Shown here in pieces: positions 1-53,354 of a stretch of DNA of 53,354 bases. The DNA comes from Bacteroidia bacterium (GTDB lineage: Bacteria; Bacteroidota; Bacteroidia; Flavobacteriales_E; Vicingaceae). Location of the stretch: assembly GCA_030426475.1 (NCBI GenBank), contig JAUHYR010000008.1, positions 1-53,354 on the forward strand. The letters are read 5' to 3'. Numbering within the stretch: the stretch's first letter is position 1; the number at the start of each line of letters is the position of its first letter. A model generated the notes under the pieces. That model did not search any database, was not told the DNA's origin, and saw only the letters and a list, made by a program, of their open reading frames with translations. The position numbers were made by a program, and so were the translations under genes.

Positions 1-1
1 T

Positions 2-1654
2 ATTGCTATGGACGGATTGATTTACACCGCACCAACTGTAAACGGTGAAATTGCAGGTGGTCGTTCGTCTATATCAGGTAATTTTGAAGTTAAAGAGGCA
101 CAAGATTTGGCCAACGTAATTAAAGCCGGTAAAATGCCTGCTCCTGCTAGAATTGTTGAAGAAGCAATTGTTGGACCATCTTTAGGAGCAAAAGCTATTA
201 GTTCAGGATTAATGAGTTTTATGCTAGCATTATTAGTGGTATTAATATACATGATATTCTACTACAATAAAGCAGGCGTTGCTTCTAATGTTGCGTTGTT
301 GGCAAACCTTTTCTTTATTATTGGTGCACTAGCTTCTACTAATATTGCGTTAACGCTTCCCGGTATTGCCGGTATAGTATTAACTATTGGTATGGCAGTA
401 GATGCAAACGTTCTTATTTATGAAAGAATTCGAGAAGAGTTAAGAGCGGGTAAAACTGTTAAACTAGCTATAGAAGATGGATATAAAAACTCTTACTCCT
501 CTATTTTAGATGCTAACATTACAAGTTTATTAACCGGTTTAATTCTTTGGTTCTTTGGAACAGGTCCAATTGAAGGTTTTGCTAAAGCATTAGTAGTAGG
601 TATTTTAACTTCATTGTTCTCGGCTATTTTTATTACCAGATTGATTTTCCAATGGCAATTAGACAAGAAAAAAGTGGTGACCTTTGCTACTAAAATAACT
701 GAAAATGCTTTTCAAAATGTAAACATTAGTTTTATAAGTAAGAGGAAGCTAGGTTATATCATTTCATCTATCATAATTATTGCCGGAATTGGTTCTATGG
801 CAACCAGAGGTTTAGATTATGGTGTTGATTTTACGGGTGGTAGAAACCTTCAAGTATCATTTGATAAAGATGTAATTCCTTCAGACATAGGTGATGTACT
901 TCAAAATGTATTTTTAGACAAAGATGGTTCTAAAATGCGCCCTGAGGTTAAAACTTATGGTGATAACAACCAAGTAATGATTGCTACCAACTATTTATAT
1001 AATAGTGATGATCCAAATGCAGGAACTATGGTAGAAGAAAACCTTAAACAAGGTTTAACAGATGCAGGTTATAACCCTACCATTGAAAGTGTGAAATCTG
1101 TTGGTCCTACTATTGCGGATGATATTAAAAGAGCAGGTATGTATTCCGTTATTTTTGCTTTACTTGTTATTTTCTTATACATTGTTGCAAGGTTTAGAAA
1201 GTGGCAATTTGGTCTTGGTGCTATTGCAGCGATTTTCCATGATGTATTAATTGTGCTTTCAATTTTCTCATTGCTTTATGGCTTCTTGCCTTTCTCTTTA
1301 GAGATAGACCAAGCTTTTATAGCAGCAATATTAACTGTTGTGGGTTACTCTATTAATGATACGGTGGTTGTATTTGACAGAATAAGAGAATATTTAAGTT
1401 CTTACAAAAAACAGCCATTCACTGATGTGGTAAATAACGCATTAAATAGTACTTTAAGTAGAACAATTAATACCTCATTAACCACTTTCTTTGTATTATT
1501 AATGATATTTATTTTTGGAGGTGAGGTAATCAGAGGATTTATCTTTGCTTTATTAATAGGTATTATAGTTGGTACATATTCGTCAGTATTTATAGCTTCT
1601 CCAATAGCTTATGATATGCTAAAAGGAAGCATGGACGAAAGAGAGAAAAAGTAA
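2..1654 (+). CDS. secDF: Protein translocase SecDF fusion, C-terminal part (5' end outside window)
   Basis: SecDF is the inner-membrane accessory of the SecYEG translocon and uses the proton gradient to help pull proteins across. The frame is open to the left edge, so the SecD N-terminus lies outside the window. Visible are the end of the SecD periplasmic domain (APTVNGEIAGGRSSISGNF), a membrane block at about residues 65-215 with IGMAVDANVLIYERIREE, and then SecF from about residue 235, with RGLDYGVDFTGG and its own membrane block carrying VGYSINDTVVVFDRIRE. SecD and SecF lie in one chain, as is usual in Bacteroidota. A hairpin terminator follows the stop. Identity is firm; total length cannot be judged. 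Confidence 0.96.
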   Translation: MAMDGLIYTAPTVNGEIAGGRSSISGNFEVKEAQDLANVIKAGKMPAPARIVEEAIVGPSLGAKAISSGLMSFMLALLVVLIYMIFYYNKAGVASNVALLANLFFIIGALASTNIALTLPGIAGIVLTIGMAVDANVLIYERIREELRAGKTVKLAIEDGYKNSYSSILDANITSLLTGLILWFFGTGPIEGFAKALVVGILTSLFSAIFITRLIFQWQLDKKKVVTFATKITENAFQNVNISFISKRKLGYIISSIIIIAGIGSMATRGLDYGVDFTGGRNLQVSFDKDVIPSDIGDVLQNVFLDKDGSKMRPEVKTYGDNNQVMIATNYLYNSDDPNAGTMVEENLKQGLTDAGYNPTIESVKSVGPTIADDIKRAGMYSVIFALLVIFLYIVARFRKWQFGLGAIAAIFHDVLIVLSIFSLLYGFLPFSLEIDQAFIAAILTVVGYSINDTVVVFDRIREYLSSYKKQPFTDVVNNALNSTLSRTINTSLTTFFVLLMIFIFGGEVIRGFIFALLIGIIVGTYSSVFIASPIAYDMLKGSMDEREKK

Positions 1655-1674
1655 CTTCTATCTAAAACTCAAAC

Positions 1675-1706
1675 AAAAGCCTTTCTAAAACAGAAGGGCT
1701 TTTTTT
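1675..1706 (+). terminator. Rho-independent terminator after secDF
   Basis: A 12-bp stem (AAAAGCCTTTCT with AGAAGGGCTTTT, one G-U pair) closes a 5-nt loop and runs into a T tract. It lies 20 bp after the secDF stop and just before the tatA promoter. Confidence 0.85.
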
Positions 1707-1707
1707 A

Positions 1708-1715
1708 TACCTTTG
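1708..1715 (+). promoter_or_regulatory. Bacteroidota -7 promoter element of tatA
   Basis: TACCTTTG matches TAnnTTTG exactly. It sits 20 bp before the tatA start codon, right after the secDF terminator, and implies a leader of about 15 nt. No clear -33 TTTG is seen. Confidence 0.6.
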
Positions 1716-1734
1716 CAGCCACTATTTTAATTGT

Positions 1735-1953
1735 ATGTTGTTATTCTTTAACATTGGTGGACCCGAAATTATACTCATTTTGTTGGTGATAGTAATTTTT
1801 TTTGGGTCAAAGCGAATCCCGGAACTTGCCAGAGGACTTGGCAAAGGAATGAAGGAGTTTAAAAATGCTACCAGTGAAATTCAAAATGAGATTAAGAAAT
1901 CTGCCAACGATATTAAGAAAGATATCGATCCTACGAACGAAGAAAAATCTTAA
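1735..1953 (+). CDS. tatA: Sec-independent (Tat) translocase subunit TatA/TatE
   Basis: This 72-residue protein forms the pore-lining subunit of the twin-arginine translocase, which moves folded proteins across the inner membrane. The family layout is clear: a short N-terminus, one membrane helix (about residues 8-25), the FG hinge (FFGSKRIPELARGLG), an amphipathic helix and a Lys/Glu-rich charged tail. Length is typical. Its stop overlaps the next start by one base (TAATG). A Tat-signal DUF1501 protein encoded at 11924 is a plausible local substrate. TatA, TatB and TatE are not always separable by sequence; the lack of a long tail favours TatA. Confidence 0.93.
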   Translation: MLLFFNIGGPEIILILLVIVIFFGSKRIPELARGLGKGMKEFKNATSEIQNEIKKSANDIKKDIDPTNEEKS

Positions 1954-2885
1954 TGGATTACTTTTGGTTTATACTAGGGTTAGTTGTTTTAGTAATAGCC
2001 GGTGAAATTCTTGTTAAGGGTGCTGTTGGAGTAGCTACTTCCTTTAAAATATCACCCTTAGTAGTAGGGATGACAGTAGTTTCTATGGGTACTTCCGCCC
2101 CTGAATTATTAGTGAGTATTAAGGCTGCGTTGGGTGGAGTTTCTGATATTGCAATAGGAAATGTATTAGGCTCTAATGTGGCAAACATTGCTTTGGTACT
2201 GGGACTTTCGGCTATTATTTTTCCATTGGCTGTTGAACAAAATACGTTAAAGTTTGATTATCCTATGATGATAATTTCAACGCTATTGCTTTATGCCTTT
2301 ATGTTTGATGGAAAGCTTCAGCCATGGGAAGGATTTATATTTGTTTCGTTTTTAATCAGTTTTATCGTGTTTATTATATGGAAGTCGAGAAGAGATAATA
2401 AAAAATTGGAAACTACTTCGGAAAATATAGTTCCGAATAAAATGGTTTTGAATATTTGTTATGTGTTATTTGGAAGTGTTGGGTTGGTATTTGGGGCTGA
2501 CTGGTTAATAAACGGTGCTACAGGCATTGCTAAGCAATATGGTGTTAGTGATTTAGTAATCGGAACAACAATAGTAGCTTTTGGTACTAGTGTTCCGGAG
2601 TTAGTTACTTCATGTATAGCAGCATTTAGGAAACAAACAGATATTTCTGTTGGAAATTTAATCGGCTCGAATATTTTTAATATATTAGCAATACTGGGAA
2701 TAACCTCTATTATTAAAGAAATTCCGATTAATCCAATATCTATCTCAGAAGATATGTGGTGGGTGATTGCCGTAGCAGTAATACTTTTTCCTTTTATGTA
2801 TGTAGGTAAAAAAATAGTAAATAGATTTCACGGATTAATTTTAGTATTGGCGTATATAGCTTTTGTTTACTTTATAATTGTTTAA
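1953..2885 (+). CDS. Calcium/sodium antiporter (YrbG/CaxA-type, CaCA superfamily)
   Basis: A 310-residue inner-membrane cation exchanger, expected to swap Ca2+ for Na+. It has two inverted repeats, each with the paired ion-binding alpha motifs. The first half carries MGTSAPELLVS and GNVLGSNVANIALVLG; the second carries FGTSVPELVTS and GNLIGSNIFNILAILG. About ten hydrophobic segments are visible, with a hydrophilic loop near residues 143-165. The start overlaps the tatA stop by one base, so the two are probably translated together. Ion preference cannot be read from sequence. Confidence 0.93.
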   Translation: MDYFWFILGLVVLVIAGEILVKGAVGVATSFKISPLVVGMTVVSMGTSAPELLVSIKAALGGVSDIAIGNVLGSNVANIALVLGLSAIIFPLAVEQNTLKFDYPMMIISTLLLYAFMFDGKLQPWEGFIFVSFLISFIVFIIWKSRRDNKKLETTSENIVPNKMVLNICYVLFGSVGLVFGADWLINGATGIAKQYGVSDLVIGTTIVAFGTSVPELVTSCIAAFRKQTDISVGNLIGSNIFNILAILGITSIIKEIPINPISISEDMWWVIAVAVILFPFMYVGKKIVNRFHGLILVLAYIAFVYFIIV

Positions 2886-2886
2886 A

Positions 2887-4149
2887 ATGTTAGCAGAAAA
2901 AATACATACCTTAATAAAGAATGCTTTTGAAAACCTTGAACTATCCAGTGTAATTGAGAGTTATTTGACTTCCTTCTCTATGTTTTTGGCTACTGCTATT
3001 TTAAGCTATGTATTATGGTTTGTGGTAAAAACCATTCTAATAAAGTCAATTAAATCCTTTGCAATTAAAAGTAGAAATAAATGGGATGATTATTTAGTTC
3101 AATTTAGGTTTTTCAGAAGCCTTTGTTATTTACTTCCGGTTTGGGTAATACACAGCTTCATGCCCTTTGTTTTTATCGATTTTCCTGCTTATGCTGCTCA
3201 ACAATATAGGGTAACTAATGTATTATTGTTGATTGTACTTCTTTTAATTATTCGCTCATTTTTAAACGCACTTTCCGCTCATTTAAAAGACAGACCAAAC
3301 TTGAGAGATAAGCCAATAGATAGCTACAAACAGCTAACCAAACTCTCGGTTTACACTATATTTTCAATCATTATTATTTCTGTAATAATTGATAAATCAC
3401 CTGTTTATCTGCTAAGTGGACTAGGTGCAATGACCGCAATTTTAATTTTAGTATTTAAAGATACTATACTTGGTTTTGTGGCTAGTATTCAAATGTCGGC
3501 TAACGATATGGTAAGGATAGGAGATTGGATAACCATGCCTAAATACGGTGCTGATGGTGATGTAGATGAGATAAATTTAACTACGGTTAAGGTTAGAAAT
3601 TTTGATAGAACGATAACCACTATTCCTACCTATTCATTTATCTCCGATTCCTTTGTGAATTGGAGAGGAATGACTGAAAGTGATGGAAGGAGGATAAAAC
3701 GTTCGATATTTATTAAAATGGATAGTGTTAAGTTTTGTACGGATGAAATGATAGCCAATTTCTCGAAAATTCAGCGCATAAAACCATATTTAGATGAAAT
3801 GAAAGAAAGTTTATCTCAATATAATACATCAAATGAGGTAGATAAAACATTAGCCATAAATGGCAGAAACTTAACAAATATTGGAGTTTTTAGAATTTAT
3901 ATTCAAAAATACTTGGAGCAAAATCAATTTATTAATCATGATATGCCATTTTTAATAAGACAATTAGACCCAACCCCACAAGGAGTTCCAATGGAGATAT
4001 ATGCTTTTAGTAAAGACAAAAATTGGAAAAACTATGAAATAATAGTAGCAGATATTTTTGACCATATTATAGCATCTGTTAAATATTTTGATTTGGAAAT
4101 ATTTGAAAATCCTTCCGGTACAGATTTCAAGAAAAGTACATTATCCTAG
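2887..4149 (+). CDS. ybdG: Mechanosensitive ion channel, MscS family, YbdG/MscM-like
   Basis: A 420-residue inner-membrane channel expected to open under membrane tension. The first half has four or five membrane segments. The MscS pore helix and beta domain follow: GLGAMTAILILVFKDTILGF, SIQMSANDMVRIGDWITMP, KYGADGDVDEINLTTVKVRN and the TTIPTY segment. Extended matches such as KYGADG and SDSFVNWRGM are characteristic of the larger YbdG type and not of short MscS. I chose the ATG at 2887, one base after the preceding stop; a TTG three codons earlier is in frame but overlaps the antiporter. Confidence 0.9.
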   Translation: MLAEKIHTLIKNAFENLELSSVIESYLTSFSMFLATAILSYVLWFVVKTILIKSIKSFAIKSRNKWDDYLVQFRFFRSLCYLLPVWVIHSFMPFVFIDFPAYAAQQYRVTNVLLLIVLLLIIRSFLNALSAHLKDRPNLRDKPIDSYKQLTKLSVYTIFSIIIISVIIDKSPVYLLSGLGAMTAILILVFKDTILGFVASIQMSANDMVRIGDWITMPKYGADGDVDEINLTTVKVRNFDRTITTIPTYSFISDSFVNWRGMTESDGRRIKRSIFIKMDSVKFCTDEMIANFSKIQRIKPYLDEMKESLSQYNTSNEVDKTLAINGRNLTNIGVFRIYIQKYLEQNQFINHDMPFLIRQLDPTPQGVPMEIYAFSKDKNWKNYEIIVADIFDHIIASVKYFDLEIFENPSGTDFKKSTLS

Positions 4150-4207
4150 ATAAATTAAAGCTACTCTGAATAATTCGCTAAATTTACCCTATTAAAAATT
4201 GATTTGA

Positions 4208-5296
4208 ATGGGTAAAAAGGCATTAATAACAGGAATTACCGGTCAGGACGGTGCTTACCTAGCTGAATTTTTATTGGCTAAAGGCTATGAGGTACATGGC
4301 ATTAAAAGAAGAAGTTCTTTATTCAACACAGATAGAATAGACCATTTGTATAAAGATCAACATGAAGAAGGAGTAAAACTTTTTCTTCATTATGGAGATT
4401 TAACAGACTCAACTAACCTTATTAGAATTATTCAAGAAGTTCAGCCCGATGAAATCTATAATTTGGCGGCTCAATCTCATGTAAAAGTATCTTTTGAAAC
4501 TCCTGAATATACAGCTAATTCAGACGCTTTAGGAGCGCTTAGAATATTAGAAGCAATCCGGATTTTAAATCTTGAAAAAAAGACCAGATTTTACCAAGCC
4601 TCTACTTCCGAACTTTATGGTTTAGTGCAAGAAACACCTCAAAAAGAAACTACTCCGTTTTACCCAAGAAGCCCTTATGCTGTAGCCAAACTATATGCTT
4701 ATTGGATTGTGAAAAATTATAGAGAAGCTTACGGAATTTATGCCTGTAATGGTATTTTGTTTAATCATGAAAGTCCAATAAGAGGAGAAACTTTTGTTAC
4801 CAGAAAAATTACTCGTGCGGCTGCCAAAATAAAACTTGGATTACAAAAAAAGTTGTTCATGGGTAATATTGATGCAAAGCGAGATTGGGGACATGCAAAA
4901 GATTATATTGAAGGAATGTATTTAATGCTTCAGCAAGAAAAAGCAGAAGATTATGTCTTAGCAACAGGCGAAACAACTTCTGTAAGAGATTTTATTTCAA
5001 TGACTTTTAAAGAATTAGATATTGAGATTGAATGGCAAGGCAGCGGAGTTGATGAAAAAGGAATAAATAAAGCTACCAGAGAAGTAATTGTCGAAATAGA
5101 TAAAAAATATTTTAGGCCAACAGAAGTTGATTTATTGGTGGGAGATGCTTCAAAAGCAAAAAAAGAACTTGGTTGGGAACCAAAGCATAATCTGGCATCG
5201 CTTATAAAAGATATGGTTCAAAGCGATTTAAAACTTTTCGAAAGAGATAAATACTTGTTAGAAGGCGGACATAAAGTGCTTCGTTATGATGAATAA
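4208..5296 (+). CDS. gmd: GDP-mannose 4,6-dehydratase
   Basis: Converts GDP-D-mannose to GDP-4-keto-6-deoxymannose, the first step of GDP-L-fucose synthesis. It is a 362-residue short-chain dehydrogenase. The N-terminal NADP-binding [12 protein letters not shown] follows the TGxxGxxG pattern, NLAAQSHV is present, the catalytic YAVAK follows the STSELYG segment, and the C-terminal [11 protein letters not shown] is typical of Gmd. The ATG at 4208 gives the usual N-terminus [12 protein letters not shown]. The gene overlaps fcl by 11 bp, so both pathway enzymes should be made together. Confidence 0.97.
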
Positions 5297-6236
5297 AGAA
5301 GATAAAATTTATGTTGCCGGACATAACGGTATGGTTGGTTCAGCAATCGTGAGAAAACTTAAAGCCGAAGGTTTTACCAATATTGTTGTCGCTTCCAGCA
5401 AAGAGCTTGATTTACGAAATCAAAATCAGGTGAATGAGTTTTTTGAAATCCAGCAACCTAAATTTGTTTTTATAGCTGCGGCAAAAGTTGGCGGTATTCA
5501 AGCTAACAATATATACAGAGCTGATTTTATTTATGACAATTTAGCGATTGAAATAAATACTATTCATGCTGCATTTAAAACTAAAGTAGAAAAGTTACTT
5601 TTTTTGGGTTCTTCTTGTATTTACCCTAAACTAGCTCCTCAACCTTTGAAAGAGGAATATTTGCTTACGGGAACTCTAGAGTCAACAAATGAGCCGTATG
5701 CTATTGCTAAAATAGCGGGAATCAAACTCTGCGAAGCTTATTATGACCAATATGGAGCTAATTTTATTTCGGCTATGCCTACCAACTTGTTTGGTCCAAA
5801 TGATAATTATGATTTAAATAATTCTCATGTATTGCCTGCCTTATTACGTAAATTTCATGTAGCAAAAGTCAACAATTTACCGAGTGTTGAAATTTGGGGA
5901 ACGGGAAGCCCCAAAAGAGAATTTTTACATGTAGATGACTTAGCTGATGCGTGTTACTTTTTAATGCAAAACTATGATGGGAAGGAGTTTGTAAATATTG
6001 GAACAGGAGAAGATATATCCATTAAAGAATTGGCTTTTCTGGTAAAAGAAATAGTCGGATTTAACGGTGAATTGAAATTTAATACCTCAAAACCTGATGG
6101 AACTCCCAGAAAGTTAATGGATGTTTCAAAATTAAATAGGTTAGGGTGGAAGCATACAATTTCTCTGGAGGAAGGCATCAAAAAAGTTTACGAAGAAGTA
6201 AAAGAGATGAGTTTTGAATATGAAGGCGCAAACTAG
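5286..6236 (+). CDS. fcl: GDP-L-fucose synthase
   Basis: Epimerase-reductase that turns the Gmd product into GDP-L-fucose for surface glycans. The 316-residue protein has the NADP motif [26 protein letters not shown], the catalytic YAIAKIAG, and [13 protein letters not shown], all hallmarks of Fcl/WcaG. The start overlaps the end of gmd; a second ATG three bases later (5289) is equally likely. The 3' end overlaps the next gene, which encodes an outer-membrane barrel, tying fucose supply to a surface-polysaccharide block. Confidence 0.96.
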
Positions 6237-7791
6237 AAATGTATTATTTCTTTTCTCGTTTTTATTTTTTGTGCAAATTTTCTTTGCACAAAACCTTCAG
6301 TTACCATTAAACTACTTTCATAATACTACCAATTATAATTTTATTAAAAATAGCGATGCTTTAGTTCATACGTCTTCTAAACCACTAATAGAAAGACAGC
6401 TCACTCAACTTTTTAATGATAACTTAGCTTATCCTGATATTAATCAAAATTTATCTATAAATGATTATTCAAGTAAGTCCCTGTTTGCAAGAAAGGCATT
6501 TTACGAAAACTTAGTTATTATTAAAGATTCAGATTTCTATATTACCATAGACCCTTTAATGAATTTTGAATTTGGGCAGGACGGTGAAGATACTTCGTCT
6601 TCGTCTATCTATACAAACACAAGAGGAATTTTAGTGAGAGGAAATATAGGAAGTAACTTTTCTTTCTCTACTTCTTTTTATGAAAGCCAGTCTTTTTTTC
6701 CGGATTATTTGTCGAGTTATGTTGCTTCATCAAAAGTGGTTCCGGGACAAGGGCGAACAAAACCTTTTAAAAAAACAGGATATGATTACGCTATGGCACA
6801 AGGCTACTTATCATATTCTCCTAAAGATTATGTGAATATTATAGCCGGACATGGAAAGAATTTTATTGGTGATGGCTATCGTTCGTTGTTTTTATCTGAT
6901 GCGGGTTTTAATTATCCTCACTTAAAATCTACATGGTGGTTTTTCAAAAATAAACTTCAGTACACCACCATTTTTGCCCAACTAAACAACTTAAACAGAC
7001 TTCCTACATTTTCAAGAGTCGAACCACTTTTTGAAAGAAAAGGAGCTAGCTTTTTTTATTTGAATTATCATATAAATAATTTCATTTCCGTTGGATTGTT
7101 TGAAGGAACAATTTGGCAAACTATGGATACTTCGGGCACATTGGGATTAAATCCTCTTCAACTAAACCCAATTATCGGAGTAAACACATTGGCTAATGGT
7201 TTTAGTTCTGAAAATAATACCGTTTCAGGACTTAATTTAAAAGTTAAAACACCTTTTCATCTTACATTCTATTCTCAATTGATGTTAGATGAGCCAACTA
7301 AAACTCAAGGCATAGTGAGAGGAGGTTGCCAATTGGGATTAAAATATACCTCAGTTAAAAATTTATTATTGCAATTGGAATGGAATGACGTAGCTCCGTT
7401 TTCTTATACTAATGAATTACCACTTCAAAGTTTTACACATTATAATCAGCCATTGGCCCATCCTCAAGGTGCCGGATTTTCAGAAATTGTTTTTTTAACA
7501 GGATATCGATTTAAAAGACTTTTTGCAAACGCTAAAATTAACTACTATGAATATACCGGGTTCGGACATAATGTGTTTTTACCGTCATTTACAGTTCCCA
7601 CACAAAGCAAAGAAGTAGAATTAATGATAGCAGATTTGAGTTTAGGTTTTATGATTAATCCAAAAACAAATTTGAATGTAAGTTTGGGTGTAAATTATAG
7701 AAACCAGGATATGCAAGTTGAAACCTTTAAAACGAATTACGTATATTTTGCTTTGAGAACTTCATTGTCTAACCTTTATTACGACTTTTAA
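6220..7791 (+). CDS. Wzi/RemB-like outer-membrane beta-barrel protein, copy 1
   Basis: A 523-residue exported protein with a signal peptide (hydrophobic [18 protein letters not shown]) and a body of alternating aromatic strands, as in an outer-membrane barrel. The segment [13 protein letters not shown] (about residues 210-222) and [12 protein letters not shown] near 410 recur in the second copy at 8831. The pattern fits the capsule-assembly Wzi family, to which I believe the gliding protein RemB also belongs; I cannot choose between these from sequence. The ATG at 6220 overlaps fcl by 17 bp; a TTG two codons earlier is possible. The gene abuts the WecA-like gene, so a role in attaching or exporting surface glycan is likely. 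Confidence 0.75.
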
Positions 7792-8834
7792 TGCAAGAAC
7801 TACTACTGCCTATTATAACGTCTTTTATTATTGTGATTTTAGCTACACCTTCATTCATTAAAGTGGCTATTTATAAAAGATTGTTTGACACACCTGATGG
7901 TGATAGAAAACTTCATGTTAGAAATGTTCCTTCAATGGGAGGAATAATGATTTTTGCAGGAACCTTATTTGCTTTCTCATTATGGTATCCATCTGATACA
8001 ACACGTGAATTTAATTATTTAATTCCATGCATGCTTATTTTATTTTTTGTAGGAATGAAAGATGACATTATTGGTACTACTCCCGCAAAAAAACTGCTTT
8101 CTCATTTATTGGTAGCTTTTATTATGGTATTAATGGCTAATATTAAAATTACCAGCTTACACGGTTTGTTTGGAATAAGAGAAATACCTGAATATGCCGG
8201 AATTTTCTTGTCTGTTTTTACCTATATAGTAGTTGTAAATGCATTCAACTTAATTGATGGTATTGACGGATTGGCAGCAACTGTTGGTTTAGTAGCTTCT
8301 TGTGTTTTTGGGGTATGGTTTTATTTTGCTGAGGACATGGTATTTTCTGTATTGGCATTTTCTTTAGCGGGTGCATTGTTTGCATTTTTATTTTTCAATT
8401 TTGCTCCTGCAAAAATATTTATGGGTGATTCCGGTTCTTTAACTATTGGATTTGTTGTATCTGTTTTGGCGATTGAAATGATAGAGTTTGATAAAGAGGC
8501 ACTTCCTTCAAATATCTACAACATTTCAAGACCGGTTTTATCAATGTCAGTTTTAGTTTACCCGCTTATGGATACACTTCGTATTTTTATTTATCGCTCT
8601 TTAAAAGGAGTTTCTCCCTTCTCGGCCGATAAAAATCATATCCATCATCAATTGTTACGATTAGGGATGAATCACAGGTATATTGTAGCTTGTGTGTTCA
8701 TTTACAATCTTATCATAGTAGGTTTAACCATTGCACTTCAGCATTTACAACCAAGTATTACATTCGGAATTGTGTTTGGAGTAGCGATAATATTGGCACA
8801 AGTTCCATTCTTTTTTAAAGTTAAAAAAGCTTGA
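7791..8834 (+). CDS. Glycosyl-1-phosphate transferase to undecaprenyl phosphate (WecA/TagO/MraY-like, GT4)
   Basis: Polytopic inner-membrane enzyme that starts glycan assembly by moving a sugar-1-phosphate from a UDP-sugar to the lipid carrier. Its 347 residues show about ten membrane helices and the family motifs in order: RKLHVRNVPSMGG near 38, VGMKDDIIG near 92, NAFNLIDGIDGLAA near 150, FMGDSGSLTIG near 210 and the KNHIHHQLLRLG His motif near 280. The His motif and lack of MurNAc-pentapeptide features favour WecA/TagO over MraY. The start overlaps the preceding stop by one base, and the stop overlaps the next start. Sugar specificity is unknown. Confidence 0.92.
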   Translation: MQELLLPIITSFIIVILATPSFIKVAIYKRLFDTPDGDRKLHVRNVPSMGGIMIFAGTLFAFSLWYPSDTTREFNYLIPCMLILFFVGMKDDIIGTTPAKKLLSHLLVAFIMVLMANIKITSLHGLFGIREIPEYAGIFLSVFTYIVVVNAFNLIDGIDGLAATVGLVASCVFGVWFYFAEDMVFSVLAFSLAGALFAFLFFNFAPAKIFMGDSGSLTIGFVVSVLAIEMIEFDKEALPSNIYNISRPVLSMSVLVYPLMDTLRIFIYRSLKGVSPFSADKNHIHHQLLRLGMNHRYIVACVFIYNLIIVGLTIALQHLQPSITFGIVFGVAIILAQVPFFFKVKKA

Positions 8835-10456
8835 AAAAAATAATTCCATATCTATTTATCTTTTTTAGTGGTGTTTTATACTCACAAAGCTTACTAACTC
8901 CATTAGATAAACAATGGTATAGTTTTATAGATGCAGAGGCCAATAATCATAAATTAAAATTAAACACCACTTGTAAGCCATTTGGAAAATATGAATTGAT
9001 TAAAAGTGTAAATGCGGATAGCATTTTTGGTGTTACTAATGTTTCAGGGAAAAGGTGGAAGGAGGTATTGTTTAATCATACCTCTCTTTTGAATAATGAT
9101 TCTGTGAGTTCAATTTATTTATCTCCTATTATTTCTACTTCTTACTTTTCTGATGGAGTTAGAGAAGATGACAGTACTTTTTCTGTAACCGGAATAACAA
9201 ATACTTTGGGACTTGATGCAGGCATAACTTATAGAAATTGGGCAAATTTGAATGTAAGTTTATTTCACGTAAATGGTCAGTTTCCGTATTATCAAGAAAG
9301 ACTTATTAAATCTCAAGGGGTAATTCCAGGAATGGGAATAGCACACCCAACTAATGGCGGGTATGAAAGCACTTTTGTAAATTCCTATTTATATTTAAGA
9401 GCAGGTAAACATTTTGACTTTACACTTGGTTACGGAAAAAACTTCTGGGGAGACGGGTATAGAACGTTTATGATTTCCGACAATGCTTTTTCGTATCCAT
9501 ACTTTAAAATTAATACCAAGTTAGGCAGAATTAATTACACTAACTTATTTACTCAGTTTACCAATTTAATTCCGAACAGTAAATCAAAAATTAAATATGC
9601 CACGTTTCATCATTTAAGTTGGAATATTGCTAAATGGTTAAATATTGGAATATATGAAGCAGTTGTGTGGCAGGCTAAAGACAGTATTTACAACAGGGGT
9701 TTTGATGTGAATTACTTAAACCCTTTTATCTTTTACAGACCCATAGAGTATTCTTTAGGCTCTTCAGATAACTCTATTTTTGGGATGAACTACAAGTTTA
9801 CTCCACATAAATACCATCACATTTATGGTCAAATTATTTTAGATGATTTTTTACTAAGTGCTATTAAAGCAGACTTAAAGCATCAAGTCTTTCCTAAAGA
9901 TTCAAGTATAAATTGGGGATGGTGGGCAACTAAATATGCGTTGCAATTCGGTTACAAAGGCTATAATTTATTTGGCTTAAAAAATCTTAATGTTTTAGCA
10001 GAATACAACATGGCAAGGCCTTATATTTTTTCGCATAGTATAACACAACAATCATTTGGTCATATCAATCAGCCTATTGCTCATCCTGTTGGCGCTAACT
10101 TTAAAGAAACCATTTTAATGATTAGCTATCGCTATAAGCGTATTGATATAGCTCTGAAATTAGTAAATGTTAGGTCTGGCTTAGATACCTCAAAAACAGC
10201 TTTCGGAAAAAATGTTTTTCAACCTTATGTTGACAGGGGAACAGGCTATTTTAATTATACCACACAAGGGCTAGAAACAAAAATGCAGGATTTTAATGCT
10301 CAAATTTCTTATATCATAAATCCTTCTGCTAATGCAAGATTATTTGCGGGAGTTACTCTAAGAAGATATGAAAACTATAAATATCGATTAGAAGACACTT
10401 ATTTTCAAGTAGGCTTAAAGGTTGGTTTCTTCAACCAATACTTTGATTATTTTTAA
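8831..10456 (+). CDS. Wzi/RemB-like outer-membrane beta-barrel protein, copy 2
   Basis: A 541-residue paralogue of the protein at 6220. It has a signal peptide (MKKIIPYLFIFFSGVLYSQ) and many aromatic strands. The shared signatures are GYGKNFWGDGYRTFMISD (from about residue 200) and INQPIAHPVGANFKETIL. The start is TTG at 8831, overlapping the stop of the WecA-like gene in TTGA; no nearby ATG would keep the signal peptide. Position and family suggest an outer-membrane partner in capsule or exopolysaccharide handling, possibly with a different ligand from copy 1. Confidence 0.73.
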   Translation: MKKIIPYLFIFFSGVLYSQSLLTPLDKQWYSFIDAEANNHKLKLNTTCKPFGKYELIKSVNADSIFGVTNVSGKRWKEVLFNHTSLLNNDSVSSIYLSPIISTSYFSDGVREDDSTFSVTGITNTLGLDAGITYRNWANLNVSLFHVNGQFPYYQERLIKSQGVIPGMGIAHPTNGGYESTFVNSYLYLRAGKHFDFTLGYGKNFWGDGYRTFMISDNAFSYPYFKINTKLGRINYTNLFTQFTNLIPNSKSKIKYATFHHLSWNIAKWLNIGIYEAVVWQAKDSIYNRGFDVNYLNPFIFYRPIEYSLGSSDNSIFGMNYKFTPHKYHHIYGQIILDDFLLSAIKADLKHQVFPKDSSINWGWWATKYALQFGYKGYNLFGLKNLNVLAEYNMARPYIFSHSITQQSFGHINQPIAHPVGANFKETILMISYRYKRIDIALKLVNVRSGLDTSKTAFGKNVFQPYVDRGTGYFNYTTQGLETKMQDFNAQISYIINPSANARLFAGVTLRRYENYKYRLEDTYFQVGLKVGFFNQYFDYF

Positions 10457-10521
10457 ATCAATTTTTCTATTTTCATATTCCACAATAAATCAGTAATTTA
10501 GTTTTTTAATTTTTTAACCAG

Positions 10522-11424
10522 TTGAAAGCAGTTACTAAAATCAGTTTTTTACTTCTTGTTGCCACACTTGTTTTTTCTTGTAAAAAAGAAGAAAAAGTTC
10601 AGGTTCATAAAGATTTAGTATTTGAAAATAATACTGCTCCTGACTATTCCGGTGTTACTACTTTGCAAGTAGAAAACTATGTAAATAGGTTGTATATCGA
10701 TTTAATTGGGAATGTTCCAACATCTACTGAACTATCTACTGATGTTGCTTTTTTGGAAGCAAATTCGTTAAGTCAGGCAAGCAGAGATACGGTTGTTTCT
10801 AAACTAATTGCAAAGAAGCAATTTTATGCAAAGCTTTGGCAAGATGCTTCTAATCTAATGACAAATGCAGGAAGCAAAGCCGATTTATATCAAGAGATAC
10901 TAACGTATCAATATGTAGCTTCTTTGTACTATCAAAATGGGGATACTTTTAATGCTCAATTTATAGATAATGAAGTGCAAAAATTAGTGAACTTGTATGA
11001 GGCAGACTCTCTTCTAAAATTACAGCAAATCGATCACAATGAGTTTCATAAAAGATTTTGTTTTAATTTAATTTATGATGAAATAAATATGGGAACGGAA
11101 AACTTTGTGGTTGCATCTTTTGAGAATTTACTAGGGCGTTATCCTACCGTTCAAGAGTTGGCAAGCGGTAAAAGTATGGTTGACGGAACTTCAACTATAT
11201 TATTCTTACAAAACGGAGACAGTAAAATAGATTTCTTAAATATTTTAACGGCATCAAGAGAATATTATGAATCTAGAGTGGAAGATGCTTACAGCCTTTT
11301 GTTACAAAGAAAACCTACTTCAGTTGAAATGGGTAATGAAACCAATGCTTTTGTTTTAGATGATAAATGGCAAAATGTGTATAAAAAAATATGTAAAACA
11401 GATGAGTATGCAGCCTTTTTATAG
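10522..11424 (+). CDS. DUF1549/DUF4214-like lipoprotein, function unknown
   Basis: A 300-residue predicted lipoprotein: TTG start, signal MKAVTKISFLLLVATLVFSC with the lipobox cysteine at residue 20, then Lys/Glu. The segment VNRLYIDLIGNVPTSTELS, followed by a SRDTVVSKLIAKKQFYAKLW helix, matches the DUF1549 pattern (x-Y-x-D-L-x-G-x-x-P-T-x-x-E). Two more degenerate units follow: ASFENLLGRYPTVQEL near 195 and YSLLLQRKPTSVEM near 258, ending in an EYAAF-type helix as in DUF4214. It is the first of five tightly packed export genes; the next gene overlaps its end. No catalytic residues can be assigned. Confidence 0.6.
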   Translation: MKAVTKISFLLLVATLVFSCKKEEKVQVHKDLVFENNTAPDYSGVTTLQVENYVNRLYIDLIGNVPTSTELSTDVAFLEANSLSQASRDTVVSKLIAKKQFYAKLWQDASNLMTNAGSKADLYQEILTYQYVASLYYQNGDTFNAQFIDNEVQKLVNLYEADSLLKLQQIDHNEFHKRFCFNLIYDEINMGTENFVVASFENLLGRYPTVQELASGKSMVDGTSTILFLQNGDSKIDFLNILTASREYYESRVEDAYSLLLQRKPTSVEMGNETNAFVLDDKWQNVYKKICKTDEYAAFL

Positions 11425-11920
11425 AGTTACTTATATGGTTTTATTTTCCTTGATTTTCATTTCTTGTAAAAAGAAAGTAATTGAGGAAACTGTTTACGAT
11501 AATATCATTTATGAAGTAAATGATGTGGCTGTTTATGGTTCAAATGTGGAAAAGACCAAACAAAAATCTACTAACCAATATATATCTATTTTATATACTG
11601 ATTTATTCAATCAGGCGATTAGTAATAATGAGTTAGCAGAAATTTCTGAGTTAACTTTAGCAATGGGAGATAAACAAACCTCTAACGAGCTAATTATTTC
11701 TCATTATTTGAATTCTCCTTTAGTCAATATTCCTACCAATTCTCAAATGCGAACAGATGTGGCGACTTTTATCAATGAAACTTATGTTAAATTTTATCAG
11801 CGTTACCCTACCGAATACGAAAAAATCTATTTGAAAAAAATGATTGAAGACGACCCTTTAATGACAGCTGAGAATATATATGTCGCCTTTGCTTTGTCTA
11901 ACGAATACTATTTTTATTAA
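11402..11920 (+). CDS. Small lipoprotein with DUF1549/DUF4214-like repeats
   Basis: About 172 residues with a lipoprotein signal (VTYMVLFSLIFISC, then KKK). I chose the ATG at 11402 because it places the signal peptide at the N-terminus; an ATG two codons later is equally good, and one at 11360 would add residues ahead of the signal. It overlaps the preceding gene by about 23 bp. Two helical units, ISILYTDLFNQAISNNELAE and YVKFYQRYPTEYEKIYLKK, repeat the pattern of the upstream lipoprotein, so it looks like a shorter, diverged relative. It ends three bases before the Tat-signal DUF1501 gene. Function unknown. Confidence 0.6.
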   Translation: MSMQPFYRVTYMVLFSLIFISCKKKVIEETVYDNIIYEVNDVAVYGSNVEKTKQKSTNQYISILYTDLFNQAISNNELAEISELTLAMGDKQTSNELIISHYLNSPLVNIPTNSQMRTDVATFINETYVKFYQRYPTEYEKIYLKKMIEDDPLMTAENIYVAFALSNEYYFY

Positions 11921-11923
11921 GCC

Positions 11924-13255
11924 ATGGATAGACGTAAATTTTTAAAAGCATCAGCAATTGCCGCAGGAGGAGCATTGGCAGCACCTTACATACTTCCTTC
12001 AGGAAGATTGTTTGCCGCTTCGGGAGCTAGAATAGTTGACCATGTTGTTTTTGTATTATTTGGTGGTGGTATTAGAAATCAAGAATCCGTTAAGCAACAA
12101 TACTTAGCTAATCAAGGTTTACCAACTCAAGGTAATGTGATGGAAAATATGCTTACCGGAGCAAAGCCAAGTCAGAATTTAGTTTATACCCAATGGAACC
12201 CTATACTTTCTAATTCTTTAGCATCTCAAGGAACTTTATTTCCTGAAATGAGATACAAAACCGGCCCAACAGGGCACTATAACGGACATACCGTAGGAAT
12301 GACCGGAAACTATACAGAAACCGGATTAAACCTTAATATTAATCCTGAGTTTCCTACTGTATTTGAATATTATCGTAAGCATTATAACCCTGCTAAAAAT
12401 GCAATTAATGCTTGGTGGATTTCTGAAGGCCTGGGACCTTACCCTTCATTAAATTATAGTCGTCACCCTAGTTATGGTTCGCAGTATGGAGCAAACTATT
12501 TGCGTCCCGCAACTGTATTTGCTAGTCAATTAGGAAATAAGTATTACGGAGATGCTTCTTCCTTTCAACCTGACGATGTAAATAGGCTTGAAAAAGTGAA
12601 AAACTTTTTAGATAAAAACTTTGATAAAAGTATTTCAGATATTCCGGGTGTAAATAATGTCAGAGCCGATATGGAAGCTATAAAAGATTTATATATCGAT
12701 ATCTTAAATGGCGTTATTCCAATTGATTGGCCACTACCAAATGGTGTTAGTCAAAGTGAGTTAACAGGTGACCTAATCAATTTTGCAGCGGCATGGCAGG
12801 TATTAAATAGATTTAAACCGGAGTTAACTGTTATTAACTCATTTAACTTGGACATTTGTCATTCAGACTTTACGGGCTATATAAAAAACCTGCATAAAGC
12901 AGACTATGGAGTAGGCTGGTTGTGGAATAAAATTCAGTCAGACCCTGTAATGGCTAACAATACAATAATGATTTGTATGCCTGAGCATGGTAGAAATTTG
13001 ATGCCAAATAATCTTTATGATAATAATGGTTTAAGGGCTTTTGATCATACAAGCGATAATAATTCAAGAGAGGTATTTAGTTTAATTGTTGGACCTTCTT
13101 CAAAAGTAAAACAAGGTCAGGTGGTAGGAACATCTACTACTCCTGTTGGTGAGAGTATAGATATTGTGCCGACTATTGCACATATTTTAGGCTTTCATAA
13201 TGACATTCCTGCAGGGTTACTACCCGGAAAAGTTTTAAATCAAGCATTTGTATAA
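11924..13255 (+). CDS. DUF1501 family protein with twin-arginine signal
   Basis: A 443-residue protein of the DUF1501 group, distantly related to alkaline phosphatase and sulfatase folds. The N-terminus MDRRKFLKASAIAAGGALAA is a clear Tat signal, so it should cross the inner membrane folded, possibly with a cofactor or metal. Later segments include the PEHGRNLMP block, FDHTSDNNSRE and a conserved VGESIDIVPTIAHILG end, as in DUF1501 proteins. Its neighbours are two DUF1549-like lipoproteins upstream and a cytochrome-like lipoprotein downstream, with a one-base overlap to the latter. Family members have no settled function, so I assign none. Confidence 0.82.
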   Translation: MDRRKFLKASAIAAGGALAAPYILPSGRLFAASGARIVDHVVFVLFGGGIRNQESVKQQYLANQGLPTQGNVMENMLTGAKPSQNLVYTQWNPILSNSLASQGTLFPEMRYKTGPTGHYNGHTVGMTGNYTETGLNLNINPEFPTVFEYYRKHYNPAKNAINAWWISEGLGPYPSLNYSRHPSYGSQYGANYLRPATVFASQLGNKYYGDASSFQPDDVNRLEKVKNFLDKNFDKSISDIPGVNNVRADMEAIKDLYIDILNGVIPIDWPLPNGVSQSELTGDLINFAAAWQVLNRFKPELTVINSFNLDICHSDFTGYIKNLHKADYGVGWLWNKIQSDPVMANNTIMICMPEHGRNLMPNNLYDNNGLRAFDHTSDNNSREVFSLIVGPSSKVKQGQVVGTSTTPVGESIDIVPTIAHILGFHNDIPAGLLPGKVLNQAFV

Positions 13256-14232
13256 TGAATAGAAAACAGATTCTATACTTTTTGTTTTTAGCTTCACTCA
13301 CAATAGTGGTCACCTATTCATGTAAAAGAGAAGCAGAATACATTGTTCCTGATAGTCCGGAAAATCCTTTTTCTAATACAAGTGGTGGTGGAGTGAATGA
13401 AAATGTAGATCCAAATAGTTTTGTTGGAATTCATAGTTTAATTTTTAGTAAGCGATGTGCTTTGCCTGCTTGTCATGACGGCTCTTTTGAGCCGGATTTT
13501 AGAACGGTTGAAAGTGCTTATAGTACTTTGGTATATCATCCTGTATTAAAAAATAATGCTACTAATTCTTTTACGTATAGAGTTTTACCGGGAGACACAG
13601 GGCTTTCATGGTTACATGAACGAATAACAACAAATGACTCTGTGCTTGGTAGAATGCCTTTATATGATGTGGCGCTCACTGCTGCAGAATTAAAAACAGT
13701 TGAAACCTGGATTTTGTCTGGTGCTCCTGATATATTTGGTGTTTCAGCTACCGTACCAAACTATAATCCCGCATTTTTTGGGGTAGTTGCCTATATGAAC
13801 GATACAACAGGCTATAGAGTAGATACAATAAGAGATAACATAGTTGCACCAATGAAATTACCCGCAGATACCATTATTGATATATGGGTAGGAATTTATG
13901 ATACTGATGCTCAGGGAGGTTTTATACCGGGTTATGGGTTGACTTATAATAAATATAAAATTTCTTCTAACCCATATAATTTTGGACCTGAGCCGGAGCA
14001 GCCATTAATTGTAGAAGGTCCGGCAACACCTTTTATAGGGCCGAATCCATTTGGAACAGGCTTAGCCCCTTTCTATCACCACTTTAAAATTAATACGGGC
14101 AACTTTGTAAAAAACAGAGCATATTATTATAGGGTTTATGTAAAAGATGCAAATCATCCATTGCCTATAGAACTTCCGGAAAACGGTTCTCAATCTTATT
14201 TATTAACTTATTTTTCTTTTATAGTACAATAG
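13255..14232 (+). CDS. Cytochrome-c-like lipoprotein (PSCyt-type domain, candidate CX4CH haem site)
   Basis: A 325-residue predicted lipoprotein with its signal ending TIVVTYSC (Cys23). The next domain follows the pattern of membrane-anchored cytochrome-like domains: SLIFSKRCALPACHDG (Cys68, Cys73, His74), VLPGDTGLSWLHERI and GRMPLYDVALTAAELKTVET, where Met134 could be the sixth haem ligand. The spacing between the cysteines is four residues, not the usual two, so covalent haem attachment is plausible but unproven. The C-terminal half is beta-rich and unassigned. The start overlaps the DUF1501 stop by one base. It may feed electrons to, or sense, the DUF1501 partner; that is inference. Confidence 0.65.
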   Translation: MNRKQILYFLFLASLTIVVTYSCKREAEYIVPDSPENPFSNTSGGGVNENVDPNSFVGIHSLIFSKRCALPACHDGSFEPDFRTVESAYSTLVYHPVLKNNATNSFTYRVLPGDTGLSWLHERITTNDSVLGRMPLYDVALTAAELKTVETWILSGAPDIFGVSATVPNYNPAFFGVVAYMNDTTGYRVDTIRDNIVAPMKLPADTIIDIWVGIYDTDAQGGFIPGYGLTYNKYKISSNPYNFGPEPEQPLIVEGPATPFIGPNPFGTGLAPFYHHFKINTGNFVKNRAYYYRVYVKDANHPLPIELPENGSQSYLLTYFSFIVQ

Positions 14233-14238
14233 TTGTTG

Positions 14239-14691
14239 ATGCAGAAAGTTTTATTTATAGCCTGTTGTATTTTTATTGCAATCTCTTGTAAAAAGGATAA
14301 GGCTGCTAAGTATGATCCGATTATACCAAATGAACCCACTATAGAATTAGAAAGAGTATCTCCTCAAATTATCAAAGAGTTTGATGACATTAAGTTTATT
14401 ATTAACTATCAAGATGGAGACGGAGATTTAGGTGATTTAGACCCTGATGTAAAGTCATTACACATTACAGACAATAGATTTCCGATAACACATGAGTTTC
14501 ATTTTCAGCCATTGGCTCCCGATGATATAGATGCGGTAATTAGAGGTAGTTTAGTAGTGACACTTAAAAATGTGATTTTACAAAATCAAAATGCTACCTC
14601 AGAAAAAGTTACCTTTTCCATTCAATTAAAGGACAGAGAAGGAAACTGGAGCAATACTGTTGACTCACCTGAAATTACAGTTAATAAGTAG
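14239..14691 (+). CDS. Small lipoprotein, beta-rich, function unknown
   Basis: About 150 residues. The signal MQKVLFIACCIFIAISC (lipobox Cys17) is followed by KKDK, then a beta-rich domain with INYQDGDGDLGDLDPD, an acidic loop common in Bacteroidota lipoproteins and likely to bind Ca2+. I chose the ATG at 14239, six bases after the cytochrome-like gene; two in-frame TTG codons precede it. It is the last gene of the five-gene export cluster, and a gene-free 298 bp follow. Function is not recognisable. Confidence 0.6.
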   Translation: MQKVLFIACCIFIAISCKKDKAAKYDPIIPNEPTIELERVSPQIIKEFDDIKFIINYQDGDGDLGDLDPDVKSLHITDNRFPITHEFHFQPLAPDDIDAVIRGSLVVTLKNVILQNQNATSEKVTFSIQLKDREGNWSNTVDSPEITVNK

Positions 14692-14989
14692 GGTTTATTA
14701 CAGAAAGCTTAATGCCTTGCAAAAAGCTTTCAAAAAGTGCAGAAATCTTTTCATAATGCGGAGGTTTTGTTTTAGTACGCAAAAAGAAGATAGTATGTTA
14801 CTGGAAATTCTCATAAATTAAGAAATTGTTGTAAATAAAATCTTCTAATGTGCCTATATGTAGGTGTTTATCTGCTAATTAATCGAACTAAATACAATTA
14901 AGTAGAAATACTTAAAAACTCTTAATTTTTACAAAAGGCAAAAGCTTTTAGCTTAATTTTCTTTATTTTTCGGACAATTAATTAAAGTA
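14692..14989. other. Longest gene-free stretch in the window
   Basis: This 298-bp, strongly AT-rich gap separates the DUF1501 cluster from the glycosyltransferase. The only structure I see is an inverted repeat GAAAGCTT/AAGCTTTC (14703-14710 and 14724-14731, 13-nt loop) shortly after the preceding stop, without a T run. No ORF, tRNA or known riboswitch is apparent. The right part should hold the promoter of the gene at 14990, but I find no exact TAnnTTTG box close to its start. Confidence 0.5.
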
Positions 14990-15703
14990 ATGCCCAAAAA
15001 CCTTGTTATTATACCCACATATAATGAAAAGGAGAACATTGAAAAAATGCTCCACAAGGTTTTCTCTTTGCCTGAGGAATTTCACGTCTTAATAGTTGAT
15101 GATGGTTCGCCTGACGGAACGGCTGATATCGTAAAGAACTTACAATCTAATTTTCCTAATAAACTTTTTATTGAAGAACGAAAAGGAAAGTTAGGTCTGG
15201 GCACTGCGTATATTCATGGATTTAAGTGGGCGTTAAAACATGGCTACGAATTTATTTTTGAAATGGATTGTGATTTCTCGCATAACCCTGAAGATTTAAT
15301 ACGATTACTTGATGCTTGTGAAAATCAGGGAGCTGATTTTGCTATCGGTTCCAGATATTGTAGGGGCGGTAAGGTAAAAAACTGGCCGATAGGTAGAATT
15401 ATGATGTCTTATTTTGCTTCTGTTTACGTGAGAATGGTATTGTGGATAAACGTAAAAGATACCACTGCAGGCTTTAAGTGTTATAAGCGAAAAGTTTTAG
15501 AAACAATTGATTTAGATAAAATTAAATTTGTTGGATACGCATTTCAAATAGAGATGAAATACAAAGCCATAAAAATTGGTTTTAAGGCAAAAGAAGTACC
15601 TATAACATTTATTGATAGGCAAGAAGGAGTATCGAAAATGAGCGGTTCTATTTTTAAAGAAGCATTTTATGGCGTTTTAAAAATGAGATTTGGAAAAGTT
15701 TAG
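14990..15703 (+). CDS. Polyprenol monophosphomannose synthase-like glycosyltransferase (GT2, DPM1-like)
   Basis: A 237-residue cytoplasmic GT2 enzyme expected to move mannose (or another hexose) from a nucleotide sugar to a polyprenyl phosphate. IIPTYNEKENIE, the nucleotide-binding VDDGSPDGT (Asp37, Asp38) and the metal-binding EMDCDFSHNP (Asp93, Asp95) are present. RKGKLGLGTAYIHGF and the FKCYKRKVLE to GYAFQIEMKY region are typical of dolichyl-phosphate mannose synthase. It lacks the C-terminal membrane helices of the GtrB group. Three bases separate its stop from the dihydroorotase start, so the two are cotranscribed. The acceptor pathway is unknown. Confidence 0.88.
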   Translation: MPKNLVIIPTYNEKENIEKMLHKVFSLPEEFHVLIVDDGSPDGTADIVKNLQSNFPNKLFIEERKGKLGLGTAYIHGFKWALKHGYEFIFEMDCDFSHNPEDLIRLLDACENQGADFAIGSRYCRGGKVKNWPIGRIMMSYFASVYVRMVLWINVKDTTAGFKCYKRKVLETIDLDKIKFVGYAFQIEMKYKAIKIGFKAKEVPITFIDRQEGVSKMSGSIFKEAFYGVLKMRFGKV

Positions 15704-15706
15704 GAT

Positions 15707-17044
15707 ATGAAGAGATTAATTAAAAATGCAACAATAGTTAATGAGGGAAAGACATTTAATGCGAATGTTTTAATTGAAAACGATAGTATATCAAAAATAA
15801 TAACAGATAATTCTGAAGTTTCAAATGTAGATGAGACGATAGATGCATCTAACCTTTTTTTATTGCCCGGTGCAATTGACGACCAAGTACACTTTAGGGA
15901 ACCCGGTTTAACGCACAAAGCAGAAATTTATACCGAAGCTAAGGCAGCCGTTGCAGGAGGGATTACTTCTTATATGGAAATGCCCAATACAGTTCCTAAT
16001 ACGTTAACTCAAGAATTATTGCAGGAAAAATACGATAGGGCTGCAGAAGTTAGTTTAGCAAACTACTCTTTTTTTATGGGGGCTAGTAATGAAAATTTAA
16101 AAGAGGTACTAAAAACTAATCCTAAAAAGGTATGTGGAGTAAAAATTTTTATGGGTTCTTCCACAGGAAATATGTTGGTAGATGATAAAAACACTTTAGA
16201 AGGAATTTTTAAAGAATGCGAGATGTTAATTGCTACTCATTGTGAAGATGAAATAATGATTAAGCAAAAAACGCTTGCTTATAAGGCAAAATATGGTGAT
16301 GATATTCCAATTCAATATCACCCTATTATTCGATCAGCTAATGCTTGCTATAAATCATCTTCAATGGCAGTTGAGTTAGCAACCAAACATGACTCTCGAC
16401 TACATATATTGCATATTTCTACAGAAAAGGAATTGTCGCTATTTTCAAATAAGCTACCATTATCTGAAAAGAAAATAACAGCAGAGGCTTGTGTACACCA
16501 TTTATGGTTTAGTGATGAAGATTACGAAACCAAACAAACTTTAATTAAGTGGAATCCGGCTGTAAAAACAGCACAAGACCGTGAGGCAATAATTCAGGCG
16601 GTAAACGACAATGTTATAGATATAATAGCCACAGACCATGCCCCACATACCTTAGAGGAAAAGAAAAACGTTTATACTAAAGCTCCTTCTGGAGGTCCTT
16701 TGGTACAACATGCATTAGTAGCAATGCTGGAGTACTATCACCAAGGAAAGTTTGAATTAGAAAAAATAGTTGAAAAAATGTGTCACCACCCGGCTATCTT
16801 GTTTCAAATAGATAAAAGAGGTTTTATTAGAGAAGGATACAAAGCAGATTTAGTTTTAGTTGATTTAAATAATCCTTGGAAAGTATCTACGGATAATATT
16901 TTATACAAATGTAAGTGGTCACCTTTTGAAGGAACTACTTTTAAAAGCAAGGTTGTAAAAACATTCGTTAACGGAAACTTAGTTTACGATAATGGCAATT
17001 TTGATGAAACGAATAAAGGTGAGCGATTAAAGTTTAATCGTTAG
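15707..17044 (+). CDS. pyrC: Dihydroorotase
   Basis: Closes N-carbamoyl-aspartate to dihydroorotate in pyrimidine synthesis. It is 445 residues, the size of the large (class I) enzymes. Motifs: PGAIDDQVHFREPGLTHK at about 54-71, GGITSYMEMPNTVP, the KIFMGSSTGNM segment bearing the carboxylated-lysine region, HCED, LHILHIST and IATDHAPHT near 305. The first His of the metal HxH motif is replaced (Q60-V-H62); I believe this is usual in the Bacteroidota branch, but it deserves a check. Its stop overlaps the stop of the convergent T9SS gene by four bases. Confidence 0.92.
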   Translation: MKRLIKNATIVNEGKTFNANVLIENDSISKIITDNSEVSNVDETIDASNLFLLPGAIDDQVHFREPGLTHKAEIYTEAKAAVAGGITSYMEMPNTVPNTLTQELLQEKYDRAAEVSLANYSFFMGASNENLKEVLKTNPKKVCGVKIFMGSSTGNMLVDDKNTLEGIFKECEMLIATHCEDEIMIKQKTLAYKAKYGDDIPIQYHPIIRSANACYKSSSMAVELATKHDSRLHILHISTEKELSLFSNKLPLSEKKITAEACVHHLWFSDEDYETKQTLIKWNPAVKTAQDREAIIQAVNDNVIDIIATDHAPHTLEEKKNVYTKAPSGGPLVQHALVAMLEYYHQGKFELEKIVEKMCHHPAILFQIDKRGFIREGYKADLVLVDLNNPWKVSTDNILYKCKWSPFEGTTFKSKVVKTFVNGNLVYDNGNFDETNKGERLKFNR

Positions 17045-17376
17045 TTTTTAGTAAATCGCTTTGTATCGTTAAATGTATTGCCACTTATCTTTACAAAATA
17101 ATTACCATATTCAAGGTTGTTTACATCAACTGAAAAAACCTGACCTGCCTCTATTTCTTGTGAATATATTTTCTTTACAATATTTCCTAAAATATCATAG
17201 ATAATTATATCTGCTTTAACTACAGAAGAGTTGTTAAAAGAAAGGTTAAATGAAGTAGAACTTGACGTAGGGTAAAGATTAATATTAATCTCAGAAACAT
17301 TTTCTTTTTGCTCAACATTTGAGAATGCAATAAACTGCATTCCTAAAAATAATATTGTCATTATCAGTCTTCCCAT
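17041..17376 (-). CDS. Very small T9SS type A sorting-domain protein
   Basis: About 111 residues: a signal peptide (MGRLIMTILFLGMQFIAFSN), a short linker, and then almost only a C-terminal T9SS type A domain (NLYPTSSSTSFNLSF, then IIIYDILGNIVKKIYS, and a YGNYFVKISG end). There is no cargo domain. I set the start at the ATG at 17376: the open frame runs back to 17496, but that part would translate the tRNA-Gln 3' half and its terminator. A near-match -7 box (TATATTCG, 17394-17401) lies just upstream. It could be a decay remnant of a larger protein or a true mini-substrate. Confidence 0.65.
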   Translation of the reverse strand: MGRLIMTILFLGMQFIAFSNVEQKENVSEININLYPTSSSTSFNLSFNNSSVVKADIIIYDILGNIVKKIYSQEIEAGQVFSVDVNNLEYGNYFVKISGNTFNDTKRFTKN

Positions 17377-17423
17377 AATCAATAATTTACTACCGAATAT
17401 ACAATAATAATTCCAAAAAAACA

Positions 17424-17455
17424 AAAAAGGAGTAATCGTGCGACTACTCCTTTTT
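17424..17455 (-). terminator. Terminator of tRNA-Gln (works on both strands)
   Basis: A perfect 11-bp stem (AAAAAGGAGTA with TACTCCTTTTT) with a 10-nt loop directly follows the tRNA 3' end on the minus strand and runs into TTTTTTG and more T. Confidence 0.85.
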
Positions 17456-17456
17456 G

Positions 17457-17529
17457 TTGACCCACTAGGGCTCGAACCTAGACTCTTCTGGACCAAAACC
17501 AGACGTGTTGCCAGTTACACCATGGGTCA
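17457..17529 (-). tRNA. tRNA-Gln (anticodon UUG)
   Basis: The minus strand folds as a cloverleaf. The acceptor stem is TGACCCA with TGGGTCA and discriminator A; the anticodon arm is TCTGG-TTTTGGT-CCAGA, giving anticodon UUG; the T arm contains GGTTCGAGCC. The first pair is U-A, as in known Gln tRNAs. CCA is not encoded. A promoter and a terminator bracket it, so it is a single-gene unit. Confidence 0.95.
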
Positions 17530-17538
17530 ATAAGGCTG

Positions 17539-17569
17539 CAAATATAGATAATCTATAAATTTCACCAAA
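17539..17569 (-). promoter_or_regulatory. Promoter of tRNA-Gln (-33 TTTG, -7 TATATTTG)
   Basis: On the minus strand, TTTG (17569-17566) and TATATTTG (17546-17539) are 19 bp apart, the textbook Bacteroidota arrangement. The -7 box ends 9 bp before the tRNA 5' end. It is the cleanest promoter in the window. Confidence 0.75.
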
Positions 17570-17611
17570 AATTAATAATAGGGTTTTTTCTGTCTGGTTC
17601 TGTCATCTTTT

Positions 17612-17619
17612 TATCTTTG
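17612..17619 (+). promoter_or_regulatory. -7 promoter element of pheS
   Basis: TATCTTTG, an exact TAnnTTTG match, ends 17 bp before the pheS ATG. TCTG (17589-17592), one mismatch from TTTG, lies 19 bp upstream as a possible -33 box. Confidence 0.65.
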
Positions 17620-17636
17620 TAAAAATCACTGGCGGC

Positions 17637-18674
17637 ATGCTTGATAAAATAGAAAAACTAATCCAAGAGGTAAAAGACTTTAAAGCTTCAAATGATGCTG
17701 AAATTGAGGCTTTTCGTATTAAAATTTTAGGAAGCAAAGGAGAATTAAAAAAGCTTTTTGCTGAATTTAAAGACGTGCCCGGAAACATTAAAAAAGATGT
17801 GGGGCAGGGTTTAAATAGACTAAAAACTGCTGCCGAAGAAAAAATTAATGCCTTAAAAAATAAAAATGGGAGTGAAGCCTCTTCTTCGAAATCTGATTTA
17901 GATTTATCAATGCCAGGAGAGCCCAGTGATGTTGGAACAAGGCATCCGCTTTCATTAGTGAGAACCGAAATTGTAAGTATTTTTTCTAAAATTGGATATA
18001 CTGTTGCTGAAGGCCCTGAAATTGAAGATGATTGGCATAACTTTTCCGCATTGAATTTTCCGCCCGAACATCCTGCTCGTGACATGCAAGATACTTTCTT
18101 CATTAAACGAGACAAAAACGATTCTACGAAAGATATTGCTTTACGAACGCATACTTCTTCCGTACAGGTGAGAGTAATGGAAAGCACTAAACCACCCATT
18201 AGAATGATAATGCCGGGCCGAGTGTTCAGAAATGAAGCCATTTCTGCTCGTGCGCACTGTATTTTTCATCAGGTTGAAGGCTTGTATATAGATAAAGGCG
18301 TTTCGTTTGCTGACTTAAAACAAACGCTGCTTTATTTTGCCAAAGAAATGTTTGGAGACGACACCGAAATAAGGCTGCGACCTTCTTATTTCCCTTTTAC
18401 AGAGCCAAGCGCTGAAGTAGATGTATCTTGTAATATTTGTGGCGGCAAAGGCTGTAATATTTGCAAATACACCGGCTTTGTAGAAATTATGGGTTGCGGT
18501 ATGGTGGACCCCAATGTATTAGATAGCTGTGGAATAGATTCTTCTGTTTATACAGGTTTTGCCTTTGGTATGGGCATAGAGCGTATTACCATGCTTAAAT
18601 ATCAAATAAACGACTTGAGGTTGTTTTTTGAAAATGATGTTCGCTTTTTAAACCAGTTTAAAAGCGCTCTTTAA
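17637..18674 (+). CDS. pheS: Phenylalanine--tRNA ligase alpha subunit
   Basis: Catalytic subunit of the (alpha-beta)2 enzyme that charges tRNA-Phe. The 345-residue protein has an N-terminal coiled coil (about 1-90), then the class II core with HPLSLVRTEIVSIF, the motif 2 region with PGRVFRNEAISARAHCIFHQ, FPFTEPSAEVDVSC and motif 3 FGMGIERITMLKY. Two CxxC pairs (CNICGGKGCNIC, near 265) occur where the family often has GWLEI-type sequence. pheT is not adjacent. The stop directly abuts the stop of the convergent T9SS type B gene. Confidence 0.97.
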   Translation: MLDKIEKLIQEVKDFKASNDAEIEAFRIKILGSKGELKKLFAEFKDVPGNIKKDVGQGLNRLKTAAEEKINALKNKNGSEASSSKSDLDLSMPGEPSDVGTRHPLSLVRTEIVSIFSKIGYTVAEGPEIEDDWHNFSALNFPPEHPARDMQDTFFIKRDKNDSTKDIALRTHTSSVQVRVMESTKPPIRMIMPGRVFRNEAISARAHCIFHQVEGLYIDKGVSFADLKQTLLYFAKEMFGDDTEIRLRPSYFPFTEPSAEVDVSCNICGGKGCNICKYTGFVEIMGCGMVDPNVLDSCGIDSSVYTGFAFGMGIERITMLKYQINDLRLFFENDVRFLNQFKSAL

Positions 18675-19721
18675 TTACCTAATTAATGTAAGATTTCCTT
18701 TCTCCACTTTAGTTTCTCCACTTGGTAAAGTGTATTGCACAATGTAAAAATAAGTTCCTTCGGGTACGGGTTTACCTGTAGGAGTATAACCGTCCCATGC
18801 AGGATTGTACGTCACACTGTGCGTAGAAGAAGTATCCGATTGTAAGTTTTTAGAATTAAATATATAAACCTGTTCTCCCCAACGATTAAATACTTTTACG
18901 TTTAAGCTATTTACTTTATTGGCGATTACTTCCCATAAGTCATTTTCTCCGTCTTGGTTGGGACTAAATACATTGGGTATAAATATAAAAGTGCTGTCTT
19001 GGGGTTCTTCTACTAATGGGCTGTCACAAGCATATACGCTTACATTGTCGATATAATAATAGGCGTAATCATTATTTGGGTAATTAGAAACCCTTGTACT
19101 GTTTTTTATCGTTTGTGTATCATCAAAAAAATTACCAATAGTTAAAAACCGTTCTCCACCAATAGCTATAAAATTTCCACTTATTTTAGTCCAGTTTTCT
19201 TTATCTGAAATAGTAGTTAAGCTGTCATTTTGAATTTGAGGTGATACATTTATTAAATATGGAAAACTATCTATTAAAAGACTGTCAGTAGAAAAATGAA
19301 CTCCTATACTACTGATAGCGTAATTAGTAGTATCTGCCAATGAAACATGAAACTCTACACAATAAGTATATTCTTTTTTTAAAGGAGAAATAAGGTAAGC
19401 TTCTATATATTCTCTATAATTCTTAAATGATACAAAAAGTGGAGCATAAAGTATAATTCCCGAATAACCAGAATCTGAATATGGGATTTGATGACCAACT
19501 ATATTTAATGGGGTAGAATATCCTCCACCATTACAAGAATTATATAAATCAGAACTGGAAACTTGTCTAATAGGTTGAAACCAACTTGGAGCAAAATTTA
19601 TTTGCCCACTTGAATATGGACACTGAGAAAGTATATCAAAACCAGAATTTGAAACTAAATTAGTTTGCCCAAAAGAGAAAATAGATAATCCAAAAAGCAG
19701 TATAAAAAGTAGTTGTTTCAC
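18675..19721 (-). CDS. Secreted protein with T9SS type B (gliding motility-associated) C-terminal domain
   Basis: A 348-residue protein with signal MKQLLFILLFGLSIFSFG, a lectin-like N-terminal half starting NLVSNSGFDILSQCP, and a C-terminal domain typical of CHU_C/type B T9SS cargo: FIPNVFSPNQDGENDLWEV, VKVFNRWGEQVY, WDGYTPTGKPVPEGTYFY. Secretion across the outer membrane by the type IX system is expected. The start codon is GTG at 19721. It lies 33 bp downstream of the M42 peptidase on the same strand and ends directly against pheS. Ligand unknown. Confidence 0.88.
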   Translation of the reverse strand: MKQLLFILLFGLSIFSFGQTNLVSNSGFDILSQCPYSSGQINFAPSWFQPIRQVSSSDLYNSCNGGGYSTPLNIVGHQIPYSDSGYSGIILYAPLFVSFKNYREYIEAYLISPLKKEYTYCVEFHVSLADTTNYAISSIGVHFSTDSLLIDSFPYLINVSPQIQNDSLTTISDKENWTKISGNFIAIGGERFLTIGNFFDDTQTIKNSTRVSNYPNNDYAYYYIDNVSVYACDSPLVEEPQDSTFIFIPNVFSPNQDGENDLWEVIANKVNSLNVKVFNRWGEQVYIFNSKNLQSDTSSTHSVTYNPAWDGYTPTGKPVPEGTYFYIVQYTLPSGETKVEKGNLTLIR

Positions 19722-19754
19722 AACAAACTTTACGTTTAAAATACAAAGTGGTTG

Positions 19755-20798
19755 CTAAAAAGCCCAGTTACCCTTATCTAAACTGCTTACACAAGCAGTC
19801 AGTAAATTAATAGAACCTTCTAAATCTTTTTTGTGTATGGTTTCAATTACCTGGTGGATATGCCTTGTAGGTATAGAAACTGCACCGGAAATAGAACCTC
19901 CTGCTGTCATACGCTGTATGCCTGCCGTATCTGTACCACCTGCCGGTAAAATTTCGGGCTGCCACTTAATTTTGTTTTTAGTGGCTATTTCTTTCATGTA
20001 ATTTACCATACGGTAATCACAAATGGTAGAGCTATCCATAATTTTTATGGCAGCACCTTCTCCTAGTTTGGTTACCATTTCTTGTGGTTTGGCACCCGGC
20101 ACATCAAAAGCAATGGTAGTGTCTAAACCAAAGCCAAAATCAGGCTGTATTTGTAAAGCAGAAACGTTTGCTCCTCTTATACCTACTTCTTCTTGTACGG
20201 TAAATACGCCATACAAATCATAAGGGATAGATTTGCCTTTTAGCTTTTTTAGGGTTTCTATCAATACAAATACTGAAACTCTATTGTCCAATGATTTGCA
20301 GTTTACACAATCGCCTAATTCTATAAATTCTCTTTCTCTGGTAATGGCATCTCCAACAGAAACATATTTTTCTACATCTTTTTTACTCAAGCCACAATCA
20401 ATAAAATAATCGGTGGTTTTAGGCATTTTGGTTCTTTCTTCAGGGCTCATTACATGTATAGGTTTAGAGCCCATTACGCCAATTACATCTTTTTTTCCAT
20501 GAATAATTACTCGTTGTGAGGTAAGTGTTTTAGGGTCAAATCCACCTAAAGTATGGAAGAATACAAAGCCTTTATCGTCAATATGCGTAACAATAAAACC
20601 AATCTCATCCATGTGAGCGGCCACCATTACTTTTTTATTCTTTTTTCCTTTTTTAAAGGCTACCACATTGCCCATATTGTCAATGTCGATTCTATCGCAA
20701 AGTGGTTTTATTTCTTTAATGACTACTTCTCTAATTTTTTTCTCAAATCCTGGCGCACCGGGAGTTTCACAAATTTTTTTTAATAGTTTTAAATCCAT
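19755..20798 (-). CDS. M42 family metallopeptidase (aminopeptidase/FrvX-like)
   Basis: A 347-residue cytoplasmic di-metal aminopeptidase, probably a large tetrahedral oligomer that trims peptides. Metal ligands fit the family: AAHMDEIG (His62, Asp64), NCKSLDNRVS (Asp), FTVQEEVGIRGA (the Glu-Glu pair), and the final RHIHQVIE histidine. N-terminal CETPGAPGFEKKIR is the usual opening. Members annotated as glucanases are misnamed, so I do not use that. The gene follows pyk by 63 bp on the minus strand. Confidence 0.93.
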   Translation of the reverse strand: MDLKLLKKICETPGAPGFEKKIREVVIKEIKPLCDRIDIDNMGNVVAFKKGKKNKKVMVAAHMDEIGFIVTHIDDKGFVFFHTLGGFDPKTLTSQRVIIHGKKDVIGVMGSKPIHVMSPEERTKMPKTTDYFIDCGLSKKDVEKYVSVGDAITREREFIELGDCVNCKSLDNRVSVFVLIETLKKLKGKSIPYDLYGVFTVQEEVGIRGANVSALQIQPDFGFGLDTTIAFDVPGAKPQEMVTKLGEGAAIKIMDSSTICDYRMVNYMKEIATKNKIKWQPEILPAGGTDTAGIQRMTAGGSISGAVSIPTRHIHQVIETIHKKDLEGSINLLTACVSSLDKGNWAF

Positions 20799-20861
20799 GG
20801 TAGTGTTTTATTATTGGATAATGTTACAAAAAGCTTTCTTTTTTGAAAAGGGAGTTACTAA

Positions 20862-22292
20862 TTATTCGACATAACTTAGTTTTAGCATGTTAGATTGTCC
20901 TTTATCAGAGATGGGCATGCTATTTATGTTAATTACCAAGTCATTGTTTTGAACCAAGCCTTCTTTTTTCAAAAGATATTTAATGTCTGAAATGGTATGG
21001 TCGGTACTTACAAACTTATCATAGTAGAAACATTTTACCCCCCAAACCAGACTTAATGTGTTTAAAATATCAGGGTTTCCGGTAAAAACATAAATTCCGG
21101 CTTTTGGTCGACAACTGGATACTTTAAAGGCGGTATAACCTGAAAAAGTCATGGTAACAATGGCACTGGCTTTAGTACGATGCGCCAATCTACAAGCGTT
21201 AAAGCAAATTGAGTCGGTAATAAATCGGTCATGCTCCGTTTCCGGTGGTTGTTCTACATGATAAATATTGTCGTGACTCTCTATTTCTTTAATGATTTTA
21301 CACATGCTGTTAATCACTTCAATCGGATATTTACCTACTGATGTCTCACCACTTAGCATAAGTGCGTCAGCACCGTCTAAAACGGCATTAGCCACATCAT
21401 TTACTTCGGCACGGGTAGGAGTGATGTTGGTAATCATGCTTTCCATCATTTGTGTAGCGATGATTACAGGTTTTCCAAACTCCTGAGATTTTTTTACAAT
21501 ATTTTTTTGGAGCAAAGGAACTTCTTGCATTGGCATTTCTACACCTAAATCACCTCTTGCCACCATTATTCCGTCAGAGGCTTTAATAATTTCTTCAATG
21601 TCGTTTATCGCTTGTGGTTTTTCAATTTTGGCAATCACTTTAGCCTGGTGATTTTTGTCTGCTATAAGATGCTTTAGCTCAATGATATCTCGAGCCGTTC
21701 TTACAAACGATAATGCAATCCACTCTATTTTATGTTTTAGAATAAAGTCTAAATCTTTTAAATCTTTTTCGGTTAAACTAGGAAGAGAAAGCTTGGTGTT
21801 GGGTAAGTTTACTCCTTTGTTAGAAGAAAGTACGCCATCATTTTTTGCTTTAGTAAGTACTTCATTTGAATCTACTTTTTTAATGACTTCAAAAATCATA
21901 TTTCCGTCATTCACCAATATTTGCTCACCTACTTTCACATCTTTTATAAAGTCAATATAGTTGATGTAAAGTTTTTTATTAGTGCCCAAGCATTCTTTAA
22001 TGGTAAAAGCTACTTCATCATTTTCTTTTATTTCAATATGATTGTTTTCTACTTCTCCAATCCTAATTTTCGGGCCTTGTAAATCAGCTAATAATGCAAT
22101 ATGTAAATCATTTTCAGCATTAATTTCCTTAATGTTTTTTATTACTTCGGCATGGTCGGTATGTTTGCCGTGAGAAAAGTTTAGCCTGCATACATTTACT
22201 CCTGCATTTACAAGTTTTAGCAACATTTCTTTTGAAGATGTTGCCGGACCTATTGTGGCTACAATTTTTGTTTTCTTAGTATTGTTATTCAT
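20862..22292 (-). CDS. pyk: Pyruvate kinase
   Basis: Final glycolytic enzyme: phosphoenolpyruvate plus ADP to pyruvate plus ATP. The 476-residue protein has the N-terminal TKIVATIGPATSS, CRLNFSHG, the catalytic ALSFVRTARDI, the IAKIEKPQAI lysine region, VARGDLGVEMP and the IATQMMESMI signature. The ATG at 22292 overlaps the preceding stop (TGATG), implying coupled translation with the IPExxxVDY gene; a TTG one codon earlier is less likely. Confidence 0.97.
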   Translation of the reverse strand: MNNNTKKTKIVATIGPATSSKEMLLKLVNAGVNVCRLNFSHGKHTDHAEVIKNIKEINAENDLHIALLADLQGPKIRIGEVENNHIEIKENDEVAFTIKECLGTNKKLYINYIDFIKDVKVGEQILVNDGNMIFEVIKKVDSNEVLTKAKNDGVLSSNKGVNLPNTKLSLPSLTEKDLKDLDFILKHKIEWIALSFVRTARDIIELKHLIADKNHQAKVIAKIEKPQAINDIEEIIKASDGIMVARGDLGVEMPMQEVPLLQKNIVKKSQEFGKPVIIATQMMESMITNITPTRAEVNDVANAVLDGADALMLSGETSVGKYPIEVINSMCKIIKEIESHDNIYHVEQPPETEHDRFITDSICFNACRLAHRTKASAIVTMTFSGYTAFKVSSCRPKAGIYVFTGNPDILNTLSLVWGVKCFYYDKFVSTDHTISDIKYLLKKEGLVQNNDLVININSMPISDKGQSNMLKLSYVE

Positions 22293-22705
22293 CAAAATAT
22301 TAGGTTTTCTTTCGATTTAATTTCGTTTGGATTGAGTTCAATTACCATTAAAACATTTTTCAATTCGCTCAGTTTATTTTTAATCGCATTAATGGTGTTT
22401 TGGTTATAGTTTCCTTTTATTAATAATAAAAAGTCGGTTTTTTTGTAATCTTTAAGAAGATAACTATCACCTCCATAATTTTCAATTAGTTGATAGGTTA
22501 GTCCGTTTTCTTCGTCTTCGTATTCATAAATAGGAAAACTTACTTCTACGTTTTTTTCTTTAAGCGTGTAATCTTTTTGCCTCAATAAATTAAATTGAAG
22601 ATGCTGATTAACTTCCCAACAAAATTTATAGTTTTTTACATGACAACTTATTGCAAGTAATCCAAAATCAAAGTCATATTCTACGTCAAGAGTAAACCGG
22701 GTCAT
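22292..22705 (-). CDS. IPExxxVDY family protein, function unknown
   Basis: A 137-residue soluble protein of a small Bacteroidota family found between rnc and pyk. The name motif is altered here to LKDYKKTDF (about residues 88-96), followed by a C-terminal block VIELNPNEIKSKENLIF that matches the family end. The N-terminal half, LDVEYDFDFGLLAISCHVKN, also fits. It overlaps pyk by one base and is separated from rnc by 67 bp with hairpins. No activity is known; conserved neighbours suggest a link to RNA processing or central metabolism. Confidence 0.75.
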   Translation of the reverse strand: MTRFTLDVEYDFDFGLLAISCHVKNYKFCWEVNQHLQFNLLRQKDYTLKEKNVEVSFPIYEYEDEENGLTYQLIENYGGDSYLLKDYKKTDFLLLIKGNYNQNTINAIKNKLSELKNVLMVIELNPNEIKSKENLIF

Positions 22706-22718
22706 GCACTAAATTATT

Positions 22719-22784
22719 AACGAAGATAAAAAATATACAATGAAACTACTTTAAAACAATGTGTTTTAATCGTTAATCTTCGTT
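22719..22784 (-). repeat. Nested inverted repeats between rnc and the IPExxxVDY gene
   Basis: Outer arms AACGAAGAT (22719-22727) and ATCTTCGTT (22776-22784) pair perfectly over 9 bp. Inside lies a second perfect hairpin, TTAAAACA-ATG-TGTTTTAA (22751-22769). One outer arm is inside the last rnc codons. On the minus strand the other outer arm holds TATCTTCG, one base from a -7 box, just before the next gene. Confidence 0.5.
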
Positions 22785-23474
22785 TGACAAAGAATGAAAA
22801 AACTTTTCGGCAGCGGCTTGTTCTGCTATTTTTTTTGATTTTCCTATGCCTTCCGCCTTTTCTTCTCCTTTTAGGTTTAAAAAAGACTGAAATACACTTT
22901 GGTTGTTTACTATTTTTTCATGGGTTACAAACTCAATTTCAGTTTTATTTTTCTGAGCCCACTCAATAACTTTGCTTTTAAAGTTTACTTCAGTATTGAT
23001 TAGGTGTTCAATATCCATATAGGTTCCGATGAGCTTTTTTACGACAAATTCTTCTGTTTTTTCAAATCCTCTGTCTAAATATATGGCACCAATTAAAGCC
23101 TCTAATGCATCTCCTAGTATCGTTTTGCTTTCTTGCCTGATGTTAGCTTCCAATAACTCCTTAATCCCAATTTTGTGAGCAATTTGATTTAAATTTTTTC
23201 TGCTTACCAATCTGGATTTCATGGTGGTTAAATAACCTTCTTCTTTAAGCGGAAATTTTTTAAAGAAGTAAGTGGCAGCTATAGAGTCAAGTATGGCATC
23301 TCCCAAAAACTCTAATCGCTCATTATTTTCTTTAACACCGTTTTTGTTTATAGAGGCAGACTTGTGGCGTAGTGCTTTTTCGTATAGGGCAATAGTTTTG
23401 GGCTTAAAACCTAATACGTTTTCAAGTTTTTTTGCGAGTGGGGAAGAATTTTTAGAAAAAAAGTTAGATAGCAA
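22773..23474 (-). CDS. rnc: Ribonuclease III
   Basis: Cleaves double-stranded RNA in rRNA maturation and mRNA control. The 233-residue protein has the RNase III signature NERLEFLGDAILDS (about 51-64), the second acidic site LGDALEALIGAIYLDRG near 121, and a C-terminal double-stranded RNA-binding domain ending SKKIAEQAAAEKFF. The start is TTG at 23474, directly after the fabF stop, with no in-frame ATG that keeps the N-terminal helix. The order acpP-fabF-rnc is conserved in many bacteria. Confidence 0.96.
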   Translation of the reverse strand: MLSNFFSKNSSPLAKKLENVLGFKPKTIALYEKALRHKSASINKNGVKENNERLEFLGDAILDSIAATYFFKKFPLKEEGYLTTMKSRLVSRKNLNQIAHKIGIKELLEANIRQESKTILGDALEALIGAIYLDRGFEKTEEFVVKKLIGTYMDIEHLINTEVNFKSKVIEWAQKNKTEIEFVTHEKIVNNQSVFQSFLNLKGEEKAEGIGKSKKIAEQAAAEKFFHSLSNED

Positions 23475-24728
23475 TTAAGCGTTGTATTTTTTAAAGATAA
23501 CAGATGCATTGTGTCCACCAAACCCAAAAGTATTACTCAATGCAGCATTAACTTCTCTTTCCTGAGCTTTGTTGAAAGTAAAGTTATACTTAGGGTCAAA
23601 TTCAGGGTCATCAGTAAAATGATTGATAGTTGGAGGGACAATTCCTTTGTAAATTGCCATAACAGAAGCAATAGCCTCAATTGAGCCCGCAGCACCTAAA
23701 AGGTGTCCGGTCATTGATTTTGTAGAACTGATGTTTAAGTTAAAAGCATGTTCTCCAAAAACCTGTTTTATGGCTTTTACTTCAGCAATATCTCCAAGTG
23801 GGGTAGATGTTCCGTGAACATTGATATAATCAACCTCAGAAGCTTGCATATTAGCATCATCTAAAGCATTTTTCATAACATTAAGCGCTCCAAATCCTTC
23901 AGGATGTGGTGCTGTAATATGATGTGCATCTGCTGAAAGCCCACATCCGGCTACTTCAGCATAAATAGTAGCACCTCTTGCAATGGCATGGTCTAAATCT
24001 TCTAAAATCATCATCCCAGAACCCTCACCAAGCACAAAACCATCTCTATCCTTATCAAATGGACGAGAAGCTGTTTTTGGATCATCATTTCTGGTTGATA
24101 ACGCATGAAGAGCATTAAATCCGCCTACACCGCTTTCTACAATAGCAGCTTCGGCACCACCGGTTACTATTGCATCAGCTTTGCCTAATCTTATATAGTT
24201 AAAAGCGTCAATAATAGCATTGGTAGATGATGCACATGCTGAAACAGTAGTGAAATTAGGTCCTCTAAAGTTATATTTAATGGAAATATGTCCGGGAGCA
24301 ATATCAGCAATCATTTTAGGAATGAAGAAAGGATTAAACCTTGGGGTTCCGTCTCCATTAGTGAAATTGGCTACTTCTTCTTGAAAAGTAAGAATACCGC
24401 CAATACCAACTCCTAAGATAACGCCAATTCTATCCGGATTAATTTTTTCTAAATCTAGCCCTGAATGTTTAACGGCTTCATCGGCCGCAACCATAGCAAA
24501 CTGAGAGTATAAGTCCAGCTTACGAGCTTCCTTTCTGTCTATAAAATTAAGAGGGTCGAAGTTTTTAACTTCACAAGCGAATTGGGTTTTGAACTTGGAA
24601 GCGTCAAATCTAGTAATGGGGGCAGCACCGCTAACCCCATTTACTAAATTGTTCCAATATTCATCAAGTGTATTACCGATAGGGGTAAGAGCACCAATAC
24701 CGGTTATTACAACTCTTTTTAAATCCAT
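23475..24728 (-). CDS. fabF: Beta-ketoacyl-ACP synthase II
   Basis: Condensing enzyme of fatty-acid elongation, using malonyl-ACP. The 417-residue protein has the catalytic triad: Cys165 in TVSACASSTNA, His in NVHGTSTPLGD and His in STKSMTGHLLGAAG. The N-terminal RVVITGIGALTPIG and C-terminal SNTFGFGGHNASVIF are typical. It lies 12 bp after acpP, its carrier-protein partner, and directly before rnc. Confidence 0.97.
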   Translation of the reverse strand: MDLKRVVITGIGALTPIGNTLDEYWNNLVNGVSGAAPITRFDASKFKTQFACEVKNFDPLNFIDRKEARKLDLYSQFAMVAADEAVKHSGLDLEKINPDRIGVILGVGIGGILTFQEEVANFTNGDGTPRFNPFFIPKMIADIAPGHISIKYNFRGPNFTTVSACASSTNAIIDAFNYIRLGKADAIVTGGAEAAIVESGVGGFNALHALSTRNDDPKTASRPFDKDRDGFVLGEGSGMMILEDLDHAIARGATIYAEVAGCGLSADAHHITAPHPEGFGALNVMKNALDDANMQASEVDYINVHGTSTPLGDIAEVKAIKQVFGEHAFNLNISSTKSMTGHLLGAAGSIEAIASVMAIYKGIVPPTINHFTDDPEFDPKYNFTFNKAQEREVNAALSNTFGFGGHNASVIFKKYNA

Positions 24729-24740
24729 TTTAGGTTGGAT

Positions 24741-24977
24741 TTACTTTGCGTTTTCTTCAATGTACTTTACAGCTTCACCAACGGTAGCAATTTTTTCTGC
24801 TTGATCGTCAGGAATAGCAATGTTGAATTCTTTTTCAAATTCCATGATTAATTCAACAGTGTCTAGAGAGTCAGCACCTAAATCGTTAGTGAAACTAGCA
24901 GCTGTTGTAACTTCGCTTTCGTCAACACCTAACTTATCAACGATAATTGCTTTTACTCTTTCTTCAATACTTGCCAT
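24741..24977 (-). CDS. acpP: Acyl carrier protein
   Basis: A 78-residue acidic four-helix protein that carries growing acyl chains on 4'-phosphopantetheine. The attachment serine is Ser37 in [12 protein letters not shown], and the recognition helix and IPDDQAEKI end are standard. It leads the acpP-fabF-rnc group; a possible promoter lies 55 bp upstream. Confidence 0.98.
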
Positions 24978-25031
24978 TGTTAATTGTTTTTAAATTTGAA
25001 GTGCAAAGAAAAAAAAATATCTCTAATCCAA

Positions 25032-25039
25032 CAAAATTA
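25032..25039 (-). promoter_or_regulatory. Possible -7 promoter element of acpP
   Basis: On the minus strand TAATTTTG matches TAnnTTTG exactly, 55 bp ahead of the acpP start. The longer leader than at other genes here, and no clear -33 box, keep this tentative. Confidence 0.35.
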
Positions 25040-25054
25040 TTTTTGCCCTTAATT

Positions 25055-25720
25055 TTAGTACATTTCCATTACTTCTGATAGCGCTTTTCTAGCTAACTTA
25101 GGCACTTGGGCATCTTGAGCAGGAAAACCTACCGGAATTAGCAAAAAAGCTCTCTCATTTTTAGGTCTTTCAAGTACTTCGGTTAAGAAATTCATTGGGC
25201 TAGGAGTATGAGTTAAGGCAACTAAGCCTGCATTATGTAAAGCAGCTAACAGAAAACCTGTAGCTAAGCCAACAGACTCATTAACATAGTAATTGTTTCT
25301 TTTTTCTCCTTCAATTTCTTCATAAGCTCTTTTAAATACTACTATTATATATGGAGCAATGGTAATAAAGGCTTTGTGCCAATCGGTAGCAAAGGGTTCT
25401 AGGTCTTTTAACCATCTGTCACTCATTCTACCATGATAATTTTCGTATTCTTCTTTTTCGGCCGCTTCTTTTATTTTTTCTTTTAACTCTTTGTTTGATA
25501 CTACACAAAACGTCCAGGGTTGTTTATGAGCACCTGACGGTGCGGTAGAAGCCGTTTTAATACAATTTTCTATTACTTTTATATCTACGTTTTTGTCGGA
25601 AAACTCTCTAACGCTTCTTCTTTTATCCATCAACCGGTAAAAATCTTCACTTCTTTTGAGTTGCTCTTCGGGTGAATATTCATCCATTTTGAAAGGAATA
25701 AACTCAAATCCATTTTCCAT
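25055..25720 (-). CDS. Nitroreductase family protein (FMN-dependent)
   Basis: About 221 residues of the NADH/NAD(P)H flavin nitroreductase fold. RRSVREFSDKNVD carries the FMN-phosphate-binding arginines, TASTAPSGAHKQPW the FMN ring region, and SVGLATGFLLAALHNAGL the dimer helix. I start at the ATG at 25720 (MENGFEFIPFKM); a longer frame to 25750 would add ten residues. Physiological substrate unknown; possibilities range from nitro compounds to a dehalogenase-type reduction. It is divergent from purN. Confidence 0.85.
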   Translation of the reverse strand: MENGFEFIPFKMDEYSPEEQLKRSEDFYRLMDKRRSVREFSDKNVDIKVIENCIKTASTAPSGAHKQPWTFCVVSNKELKEKIKEAAEKEEYENYHGRMSDRWLKDLEPFATDWHKAFITIAPYIIVVFKRAYEEIEGEKRNNYYVNESVGLATGFLLAALHNAGLVALTHTPSPMNFLTEVLERPKNERAFLLIPVGFPAQDAQVPKLARKALSEVMEMY

Positions 25721-25811
25721 ACACCTTATAATTTTACAATTGAGCCACAAGATAGAAAAAATGTTTTTTTAGTTTATGATTAACGGTTAATGATTTTATT
25801 AATGTAATAGT

Positions 25812-25819
25812 TAAGTTTG
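25812..25819 (+). promoter_or_regulatory. -7 promoter element of purN
   Basis: TAAGTTTG matches TAnnTTTG exactly and ends only 4 bp before the purN ATG. Transcription should begin at or next to the start codon, so the mRNA is probably leaderless or nearly so. Confidence 0.6.
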
Positions 25820-25823
25820 TGCC

Positions 25824-26399
25824 ATGAAAGTAAGAGTGGCAATTTTAGCTTCCGGAAGCGGTACAAATGCAGAAAACATTGTTAATTATTTTAAGGATAA
25901 TAATAATGTTGAAATTGCCATGATAGCCTCAAATAAACCCGGTGCTTATGTGTTAGAGCGAGCAAAAAAGTTAGGTGTGCCTTATTATCATTTTACAAAT
26001 GAAGAGCTGAAAGAGGGAATGGTTGCCAATCAATTGATATTAAAAAGAATTGATTTTATCGTTTTAGCCGGTTTTTTACAAAAAATTCCAAGTGGATTAA
26101 TTCAAGTGTTTCCAAATAGAATAATTAATATTCATCCTGCCTTATTACCAAATTACGGTGGAAAAGGGATGTATGGAGATAAAGTGCATCAGGCGGTTAT
26201 TGAAAAGGGAGACAAGGAATCGGGAATTAGCATACATTATGTAAATGAAAATTACGATGAAGGAGCCATTATTTTCCAAGCTAAATGTGAAATAAATGAA
26301 AATGATACTTCGGAATCATTGGCAAAAAAAATACATGAGTTGGAGTATCGGCATTTCCCTAAAGTGATTGAAGAGACTATTCAGAAGATAAATGCTTAA
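25824..26399 (+). CDS. purN: Phosphoribosylglycinamide formyltransferase
   Basis: Adds the formyl group from 10-formyl-tetrahydrofolate to glycinamide ribonucleotide in purine synthesis. The 191-residue protein has the substrate loop LASGSGTNAENI, the catalytic NIHPALLPNYGG (Asn and His) and, in SGISIHYVNENYDEGAI, the catalytic Asp. The start is very close to its -7 box. The 3' end overlaps the CPBP protease gene by 8 bp. Confidence 0.96.
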   Translation: MKVRVAILASGSGTNAENIVNYFKDNNNVEIAMIASNKPGAYVLERAKKLGVPYYHFTNEELKEGMVANQLILKRIDFIVLAGFLQKIPSGLIQVFPNRIINIHPALLPNYGGKGMYGDKVHQAVIEKGDKESGISIHYVNENYDEGAIIFQAKCEINENDTSESLAKKIHELEYRHFPKVIEETIQKINA

Positions 26400-27303
26400 A
26401 AGCAATTTAGATATATCGTACTTTAACCAGTTTATTTTAACCTTATCTGTTGCGGTTGTTAGTTTTATTGTATTTGCCATGATAGGGCAAGCTCTTTCGT
26501 TATTGATTTTTGATGTAAACTTTTTTGAAGGAAATGACTTAATGAGTCAATTAGACCGAAAAGGAGTTGTTAGTTCATTAAAATTAGTGCAGGCTTTTAG
26601 TGCCTTTGGCCTGTTTATCTTTCCGGTGGCTGTACTATCCTTATTTACTAAGTCAAAACCTCTGACTAGTTTAGGTTTTGTGTCAACTAATTGGATTTTT
26701 TTTCCACTAGTTTTTTTTCTATTACTCTTTTCAACTCCAATTTTAGAAATCTTAATCAAATGGAATGAAAGTTTAACTTTACCTGAATCATGGAGCAGTT
26801 TTGAGACAATCATCAGAGATATGGAAACAACTGCTGCCGAACGGTCTAAAGTTTTTGTAAAGACAACTAGCTTTTTCGGTTTGCTTTTAAATGTTGTTTT
26901 AGTGGCTTTAATTCCTGCATTTGGGGAAGAATTAATGTTTAGAGGTTGGTTACAAAAGTTATTTTCGAATTGGTTTAAGAACATTCATGTGGCAATTTGG
27001 TTAAGTGCTTTTTTGTTTAGTCTGTTACATTTTCAATTTTTTGGCTTTTTGCCTAGAATGTTATTTGGTGCATTGTTTGGCTATATATTCTATTGGAGTG
27101 GGAGCTTATGGATTTCCATTTTAGGACACTTTTTAAATAATGCTTCTGTGGTGGTTGTAAATTACTATTTTCCTGAGCTAGTTAATGAAACTGAGATAAC
27201 CTCAATTACTTCCATAATAATTAGTCTTTTATTTACTGTGGGGATATTCTATATTTTTTGGAAGAAACGAGTAGTAAACGATACTATACTTTCTGAGACG
27301 TGA
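26392..27303 (+). CDS. CPBP (Abi/CAAX) family intramembrane metalloprotease
   Basis: A 303-residue membrane protein with about eight helices and the CPBP active site: FGEELMFRGWL (Glu179, Glu180, Arg184), FSLLHF (His213) and LGHFLNNAS (His246, Asn249). Bacterial members act in bacteriocin immunity or protein maturation; no role can be set here. It overlaps purN upstream. The C-terminal 20 bp overlap the convergent hutH gene. Confidence 0.9.
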   Translation: MLKSNLDISYFNQFILTLSVAVVSFIVFAMIGQALSLLIFDVNFFEGNDLMSQLDRKGVVSSLKLVQAFSAFGLFIFPVAVLSLFTKSKPLTSLGFVSTNWIFFPLVFFLLLFSTPILEILIKWNESLTLPESWSSFETIIRDMETTAAERSKVFVKTTSFFGLLLNVVLVALIPAFGEELMFRGWLQKLFSNWFKNIHVAIWLSAFLFSLLHFQFFGFLPRMLFGALFGYIFYWSGSLWISILGHFLNNASVVVVNYYFPELVNETEITSITSIIISLLFTVGIFYIFWKKRVVNDTILSET

Positions 27304-28771
27304 TAAACTTCTTACTTGCTTTTATGTCTTGATGTAAAACTCTATCCGTATTTACAAAAGGAATCGTTTTTCTGTAATCAGATTTAATTTTTTCAAGCGA
27401 AGGAGATGATTTTTTATCTTTTAAATCTAGCGCTTGTGTTGCTGTGAATAATTCAATTGCAATTATTTCTTCTAAGTTGTTTACTAAGCGATTTAATTTA
27501 ATGGCAGAGTTTGCCCCCATACTCACATGGTCTTCTTGTCCGTTTGATGAGTCAATACTATCTACAGACGAAGGAGTAGCCAATTGTTTGTTCATACTCA
27601 CTAATGAAGCTGCAGCGTATTGCGGAATCATAAAGCCACTGTTTAATCCAGGTTCTGCAATTAAAAATGCGGGCAAACCTCTTTGACCCGATAATAGTTT
27701 ATAAGTTCTTCTTTCTGATATGCTGCCTAATTCGGCTGCCGAAATGGCTAAAAAGTCAAGCTGTAAAGCTAAAGGCTCTCCGTGAAAATTTCCGCCTGAC
27801 AAGATTAAATCTTCATCAGGAAAAATGGTAGGATTATCTGTGACGGCATTCATTTCGTTTTCTAAAACCGTTTTAGCATTTTGCAATACATCTTTTATTG
27901 CTCCGTGAACTTGTGGAATACATCTAAAACAATAAGGGTCTTGAACTTGTTTTTTTTCGGAGGTTGCTATTTCACTTCCTTCAACTAATTCTAAAATTTT
28001 CTTTGCCGTTATTATTTGCCCTGAATGATTTCTGATTTCATGTAAGCCATGATAAAAAGGGTCTAATTTTCCGTTAAAAGCTTCTAAAGACATTGCTCCA
28101 ACTGTATCTGCCCAATTCATTAATCGCTCAATTCTGATTAAGTTAAAGGCAAAAAACGCAGACATAAATTGTGTGCCGTTTAGTAAGGCTAATCCTTCCT
28201 TGGCATGAAGTTCAATAGGTTGCCACTTTAGCTGTTTATATACTTCTACTGTAGATTGAATTTCACCATTATACTCAACATCACCCAGTCCAATCAGTGG
28301 TAAAGAAAGATGTGCAAGTGGAGCTAAATCTCCTGATGCTCCTAACGAGCCATGTTCGTATATAACGGGAATAATATCGTTGTTATACAGGTCGATTAAA
28401 CGTTGAATAGTTTCTAATTTAACTCCTGAATATCCTAAACTTAAATTTCTAATCTTTAACAAAAGAATAAGTTTAGCAACTTCTTTTGAGATTTTTTCTC
28501 CAACACCACAAGCGTGAGACATTACCAGGTTTCGTTGAAGTTCAATTAATTTGTCTTTAGGAATGGAAGTATCGCATAACGAGCCAAAACCTGTGTTAAT
28601 ACCATAAAATGGTTGGTCTGAGTTAGTTAATTTTTCTTCTAAATAAGTTCTACATTTTACAATCTTCGCAATAGCTTCATCAGACAATGAAATAGACTTA
28701 TTTTCTGAAATTATTTCTGAAATATCAGCTAAAGAAATGTGTGATAAACCTAAAACAAACTCTTTCGACAT
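27284..28771 (-). CDS. hutH: Histidine ammonia-lyase
   Basis: Removes ammonia from histidine to give urocanate. The 495-residue protein holds the MIO-forming triad Ala-Ser-Gly (145-147) in GSLGASGDLAPLAH, Tyr56 in YGINTGFGS, LLNGTQ, and QDPYCFRCIPQVHG. Ser85-His86 in NLVMSHACGVG is the pair typical of histidine-specific enzymes; Phe or Tyr lyases differ here. No other hut gene is near. It lies 2 bp downstream of hisS, so synthesis of the tRNA ligase and the catabolic enzyme may be coupled. Confidence 0.93.
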   Translation of the reverse strand: MSKEFVLGLSHISLADISEIISENKSISLSDEAIAKIVKCRTYLEEKLTNSDQPFYGINTGFGSLCDTSIPKDKLIELQRNLVMSHACGVGEKISKEVAKLILLLKIRNLSLGYSGVKLETIQRLIDLYNNDIIPVIYEHGSLGASGDLAPLAHLSLPLIGLGDVEYNGEIQSTVEVYKQLKWQPIELHAKEGLALLNGTQFMSAFFAFNLIRIERLMNWADTVGAMSLEAFNGKLDPFYHGLHEIRNHSGQIITAKKILELVEGSEIATSEKKQVQDPYCFRCIPQVHGAIKDVLQNAKTVLENEMNAVTDNPTIFPDEDLILSGGNFHGEPLALQLDFLAISAAELGSISERRTYKLLSGQRGLPAFLIAEPGLNSGFMIPQYAAASLVSMNKQLATPSSVDSIDSSNGQEDHVSMGANSAIKLNRLVNNLEEIIAIELFTATQALDLKDKKSSPSLEKIKSDYRKTIPFVNTDRVLHQDIKASKKFITSQKV

Positions 28772-28773
28772 AA

Positions 28774-30141
28774 TTAGCTAAGTTTTGAAATAATTTCTTC
28801 AGGAGTTAATTTTTCTTGTTCTCCCGAAATCATGTCTTTCAGTTGGATATTATTGTTTGAAATTTCCTCTTCACCAATAACCGCAACAAACCGAATATTT
28901 TTTGAATCGGCATATTTAAATTGTTTTTTCAATTTAGCTTCATCAGGATATACTTCACAAGCAATTCCTTTTTCTCTTAATTTATTGGCAATGGGTAATA
29001 TATGATCAATTTCTTTTTCACCAAAATTGACAAAAAGCACTTGTTTGTTTTCCGTTTCAAAGTTTGGGAATAATTTAAGCTCAAGTAAAACATCATAAAT
29101 TCTATCCGCACCAAAGGAAATTCCAACACCCGAAATATCGGGTAATCCAAAAATTCCGGTTAAGTCATCATATCTTCCACCACCACATATACTGCCTATG
29201 GAAACATTATTTGCCTTGACTTCAAAAATGGCTCCTGTGTAATAGTTTAATCCTCTGGCAAGGCAAACATCTAATTCAAGCTTAGCATTTTTTAGAGGGT
29301 TTTTATCTATAAGATTTAATACAGTTTCTAATTCTTGAATTCCTTTTTTACCAATTTCTGATGTGGCAAGATGAGTTTTTAAAAGCTCAATCATTTTTTC
29401 ATTACTGCCGGATAAGTCAAACAAAAACTGGATTTTATTCAGCGAATCTTGGCTTACACCTTTCGATAAAATTTCTTCATTTACTTTATCTTTTCCAATC
29501 TTGTCTAGCTTATCAATTGCAACTGTGATGTCTATTATTTTATCACTTGCATTAGCAATTTCTGCTATTCCGCTGAGTATTTTTCGGTTGTTTATTTTTA
29601 TGGTAAAATCATTCAAACCAAGATTTGATAGTCCTTCATCAAAAATCTTCACTAAATCAAATTCATTAATCAGAGAATCAGAACCAATAATATCACAATC
29701 ACACTGATAAAATTCCCGATAGCGACCTTTTTGTGGGCGGTCTGCTCTCCATACCGGTTGAATTTGAAATCGCTTAAATGGAAAATTAATTTCATGTTGA
29801 TGTTGTACCACATATCTGGCAAACGGAACGGTTAAATCATATCTCAAGGCTTTTTCAGAAATGCTTGAAATTAATGTAGATGAATCCTTATCGGCTAAAG
29901 CTTTTTCATCAGCTTTAGATAAGTAATCTCCGGAGTTTAATATTTTAAAGATGAGTTTATCGCCTTCATCTCCATATTTGCCGGTGAGCGTTTCTAAATT
30001 TTCAATGGCGGGAGTTTCAATCTGCTCGAAACCATATTTGATGAAAACACTTTTTAGCGTATCAAAAATATAGTTACGTCTTTTCATTTCTAAGGGTGAA
30101 AAGTCTCTTGTTCCTCTTGCGTTTGTCGGTTTGTTGGCCAT
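28774..30141 (-). CDS. hisS: Histidine--tRNA ligase
   Basis: Charges tRNA-His. The 455-residue class II synthetase shows N-terminal [16 protein letters not shown], motif 2 with [15 protein letters not shown], the HisA motif [14 protein letters not shown], motif 3 with [11 protein letters not shown] and [11 protein letters not shown], and a C-terminal anticodon-binding domain from about 360. It is divergent from the B12 riboswitch operon and precedes hutH by 2 bp. Confidence 0.96.
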
Positions 30142-30224
30142 TAATAAATATCTGTGGCGAAGTTAGAAAAATAGTAAATAGTAACTAAACATTATCATAT
30201 TAGATTTATCATAAAATAAAAATC

Positions 30225-30232
30225 TATATTTG
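30225..30232 (+). promoter_or_regulatory. -7 promoter element of the B12 uptake operon
   Basis: TATATTTG matches TAnnTTTG exactly and ends 4 bp before the first pairing stem of the cobalamin riboswitch, so transcription should start at the aptamer's 5' end. Confidence 0.7.
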
Positions 30233-30236
30233 CGCC

Positions 30237-30407
30237 AACGGTTCTTTGTTAGTGAACAACTAATTGAAGTGAAGAGGGAATTTGGTGAAAATCCAAAACT
30301 GTGCCCGCAACTGTAAGCTTTATTTCTAGTTTGAACGGTCTTTTACCACTGCGTCTAATCCATGCGGGAAGGTGTTCAAACAAAAGCCAGTCAGGAGACC
30401 TGCCGTT
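30237..30407 (+). promoter_or_regulatory. Cobalamin (vitamin B12) riboswitch aptamer
   Basis: Conserved blocks appear in order: GAGGGAATTTGGTGAAAATC, CCGCAACTGTAAGC, GCGGGAAGG, and the B12 box region AGCCAGTCAGGAGACCTGCC. The closing stem is AACGG (30237-30241) with CCGTT (30403-30407). Further on, TTCGGGAGCAAAAGCCGACTG (30428-30447) looks like the expression-platform hairpin; it is not followed by a clean T run, so control may be on translation. Bound adenosylcobalamin is expected to shut off the B12 uptake genes. Confidence 0.93.
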
Positions 30408-30472
30408 AGAATTAATTCAGAGTGCTTTCGGGAGCAAAAGCCGACTGAGTCGAACTAATTTATTTTATTTTT

Positions 30473-31441
30473 ATGAAAAAGAGTTTTCTCTTTGTAGCTA
30501 TTGCTACTATTTCAATGAGCTTGTCTGCTCAACAAACATCAACATTTGATAATTTAACGCTTTCTCCTAATTCTTACTGGAATGGCTCTGACCAATCCGG
30601 TGGATTTACAAGTGGAGATGCTTATTTCCCAAATAAGTATGACACTTCTTTTGGTGGTTATTGGGCAAGCGGATTTGCTTATTCAAATGTTATGGATACT
30701 ATAACCGCAGGAGCCGGAAATATATATGCAGCATCAACAGATGTTGACTTTAGTGGTGTAGGAAACTATGTTGTAGCTCAAAACAATTCAGTGATAAGAT
30801 TAACGAGCTCAGCGCTGGGAAATAGTGTTTCGGGCTTTTATGTGACAAACGGAACTTATACCAATATAAGTATGCGTGATGGTGATCAATTTGCAAAAAA
30901 GTTTGGTGGCACAAGTGGAAATGATCCGGATTGGTTTAAGTTAACTGTATTTGGATATTATAATGGGAATTTAGTAAGTGATAGTGTTGAGTTTTATCTT
31001 GCTGATTATCGTTTTTCAAATAACACTCAAGATTATAGAGTGAATACCTGGGAGTGGGTTGATTTAACAACACTGGGAAATTTAGATAGTGTCTTGTTTA
31101 AGCTTTCTTCTTCTGATGTAGGTTCCTTTGGAATGAACACACCCGCTTTTTTTTGTGTAGATGAGTTTAATAAGCAAAATGTGGGTTTAGATGAGGTAAA
31201 AAAAGATAATTCCCTGAACTTATATCCGAATCCTGCTAAAAATCAAATTACTGTTATAAATTCATTTGAAGAAGAAGCACAACTGGTAATTACTGATATG
31301 AGTGGAAAATTAGTTTACTCAGAGCTATTGATAAGTAATGTAAGTAAAATAAACATTGAAAATGTTGCTGGTGGTTTTTACTTAGCAAGACTTTCAACAA
31401 ATAATAAAACTCAAACAAGCAGATTAATTATTCTAGAATAA
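30473..31441 (+). CDS. DUF4465 protein with T9SS type A sorting domain, B12 cluster
   Basis: First gene under the cobalamin riboswitch, 322 residues. Signal peptide MKKSFLFVAIATISMSLSA is followed by a DUF4465 beta-sandwich (about 24-235; FDNLTLSPNSYWNGSDQSGG, WASGFAYSN, DWFKLTVFGYYNG) and a T9SS type A tail (NLYPNPAKNQITV, VITDMSGKLVYSE, GGFYLARLS). Family members occur in Bacteroidota B12 loci and are thought to bind cobalamin at the surface. Here the protein should be secreted and anchored by T9SS, not as a lipoprotein. The B12-binding role is inferred from context. Confidence 0.85.
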   Translation: MKKSFLFVAIATISMSLSAQQTSTFDNLTLSPNSYWNGSDQSGGFTSGDAYFPNKYDTSFGGYWASGFAYSNVMDTITAGAGNIYAASTDVDFSGVGNYVVAQNNSVIRLTSSALGNSVSGFYVTNGTYTNISMRDGDQFAKKFGGTSGNDPDWFKLTVFGYYNGNLVSDSVEFYLADYRFSNNTQDYRVNTWEWVDLTTLGNLDSVLFKLSSSDVGSFGMNTPAFFCVDEFNKQNVGLDEVKKDNSLNLYPNPAKNQITVINSFEEEAQLVITDMSGKLVYSELLISNVSKINIENVAGGFYLARLSTNNKTQTSRLIILE

Positions 31442-32433
31442 TGATGATAAGAATATTTGTGTTTAGTCTTTTATCTTTTGTCTTTAATCTGTCTCAAGCA
31501 CAAGGGCCTTATTCTCCTGGGGCAGGCAATCCGGGCTCAATAGCCATTTATAAAGATTCAAGTATAATTAAAGCCTGGGCAAATGAATGTGCTATTCAAA
31601 GAGGTTGGCAGGATGTTTCCAATACTTCTTTGGGTTACGCAAATGTAGGTGATTCTACTGATGCTTTGGGAAAACCCGGTACAAATGGGATAGTTAGTTT
31701 GGGAGATGGTGGTTCGGCTGTGGTTAAGTTTAATGGCGTATTGTTTGACGGCCCGGGTTATGATTTTGCCATATTTGAAAATAGCTTTAGCGATACGTAT
31801 TTAGAATTAGCTTTTGTAGAGGTAAGTTCTGATGGTATCAATTTTTTTAGGTTTGATGCCGTTTCATTAACACAAGACACTCTTCAAGTAGGAAGTTTTG
31901 ATACCCTTGAAACATCTTATCTTCATAATTTGGCGGGTAAGTTTAGGTTAAACTATGGTACTCCGTTCGATTTAAATGAACTCTCAGGTATTTCGGGTTT
32001 GAAAATTGACTCTATTACTCACATAAAAATTGTAGATGTTGTCGGAAGCATTAATAATGCATATGCTACTTATGATTCGCAGAACAATAAAGTGAATGAC
32101 CCCTGGAATACACCTTTTGGGTCAAGTGGTTTTGACTTAGATGCAGTGGCGGCCATAAACATTAAATTCCCGACATCTATTAATGAAAGTAGTAGTTTAA
32201 ATAAAGTAGGTGTTTATCCAAATCCATTTTTAAATCGACTAAGTTTTGACAACCCAAACCAAGAAGAGTTAAAAGTTGTTGTAAGAGATATAACCGGAAA
32301 ATGGTGTGATGAGTTTATTCTCGAAAAAAATACTAAGTATTATTATTCCTCCAGCCTAAAGCCCGGAATTTACTTTTTTCAACTTGAATGGAATGGTGAA
32401 ACAGAAATAAGAAAGTTAGTGAAAAGTGAATAA
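31441..32433 (+). CDS. Cell-surface protein with T9SS type A sorting domain, B12 cluster
   Basis: 330 residues: signal MMIRIFVFSLLSFVFNLSQA, a beta-rich domain (about 22-245) with YSPGAGNPGSIAIYKDSSII, VSLGDGGSAVVKFNG and GPGYDFAIFENSF, then a T9SS type A tail (VGVYPNPFLNRLSF, VVVRDITGKW, PGIYFFQLEW). The same domain occurs beside B12 receptors in related genomes, so it is probably a surface partner in cobalamin capture. The start overlaps the preceding stop by one base; a second ATG at 31444 is equivalent. The 3' end overlaps btuB by 8 bp. Confidence 0.8.
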   Translation: MMIRIFVFSLLSFVFNLSQAQGPYSPGAGNPGSIAIYKDSSIIKAWANECAIQRGWQDVSNTSLGYANVGDSTDALGKPGTNGIVSLGDGGSAVVKFNGVLFDGPGYDFAIFENSFSDTYLELAFVEVSSDGINFFRFDAVSLTQDTLQVGSFDTLETSYLHNLAGKFRLNYGTPFDLNELSGISGLKIDSITHIKIVDVVGSINNAYATYDSQNNKVNDPWNTPFGSSGFDLDAVAAINIKFPTSINESSSLNKVGVYPNPFLNRLSFDNPNQEELKVVVRDITGKWCDEFILEKNTKYYYSSSLKPGIYFFQLEWNGETEIRKLVKSE

Positions 32434-34312
32434 GTTAATACTCATACCTGTACTTATTTTAGTTGTTAGTTTGGTAAGCGGACAAGAAGTTGACACTCTC
32501 AAAATTGATGAGTATGAAGTAAGAGAGTCTATGTATTCTGTTTCGTCTCCATATAAGAAAACAACTTTTGACTCACTTACTTTTGTTCGACATAAAACTT
32601 CCGAATTATCTGATTTGTTAATTTCAGAATCTTCTGTGTTTGTCAAGAACTATGGAAATGGAGCTTTAGCTTCAGTTTCATTCAGAGGCACAGGTGCGAC
32701 TCATACCCAAGTTTATTGGAATGGAATTAATTTAAATTCTTCTATGAATGGTCAAATTGATTTCAATTTATTTCCTCTTTTTTTTACCGATGATGCGGAA
32801 TTGCATCACGGAGCTTCAAGTATTTCAGATGGCTCCGGTGGCTTAGGCGGAAGTGTGCAATTGCTAAACTCAGACTTTAAAAAAGGGATAAATGTAATGT
32901 TGGCAGCCGGAAGTTTTGACCACTACCAATCGGGTTTTAAAGCAAATTACAACTTAGGAAAGTTAAAACTTGGTTCTAAATTTTATTATAAAAGTATTAA
33001 GAATGATTATGCTTTTTTGAATTATACTAAGTCGGGTTTTCCTAAAGAATATTTGGTAAATGCTGAGGTCTTGCAACAAGGCTTTATGCAATCATTTGAA
33101 TATGATTTTTCTACAAAAAGTAAGCTTAGTTTTTATTTCTGGTTGATGGGTAGTGACAGAAATTTGCCACAACCTATTTCTTCGGTGGGTGTATCTGATG
33201 AGAATCAAAAAGACAATTCAAAGCGGTTTTTACTGGAATGGAAAAAGCTTTTTACAAAAGGAATTTTTAATCTAAAAACCTCTTATTTAAATGATTTCTT
33301 AGCTTATCAAATCCCATCTGATTCGTTGTTTTCAGTGAGTAATTCTAATAGTTTAAAATCTATAGCTCAATACAAACATTTTTTTAAATCAGATTTTACT
33401 GCAAAACTTCAGCTTCAAAATGGTTATAACGAAGCCCAAACGGATGGTTATAATAATAGTGTTTACAGAAATCAATTTTCGGGTTTTGTACAACTTTCAA
33501 AAAAGTTTAAAGAGTGGTGTTATTTAGAAACTTCAATCCGAACAGAATTAATTGATAATAATTTTTTGCCTTTAATGCCTGCTATTTCTTTGGTATTACT
33601 ACCTGATAAACAATTAAGCGTTAAAGCGAATGTTGCCAGGCATACCCGTTATCCTTCACTAAACGACTTGTATTGGACGCCAGGTGGTAATCAAAATTTA
33701 GAGCCGGAGCAAGGATGGATGGAAGAATTAGGAGTAATTTATCAAACGAAATTATTTACAGCAGAAGTAACGGCTTTTAATTCTTATATCGAAAACTGGA
33801 TTTTATGGAGTCCTACCAACAAAGGTTATTGGTCGCCTCAAAACATTAAAGAGGTGAATAATTACGGACTGGAAACTTCTATAAAGTATAATTATCAAAT
33901 CAATTCTAATTGTAATTTTCGGGTAAGCGGAAATTATACATTTACAAAATCAATTAATAAAAAGACATCGTCTGAATCGGATGCTTCTTTGAATAAACAA
34001 TTAATATATGTTCCCGTTCATAATGCTTCCGGTAGTTTAATCTTTAGTTACAAAAAATGGATGATTGGTGGAAATACTAATTTTACAAGCGATAGATTTA
34101 TCAACTCTGATAACACTACTTATTTACCATATTATCATTTGGTAAATGCATTTATCGCTAAAGATTTTGATTTGAAAAAGCATAATCTAAATACAAAGTT
34201 TCAAGTTAATAATATTACTAATGTTGAGTATTATGTAATTGCGTATCGGCCAATGCCCCCAACTAACTTTATGTTTACATTAAGTTATAATTTTGCTCCA
34301 AGTGAAAAGTAA
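32426..34312 (+). CDS. btuB: TonB-dependent vitamin B12 receptor, BtuB-like
   Basis: A 628-residue outer-membrane barrel that should import cobalamin with energy from TonB. Signal peptide (MNKLILIPVLILVVSLVSG), a plug domain (about 35-150: LSDLLISESSVFVKNYGNG, ASVSFRGTGATHTQVYWNGI, GSGGLGGSVQL) and a 22-strand-type barrel with RYPSLNDLYWTPGGNQNLEP are visible. The start is GTG at 32426 inside the previous gene's end. Placement under the cobalamin riboswitch and beside a BtuG-like gene identifies the ligand. Confidence 0.9.
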   Translation: MNKLILIPVLILVVSLVSGQEVDTLKIDEYEVRESMYSVSSPYKKTTFDSLTFVRHKTSELSDLLISESSVFVKNYGNGALASVSFRGTGATHTQVYWNGINLNSSMNGQIDFNLFPLFFTDDAELHHGASSISDGSGGLGGSVQLLNSDFKKGINVMLAAGSFDHYQSGFKANYNLGKLKLGSKFYYKSIKNDYAFLNYTKSGFPKEYLVNAEVLQQGFMQSFEYDFSTKSKLSFYFWLMGSDRNLPQPISSVGVSDENQKDNSKRFLLEWKKLFTKGIFNLKTSYLNDFLAYQIPSDSLFSVSNSNSLKSIAQYKHFFKSDFTAKLQLQNGYNEAQTDGYNNSVYRNQFSGFVQLSKKFKEWCYLETSIRTELIDNNFLPLMPAISLVLLPDKQLSVKANVARHTRYPSLNDLYWTPGGNQNLEPEQGWMEELGVIYQTKLFTAEVTAFNSYIENWILWSPTNKGYWSPQNIKEVNNYGLETSIKYNYQINSNCNFRVSGNYTFTKSINKKTSSESDASLNKQLIYVPVHNASGSLIFSYKKWMIGGNTNFTSDRFINSDNTTYLPYYHLVNAFIAKDFDLKKHNLNTKFQVNNITNVEYYVIAYRPMPPTNFMFTLSYNFAPSEK

Positions 34313-35345
34313 TTTTCTGACCATATTGATTTTTGGTACTTTGCTTGTCGGCTGCAAAAAACAATTACCAATTCCTTTAAATACGAAAGAGCCTAAGCCA
34401 TTTGATACAGCTATTTCTATTAATGGAGTTTATATTCTTAATGAAGGAAACTTTGGCTGGAATAATGCAAGTGTTACTTATTATAATGCTGAAACAAAAG
34501 CTGTAAGTGAAAATATGTTTCAAATGGCAAATGGTTTTACCCTGGGTGATGTAGCACAAGATATTTATGTTGATGGAGACAAAACCTATATTGTTCTTAA
34601 TAATAGTGGAAAAATAGAAGTTGTAAATACTTCTGATTTTAAATCTATTGCTACAATAAACGGATTTAATTCGCCCAGATACTTTGTGAGGCTAAACGCT
34701 TCTACTGCTTATGTTTCGGAGCTGTATCAAAACAAGATTTACGTAGTTGATTTAATTAATAATACCATTTCAGCTAGCATTTCTCTCAATGGCTGGACAG
34801 AAAAGATGAGATTATTACAAAACCATGTTTTTGTTCAGAATATTACTCAAAATAGTATTTACAAGATTGATGTGTCAACCAATCAAGTAATAGATACTTT
34901 GCAATTGACCAAGGACTTGAATAGCATAAAATTTGATAAAAACAATAAGCTTTGGGCGTTATGCGGTGGAGATACTTCTGTGGCGGGAAGTCTTTATCGA
35001 ATAGACCCGAATTCTATGACTATTGAGCAATCGTTTTCGTTTACCGGAAACTCTAATTTCCCGAGCTATTTATGCTTTAATGGAACAAGAGAGGAAATGT
35101 ATTTTGTAAATGAAGACATTTATAAAATGAGCATATCTGCTTCTGCATTGCCTGTTCAAAGTATTATTAATCTTGGAAATTCGGTCGTGTATGGTTTAGC
35201 TGTTCATCCAAATTCGGGCGATATTTACATTGCAGATGCTATTGACTATGTGCAGAAAGGAAATGTTTTGAGATATTCCAATTCGGGAACTTTATTACAT
35301 ACATTTAAAGCAGGAGTTATTCCCAGCCAATTTGTATTCCGCTAA
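34302..35345 (+). CDS. btuG: BtuG-like beta-propeller lipoprotein (B12 surface binding)
   Basis: About 347 residues. Signal MKSNFLTILIFGTLLVGC (lipobox cysteine) is followed by a seven-bladed YncE/DUF5074-type propeller: VYILNEGNFGWNNASVTYYN, GDVAQDIYVDGDKTYIVLNN, SGKIEVVNTSDF, and later blades with AVHPNSGDIYIAD. BtuG of Bacteroides binds B12 very tightly on top of BtuB; this gene has the same place directly after the receptor. I chose the GTG at 34302, which puts the signal peptide first; a TTG at 34293 is in frame. It ends the riboswitch-led group. Confidence 0.85.
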   Translation: MKSNFLTILIFGTLLVGCKKQLPIPLNTKEPKPFDTAISINGVYILNEGNFGWNNASVTYYNAETKAVSENMFQMANGFTLGDVAQDIYVDGDKTYIVLNNSGKIEVVNTSDFKSIATINGFNSPRYFVRLNASTAYVSELYQNKIYVVDLINNTISASISLNGWTEKMRLLQNHVFVQNITQNSIYKIDVSTNQVIDTLQLTKDLNSIKFDKNNKLWALCGGDTSVAGSLYRIDPNSMTIEQSFSFTGNSNFPSYLCFNGTREEMYFVNEDIYKMSISASALPVQSIINLGNSVVYGLAVHPNSGDIYIADAIDYVQKGNVLRYSNSGTLLHTFKAGVIPSQFVFR

Positions 35346-35401
35346 TATATTATCTATCAATTATCTTTTTTCTTAACTTTATGTTTCTTAAGTAATTTAC
35401 A

Positions 35402-35992
35402 TTGAGGGGAATAGTATCCATATTGTTTTTGTTTGTTTCGGTTTTTGCTTACTCTCAGGCTACTGATAGCATCGCCTATACCTATTATGATGATGGGAAT
35501 AATAAAGAAGCTTACACTTGGTTGGAGGGAAAAAAGACCGGGAAATATGCCAAATGGTATAAAAACAAGGCTATGCAAGAAGAAGGAATTTTGCTTGACG
35601 GAAAAAAGAATGGGCTGATAAAGTATTGGGACGACAGAGGCTATAAATTGATGGATTTAACTTATGAAAACGATACACTAAACGGAAAAGCGGTTTACTA
35701 TCATGCTAACGAAAAACCAAGAAAGGAGTGTTATTATTTAAATGATTCTTTGCATGGTAAATGTGTGGCATATTATGAAAATGGGAAAAAGCACAGTGAA
35801 GGAGAATACGTAAGGGGAAAAAAAGAAGGAAAGTGGACACATTATCATGATAACGGTAAGAAGAAAGCTGTTTTTTATGTTAAGGACGATAAACTACACG
35901 GAACGTTTACCATCTATTACATTACCGGTAAAGTACAAGCAGTAGAGGAGTACGAAAACAATGTGTTGGTAGTGGAAGAGAAGACGGAATAA
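35402..35992 (+). CDS. Exported MORN_2-repeat protein (YwqK-like)
   Basis: 196 residues with signal peptide MRGIVSILFLFVSVFAYSQ and seven or so MORN_2-type repeats, for example GKKTGKYAKWYKNKAMQEEG, GKKNGLIKYWDDRG and GKKEGKWTHYHDNGKKKAV. Databases often name such proteins antitoxins, without support here: there is no partner toxin, and a signal peptide is present. The start is TTG at 35402. It lies 56 bp after btuG with no terminator seen between them, so read-through from the B12 operon is possible. Confidence 0.8.
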   Translation: MRGIVSILFLFVSVFAYSQATDSIAYTYYDDGNNKEAYTWLEGKKTGKYAKWYKNKAMQEEGILLDGKKNGLIKYWDDRGYKLMDLTYENDTLNGKAVYYHANEKPRKECYYLNDSLHGKCVAYYENGKKHSEGEYVRGKKEGKWTHYHDNGKKKAVFYVKDDKLHGTFTIYYITGKVQAVEEYENNVLVVEEKTE

Positions 35993-36011
35993 ATTACTTA
36001 ACTTAGCTACA

Positions 36012-36881
36012 ATGAAAAAGTTAACAGCTACAATATTTTTTCTTTTTGCAATTACAATTGTAGTAGCACAGCCTTCATTAAAAGGTAAAATGATGCCTGA
36101 TTCCAATGCAGTTTGGGTGTTCGAGTGTGAATACGGGACAATTCCCAAAATACCAAATGAGAAAAGAATATACTTTACTGATAATAAAGATACATTGATA
36201 AACGGTAAGTTGTACAATAAGTTTTTTAGAAAGCATTTCCCTGATGTTTATTTAGGCGCATATAGAAATGACACGATTACTAAACAGGTTTTTCTTGTTC
36301 CTAGTGATAGTGTAAATGAATATTTATTTATCGATTTTTCTATGAAGCAAAATGACGTAAGAAATTTGATAACTTTTGATGATTATGCAATTACAAGCTT
36401 TCAATGGGAACGCAATAATTATTTCTTTTTGTATAACGATTCCAGTAAAGGTCCAATCAGTACAAGTATTCAAGGAAGTAATTTAAATGTAAATCCTTTT
36501 ATAATGAATTTTACTGAGGGTATTGGATATGATATGTATTCATATTTTGAAAGTACATGTGGCTTAAAATGCTTTTCAATTAATGGAAATTACTATCTGT
36601 GGGAAAACGGTTTTTGTCTTAATACTAATATTGAAGAACAAAATAATCAAATTAAAATTGAACTTTATCCAAATCCTGTTGCATCTACCTCTACTTTAAC
36701 TATAGATAAAATTGGAGAGGTTAAAAGCGTTAGTATTTATGATGTGTTTGGTAGAAAAGTAAAAGAATATTATCCGGCTAATGCTATAGAAATTAATTCA
36801 GCAGAATTTAAAAGTGGAATTTATTTTTATTCAGTAGTTACAACTCAAAAGAATTATAGCGGGAGATTTTTAGTGCAATAA
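36012..36881 (+). CDS. T9SS type A sorting-domain protein, function unknown
   Basis: A 289-residue secreted protein: signal MKKLTATIFFLFAITIVVAQ, an unrecognised middle domain (about 20-210) with scattered aromatic strands and two cysteines in STCGLKCFS, and a T9SS type A tail (ELYPNPVASTSTLTI, VSIYDVFGRKVKEY, SGIYFYSVVT). A box one base from the promoter consensus (TAACTTAG) lies just upstream. The stop codon runs into the terminator shared with rplT. Confidence 0.82.
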   Translation: MKKLTATIFFLFAITIVVAQPSLKGKMMPDSNAVWVFECEYGTIPKIPNEKRIYFTDNKDTLINGKLYNKFFRKHFPDVYLGAYRNDTITKQVFLVPSDSVNEYLFIDFSMKQNDVRNLITFDDYAITSFQWERNNYFFLYNDSSKGPISTSIQGSNLNVNPFIMNFTEGIGYDMYSYFESTCGLKCFSINGNYYLWENGFCLNTNIEEQNNQIKIELYPNPVASTSTLTIDKIGEVKSVSIYDVFGRKVKEYYPANAIEINSAEFKSGIYFYSVVTTQKNYSGRFLVQ

Positions 36882-36882
36882 A

Positions 36883-36910
36883 AAAGCGCCCACTTTTCAG
36901 AAGGCGCTTT
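36883..36910. terminator. Bidirectional terminator between the T9SS gene and rplT
   Basis: Stem AAAGCGCC/GGCGCTTT (8 bp, 12-nt loop) with A and T rich flanks lies between the convergent T9SS gene and rplT; both could use it. Confidence 0.8.
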
Positions 36911-36933
36911 ATAAGTTCTAAAGTTTTAGCGTT

Positions 36934-37278
36934 TTATTTTACAGAATCAACAACAGCTTTAAAAGCCTCAGGATGATTCATGGCAAGGTCAGCTAATACT
37001 TTTCTGTTTAACTGAATTCCTTTTTTGTTCGCTTTACCAATAAACTCAGAGTAAGACATACCATGTTGTCTAACACCTGCATTAATTCTGGTAATCCATA
37101 AACTTCTGTAATCTCTTTTCTTTAGTTTTCTACCTACATAAGCATACTGTAAACCTTTTTCTACAGCATTTTTTGCAACGGTATGAACATTTTTTCTACG
37201 GCCCCAGTAGCCTTTGGCCATTTTTAAGATTTTCTTTCTTCTTGCTTTCGCAGCTACTGAATTGACTGATCTAGGCAT
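36934..37278 (-). CDS. rplT: 50S ribosomal protein L20 (bL20)
   Basis: 114 residues, highly basic, binding 23S rRNA early in large-subunit assembly. [40 protein letters not shown] and [18 protein letters not shown] match the family along the full length. It closes the thrS-infC-rpmI-rplT group. In other bacteria L20 represses its own operon, but I see no leader here that would show this. Confidence 0.98.
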
Positions 37279-37377
37279 TTTGTTTTTGTTTTTTGACGAT
37301 AAGCGCCCGATTTCATTCGGATCTTTTGGCTATACCATCTGGTTAAAAATAATTTTAGTTAAACCGATTTGTTAAAG

Positions 37378-37572
37378 TTAGATGCACAATAATCGTTTCA
37401 CACTTTTCTCATCTGCTTTATCAACTACTGTAAAGTGAGTTAATCTAAGCTTTTGTTTTTTCGACTTTTTAGTCAAAATGTGACGCTTATAGGCATGCTT
37501 TCTTTTTATTTTACCAGAGCCGGTAACTTTAAATCTCTTTTTTGCGCTGGCATTTGTTTTCATTTTTGGCAT
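37378..37572 (-). CDS. rpmI: 50S ribosomal protein L35 (bL35)
   Basis: 64 residues, very basic, with the standard opening [20 protein letters not shown] and [16 protein letters not shown]. It lies between infC (28 bp gap) and rplT (99 bp gap), the usual order. No Shine-Dalgarno sequence precedes it, unlike infC. Confidence 0.98.
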
Positions 37573-37600
37573 GACTGCTATATTTAAATTAAAAATTTAC

Positions 37601-38137
37601 TTATTTCTTTTTTGGTGCAAGCATCATTATCATTCTCTTTCCTTCCATCTTTGGCATACTTTCTACAGTAGCCACATCTTCTAATGCTTGAGCCATTCTT
37701 AATAAAAGTATTTCACCTTTGTCTTTAAAAAGGATGGTTCTTCCTTTAAAAAACACATAAGCCTTTACTTTTGATCCTTCTGCAATGAACTTTTCGGCAT
37801 GTTTAAGTTTAAATTCATAATCATGCTCGTCTGTATTTGGGCCAAATCTAATCTCTTTTACAACAACCTTACTCTGTCTAGATTTTAGCTCTTTTTGTTT
37901 CTTCTTTTGTATGTATAAGAATTTTTGATAATCAATAATCTTACACACAGGCGGTTTAGCATTTGGCGAAATTTCCACAAGGTCTAAATCTTGTTCTCTT
38001 GCCATTTCTAAAGCTTTTTGAGTGGGGTAAACCTTTGGCTCTATCCCATCTGCAACTACACGAACTTCCGGAACTCTAATCCTTTCATTAATTCTGTGTT
38101 CGTCTTCGTTTCTTCTTTTAAAAGTTTTTAGTGCTAT
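37601..38137 (-). CDS. infC: Translation initiation factor IF-3 with apparent AUA start codon
   Basis: IF-3 binds the 30S subunit and checks start codons. The first in-frame ATG (38005) would drop the conserved N-terminal domain. The frame stays open upstream and encodes [20 protein letters not shown] and [20 protein letters not shown], which is the normal IF-3 N-terminus. The only sensible start is ATA at 38137-38135, 7 nt after a perfect AAAGGAGGA, giving 178 residues. Core motifs [38 protein letters not shown] and the [12 protein letters not shown] end follow. A rare start codon fits known IF-3 self-control through start-codon discrimination. It follows thrS by 18 bp. Confidence 0.93.
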
Positions 38138-38143
38138 TTTAAA

Positions 38144-38152
38144 TCCTCCTTT
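38144..38152 (-). promoter_or_regulatory. Strong Shine-Dalgarno sequence of infC
   Basis: Minus strand AAAGGAGGA with GGAGG at 38149-38145, 7 nt before the ATA start. The sites I checked upstream of rpmI, rplT, thrS and other genes lack such a site, in line with the phylum, so its presence here helps to fix the unusual start codon. Confidence 0.85.
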
Positions 38153-38155
38153 TAA

Positions 38156-40093
38156 TTAAACTTTTAATGAGCTTTCAATCTCATTATTAACTATTTCTAT
38201 AAATTCATTTATGCTAAACGTTCCTAAATCACCTTGTCCGTGTTTACGAACAGAAACGGTTTGGTCAGTTTGCTCTTTCTCGCCAATGATAAGCATGAAA
38301 GGCACTTTTTCTAACTCGGCATCTCTAATTTTTTTGCCTACCTTTTCTGCCCTTTCGTCAACGAGCGTGCGAATATCGTAATTATTTAACAATTTTAAAA
38401 CACTTTGGGCGTATTCGTGATATTTTTCACTTACCGGAAGTATTTTAACTTGCTCGTTTGTGAGCCATATCGGGAAGTTTCCGGCACAATGCTCAATTAA
38501 AACCGCCATAAATCTTTCCATTGAGCCAAATGGTGCTCTGTGAATCATTACAGGACGATGTTTTTCATTATCGCTTCCGGTGTATTCTAACTCAAAACGC
38601 TCTGGAAGGTTATAATCTACCTGAATAGTACCTAATTGCCATTTTCTTCCAATAGCATCTTTTACCATAAAGTCTAGCTTAGGACCATAAAATGCTGCTT
38701 CTCCGTATTCAACAAACGTATTTAAGCCTTTTTCTTCTGCTGCTTCAATAATTGCTCTTTCTGCTTTTTCCCAGTTTTCATCTGTTCCGATATATTTTTC
38801 TGGAGCGTTTTTATCTCTTAAGGAGATTTGAGCTTCATAATCTTTAAAGTCAAGTATTTTAAAGATGTATAATACAATATCAATTACTTTTTTGAATTCT
38901 TCTTTTACCTGGTCGGGAGTACAAAATAAGTGGGCATCATCTTGTGTGAAGCCTCTAACTCTTGTTAATCCGTGTAACTCTCCACTTTGCTCGTATCGAT
39001 AAACCGTACCAAACTCTGCTAATCTTAATGGTAAATCTTTGTAAGACCTTGGTTGAGCAGCAAAAACCTCACAGTGATGAGGACAATTCATTGGCTTTAA
39101 CAAAAACTCTTCATTTTCTTTTGGAGTTTTTATTGGCTGGAATGAGTCTTCACCATATTTTGCGTAGTGACCCGAACAAACGTACAATTCTTTACTTCCG
39201 ATATGTGGAGTAATTACTTGAACATAACCGGCTTCTTTTTGAGTTTTCTTTAAAAAGTCTTCTAATCGGCTTCTAATGGCAGTTCCTTTTGGAAGCCACA
39301 TGGGTAAACCTTGTCCCACACGATTAGAAAATGTAAATAACTCAAGTTCTTTCCCCAGCTTTCTATGGTCTCGCTTTTTAGCTTCTTCCAACATGGTTAA
39401 GTACTCTTCCAATTCTTTTTGCTTTGGAAAAGTAATGCCGTAAATTCTGGTTAGCTGTTTTTTATTTTCATCTCCTCTCCAATACGCTCCTGCTGTGCTT
39501 AAAACTTTAACTGCTTTAATAAAACCCGTATTTGGAACATGAGGTCCTTTACATAAATCGGTAAATTTTCCTTGAGTATAAAATGTGATGCTTCCGTCTT
39601 CAAGTTCTTCTATGAGCTCTAGTTTATACTCGTTATTTCTTTCTCGGTAAAACTTAGCTGCGTCTGCTTTTGAAATTTCTTGCCTTACGTATTCATTTTT
39701 TTGAGAAGCCAATTCTTTCATTTTAGCCTCTACTTTTGGAAAATCTTTTTCAGAAAACTCAGTATCTCCAAAATCTACATCATAATAAAAGCCGTTTTCA
39801 ATGGGCGGTCCAATAGTAAATTGAATGTCAGTATATAATTCTTGCAATGCTTCTGCCATTAGATGTGCAGATGAATGCCACATTACCGTTTTCCCTTCCG
39901 TATCGTTCCAGGTTAAAAGTTGAAGAGTTGCATCATTCTCAATAGGTCGATTTGCATCAACAACTTCTCCGTTAACGATAGCTGCCAATACATTTCTTGC
40001 CAAGCCTTCGCTAATACTTTTAGCAATATCTAAAGAGGAAGTTCCTTTTTCCACTTCTTTTATTGCTCCGTCAGGTAAGGTAATTTTAATCAT
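38156..40093 (-). CDS. thrS: Threonine--tRNA ligase
   Basis: Charges tRNA-Thr. The 645-residue enzyme has an N-terminal TGS domain ([20 protein letters not shown]), an editing domain ([12 protein letters not shown], near 75), class II core with [13 protein letters not shown] (zinc ligand region), [16 protein letters not shown] and [15 protein letters not shown], and a C-terminal anticodon domain. The frame extends to an ATG at 40126, but the -7 promoter box covers that codon, so the ATG at 40093 is the start. It is first in thrS-infC-rpmI-rplT. Confidence 0.96.
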
Positions 40094-40123
40094 ATTAATT
40101 TTTTGCCATTTTTTAATGGAGTG

Positions 40124-40131
40124 CAAAGTTA
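40124..40131 (-). promoter_or_regulatory. -7 promoter element of the thrS-infC-rpmI-rplT operon
   Basis: Minus strand TAACTTTG matches TAnnTTTG exactly, 30 bp ahead of the thrS start at 40093. It overlaps an upstream in-frame ATG and so excludes that codon as start. Confidence 0.65.
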
Positions 40132-40215
40132 GTAATTAGTGATTAGTAATTGACGATAAGTTTTAATTAATGTTAATTGATGTGGGATATTTGGCTTTTG
40201 GTTTATTGTAATCCT

Positions 40216-40223
40216 TATATTTG
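40216..40223 (+). promoter_or_regulatory. -7 promoter element of the DUF4199 gene
   Basis: TATATTTG matches TAnnTTTG exactly and ends 17 bp before the ATG. A TTTG at 40190-40193 lies 22 bp upstream and may be the -33 box. Confidence 0.65.
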
Positions 40224-40240
40224 GCAATTAATTAAAAGAA

Positions 40241-40765
40241 ATGAAGCCTTACGTAATAAAAAATGGATTGATATTAGGGTTAACGCTGGTAGCATATCAA
40301 CTAATACAATTCATGTTTGAACTTTATACTAATCAATATTTGGGATGGGGAATTTATATACTGATTATTCTCATGCTAATATTTACGCTACGCTCGTACA
40401 GAGAAGAGGCAGGTGGAGGATATATTTCTTATGGGAAATGTGTTGGATTAGGCTCACTGACTTTAAGTGTTGCTGCGGCTATTTCATGTTTGTTTTATTA
40501 TATCTACGTTAAATTTATTGATACCGGTATTACAGAAAATATAAAAGAACTGGCAATCGTTCAATGGGAAGAAGCCGGGATGAGTGAAGCACAAATAGAA
40601 CAATCATTAGAATTTGCGGAATGGTTTATGGCGCCCGGATTTATGGCAATCTCTGCTTTCTTTGGATATATGTTTATGGGTGGAATAATTTTGCTGATTA
40701 TAGCAGCTTTTATGAAAAGAGATAATCCTAACCCTGATATTGATTCATTAGATTCTGGAATATAA
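40241..40765 (+). CDS. DUF4199 family membrane protein
   Basis: 174 residues with four membrane helices (about 7-27, 34-50, 67-90 and 137-158) and a soluble loop between the third and fourth containing EEAGMSEAQIEQSLEFAEWF. This layout, with the loop before the last helix, is that of DUF4199, a Bacteroidota family often next to a GT2 glycosyltransferase, as here. Its stop overlaps the glycosyltransferase start. Function unknown; the pairing suggests a role in lipid-linked sugar transfer. Confidence 0.82.
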   Translation: MKPYVIKNGLILGLTLVAYQLIQFMFELYTNQYLGWGIYILIILMLIFTLRSYREEAGGGYISYGKCVGLGSLTLSVAAAISCLFYYIYVKFIDTGITENIKELAIVQWEEAGMSEAQIEQSLEFAEWFMAPGFMAISAFFGYMFMGGIILLIIAAFMKRDNPNPDIDSLDSGI

Positions 40766-41717
40766 AAAGCAAATATCAATTGTAGTTCCTCTTTTTAATG
40801 AGGAAGAGTCTTTACCTGAACTTTCTGCATGGATTGACAGAGTGATGCAGGCTAATTCATTTTCCTATGAGATTGTGTTTGTGGATGACGGAAGTAAGGA
40901 TAAATCCTGGGAAGTAATCCAAAATTTAAGTAAACAAACCCCCAATATTAAAGGAATTCAGTTTAGAAGGAATTATGGTAAATCGGCTGCATTAAATACA
41001 GGTTTTGATGCTTGTGAAGGCGAAGTGGTAATTACTATGGATGCTGATTTACAAGATAGCCCTGAGGAGATTCCTGATTTGCGAAAAATGATTTTGGAAG
41101 ATGGTTTTCATTTGGTTTCCGGGTGGAAGGCCAAGCGTTATGACCCAATTAGTAAAACTATACCTACCAAACTTTTCAATTTTGCCACCAGAAAAATGAG
41201 TGGTATAGAACTTCATGATTTTAATTGTGGCTTGAAGGCATATCACTCTGATGTAGTTAAGAATATCGAAGTGTACGGTGAAATGCATCGTTATATTCCG
41301 GTAATTGCAAAGTGGGCAGGTTTTACTAAAATAGGAGAGAAGGTAGTTCAGCATCAAGAGAGAAAATACGGCTCCTCTAAATTTGGCTTGGAGCGTTTTG
41401 TAAATGGTTTTCTTGATTTAATGTCTATTACTTTTGTTTCAAAGTTTGGGAAGCGACCAATGCACTTCTTTGGAGCTCTTGGAACCATTATGTTTATTCT
41501 TGGTTTTTTAGCTTCACTTTGGTTGGGCATAGATAAACTTTTTATTGATACTAAGGCTAGACTTATTACAAGTTCACCTTACTTTTATATTGCACTTACC
41601 TCTATGATAATTGGTTCGCAATTATTTTTAACCGGATTTTTGGCAGAACTAATTTCACGTAATTCTGCCAATAGAAATTCTTACCAGATTAAATCCAAAA
41701 TGGGGCTTATCGATTAA
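40755..41717 (+). CDS. GT2 glycosyltransferase, GtrB/DPM-like with C-terminal membrane helices; non-standard start
   Basis: About 320 residues. The N-terminal segment EYKKQISIVVPLFNEEESLP is essential to the fold but lies upstream of the first usual start (GTG, 40842). A stop at 40749-40751 and only ATT, CTG, ATA codons in between mean it must start at CTG 40755 or ATT 40752, unless a base is misread. Motifs: FVDDGSKDKSW, MDADLQDSPEEIP, the RKYGSSKFGLERF end of the catalytic domain, then two membrane helices. It should load a sugar onto polyprenyl phosphate. The overlap with the DUF4199 stop points to coupled translation. Its stop overlaps the MuiA-like stop. Confidence 0.88.
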   Translation: MEYKKQISIVVPLFNEEESLPELSAWIDRVMQANSFSYEIVFVDDGSKDKSWEVIQNLSKQTPNIKGIQFRRNYGKSAALNTGFDACEGEVVITMDADLQDSPEEIPDLRKMILEDGFHLVSGWKAKRYDPISKTIPTKLFNFATRKMSGIELHDFNCGLKAYHSDVVKNIEVYGEMHRYIPVIAKWAGFTKIGEKVVQHQERKYGSSKFGLERFVNGFLDLMSITFVSKFGKRPMHFFGALGTIMFILGFLASLWLGIDKLFIDTKARLITSSPYFYIALTSMIIGSQLFLTGFLAELISRNSANRNSYQIKSKMGLID

Positions 41718-43393
41718 AAGCTTGGAGCACTTATTGTTCTGTATCTAGCTTTAGTAGAAACCTGTTTGTTTTTCGGATACTTGATAGAATAAGACAATTC
41801 ATAGCTTTTCGTTTCTCCTTTAGGAATTTCAGCTTTCCAGGTTAGCTGACCAGTTGTTTTGTTCTCTTCAGCACCCGATATATTTTGAACATCTACAGAA
41901 ATTTCACTGTTTTGAGAAATAGGGTATTGGTCTAGTATTTCAATTTTTATGGCCTTATCATGATTGTTTTTTACTTTAATTTCATAGGTATAGCTATCCT
42001 TTCTTTGGCTGCCAATTATATTTTTACTTTGAAAATCTTGTTTTTCAGTTCTTGAAACCAATACTTTTTTGTCTCTTCCTAATGAAATATCAAGTGTATC
42101 TTCAAAGTTTAATGTATTGATTTTAGATACTCCTGTAAATGTATTCCCAAAGTAAATGTTGGCAGGTCCTTCAATTAAATTAAGCTTTTCCCAGCCAGTA
42201 ACTCTGGCAAGTAAGAATGCATCTTTATCAATTTTTGGAACCACAATATGAGAATATTCAGCCGGCATATTTGTTTCGGAAATATCTACAATATATGGTT
42301 TGGCATCAGATGGAATAGTGTATGGCTTTGATATTTTAAAATCTACACTTAACTCAGAAACTGTAATGGTTTTATAATTTACATTTTTTTGATATTGTTG
42401 TTGTACTTGTTGTATTTGAGCATTACTTTCATAAGATAAATCATTTACTTTTCCATAAGAGCCTCTGTTACTATTGTAGGCTTCGTTTTTAAAACCTGCT
42501 CCGGATTTCTTTTTTAAATAGCTTGCTCCATAGTTTAAATACCAAGGGTCAAGATCCGGTCTTGATGCACTTTCATAAGGGTCGGCAGATGACAAAATTA
42601 GTGGAATACTATTCCAGTCAATATCAGTATTGTTAAATACCCGAGCTTTGTATTTTAAAATAATTGGTTTGCCAATTTCTTCAGCTACAATATCATAAGC
42701 TGGTTCCCAGCCGGCACTGTTTACTAAATATCGTATATCAAAACTTGCTGTGGCGGCAGTTTTTGTTTCTACCAAAATTCTTATCGTTCTTCTGTAAGGG
42801 TTGTTTTTGTAGTTCAGGGCATTTAGTTGCTGATTTAACTTATTTACTTCTTTTTGTAAATCGGTTTGTTTCTCAGTAAGCTTGGCTACCTCTTTGTTTA
42901 CTTCAAAAATTCTGCTTCTGTAAAAGTTAGCTGCTTTTTCTAATTCTAAAACCGATACTCCATTATTAGCGCCTCCAATGCTTTGGTTTTTTAAGAGTGT
43001 TTGTTTTTCGGTAGTATAAGCGTCTAATTCGTCTCTTACTAATTGCAGTTTTTTTGAGATTAACTCTACAGAATCTTTTAAGGTTTTAATTCTTGGTTCT
43101 AATTTTTCAGGGTTTAATGTGTTGATTTCACTACTTATAGAAAGCATTTCAATTCCATTGGATGGAATAACCTGAATACTTGAAGGGTCTAGTTTGTTTG
43201 ATAATTCATCAATTACTACAATAGATTTTCCTGCAGGAATTGAACCTGAAGCTGTTCGTTTAACTTCAGCTCCGTTAAGGTAAACGGTTACTTCTGCAAT
43301 TTTTGATTTAAAATCTTTTTCTGAAACATCTTGTGCTTTAGAAACACTAATTATTAAAGAAAATAGAAATAGAAAAGTGGTTAGTTTTTTCAT
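41714..43393 (-). CDS. MuiA-like (mucoidy inhibitor A family) DUF4139 protein
   Basis: A 559-residue exported protein: signal MKKLTTFLFLFSLIISVSKA, an N-terminal DUF4140-type domain (IAEVTVYLNGAEVKRTASGS), a coiled coil (about 85-195, KEVAKLTEKQTDLQKEVNKL), and a C-terminal DUF4139 domain with DIRYLVNSAGWEPAYDI and the SYEIKVKNNHDKAI-like end. The family name comes from an effect on mucoid growth in another bacterium; the mechanism is unknown. It is convergent to the glycosyltransferase, with 4 bp of stop overlap. Confidence 0.85.
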   Translation of the reverse strand: MKKLTTFLFLFSLIISVSKAQDVSEKDFKSKIAEVTVYLNGAEVKRTASGSIPAGKSIVVIDELSNKLDPSSIQVIPSNGIEMLSISSEINTLNPEKLEPRIKTLKDSVELISKKLQLVRDELDAYTTEKQTLLKNQSIGGANNGVSVLELEKAANFYRSRIFEVNKEVAKLTEKQTDLQKEVNKLNQQLNALNYKNNPYRRTIRILVETKTAATASFDIRYLVNSAGWEPAYDIVAEEIGKPIILKYKARVFNNTDIDWNSIPLILSSADPYESASRPDLDPWYLNYGASYLKKKSGAGFKNEAYNSNRGSYGKVNDLSYESNAQIQQVQQQYQKNVNYKTITVSELSVDFKISKPYTIPSDAKPYIVDISETNMPAEYSHIVVPKIDKDAFLLARVTGWEKLNLIEGPANIYFGNTFTGVSKINTLNFEDTLDISLGRDKKVLVSRTEKQDFQSKNIIGSQRKDSYTYEIKVKNNHDKAIKIEILDQYPISQNSEISVDVQNISGAEENKTTGQLTWKAEIPKGETKSYELSYSIKYPKNKQVSTKARYRTISAPSF

Positions 43394-43404
43394 GATATTT
43401 AATT

Positions 43405-44058
43405 TTATAATGTTGCAAGAGAGGTTATTCCTCCTTGTACTTTTTCGTTAATAGAAACATTTATTTTGGTACCAACAGGAAGAAAGATATCTACTCTTGA
43501 GCCAAATTTAATAAAGCCGCATTGCTGACTTTGTTTTACTTCATCATTTTCTTTAGAGTACATTACAATTCTTCTGGCAACCGCTCCTGCTATTTGTCTG
43601 AATAAAATAGCATGTTTATTATTTTCTACAACAATCGTTGTTCGTTCGTTTTCAGTAGACGATTTTGGATGCCATGCCACTAAATATTTTCCCGGATGAT
43701 ATTTTGCATATTTTACTTTTCCTTCAATCGGGTAACGATTTACGTGTACGTTTAAAGGAGACATAAACACAGAAATTTGAATTCTTTTATCTTTAAAATA
43801 TTCGGTTTCTTCCGTTTCTTCAATAGTTACAACAGTTCCGTCAGCTGGAGAAATTACATCATTAATGCTGCTGTTTACATAATTTCTTGCAGGAACTCTA
43901 AAAAAGGAAACTAAAAATAACCAAACTCCAAGCGAAACAATAACGCTCAAAACGAGAATGATTTGGTGTACTTTAAAGTAGTAAAGAATAGCATTTACTA
44001 TTGCAAAAAAAACGAATGATATTGCTAGTGTAGGAAATCCTTCTTTGTGGATGGTCAT
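43405..44058 (-). CDS. psd: Phosphatidylserine decarboxylase family protein
   Basis: 217 residues, the short PSD-B type. Makes phosphatidylethanolamine from phosphatidylserine with a pyruvoyl group formed by self-cleavage. Two N-terminal membrane helices, then VISPADGTVVTIEE, FMSPLNVHVNRYPIEGKVKY and the cleavage region GFIKFGSRVDIFLP, with Gly-Ser as the cut site. It lies 40 bp after cdsA, which makes the CDP-diacylglycerol precursor. The intervening pssA step is not in the window. Confidence 0.93.
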   Translation of the reverse strand: MTIHKEGFPTLAISFVFFAIVNAILYYFKVHQIILVLSVIVSLGVWLFLVSFFRVPARNYVNSSINDVISPADGTVVTIEETEETEYFKDKRIQISVFMSPLNVHVNRYPIEGKVKYAKYHPGKYLVAWHPKSSTENERTTIVVENNKHAILFRQIAGAVARRIVMYSKENDEVKQSQQCGFIKFGSRVDIFLPVGTKINVSINEKVQGGITSLATL

Positions 44059-44098
44059 AAATGTGATTTGTACAAATTTAATATATTCTTGAAATTGC

Positions 44099-44920
44099 TT
44101 AGCCTATTAGTAATAAATATAACCAAACCATTGGTGCGGCTAATAAAGTGCTGTCAAACCTATCTAACACTCCGCCATGACCGGGCATTATTTTACCAGA
44201 GTCTTTAACTTTTGCAGCTCTCTTAAACATAGATTCTACTAAATCTCCCAATGTTCCAAAAATTGTGATAATAAGACCTAGAATAATCCAATTGGTTACA
44301 CTTAAATTTTCAAACCAAAAATGATTAAGATAAGCAATTAAAACTCCTATAATTATTCCGCCAATAGTTCCTTCCCATGTTTTGTTTGGAGAAATTCTGG
44401 GAAAGAATTTATGCTTTCCAAAAGCTCTTCCTGTCAAATATGCTCCGGTATCGTTTGCCCACATTACAAAGAAAAATCCTAGAATAATATTCGGAGAATA
44501 CTCATTTGTAACACTATTTGTCATAAAACCTAATTGGTACAAACACCAAAAAGGTAGAGCTACATATAAAAAGCCTAAAAGACTTGATGAAACATAATTA
44601 AGTGGATTTTCATTTTTTGAAAAAAGAGTATAAATCAATAATAAAAAAACAGGTAAGATTAATAATGAGTAATACTTTAAATCAATTGTATATTTCCAAC
44701 TTAATGTAATTAGCAAGAATAAAATAATTGAGGGAACAAAGGAAAATACCCAATTAAATTGGTTTTTTGTTTTTTTAAGAAGCTGATTACATTCATAAAT
44801 ACCTACAAAGGAAAGCAGTGTTATTAGCGCAAAAAATAGAGTATGGTAAAAATAAATACAGCTAATAAGAATAACTACAAAAAAGAATCCGCTGATTGTT
44901 CTTGTTACAAATGAATTCAA
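44099..44920 (-). CDS. cdsA: Phosphatidate cytidylyltransferase (CDP-diacylglycerol synthase)
   Basis: 273 residues, polytopic inner-membrane enzyme making CDP-diacylglycerol from phosphatidate and CTP. Seven or eight helices; the signature at the end, GDLVESMFKRAAKVKDSGKI followed by PGHGGVLDRFDS, is complete, and NDTGAYLTGRAFGKHKF and SPNKTWEGTIGG precede it. The start is TTG at 44920, overlapping the DUF2007 stop in TTGA. It belongs to the rsfS-ftsH-DUF2007-cdsA-psd group. Confidence 0.95.
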   Translation of the reverse strand: MNSFVTRTISGFFFVVILISCIYFYHTLFFALITLLSFVGIYECNQLLKKTKNQFNWVFSFVPSIILFLLITLSWKYTIDLKYYSLLILPVFLLLIYTLFSKNENPLNYVSSSLLGFLYVALPFWCLYQLGFMTNSVTNEYSPNIILGFFFVMWANDTGAYLTGRAFGKHKFFPRISPNKTWEGTIGGIIIGVLIAYLNHFWFENLSVTNWIILGLIITIFGTLGDLVESMFKRAAKVKDSGKIMPGHGGVLDRFDSTLLAAPMVWLYLLLIG

Positions 44921-45132
44921 AGCAAAGATTTTGAAATGATGTGTTTGGCTTTCATAACGTCTGACTGACTTACATAAACTTCTATTTCGGCAGTTGTAGC
45001 ACTTAGGTGTAGATGCATGGAGTCAGTTTTATTAATAACAAAAGCTTTAATTTCGTTTTCTTCCAATAAAGCCAAAAGCAATTGAATTTTATGAATGAAG
45101 GAGGAACTGAATATTTTTATCCAGTCATTCAC
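44917..45132 (-). CDS. DUF2007 domain small protein
   Basis: 71 residues of the DUF2007 type, a PII-like small fold named a putative signal-transducing protein. KIFSSSFIHKIQLLLALLEE, NEIKAFVINKTDS and the end EVYVSQSDVMKAKHII show the usual layout. GTG start at 45132, two bases after ftsH, and stop overlapping cdsA. Function is not known; its fixed position between ftsH and cdsA suggests a part in membrane quality control or lipid balance. Confidence 0.8.
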   Translation of the reverse strand: MNDWIKIFSSSFIHKIQLLLALLEENEIKAFVINKTDSMHLHLSATTAEIEVYVSQSDVMKAKHIISKSLL

Positions 45133-45134
45133 AT

Positions 45135-47201
45135 TTAATCATTTTTACTTTCTTCTTTATCCGAATCTATTTTTTCAACTTCTGAATTAATCTCAAGTTT
45201 GTCTTCAGAGGAGCTACCGTTCAAAGAATCTTTTTTTGGTTCTATCACTTTGTCTTTTTCAAAGGGTCGTTTTCCAAAAATCTTTTCTACATCTTCTTTA
45301 AAAATCACTTCTTTTTCAAGAAGCAATTCTGCTAAAATCTTAAGCTTATCTTTATTTTCAATTAAGATTTTTTTGGTTCTTTCATAAGCAGCTTCAATCA
45401 TTTTAGAAACTTCCTCATCAATTAACTGACCTGTTTTCTCACTCCATGGTTTCGAAAGATTCATATCAGATTGACCTGTACTGTCGTAATAACTAATGTT
45501 ACCTACTTTATCGTTTAAACCATAAACAGTTACCATTGCATAGGCCTGTTTAGTAATTTTTTCTAAATCGCTTAATGCTCCCGTAGATATTTTACCAAAA
45601 ATGATTTCTTCTGCAGCTCTTCCGCCAAGTGCCGCACACATTTCATCCATTAATTGGTCAGTATTTGTTATTTGTCTTTCTTCAGGTAAATACCAAGCTG
45701 CTCCAAGAGACCTTCCTCTAGGAACTATAGTAACTTTTACTAATGGAGAGGCATGTTCTAATAACCAACTGGCTGTGGCATGTCCGGCTTCATGATATGC
45801 AATTACTTGTTTTTCGTCTTTGGTAATTATTTTAGATTTTCTTTCAAGACCACCAATAATTCTATCAACAGCATCTAAGAAATCTTGTAGTTGAACATGT
45901 TTTTTCTTTTTTCTAGCTGCTATTAATGCGGCTTCATTACAAATATTAGCAATATCAGCTCCTGAAAATCCAGGAGTTTGCTTAGCAAGGAACTCCATGT
46001 CAAGTTCAGTATCTAATTTTAATGGCTTGAGATGAACCTTAAAAATTTCTTTTCTTTCTTCAATGTCCGGTAAATCAACATGTATTTGTCTGTCAAATCT
46101 TCCGGGTCTCAATAAAGCTCTGTCTAACACATCGGCTCTGTTGGTTGCGGCTAATAATATTACACCATTGTTGGTGCCAAAACCATCCATTTCTGTTAGT
46201 AATTGGTTTAAGGTATTTTCCCTTTCATCATTTGCTCCTTGAGCAATTCCCCTTCCTCTGGCTCTTCCTATGGCATCTATTTCATCAATAAAGATAATTG
46301 CAGGTGCTTTTTCTTTTGCTTGTTTAAATAAGTCTCTAACTCTCGAAGCACCGACTCCAACAAACATCTCCACAAAGTCAGACCCTGAAAGTGAGAAGAA
46401 AGGAACTTTTGCTTCACCTGCAACAGCTTTTGCCAATAATGTTTTTCCTGTTCCCGGAGGGCCGACAAGTAGTGCACCTTTTGGAATTTTCGCTCCCAGC
46501 TCTGTGTATTTTTTCGGATTTTTTAAGAAGTCAACTATTTCTTCAATTTCTTCTTTTGCGCCTTCTAAGCCTGCAACATCATTAAATGTAACATTTACAT
46601 TCTTTTCTTTGTCAAACAATACGGCTTTTGATTTTCCTATATTGAAAATTTGACCTCCCGGACCGCCACTTCCGGTCATTCTTCGCATAATAAATAACCA
46701 AATAACTACCAGCAAAATGATAGGTAATAGCCATCCAAATAAATTACCCATCCACTCTTCTTCTTTGTGGTATCTGTAAGTAAAATCTTGATTTTCACTC
46801 CACTTATCAAGTTTTGCTTCAAATCTTTCTAAAGAACCAATTTCCATTTCATAATGAGGTACAGTAGGATTTGAGCCAAACATGGGTGTTTTAATTCTAG
46901 ATTTGTGAAAATCATTTCCTAGAGCTTCTGATTTTATTGTTATTTCAGCAAATCTATCGTTGTATTTGATATTTTTAACCTCTCCAGCTTCAACCATTTT
47001 TTCAAGTTCCCCAAAAGTGATAACTCTTGCTCCTGAGCCTGAGTTAAATAGCGCAATTGTTAAAAAAGCTATTGCTATTGCTGCATAAATCCAGTAAAAG
47101 CTAAATCCGTTTCCCGGTTTTTTATCTTTATTATTTCCACCACCAGAAAAAGGGTTTTTTATTTTTCCAAAATCTGATTTCTTATTTTCTTTCTCTTCCA
47201 T
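45135..47201 (-). CDS. ftsH: ATP-dependent zinc metalloprotease FtsH
   Basis: A 688-residue membrane-bound AAA protease that removes damaged or unassembled membrane proteins. Two helices (about 35-53 and 155-172) bracket a periplasmic domain. Walker A is GPPGTGKT (247-254), Walker [15 protein letters not shown] (301-314), second region of homology with [19 protein letters not shown], and the zinc site HEAGH (470-474). The C-terminal 40 residues are acidic and Lys-rich. It lies 13 bp after rsfS and leads into DUF2007 and cdsA. Confidence 0.98.
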
Positions 47202-47214
47202 TGTAATTTTAGTA

Positions 47215-47583
47215 TTAAGCTACCGCTATTTTTTTAGCATCAGCCCATAAACCTTCTAAGTTGTAAAAATCCCTCATTTCGGGAATAAAAATATGTACTA
47301 CAACGTCTACGTAGTCTAATAAAACCCATTCTGAAGTTTCCTTTCCTTCCACATGATAAGGTTTTTCTTTCATTTTTTTAAGTACGTATTCTTCTACAGA
47401 ATCTGATATAGAGTCTGCATGCCTATTAGATGTTCCTGTGCAAATAATAAAGTAATCGCAAATTGAGTTATCTATTTCTTTAAGATTTAATAGAACGATG
47501 TCTTCTGCTTTTTTTTCTTGTAAGCCTTTAATGGCTTCTTCTGCTAATCGTTTTGATGAATACTTCAATTTTTTCTCTGTCAT
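47215..47583 (-). CDS. rsfS: Ribosomal silencing factor RsfS
   Basis: 122 residues. Binds L14 on the large subunit and blocks subunit joining under starvation. AEDIVLLNLKEIDNSICDYF, IICTGTSNRHADSISDSVEE, the SEWVLLDYVDVVVHIF core and DFYNLEGLWADAKKI end are all present. It is divergent from birA, an arrangement common in Bacteroidota, and has an exact -7 box 21 bp upstream. Confidence 0.96.
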   Translation of the reverse strand: MTEKKLKYSSKRLAEEAIKGLQEKKAEDIVLLNLKEIDNSICDYFIICTGTSNRHADSISDSVEEYVLKKMKEKPYHVEGKETSEWVLLDYVDVVVHIFIPEMRDFYNLEGLWADAKKIAVA

Positions 47584-47603
47584 TTATTTTTTTAGTTAGT
47601 TTG

Positions 47604-47611
47604 CAAAAATA
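47604..47611 (-). promoter_or_regulatory. -7 promoter element of the rsfS-ftsH operon
   Basis: Minus strand TATTTTTG matches TAnnTTTG exactly and ends 20 bp before the rsfS ATG. A convincing -33 TTTG is not seen. Confidence 0.55.
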
Positions 47612-47663
47612 GTGATTTTATAGAGTTAAAGTCATTGATTATAACATAAGTTAACAAATAAAG

Positions 47664-48398
47664 TTGCAAATTGTTGGACATAACATCATTTGGCTAGATG
47701 AAATTTCATCTACGAATGATTATTGTATTGAACTATGTAAAAATGGCTTAGCTACTGAAGGGCTTGTTGTTGCAGTTTATTCACAAGTACATGGAAAAGG
47801 ACAAAGAGGAAATAATTGGGCAAGTGAGGAAGGGAAAAACCTAACGTTTAGTATTTGTTTATTCTCCAAGTTAGATGTAGAGAAGCAATTTATTTTAAAT
47901 AAAATTGTTTCATTATCGGTATGTGATTTTTTGAATGGACTTGACATAAAAGCACAAATTAAGTGGCCAAACGATATTTTGGTTGACAATAAAAAAATAT
48001 GTGGAATTCTTATAGAAAATAGCATTCAGGGAAAAGAGATAGGGTATAGTGTTATAGGAATAGGACTAAATGTAAATCAAAAGCAATTTAATGAGCCTAA
48101 AGCCACTTCTATTTTTAATATACTTAATAAGGAAATTGAATTAAAGGAAGCGCTAAATACATACTTAAAATCACTTGAATATTTCTATTTTTTGTTGCAA
48201 AGCAGGCAGTTTGAAAAAATCGAGAAGGAGTATTATTCGTTGCTATATGGTTATAAGAAAAAAGGAGAATTTGAAGATGATAAAGGAAGTTTTACAGGAG
48301 TTATTGAAGGACTTGATAAGTTTGGAGCGTTAATTGTACATTCAGATGCTAGGAAAAAAAGTGTATATCAACTAAAAGAAATAAAAATACATTACTAA
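47664..48398 (+). CDS. birA: Biotin--[acetyl-CoA-carboxylase] ligase
   Basis: 244 residues. Attaches biotin to the carrier protein of acetyl-CoA carboxylase. It has WLDEISSTNDYC, the biotinyl-AMP loop GKGQRGNNWASEEGKNLTFS, and KWPNDILVDNKKICGILIEN. No N-terminal DNA-binding domain is present, so it is the enzyme-only type and not a repressor. The start is TTG at 47664; no ATG lies upstream in frame. It is divergent from rsfS. Confidence 0.94.
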   Translation: MQIVGHNIIWLDEISSTNDYCIELCKNGLATEGLVVAVYSQVHGKGQRGNNWASEEGKNLTFSICLFSKLDVEKQFILNKIVSLSVCDFLNGLDIKAQIKWPNDILVDNKKICGILIENSIQGKEIGYSVIGIGLNVNQKQFNEPKATSIFNILNKEIELKEALNTYLKSLEYFYFLLQSRQFEKIEKEYYSLLYGYKKKGEFEDDKGSFTGVIEGLDKFGALIVHSDARKKSVYQLKEIKIHY

Positions 48399-48440
48399 CC
48401 TAAACCAGATTTATATCTTTACAAAATAAATAAAAAGTTT

Positions 48441-49253
48441 ATGAAAGGATTTTTATTAAAAGTAGTTTCAATTCAGTTATTGATGTTGATTTTATGGGCC
48501 TGCGCAAAAGTTCCTATTACCGGAAGGCGGCAGATGAATTTATTGCCTGAAAGTGAACTGATGACAATGAGTTTAGACCAGTATAATCAATTCTTGAGTG
48601 AGCACAAAAAAGTGCCTGATAGTGACGCAAGGACACAAATGGTAAAGCGTGTTGGAAAAAGAATAGCTGATGCTGTTACAACGTTTGCTCAAGGAAATAA
48701 AAAGATGCAAAAGAGAATTAAAGACTTTGAGTGGGAGTTTAATTTAGTTGACGACAATATTGCCAATGCATGGTGCATGCCCGGTGGAAAAGTTTGTTTT
48801 TATACCGGAATATTACCAATTACAGCTGATGAAACAGGAATGGCTGTAGTCATGGGACATGAAATTGCTCACGCTATAGCGCGTCATGGTAATGAACGAA
48901 TGTCACAAGGCTTAGCATTACAAGCAGGAGGCGCAACTCTTGGGGCATTAATGGGGTCAAACCCATCATTAGGAAATCAACTTTTTATGCAGGCTATTGG
49001 CGTTGGTGGACAATTGGGAATGCTTAAATTTTCTAGAAAGCATGAGTCGGAGGCGGATCACATGGGATTAATTTTTATGGCAATGGCTGGTTATGACCCT
49101 AGAGAAGCTGCTAGTTTTTGGGAAAGAATGAAAGAGGCAGGTGGCGGAGCTCCTCCTGAATTTTTAAGTACTCACCCAAGCCATGATACTAGAATAGAAG
49201 ATATAAAAGACCATTTGCCTGAAGCAATGACTTATTATAATCCAAGCAAATAA
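48441..49253 (+). CDS. M48 family metalloprotease lipoprotein (LoiP/BepA-like)
   Basis: A 270-residue zinc protease of the periplasm. Signal with lipobox LILWAC (Cys21), then VPITGRRQMNLLPESEL, the zinc site MGHEIAHAIARHGNERMS (His140, Glu141, His144), KHESEADHMGLIFMAMAGY with the third ligand Glu, and FLSTHPSHDTRIEDI. These motifs match the LoiP/YcaL group involved in outer-membrane quality control. A near-match promoter box TATCTTTA (48414-48421) lies 19 bp upstream. A tRNA gene follows 20 bp after the stop but has its own promoter box. Confidence 0.92.
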   Translation: MKGFLLKVVSIQLLMLILWACAKVPITGRRQMNLLPESELMTMSLDQYNQFLSEHKKVPDSDARTQMVKRVGKRIADAVTTFAQGNKKMQKRIKDFEWEFNLVDDNIANAWCMPGGKVCFYTGILPITADETGMAVVMGHEIAHAIARHGNERMSQGLALQAGGATLGALMGSNPSLGNQLFMQAIGVGGQLGMLKFSRKHESEADHMGLIFMAMAGYDPREAASFWERMKEAGGGAPPEFLSTHPSHDTRIEDIKDHLPEAMTYYNPSK

Positions 49254-49254
49254 T

Positions 49255-49262
49255 TACATTTG
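49255..49262 (+). promoter_or_regulatory. -7 promoter element of tRNA-Arg
   Basis: TACATTTG matches TAnnTTTG exactly, beginning one base after the M48 stop and ending 11 bp before the tRNA 5' end. Confidence 0.6.
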
Positions 49263-49273
49263 CCGAAAATTTT

Positions 49274-49347
49274 GCACCCGTAGCTCAACTGGATAGAGCA
49301 TCTGACTACGGATCAGAAGGTTTGGGGTTCGAATCCCTACGGGTGTA
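49274..49347 (+). tRNA. tRNA-Arg (anticodon ACG)
   Basis: Cloverleaf with acceptor GCACCCG/CGGGTGT (first pair G-U wobble) and discriminator A. The D arm is AGCTCAACTGGATAGAGC, and the anticodon arm TCTGA-CTACGGA-TCAGA gives ACG, expected to be edited to ICG. The T arm is GGGGTTCGAATCCC. CCA is not encoded. Confidence 0.95.
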
Positions 49348-49356
49348 CTAGCTTTT

Positions 49357-49383
49357 AGCCAGCATTTTTGTTGGCTTTTTTAG
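49357..49383 (+). terminator. Rho-independent terminator after tRNA-Arg
   Basis: Stem AGCCAGCA/TGTTGGCT (8 bp, one G-U) with a TTTT loop and a following TTTTTT tract, 9 bp after the tRNA. Confidence 0.85.
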
Positions 49384-49471
49384 TTTTTTATCTTTACTGA
49401 TAGGTTAAAACACCTATTTCAATTTACCTGTTTTTACTTTATCAAATTACACTTTTTCACTCTGTTTTTTT

Positions 49472-49493
49472 ATCCTTTTTAGAAGGATTTTTG
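49472..49493 (+). terminator. Weak hairpin with T run upstream of the PKD gene
   Basis: ATCCTT-TTTAG-AAGGAT followed by TTTTTG. It could be a second weak terminator or a leader structure for the gene at 49520. The stem is only 6 bp. Confidence 0.3.
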
Positions 49494-49519
49494 TTTTGTA
49501 AATAATCAAAGCAAAAAAG

Positions 49520-50749
49520 ATGAAATATTTTGTTCAATTTTTTATCACAGTGTTACTAGCATTAAATCTTAATGCAAATAATAACGCCATGAGGGTTAAG
49601 ATAACGGGAAATGGTTATTCTGATGAAACAGTAATTAGATTTTTAAATGGAGCTACGGTTAACTTTGATGGTAATTATGATGCATGGAAGTTAATTAGCT
49701 CTAATCCTAATGTTCCGTCTATATATACTCAAATAAGTCCTACTCAGAAATTATCTATCAATGCTTTGCCAGAATTTAATAAGGATACCAGCATTTCCAT
49801 ATTTACTAATATTCCGGTAACAGGAGCTTATTTGATTACCTTTTCAGAAGTTTTTCCTTTAGATAGTTCTTATAAAGTTAGCTTAACCGTAAACAACTCC
49901 GGAACGCACTATTTTTTTAGAGGTGATACTACTTTTAGTGTTCAGTTGCAAGCAATGCAGGCACAGACTAGCCTTACGTTCAATATTTCTAAAGCACCAA
50001 AAATTACTGTTATAGATGAAGATTGTTATGGAAATAAAAGTGGTTCTGCACAAATAATAAAAAATGGAAACACCAACTGGCAGTTAGATTTATATGATTC
50101 TCAAAATACTTTTGTTAGGACTATGTATGCTAATATTAATATTGCTAATCTTGATAGCCTTTCTGCCGGAAATTATAGGCTTGAACTAACCAGTAAAGGA
50201 ATTGTAGAGGAGTTATATTTTACCATTAATCCTGGAATTGTTGTTACTGCAAATTATAATTTGGTGAGTGATACTATATATTTGTCAGAGGGTGGTAACT
50301 TATTGTTGAGTAACAATTCTACTAACTCACTAACTTATAATTGGGATTTCGGTGACGGAAATTCCAGTACACAAACTTCACCAACATATAGTTATACTAC
50401 TATCGGAAATTATAAAGTGAGTTTGAAAGCATTTAATGGAAACTGTATGTCTGAAAAGGAAGACAGTGTTGTTGTTAAACAATATAGGCCAATAATTACT
50501 TCTGTAGGTAATAATTTGGAAAAAGGCTTACTTCTATTAAGTAAAGGAAACAATTTGTTTGAGATAAGCTCATCGATATCTTCTGATAAAAGATTATCTG
50601 TTTTAGATTTAAATGGAAAATTAGTAATGCAAAAAAACTTTACTGAGCCAAGCTTCGACTTTAACTTAAATGAATTTGAAACGGGTCTATATATTATTAA
50701 TGTATATTTTTCTGAAACAGCTATGGTTAAGAAAGTGTTTGTTTTTTAA
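49520..50749 (+). CDS. PKD-domain protein with T9SS type A sorting domain
   Basis: A 409-residue secreted protein. Signal peptide [19 protein letters not shown], a beta-rich N-terminal region (about 20-235), a PKD domain (about 245-325) with [20 protein letters not shown] and [18 protein letters not shown], and a T9SS type A tail ([30 protein letters not shown]). PKD domains usually mediate surface adhesion or support polymer-degrading enzymes; no catalytic domain is seen. The last 23 bp overlap the convergent histidine kinase gene. Confidence 0.87.
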
Positions 50750-51662
50750 AACTAAAACTTACTTGCGTTCCGTTGTCTGATTTGAAATTAATGTCTCCTT
50801 CAATTTGTTCTATCAATGAAGTAATTATCGTTAATCCTAGAGAGCTTGTATTGTTAATATTAAAATCGTCTTTTACTCCGTTGCCATTATCTAATATTTT
50901 CACAAAGATTTGTTCTTGTTGATCATCAATTAAAACATCAATTTTTGGTTCAATGCTTTTTTCATTAAATGCGTGTTTAAATGCATTTACAATGAGTTCA
51001 TTGATAATTAATCCTACTGAAATAGAGGTGTCTAAATCCAGAAAAATATTTGGTTTTACATCAAAGTTTAGTTTAATATTAGTTTGTTGAGAGTATGTTT
51101 TTGAAATTTCTTTTACTAACTCAATAACATAATGGCTAAAATTAATTTGGGAGAAATTTTCTGTTCGATAAAGTTTTTCGTGTACTAAAGCCATTGATTT
51201 AATTCTGTCCTGACATTCTTTAAATTGAATTTTGGCTTCTTTGTCATCTAATATACTAGACTGCAGGTTAATTAAACTTGAAATTAGCTGCAAATTATTT
51301 TTTACTCTATGGTGAATTTCTTTTAGAAGAACTTCTTTTTCATGCAACGAAATATTTGCTGAATCGAGTTCTTCTCCAAGCATATTTATTCCAACCGCCA
51401 GTCCGTCAAATTCATTGTTTGAGTCTGAAATAAAAGCCTTTTGGTTAAACTCTTTGTTGCTATATGAAATAATAACATCTGCCATTTCACGTAGCCTCTT
51501 ATCGCAACTTTCTTTACAACTGATTAAATATTCAATGTCGTTAATGTTTTCTGCAATAAATGATTCCATTTCATCAAAAGATATTTTTTTGGGAGGAATA
51601 TCTTTTATTCTACAGATGAGTTTGTAAAGCTCTTTTTGATATGTGGTGTTTATGCTATCCAT
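50727..51662 (-). CDS. HisKA_2-type sensor histidine kinase (cytoplasmic)
   Basis: 311 residues with no membrane helix. N-terminal half is helical, with a HAMP-like [20 protein letters not shown] near 84; the dimer/phosphoacceptor segment is [20 protein letters not shown] (His117/His118); the ATPase has [14 protein letters not shown] (N box), ILDNGNGV (G1) and [14 protein letters not shown] (G2). It overlaps the preceding gene by 8 bp. That partner has a STAS/SEC14-like fold, so input may come through it. No response regulator is adjacent. Confidence 0.9.
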
Positions 51663-52038
51663 TTGTGTACGGAGTGAGCCATTTTATAGCCCTTTCCTTA
51701 CTGTTAAATAGTTTTGTTGGTACAATGGGTGAACTTAAATTTATAAAGTAATTTCCTATCATTCTGCTAATAGGCGATTTTATAACCATTGCTAAGGAAT
51801 TTATGTAAGGGTCTCTACCTTTCATAGAAAAGTGTTCTCTAGCTTCTTTTGTAATACTCTTAATGTTATTTAAATCAACTAATAACGGATACTTTTTTTC
51901 ACCACTTAATTCTCTTACCATTCTTGAGTTATCTCTTGCGGCTTCCAAATCTATAACAGCATTGAGTTTAACTTCTGTATAGATAATATTGTCTGACAAC
52001 CAAGTTTTAAACTCTTTGTTTTCTAATAACTCACTCAT
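51655..52038 (-). CDS. STAS/SEC14-like domain protein (DUF7793 type), kinase partner
   Basis: About 127 residues. The pattern [40 protein letters not shown] and a C-terminal [15 protein letters not shown] matches a Bacteroidota family with a STAS/SEC14-like fold that is often beside signalling genes. I start at the ATG at 52038: the in-frame TTG at 52050 lies inside the exact -7 promoter box. With the box ending 9 bp before ATG, the mRNA leader is only a few bases. The end overlaps the histidine kinase start. Confidence 0.72.
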
Positions 52039-52047
52039 GATTAGTAC

Positions 52048-52055
52048 CAAATATA
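52048..52055 (-). promoter_or_regulatory. -7 promoter element of the STAS-like/kinase pair
   Basis: Minus strand TATATTTG, an exact TAnnTTTG match, ends 9 bp before the ATG at 52038 and covers an alternative TTG start. Confidence 0.6.
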
Positions 52056-52069
52056 AAAAGTTTATAGAC

Positions 52070-52408
52070 TTATATGGTTAAAAAATCTTTAAAATCTTGC
52101 AGGTAGTGACTACTGTCAAACATTAATGAAATAATGAAAACAATTGCCCAAAATGATGAAAGTACTACTCCTATAATTGCACAAACTCTTCCGGCTTTTA
52201 AATTTTTGTAAGAAACTGAAGTATATGCATCCGGATTGGATTCATATAATGTTATTCCTTGTTTTGACAAATAAAGCGCAATTATTCCAAAGATTAAACC
52301 AATTCCATAACAGCAGCAGAACGGAATTGATAATATTCCCAAAACAAGTACTCCGGTTGAATTTGGGAGTTCTTTTTTGTTTATTTTTCCATCAATTATA
52401 GAATCCAT
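52070..52408 (-). CDS. CCC-motif small membrane protein (DUF4190-like)
   Basis: 112 residues with two membrane helices: VLVLGILSIPFCCCYGIGLI (about 20-40, continuing IFGIIALYLS) and CAIIGVVLSSFWAIVFIISL (about 76-95). The CCC triplet after IPF and the ALYLSKQG...Y...Y loop are typical of this Bacteroidota family. The ATG lies within the end of the DUF2752 gene (17 bp overlap), so the two are coupled. Function unknown. Confidence 0.8.
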   Translation of the reverse strand: MDSIIDGKINKKELPNSTGVLVLGILSIPFCCCYGIGLIFGIIALYLSKQGITLYESNPDAYTSVSYKNLKAGRVCAIIGVVLSSFWAIVFIISLMFDSSHYLQDFKDFLTI

Positions 52409-52688
52409 TTTGAGTTATTTTTAAAATGTAACTTATCATAATTATTGCACAAGTAAGCATAAACCAAATCTTTAGCAAGATTGCGCCAAATGTAAATTTA
52501 AACTTTATGTGTAATACCAAAAATGTAAATAATAAGATAATTGGAATTAGAGCAGGATATAATATAAAACTTTCAGATAGATTACCGTTTATAAGTGCTA
52601 AAAATGAGCGTTGCATTCCACAACCAGGGCAATCAAAACCAAAATATTTTTTGTAGAAGCAGGGAAGCATATAATTGTCAATTTTCAA
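52392..52688 (-). CDS. DUF2752 membrane protein
   Basis: About 98 residues with two membrane helices and the family motif FGFDCPGCGMQRSFLALINGNL (conserved CPGCG-x-QR). The start is uncertain: the TTG at 52688 gives MKIDNYMLPCFYKK, which resembles relatives; an ATG at 52670 would be shorter, and a TTG at 52706 longer. DUF2752 and CCC-motif/DUF4190-type genes are commonly adjacent in Bacteroidota, as here. Function unknown. Confidence 0.75.
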   Translation of the reverse strand: MKIDNYMLPCFYKKYFGFDCPGCGMQRSFLALINGNLSESFILYPALIPIILLFTFLVLHIKFKFTFGAILLKIWFMLTCAIIMISYILKITQNGFYN

Positions 52689-52718
52689 AAAAATAATTTG
52701 TAACAAAATTAAAGGATA

Positions 52719-53303
52719 CTATAATAACGATAAAATCTGATTGTGAATTCCTTGAATTTGATTTTCCAATGAACTATTTCCCTCATTGGTAATAATAAAA
52801 TCAGCTAAAGGAATTTTTTCTTCATCAGACCATTGGTTTTCCATTCTTGCCAACACCTCTTTTTCGGTAGTGTTATCTCTTTTTATTATTCTTTCAACTC
52901 TAGTGGCTTTATCTGCAATAACCAAAATAATTTTGTCTAGTTGCTTGTATGTGCCTGTTTCAAATAATATGGCGGCTTCCTTTATGGTGTAAGGAAAATC
53001 AATATGTTGATTAAGCCAAATTTCATATTCATTGGCAACTTCAGGATGGATAATGCTATTTAGTTTTTCTTTTTTTGATTCATCGGAAAATATGATGGAT
53101 GCAATCGCTTTTCGGTCAACTATATTGTCTTTGATAATATCCTCTCCAAAAATAATTTTTAGTTTTTCCGCTACTTTTGGTTTGTTAAGGATTGTTTTTG
53201 CCACACCATCGGCATAAAACACAGGAATTCCAAGTTTTTCAAATTCTTTGCAAACAGTAGTTTTACCGCTGCCAATTCCACCTGTAACTCCAATTTTTAG
53301 CAT
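52719..53303 (-). CDS. coaE: Dephospho-CoA kinase
   Basis: Last step of coenzyme A synthesis. The 194-residue P-loop kinase has GVTGGIGSGKTTVCKEF (P-loop 8-15), FYADGVAKTILNKP, IIHPEVANEYEIWL and AAILFETGTYKQLDKIILV, with the lid residues RVERIIKRDNTTEKEVLARM. Full length. A perfect 12-bp inverted repeat lies 16 bp upstream. Confidence 0.95.
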   Translation of the reverse strand: MLKIGVTGGIGSGKTTVCKEFEKLGIPVFYADGVAKTILNKPKVAEKLKIIFGEDIIKDNIVDRKAIASIIFSDESKKEKLNSIIHPEVANEYEIWLNQHIDFPYTIKEAAILFETGTYKQLDKIILVIADKATRVERIIKRDNTTEKEVLARMENQWSDEEKIPLADFIITNEGNSSLENQIQGIHNQILSLL

Positions 53304-53318
53304 TAGGTATTAAAGTGA

Positions 53319-53347
53319 AATTTGAGATAAACTTATTATCTCAAATT
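53319..53347. repeat. Perfect 12-bp inverted repeat upstream of coaE
   Basis: AATTTGAGATAA (53319-53330) and TTATCTCAAATT (53336-53347) with a 5-nt loop. It may be the terminator of a gene beyond the window edge or an operator for coaE. No clear T run is visible on either side. Confidence 0.55.
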
Positions 53348-53354
53348 ATGATTT

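Follow-up and report, generated by a model that had tools for sequence, protein, structure and literature searches.

Planctomycetes encode dozens of proteins with PSCyt and DUF1501 domains, DUF1549 and DUF1553 each numbering 41 copies in R. baltica (PMC2754498), and the function of these proteins is unsettled. Are the five short genes at positions 10522-14691 of the window, by which we mean the whole stretch of 53,354 nucleotides of Bacteroidia DNA analysed here, the same kind of machinery taken apart into separate proteins, and what could such a set of proteins do?

Results

A sequence-only reading of this locus had described five same-strand genes that overlap or lie a few bases apart, and the open reading frames, which we denote A to E, are found just where it had placed them on the forward (+) strand. 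Namely, the overlap between A and B amounts to about 17-23 nt (A ends at 11424, and B starts at 11402 or 11408), B and C are separated by 3 nt, C and D overlap by 1 nt, and D and E abut with a gap of 0. In a gene-neighbourhood survey of Bacteroidota, which that reading had proposed, the genes stay together, the exact order A-B-C-D-E being kept in 62 of the 71 relatives with sufficient flanking sequence, and the five gene trees are mutually correlated (r 0.74-0.88). Chance would not account for this arrangement, which recurs in more than 60 contigs belonging to many species, and the five genes are a single inherited unit. Full-length C was found in about 87 of 396 Bacteroidia genomes, or roughly one fifth of those sampled, and our literature search returned no publication describing this gene order. 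A comparison of flanks revealed no fixed extra partner beside the window-type operon: an M20 peptidase adjoins it in one clade only and the neighbours vary elsewhere, and the Wzi-like and GDP-fucose genes upstream in the window are absent at the locus of its nearest relative (L031).

All five products had been said to carry export signals, four of the lipoprotein type and one twin-arginine, and this holds. Lipoboxes are present in A (LVFSC20KKEEK), B (IFISC20KKK), D (VTYSC23KREAE) and E (IAISC19KKD), and C has a Tat signal. In particular, A, with Cys20 at 10579-10581 and the mature N-terminus CKKEEK, fits the lipoprotein surface-export signal C-X-K-(D/E)2 (PMC5080379) exactly, and B, D and E fit it partially. 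Mature N-termini combining lysine with acidic residues characterize 202 of the 248 operon lipoproteins as opposed to 6 of 69 other candidates from the same loci, and those of A, B, D and E look like surface-export signals. That said, C carries no lipobox and would end up in the periplasm, an awkward location next to four lipoproteins that probably face outwards. TatC was detected in 382 of the 396 genomes, this one included, and its co-occurrence with C is therefore uninformative; it was not detected in three C-carrying genomes (G119, G188, G397), possibly owing to genome incompleteness.

The first two genes had been likened to DUF1549/DUF4214, a resemblance that falls below threshold in the window itself and, for DUF4214, is firmer among relatives. 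A (10522-11424, +; 300 aa, TTG start) is all-helical, and its residues 48-127 (10663-10902) match DUF1549, also known as PSCyt2, with E=5.7e-5, below the curated cut-off (PF07583, 23.6 bits against a required 29.8, over about 80 of 209 positions); the profile-profile similarity is likewise weak (prob 65 over 53 columns). Its C-terminal region, residues ~183-296 (11068-11409), resembles DUF4214 and phycobilisome (PBS) linkers: DUF4214 is matched in 59 of 72 A relatives (best 3.7e-10) and PBS_linker in 32 of 72, neither Pfam model matching the window's own A. Against PBS linkers in the PDB, A gives E=3.2e-10. The AF2 model of A (pLDDT 94) has PBS linkers as its best Foldseek matches, at prob 1.00 but with E-values of 0.1 or worse, and there is a weak resemblance to DUF1800 as well. 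B (11408-11920, +; 170 aa, alternative start 11402, frame open from 11360) matches DUF4214 with E=7.7e-4, below the curated cut-off, whereas 43 of 63 relatives match it at up to 1.7e-6. Judging by these comparisons, A and B have PBS-linker/DUF4214-like helical domains, the match holding at the family level. The sequence-only reading had staked itself on two points, namely that the lipoproteins would match DUF1549/DUF4214 and that the genes would not separate in related genomes, and on both the relatives side with it.

The fourth gene, D (13255-14232, +; 325 aa), encodes a predicted c-type cytochrome lipoprotein in which a PSCyt1-like haem domain precedes a C-terminal region that matches no family. 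The cytochrome-type motif and downstream methionine noticed earlier prove to be strictly conserved: both C68-ALPA-C73-H74 (CX4CH; 13456-13476) and Met134 (13654-13656), a candidate axial ligand within an RMP motif, are invariant in 62 of 62 relatives. The Pfam model PF07635 matches just one of these 62, at 0.035; in a profile comparison with PSCyt1 (prob 97), the haem motif, the distal MP and the WI..GA signature are all aligned, and D, by its residues, carries the PSCyt1 signature. A CcsA-type haem assembly gene is present in this genome. Among solved structures, D matches only FoxE, a cytochrome of iron oxidation (E=4e-4), which, together with the redox roles proposed for PSCyt genes (PMC2754498), raises the question of whether the operon serves extracellular electron transfer or metal oxidation, with D as a FoxE-like functional centre and C supplying a metal site. 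We consider this very unlikely, since the FoxE match is confined to the surroundings of the Met motif (about 40-50 residues), D has a single haem motif, the operon has no multihaem conduit, and metal-respiration genes are nowhere repeatedly linked in the flanks of operon relatives.

The last gene, E (14233-14691, +; 152 aa, starting with TTG at 14233 or ATG at 14239), encodes a lipoprotein with an invariant Asp/Gly-rich loop, DGDGDLG (14413-14433; D61, G64 and G67 in 50 of 50 relatives), which is a possible Ca2+ site. Searches of E against the PDB gave zero matches, and Pfam and homology searches yielded no named family or relative for it.

The third gene had been called a Tat-exported DUF1501 protein, and C (11924-13255, +; 443 aa) turns out to be a distant relative of that family. 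Its N-terminus, MDRRKFLKAS, scores 20.1 bits against the TIGR01409 cut-off of 16.7, the twin-arginine signal region (MDRRKFLKASAIAAGGALAA; 11924-11983) has R3 in 79 of 79 and R4 in 76 of 79 relatives, and the highly conserved motif PYILPSGRLFA (11984-12016) directly follows. The window's C has no Pfam match, DUF1501 included, and the DUF1501 model has zero matches in the whole genome; among C relatives, 5 of 79 match PF07394 at E<0.1 (best 2.6e-4). By cut-off, therefore, membership in DUF1501 fails. The two families nevertheless align by profile with prob 96.5 over 379 columns (hhalign, whose E-values are pairwise, without calibration against a database), and the DUF1501 signature residues (GG, H, D..H, E.GR, DH) are matched along the whole length of C. 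In the tree, C lies outside the DUF1501 clades as a group of its own on a long stem, with support 0.64.

Could C simply be a metal-dependent phosphatase, phosphodiesterase or sulfatase, with the lipoproteins as substrate-binding helpers? Its alkaline-phosphatase fold speaks for this: the AF2 model (pLDDT 89) retrieves sulfatases and alkaline phosphatases in Foldseek (E down to 2.4e-9, prob 1.00, 446 matches at E<=0.001), and PF01663 and PF00884 match 19 and 17 of 79 relatives, respectively. What is more, C retains metal-site residues in D310-x-x-H313 (12851-12862), in E354-H355-G-R357 (12983-12994), the counterpart of the DHGR motif that reads ECGR in type II paralogues (see below) and EFGR in DUF1501, and in D374-H375 (13043-13048). 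However, Gly48 (12065-12067) stands where the phosphodiesterase-like relatives have their first metal-ligand Asp, and His118 (12275-12277) where they have the Thr/Ser nucleophile, each in 79 of 79 C relatives. Thr116 had been considered as the nucleophile and was rejected, as counting back from the common G-H..G end puts the invariant Thr/Ser of the relatives opposite His118. Because the nucleophile is replaced by His, invariant in DUF1501 as well as in C, and the first ligand Asp in C by Gly, an ordinary hydrolase was rejected as the preferred reading once active-looking relatives had been aligned at the nucleophile and at the beta1 Asp. It is further weakened by the loss of H355 in type II, and it offers no explanation for the strictly conserved haem domain. 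We regard it as decidedly unlikely, and the hydrolase role suggested earlier is not supported in its plain form.

This genome also contains a paralogous operon, which we call type II. It continues into a gene for a type IX-secreted CUB/PKD/CHU_C protein, here with a gap in the assembly between the two (C37, then C57) and followed by a 341-aa PorP/SprF-like ORF; the same continuation is seen in 19 of 20 further loci, and type II operons often carry PorP/SprF as well. The likely partner of the type II paralogue would be this secreted protein. The six-gene linkage is seen only at type II-like loci, and no cargo gene adjoins the window copy. One reading of this linkage, of the PBS-linker-like A and B, and of the further altered type II pocket is that the operon builds a non-enzymatic scaffold assembling or anchoring secreted surface proteins, C being a catalytically dead adaptor. 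We find this rather unlikely, given that the pocket residues H118, D310, H313, E/D354, R357, D374 and H375 of C are essentially invariant, that a scaffold would not be expected to have an invariant haem motif, and that window-type copies lack the adjoining cargo.

Discussion

To the question posed at the outset we propose the following answer, and give it about an even chance: A-E are a dismantled PSCyt1-DUF1549-DUF1553 + DUF1501 module encoding a cell-envelope haem/metal complex with a role at surface polymers. The compact Bacteroidota version with parts split into separate genes, as suggested earlier, is recognizable in D as the PSCyt1 part, A as DUF1549/DUF1553 plus DUF4214, and C as DUF1501. 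In such a complex, A, B, D and E would be outer-membrane lipoproteins, probably oriented outwards, with A and B as linkers holding C next to D; C would bind metal via D310, H313, E354, H355 and H375, with His118 at the usual nucleophile site. The complex may process or bind a surface polymer, be it a polysaccharide or a secreted surface protein, in a haem-coupled and metal-dependent manner, an activity that would differ from simple phosphate or sulfate ester hydrolysis. More speculatively, and with a low probability in our estimate, DUF1501-type proteins would be enzymes of the alkaline-phosphatase fold whose active site is new (nucleophile to His, first ligand Asp to Gly) and which act together with a c-type haem protein as part of a surface complex, made of five parts in Bacteroidota, where type II would modify or anchor a type IX-secreted surface protein. 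The His/Gly pocket changes, the lysine-plus-acid N-termini and the type II operon with its type IX link are new beyond the sequence-only reading. In practical terms, the haem part, the linkers and the alkaline-phosphatase-fold part come as individual proteins in the split version, and five small proteins can be expressed, deleted and reconstituted far more easily than a fusion of 1000 aa. The type IX-secreted protein offers a definite candidate for the type II partner, and point mutations for testing are suggested by the altered pocket of C.

How does the operon compare with known systems? The compact phosphodiesterase/sulfatase-like Bacteroidota lipoproteins (L012-L021, L046-L050), the closest relatives of C by profile (prob 99.6), keep the Asp and the Thr/Ser nucleophile in 310-380 aa, and in five loci read widely, none has A, B, D or E neighbours. 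As compared with phycobilisome linkers (PF00427)/DUF4214, A matches in both sequence and fold and B matches DUF4214, but the two are exported lipoproteins of Bacteroidota, without phycobiliproteins. The SprB/SprF-type arrangement of type IX cargo with a PorP/SprF partner is echoed by type II, with its CHU_C cargo and frequent PorP/SprF, and not by the window copy, which lacks cargo genes; gliding loci are not known to include the five-gene module. The DUF1501-DUF1800 pair (PMC5122149; here L211, L214-L216) likewise combines a Tat-type DUF1501 protein with a partner gene and shares with C the H118, D/H and EFGR positions, but its partner is DUF1800, which A resembles only weakly, and it has no haem lipoprotein. 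Finally, the fused PSCyt1-PSCyt2(DUF1549)-PSD1(DUF1553) protein with its DUF1501 partner, known from PVC bacteria and present also in other Bacteroidota (L201-L210), joins its three domains, along with two CxxCH motifs, into a single protein of ~740-1160 aa beside an adjoining DUF1501 gene. No such fusion is encoded at the window, where the parts are separate ORFs in the order A-B-C-D-E with one CX4CH haem motif, an extra protein E, and a C outside the DUF1501 clades; common to both are the haem domain, the DUF1549 region, and a Tat-type DUF1501 partner encoded alongside.

The five-gene unit and its conservation

The five open reading frames that the sequence-only reading placed in this module were recovered at the same coordinates, on one strand and nearly without gaps: A (10522-11424, with a TTG start), B (from 11402 or 11408, two starts being possible, to 11920), C (11924-13255), D (13255-14232) and E (14233-14691), all on the + strand. 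The N-termini of A, B, D and E show a hydrophobic stretch with a lipobox Cys at its end, followed by charged residues. C lacks a lipobox, passes the TIGR01409 Tat model and has the N-terminus MDRRKFLKAS. Directly after this Tat signal comes PYILPSGRLFA (residues 21-31 of C, window 11984-12016), nearly invariant among 79 relatives; AlphaFold2 confidence is low there, and such conservation is unusual in a signal or linker stretch.

The five genes do form a real unit. Among 60 related genomes searched, C turned up in several families, and scanning 84,980 species genomes yielded 374 relatives, 80 of which were taken for comparison. Where flanking DNA suffices, the other four genes usually accompany C, with the exact order A-B-C-D-E in 62 of the 71 loci that have enough DNA around it. 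Among the exceptions, L090, L102 and L105 hold intact units broken only by ORF calling, and in L086 and L089 the unit is intact with a class V aminotransferase-type gene inserted between C and D (an identity given by a Pfam run on L086 only). What is more, patristic distances from the five gene trees correlate over 72 loci (r 0.74-0.88, against at most 0.13 in shuffles). The insert between C and D is also seen in L091, where the contig is cut; L086, L089 and L091 are all Saprospiraceae contigs. In a small clade (L063, L066, L059, L076), C is followed by no match to D or to E, hinting that A-B-C is able to stand alone. In L063 and L066, A-B-C is all that is present.

Full-length C (rows with E below 1e-100) occurs in about 87 of 396 sampled Bacteroidia genomes, and the unit is patchy, since only 2 of the 37 genomes of the window's own family, the window's genome included, carry a full-length C. 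The MAG titles of L052, L106 and L119 (Saccharospirillaceae, Chryseobacterium gleum) look at odds with the operon carried, which binning or naming errors may explain.

Identity of the lipoproteins

Because the window's proteins score low in Pfam (A against PSCyt2/DUF1549 at 5.7e-5, B against DUF4214 at 7.7e-4, C and D against nothing specific), relatives were needed for identification. Those of A match DUF4214 in 59 of 72 cases (best 3.7e-10), the phycobilisome linker family in 32 (3.2e-9), DUF1553 in 17 and DUF1549 in 12, and the A profile matches solved phycobilisome linkers at 3.2e-10. The AlphaFold2 model of A is almost all-helical (pLDDT 94); its best Foldseek matches are linker domains, with probability 1.00 but E-values of 0.1 or worse. 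DUF4214 is likewise matched by 43 of 63 relatives of B.

In profile comparison, D matches the N-terminal PSCyt1 part of the classic fused proteins with probability 97, the haem motif, MP and WI..GA being aligned (hhalign E-values here refer to a single pair and are not database-calibrated). C68, C73, H74 and M134 are invariant across 62 relatives of D, the putative haem site being CX4CH, with a Cys spacing of four residues; the only solved-structure match is FoxE (4e-4). For E no known family was found, and it carries an invariant Asp/Gly loop. An E-like match in two pieces stands alone in the window's genome, away from the operons (G000:C121:9281-9739).

Fold and pocket of C

The AlphaFold2 model of C (pLDDT 89) has, by Foldseek, the sulfatase/alkaline phosphatase fold (E down to 2.4e-9). 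By profile, C matches DUF1501 (prob 96.5 over 379 columns) and, more strongly, compact phosphodiesterase-like lipoproteins (prob 99.6), which themselves pass Pfam cut-offs. The closest relatives of C are a compact 310-380-aa phosphodiesterase/sulfatase-like family of Bacteroidota (L012-L021, L046-L050) with the usual catalytic residues kept.

Opposite the first metal-ligand Asp of these lipoproteins C has Gly48 (79/79), V-I-D-G-x-R-x-x-E in the compact relatives corresponding to F-x-G-G-x-R-x-x-E in C. Opposite the Thr/Ser that we take to be their nucleophile, from the T-x-P-x-H pattern of nucleotide pyrophosphatases, it has His118 (79/79), with T-N-P-G-H against H-Y-N-G-H. C keeps D310, H313, E/D354, R357, D374 and H375; residue 355 is His in 71 sequences, Cys in 7 type II sequences and Ile in 1, and Phe in DUF1501. 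The His matching His118 is invariant in 15 of 15 DUF1501 proteins. At the sequence level, then, both replacements are evident, and we infer that C may still bind metal and perform chemistry other than ester hydrolysis.

Predicted envelope location and the type II operon

The mature operon lipoproteins mostly start C-K-K-(D/E), resembling the C-X-K-(D/E)2 surface export signal shown for Capnocytophaga (PMC5080379). Window A (CKKEE) fits this signal exactly, and B, D and E only partly. Lys at +2/+3 with an acid at +3 to +5 is found in 202 of 248 operon lipoproteins and in 6 of 69 other lipoprotein candidates from the same loci, an enrichment that supports, but does not prove, surface location, given that a simple pattern was used to choose the comparison set and that the sequences share ancestry.

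The paralogous type II operon, whose C has ECGR where the window copy has EHGR, is immediately followed by the gene for a ~1160-aa protein that combines CUB and PKD domains with CHU_C, a type IX signal domain. In 20 further loci, picked by C score, a close relative of this protein was present in 19, and in 16 of these its gene was read in its place behind the module; the ORF caller missed C itself in L236, L238 and L242. PorP/SprF follows it in several of the 20. The type II boundary is not sharp, since L239 and L240, among these loci, carry EHGR. The window's genome has one type II operon, which an assembly gap within D splits over two contigs: C37 breaks off partway through D (L044, G000:C37:1-3370), and C57 begins within D and continues with E, the cargo and a PorP/SprF-like protein of 341 aa, the last identified from its position and similar appearance rather than from a Pfam run (L252, G000:C57:1-5620). 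The gene order lets the two contigs be placed side by side. A further, separate lipoprotein of 121 aa, carrying both an MPP and a CX4CH haem motif, is encoded some 3.3 kb downstream of this operon (L252:8915-9280).

The window copy has no CUB/PKD/CHU_C-type partner. Upstream of it (window 4208-10456) are, by appearance, surface polysaccharide genes, namely GDP-mannose dehydratase- and GDP-fucose synthase-like genes, a WecA/MraY-like transferase and a pair of related Wzi-like outer-membrane proteins; the nearest relative does not share their linkage to the module.

We propose that the module proteins would form a lipid-anchored envelope complex, in which the linker-like A and B would hold C, a putative metal protein of alkaline-phosphatase fold, beside the predicted haem protein D, and which may act on a surface polymer or a secreted protein.

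Relation to the classic PSCyt/DUF1501 module

Two earlier associations come from gene context rather than from functional tests: He et al. connected PSCyt genes with the use of carbohydrates (PMC5615132), and DUF1501-DUF1800 genes are located with chitin synthase genes (PMC5122149). When C and 15 DUF1501 proteins are placed in one tree, the group that includes the window's C stands apart both from the classic DUF1501 group and from the one partnered with DUF1800, its stem having weak support (0.64). In other Bacteroidota genomes the classic pair is a 740-1160-aa PSCyt1, DUF1549 and DUF1553 protein with two CxxCH, beside a DUF1501 gene; in the window, D, A (with B) and C divide the homologous parts among them, there is a single haem motif, and E is an addition. 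The five-gene module is a variant of the PSCyt/DUF1501 kind, rather than a member by Pfam cut-off.
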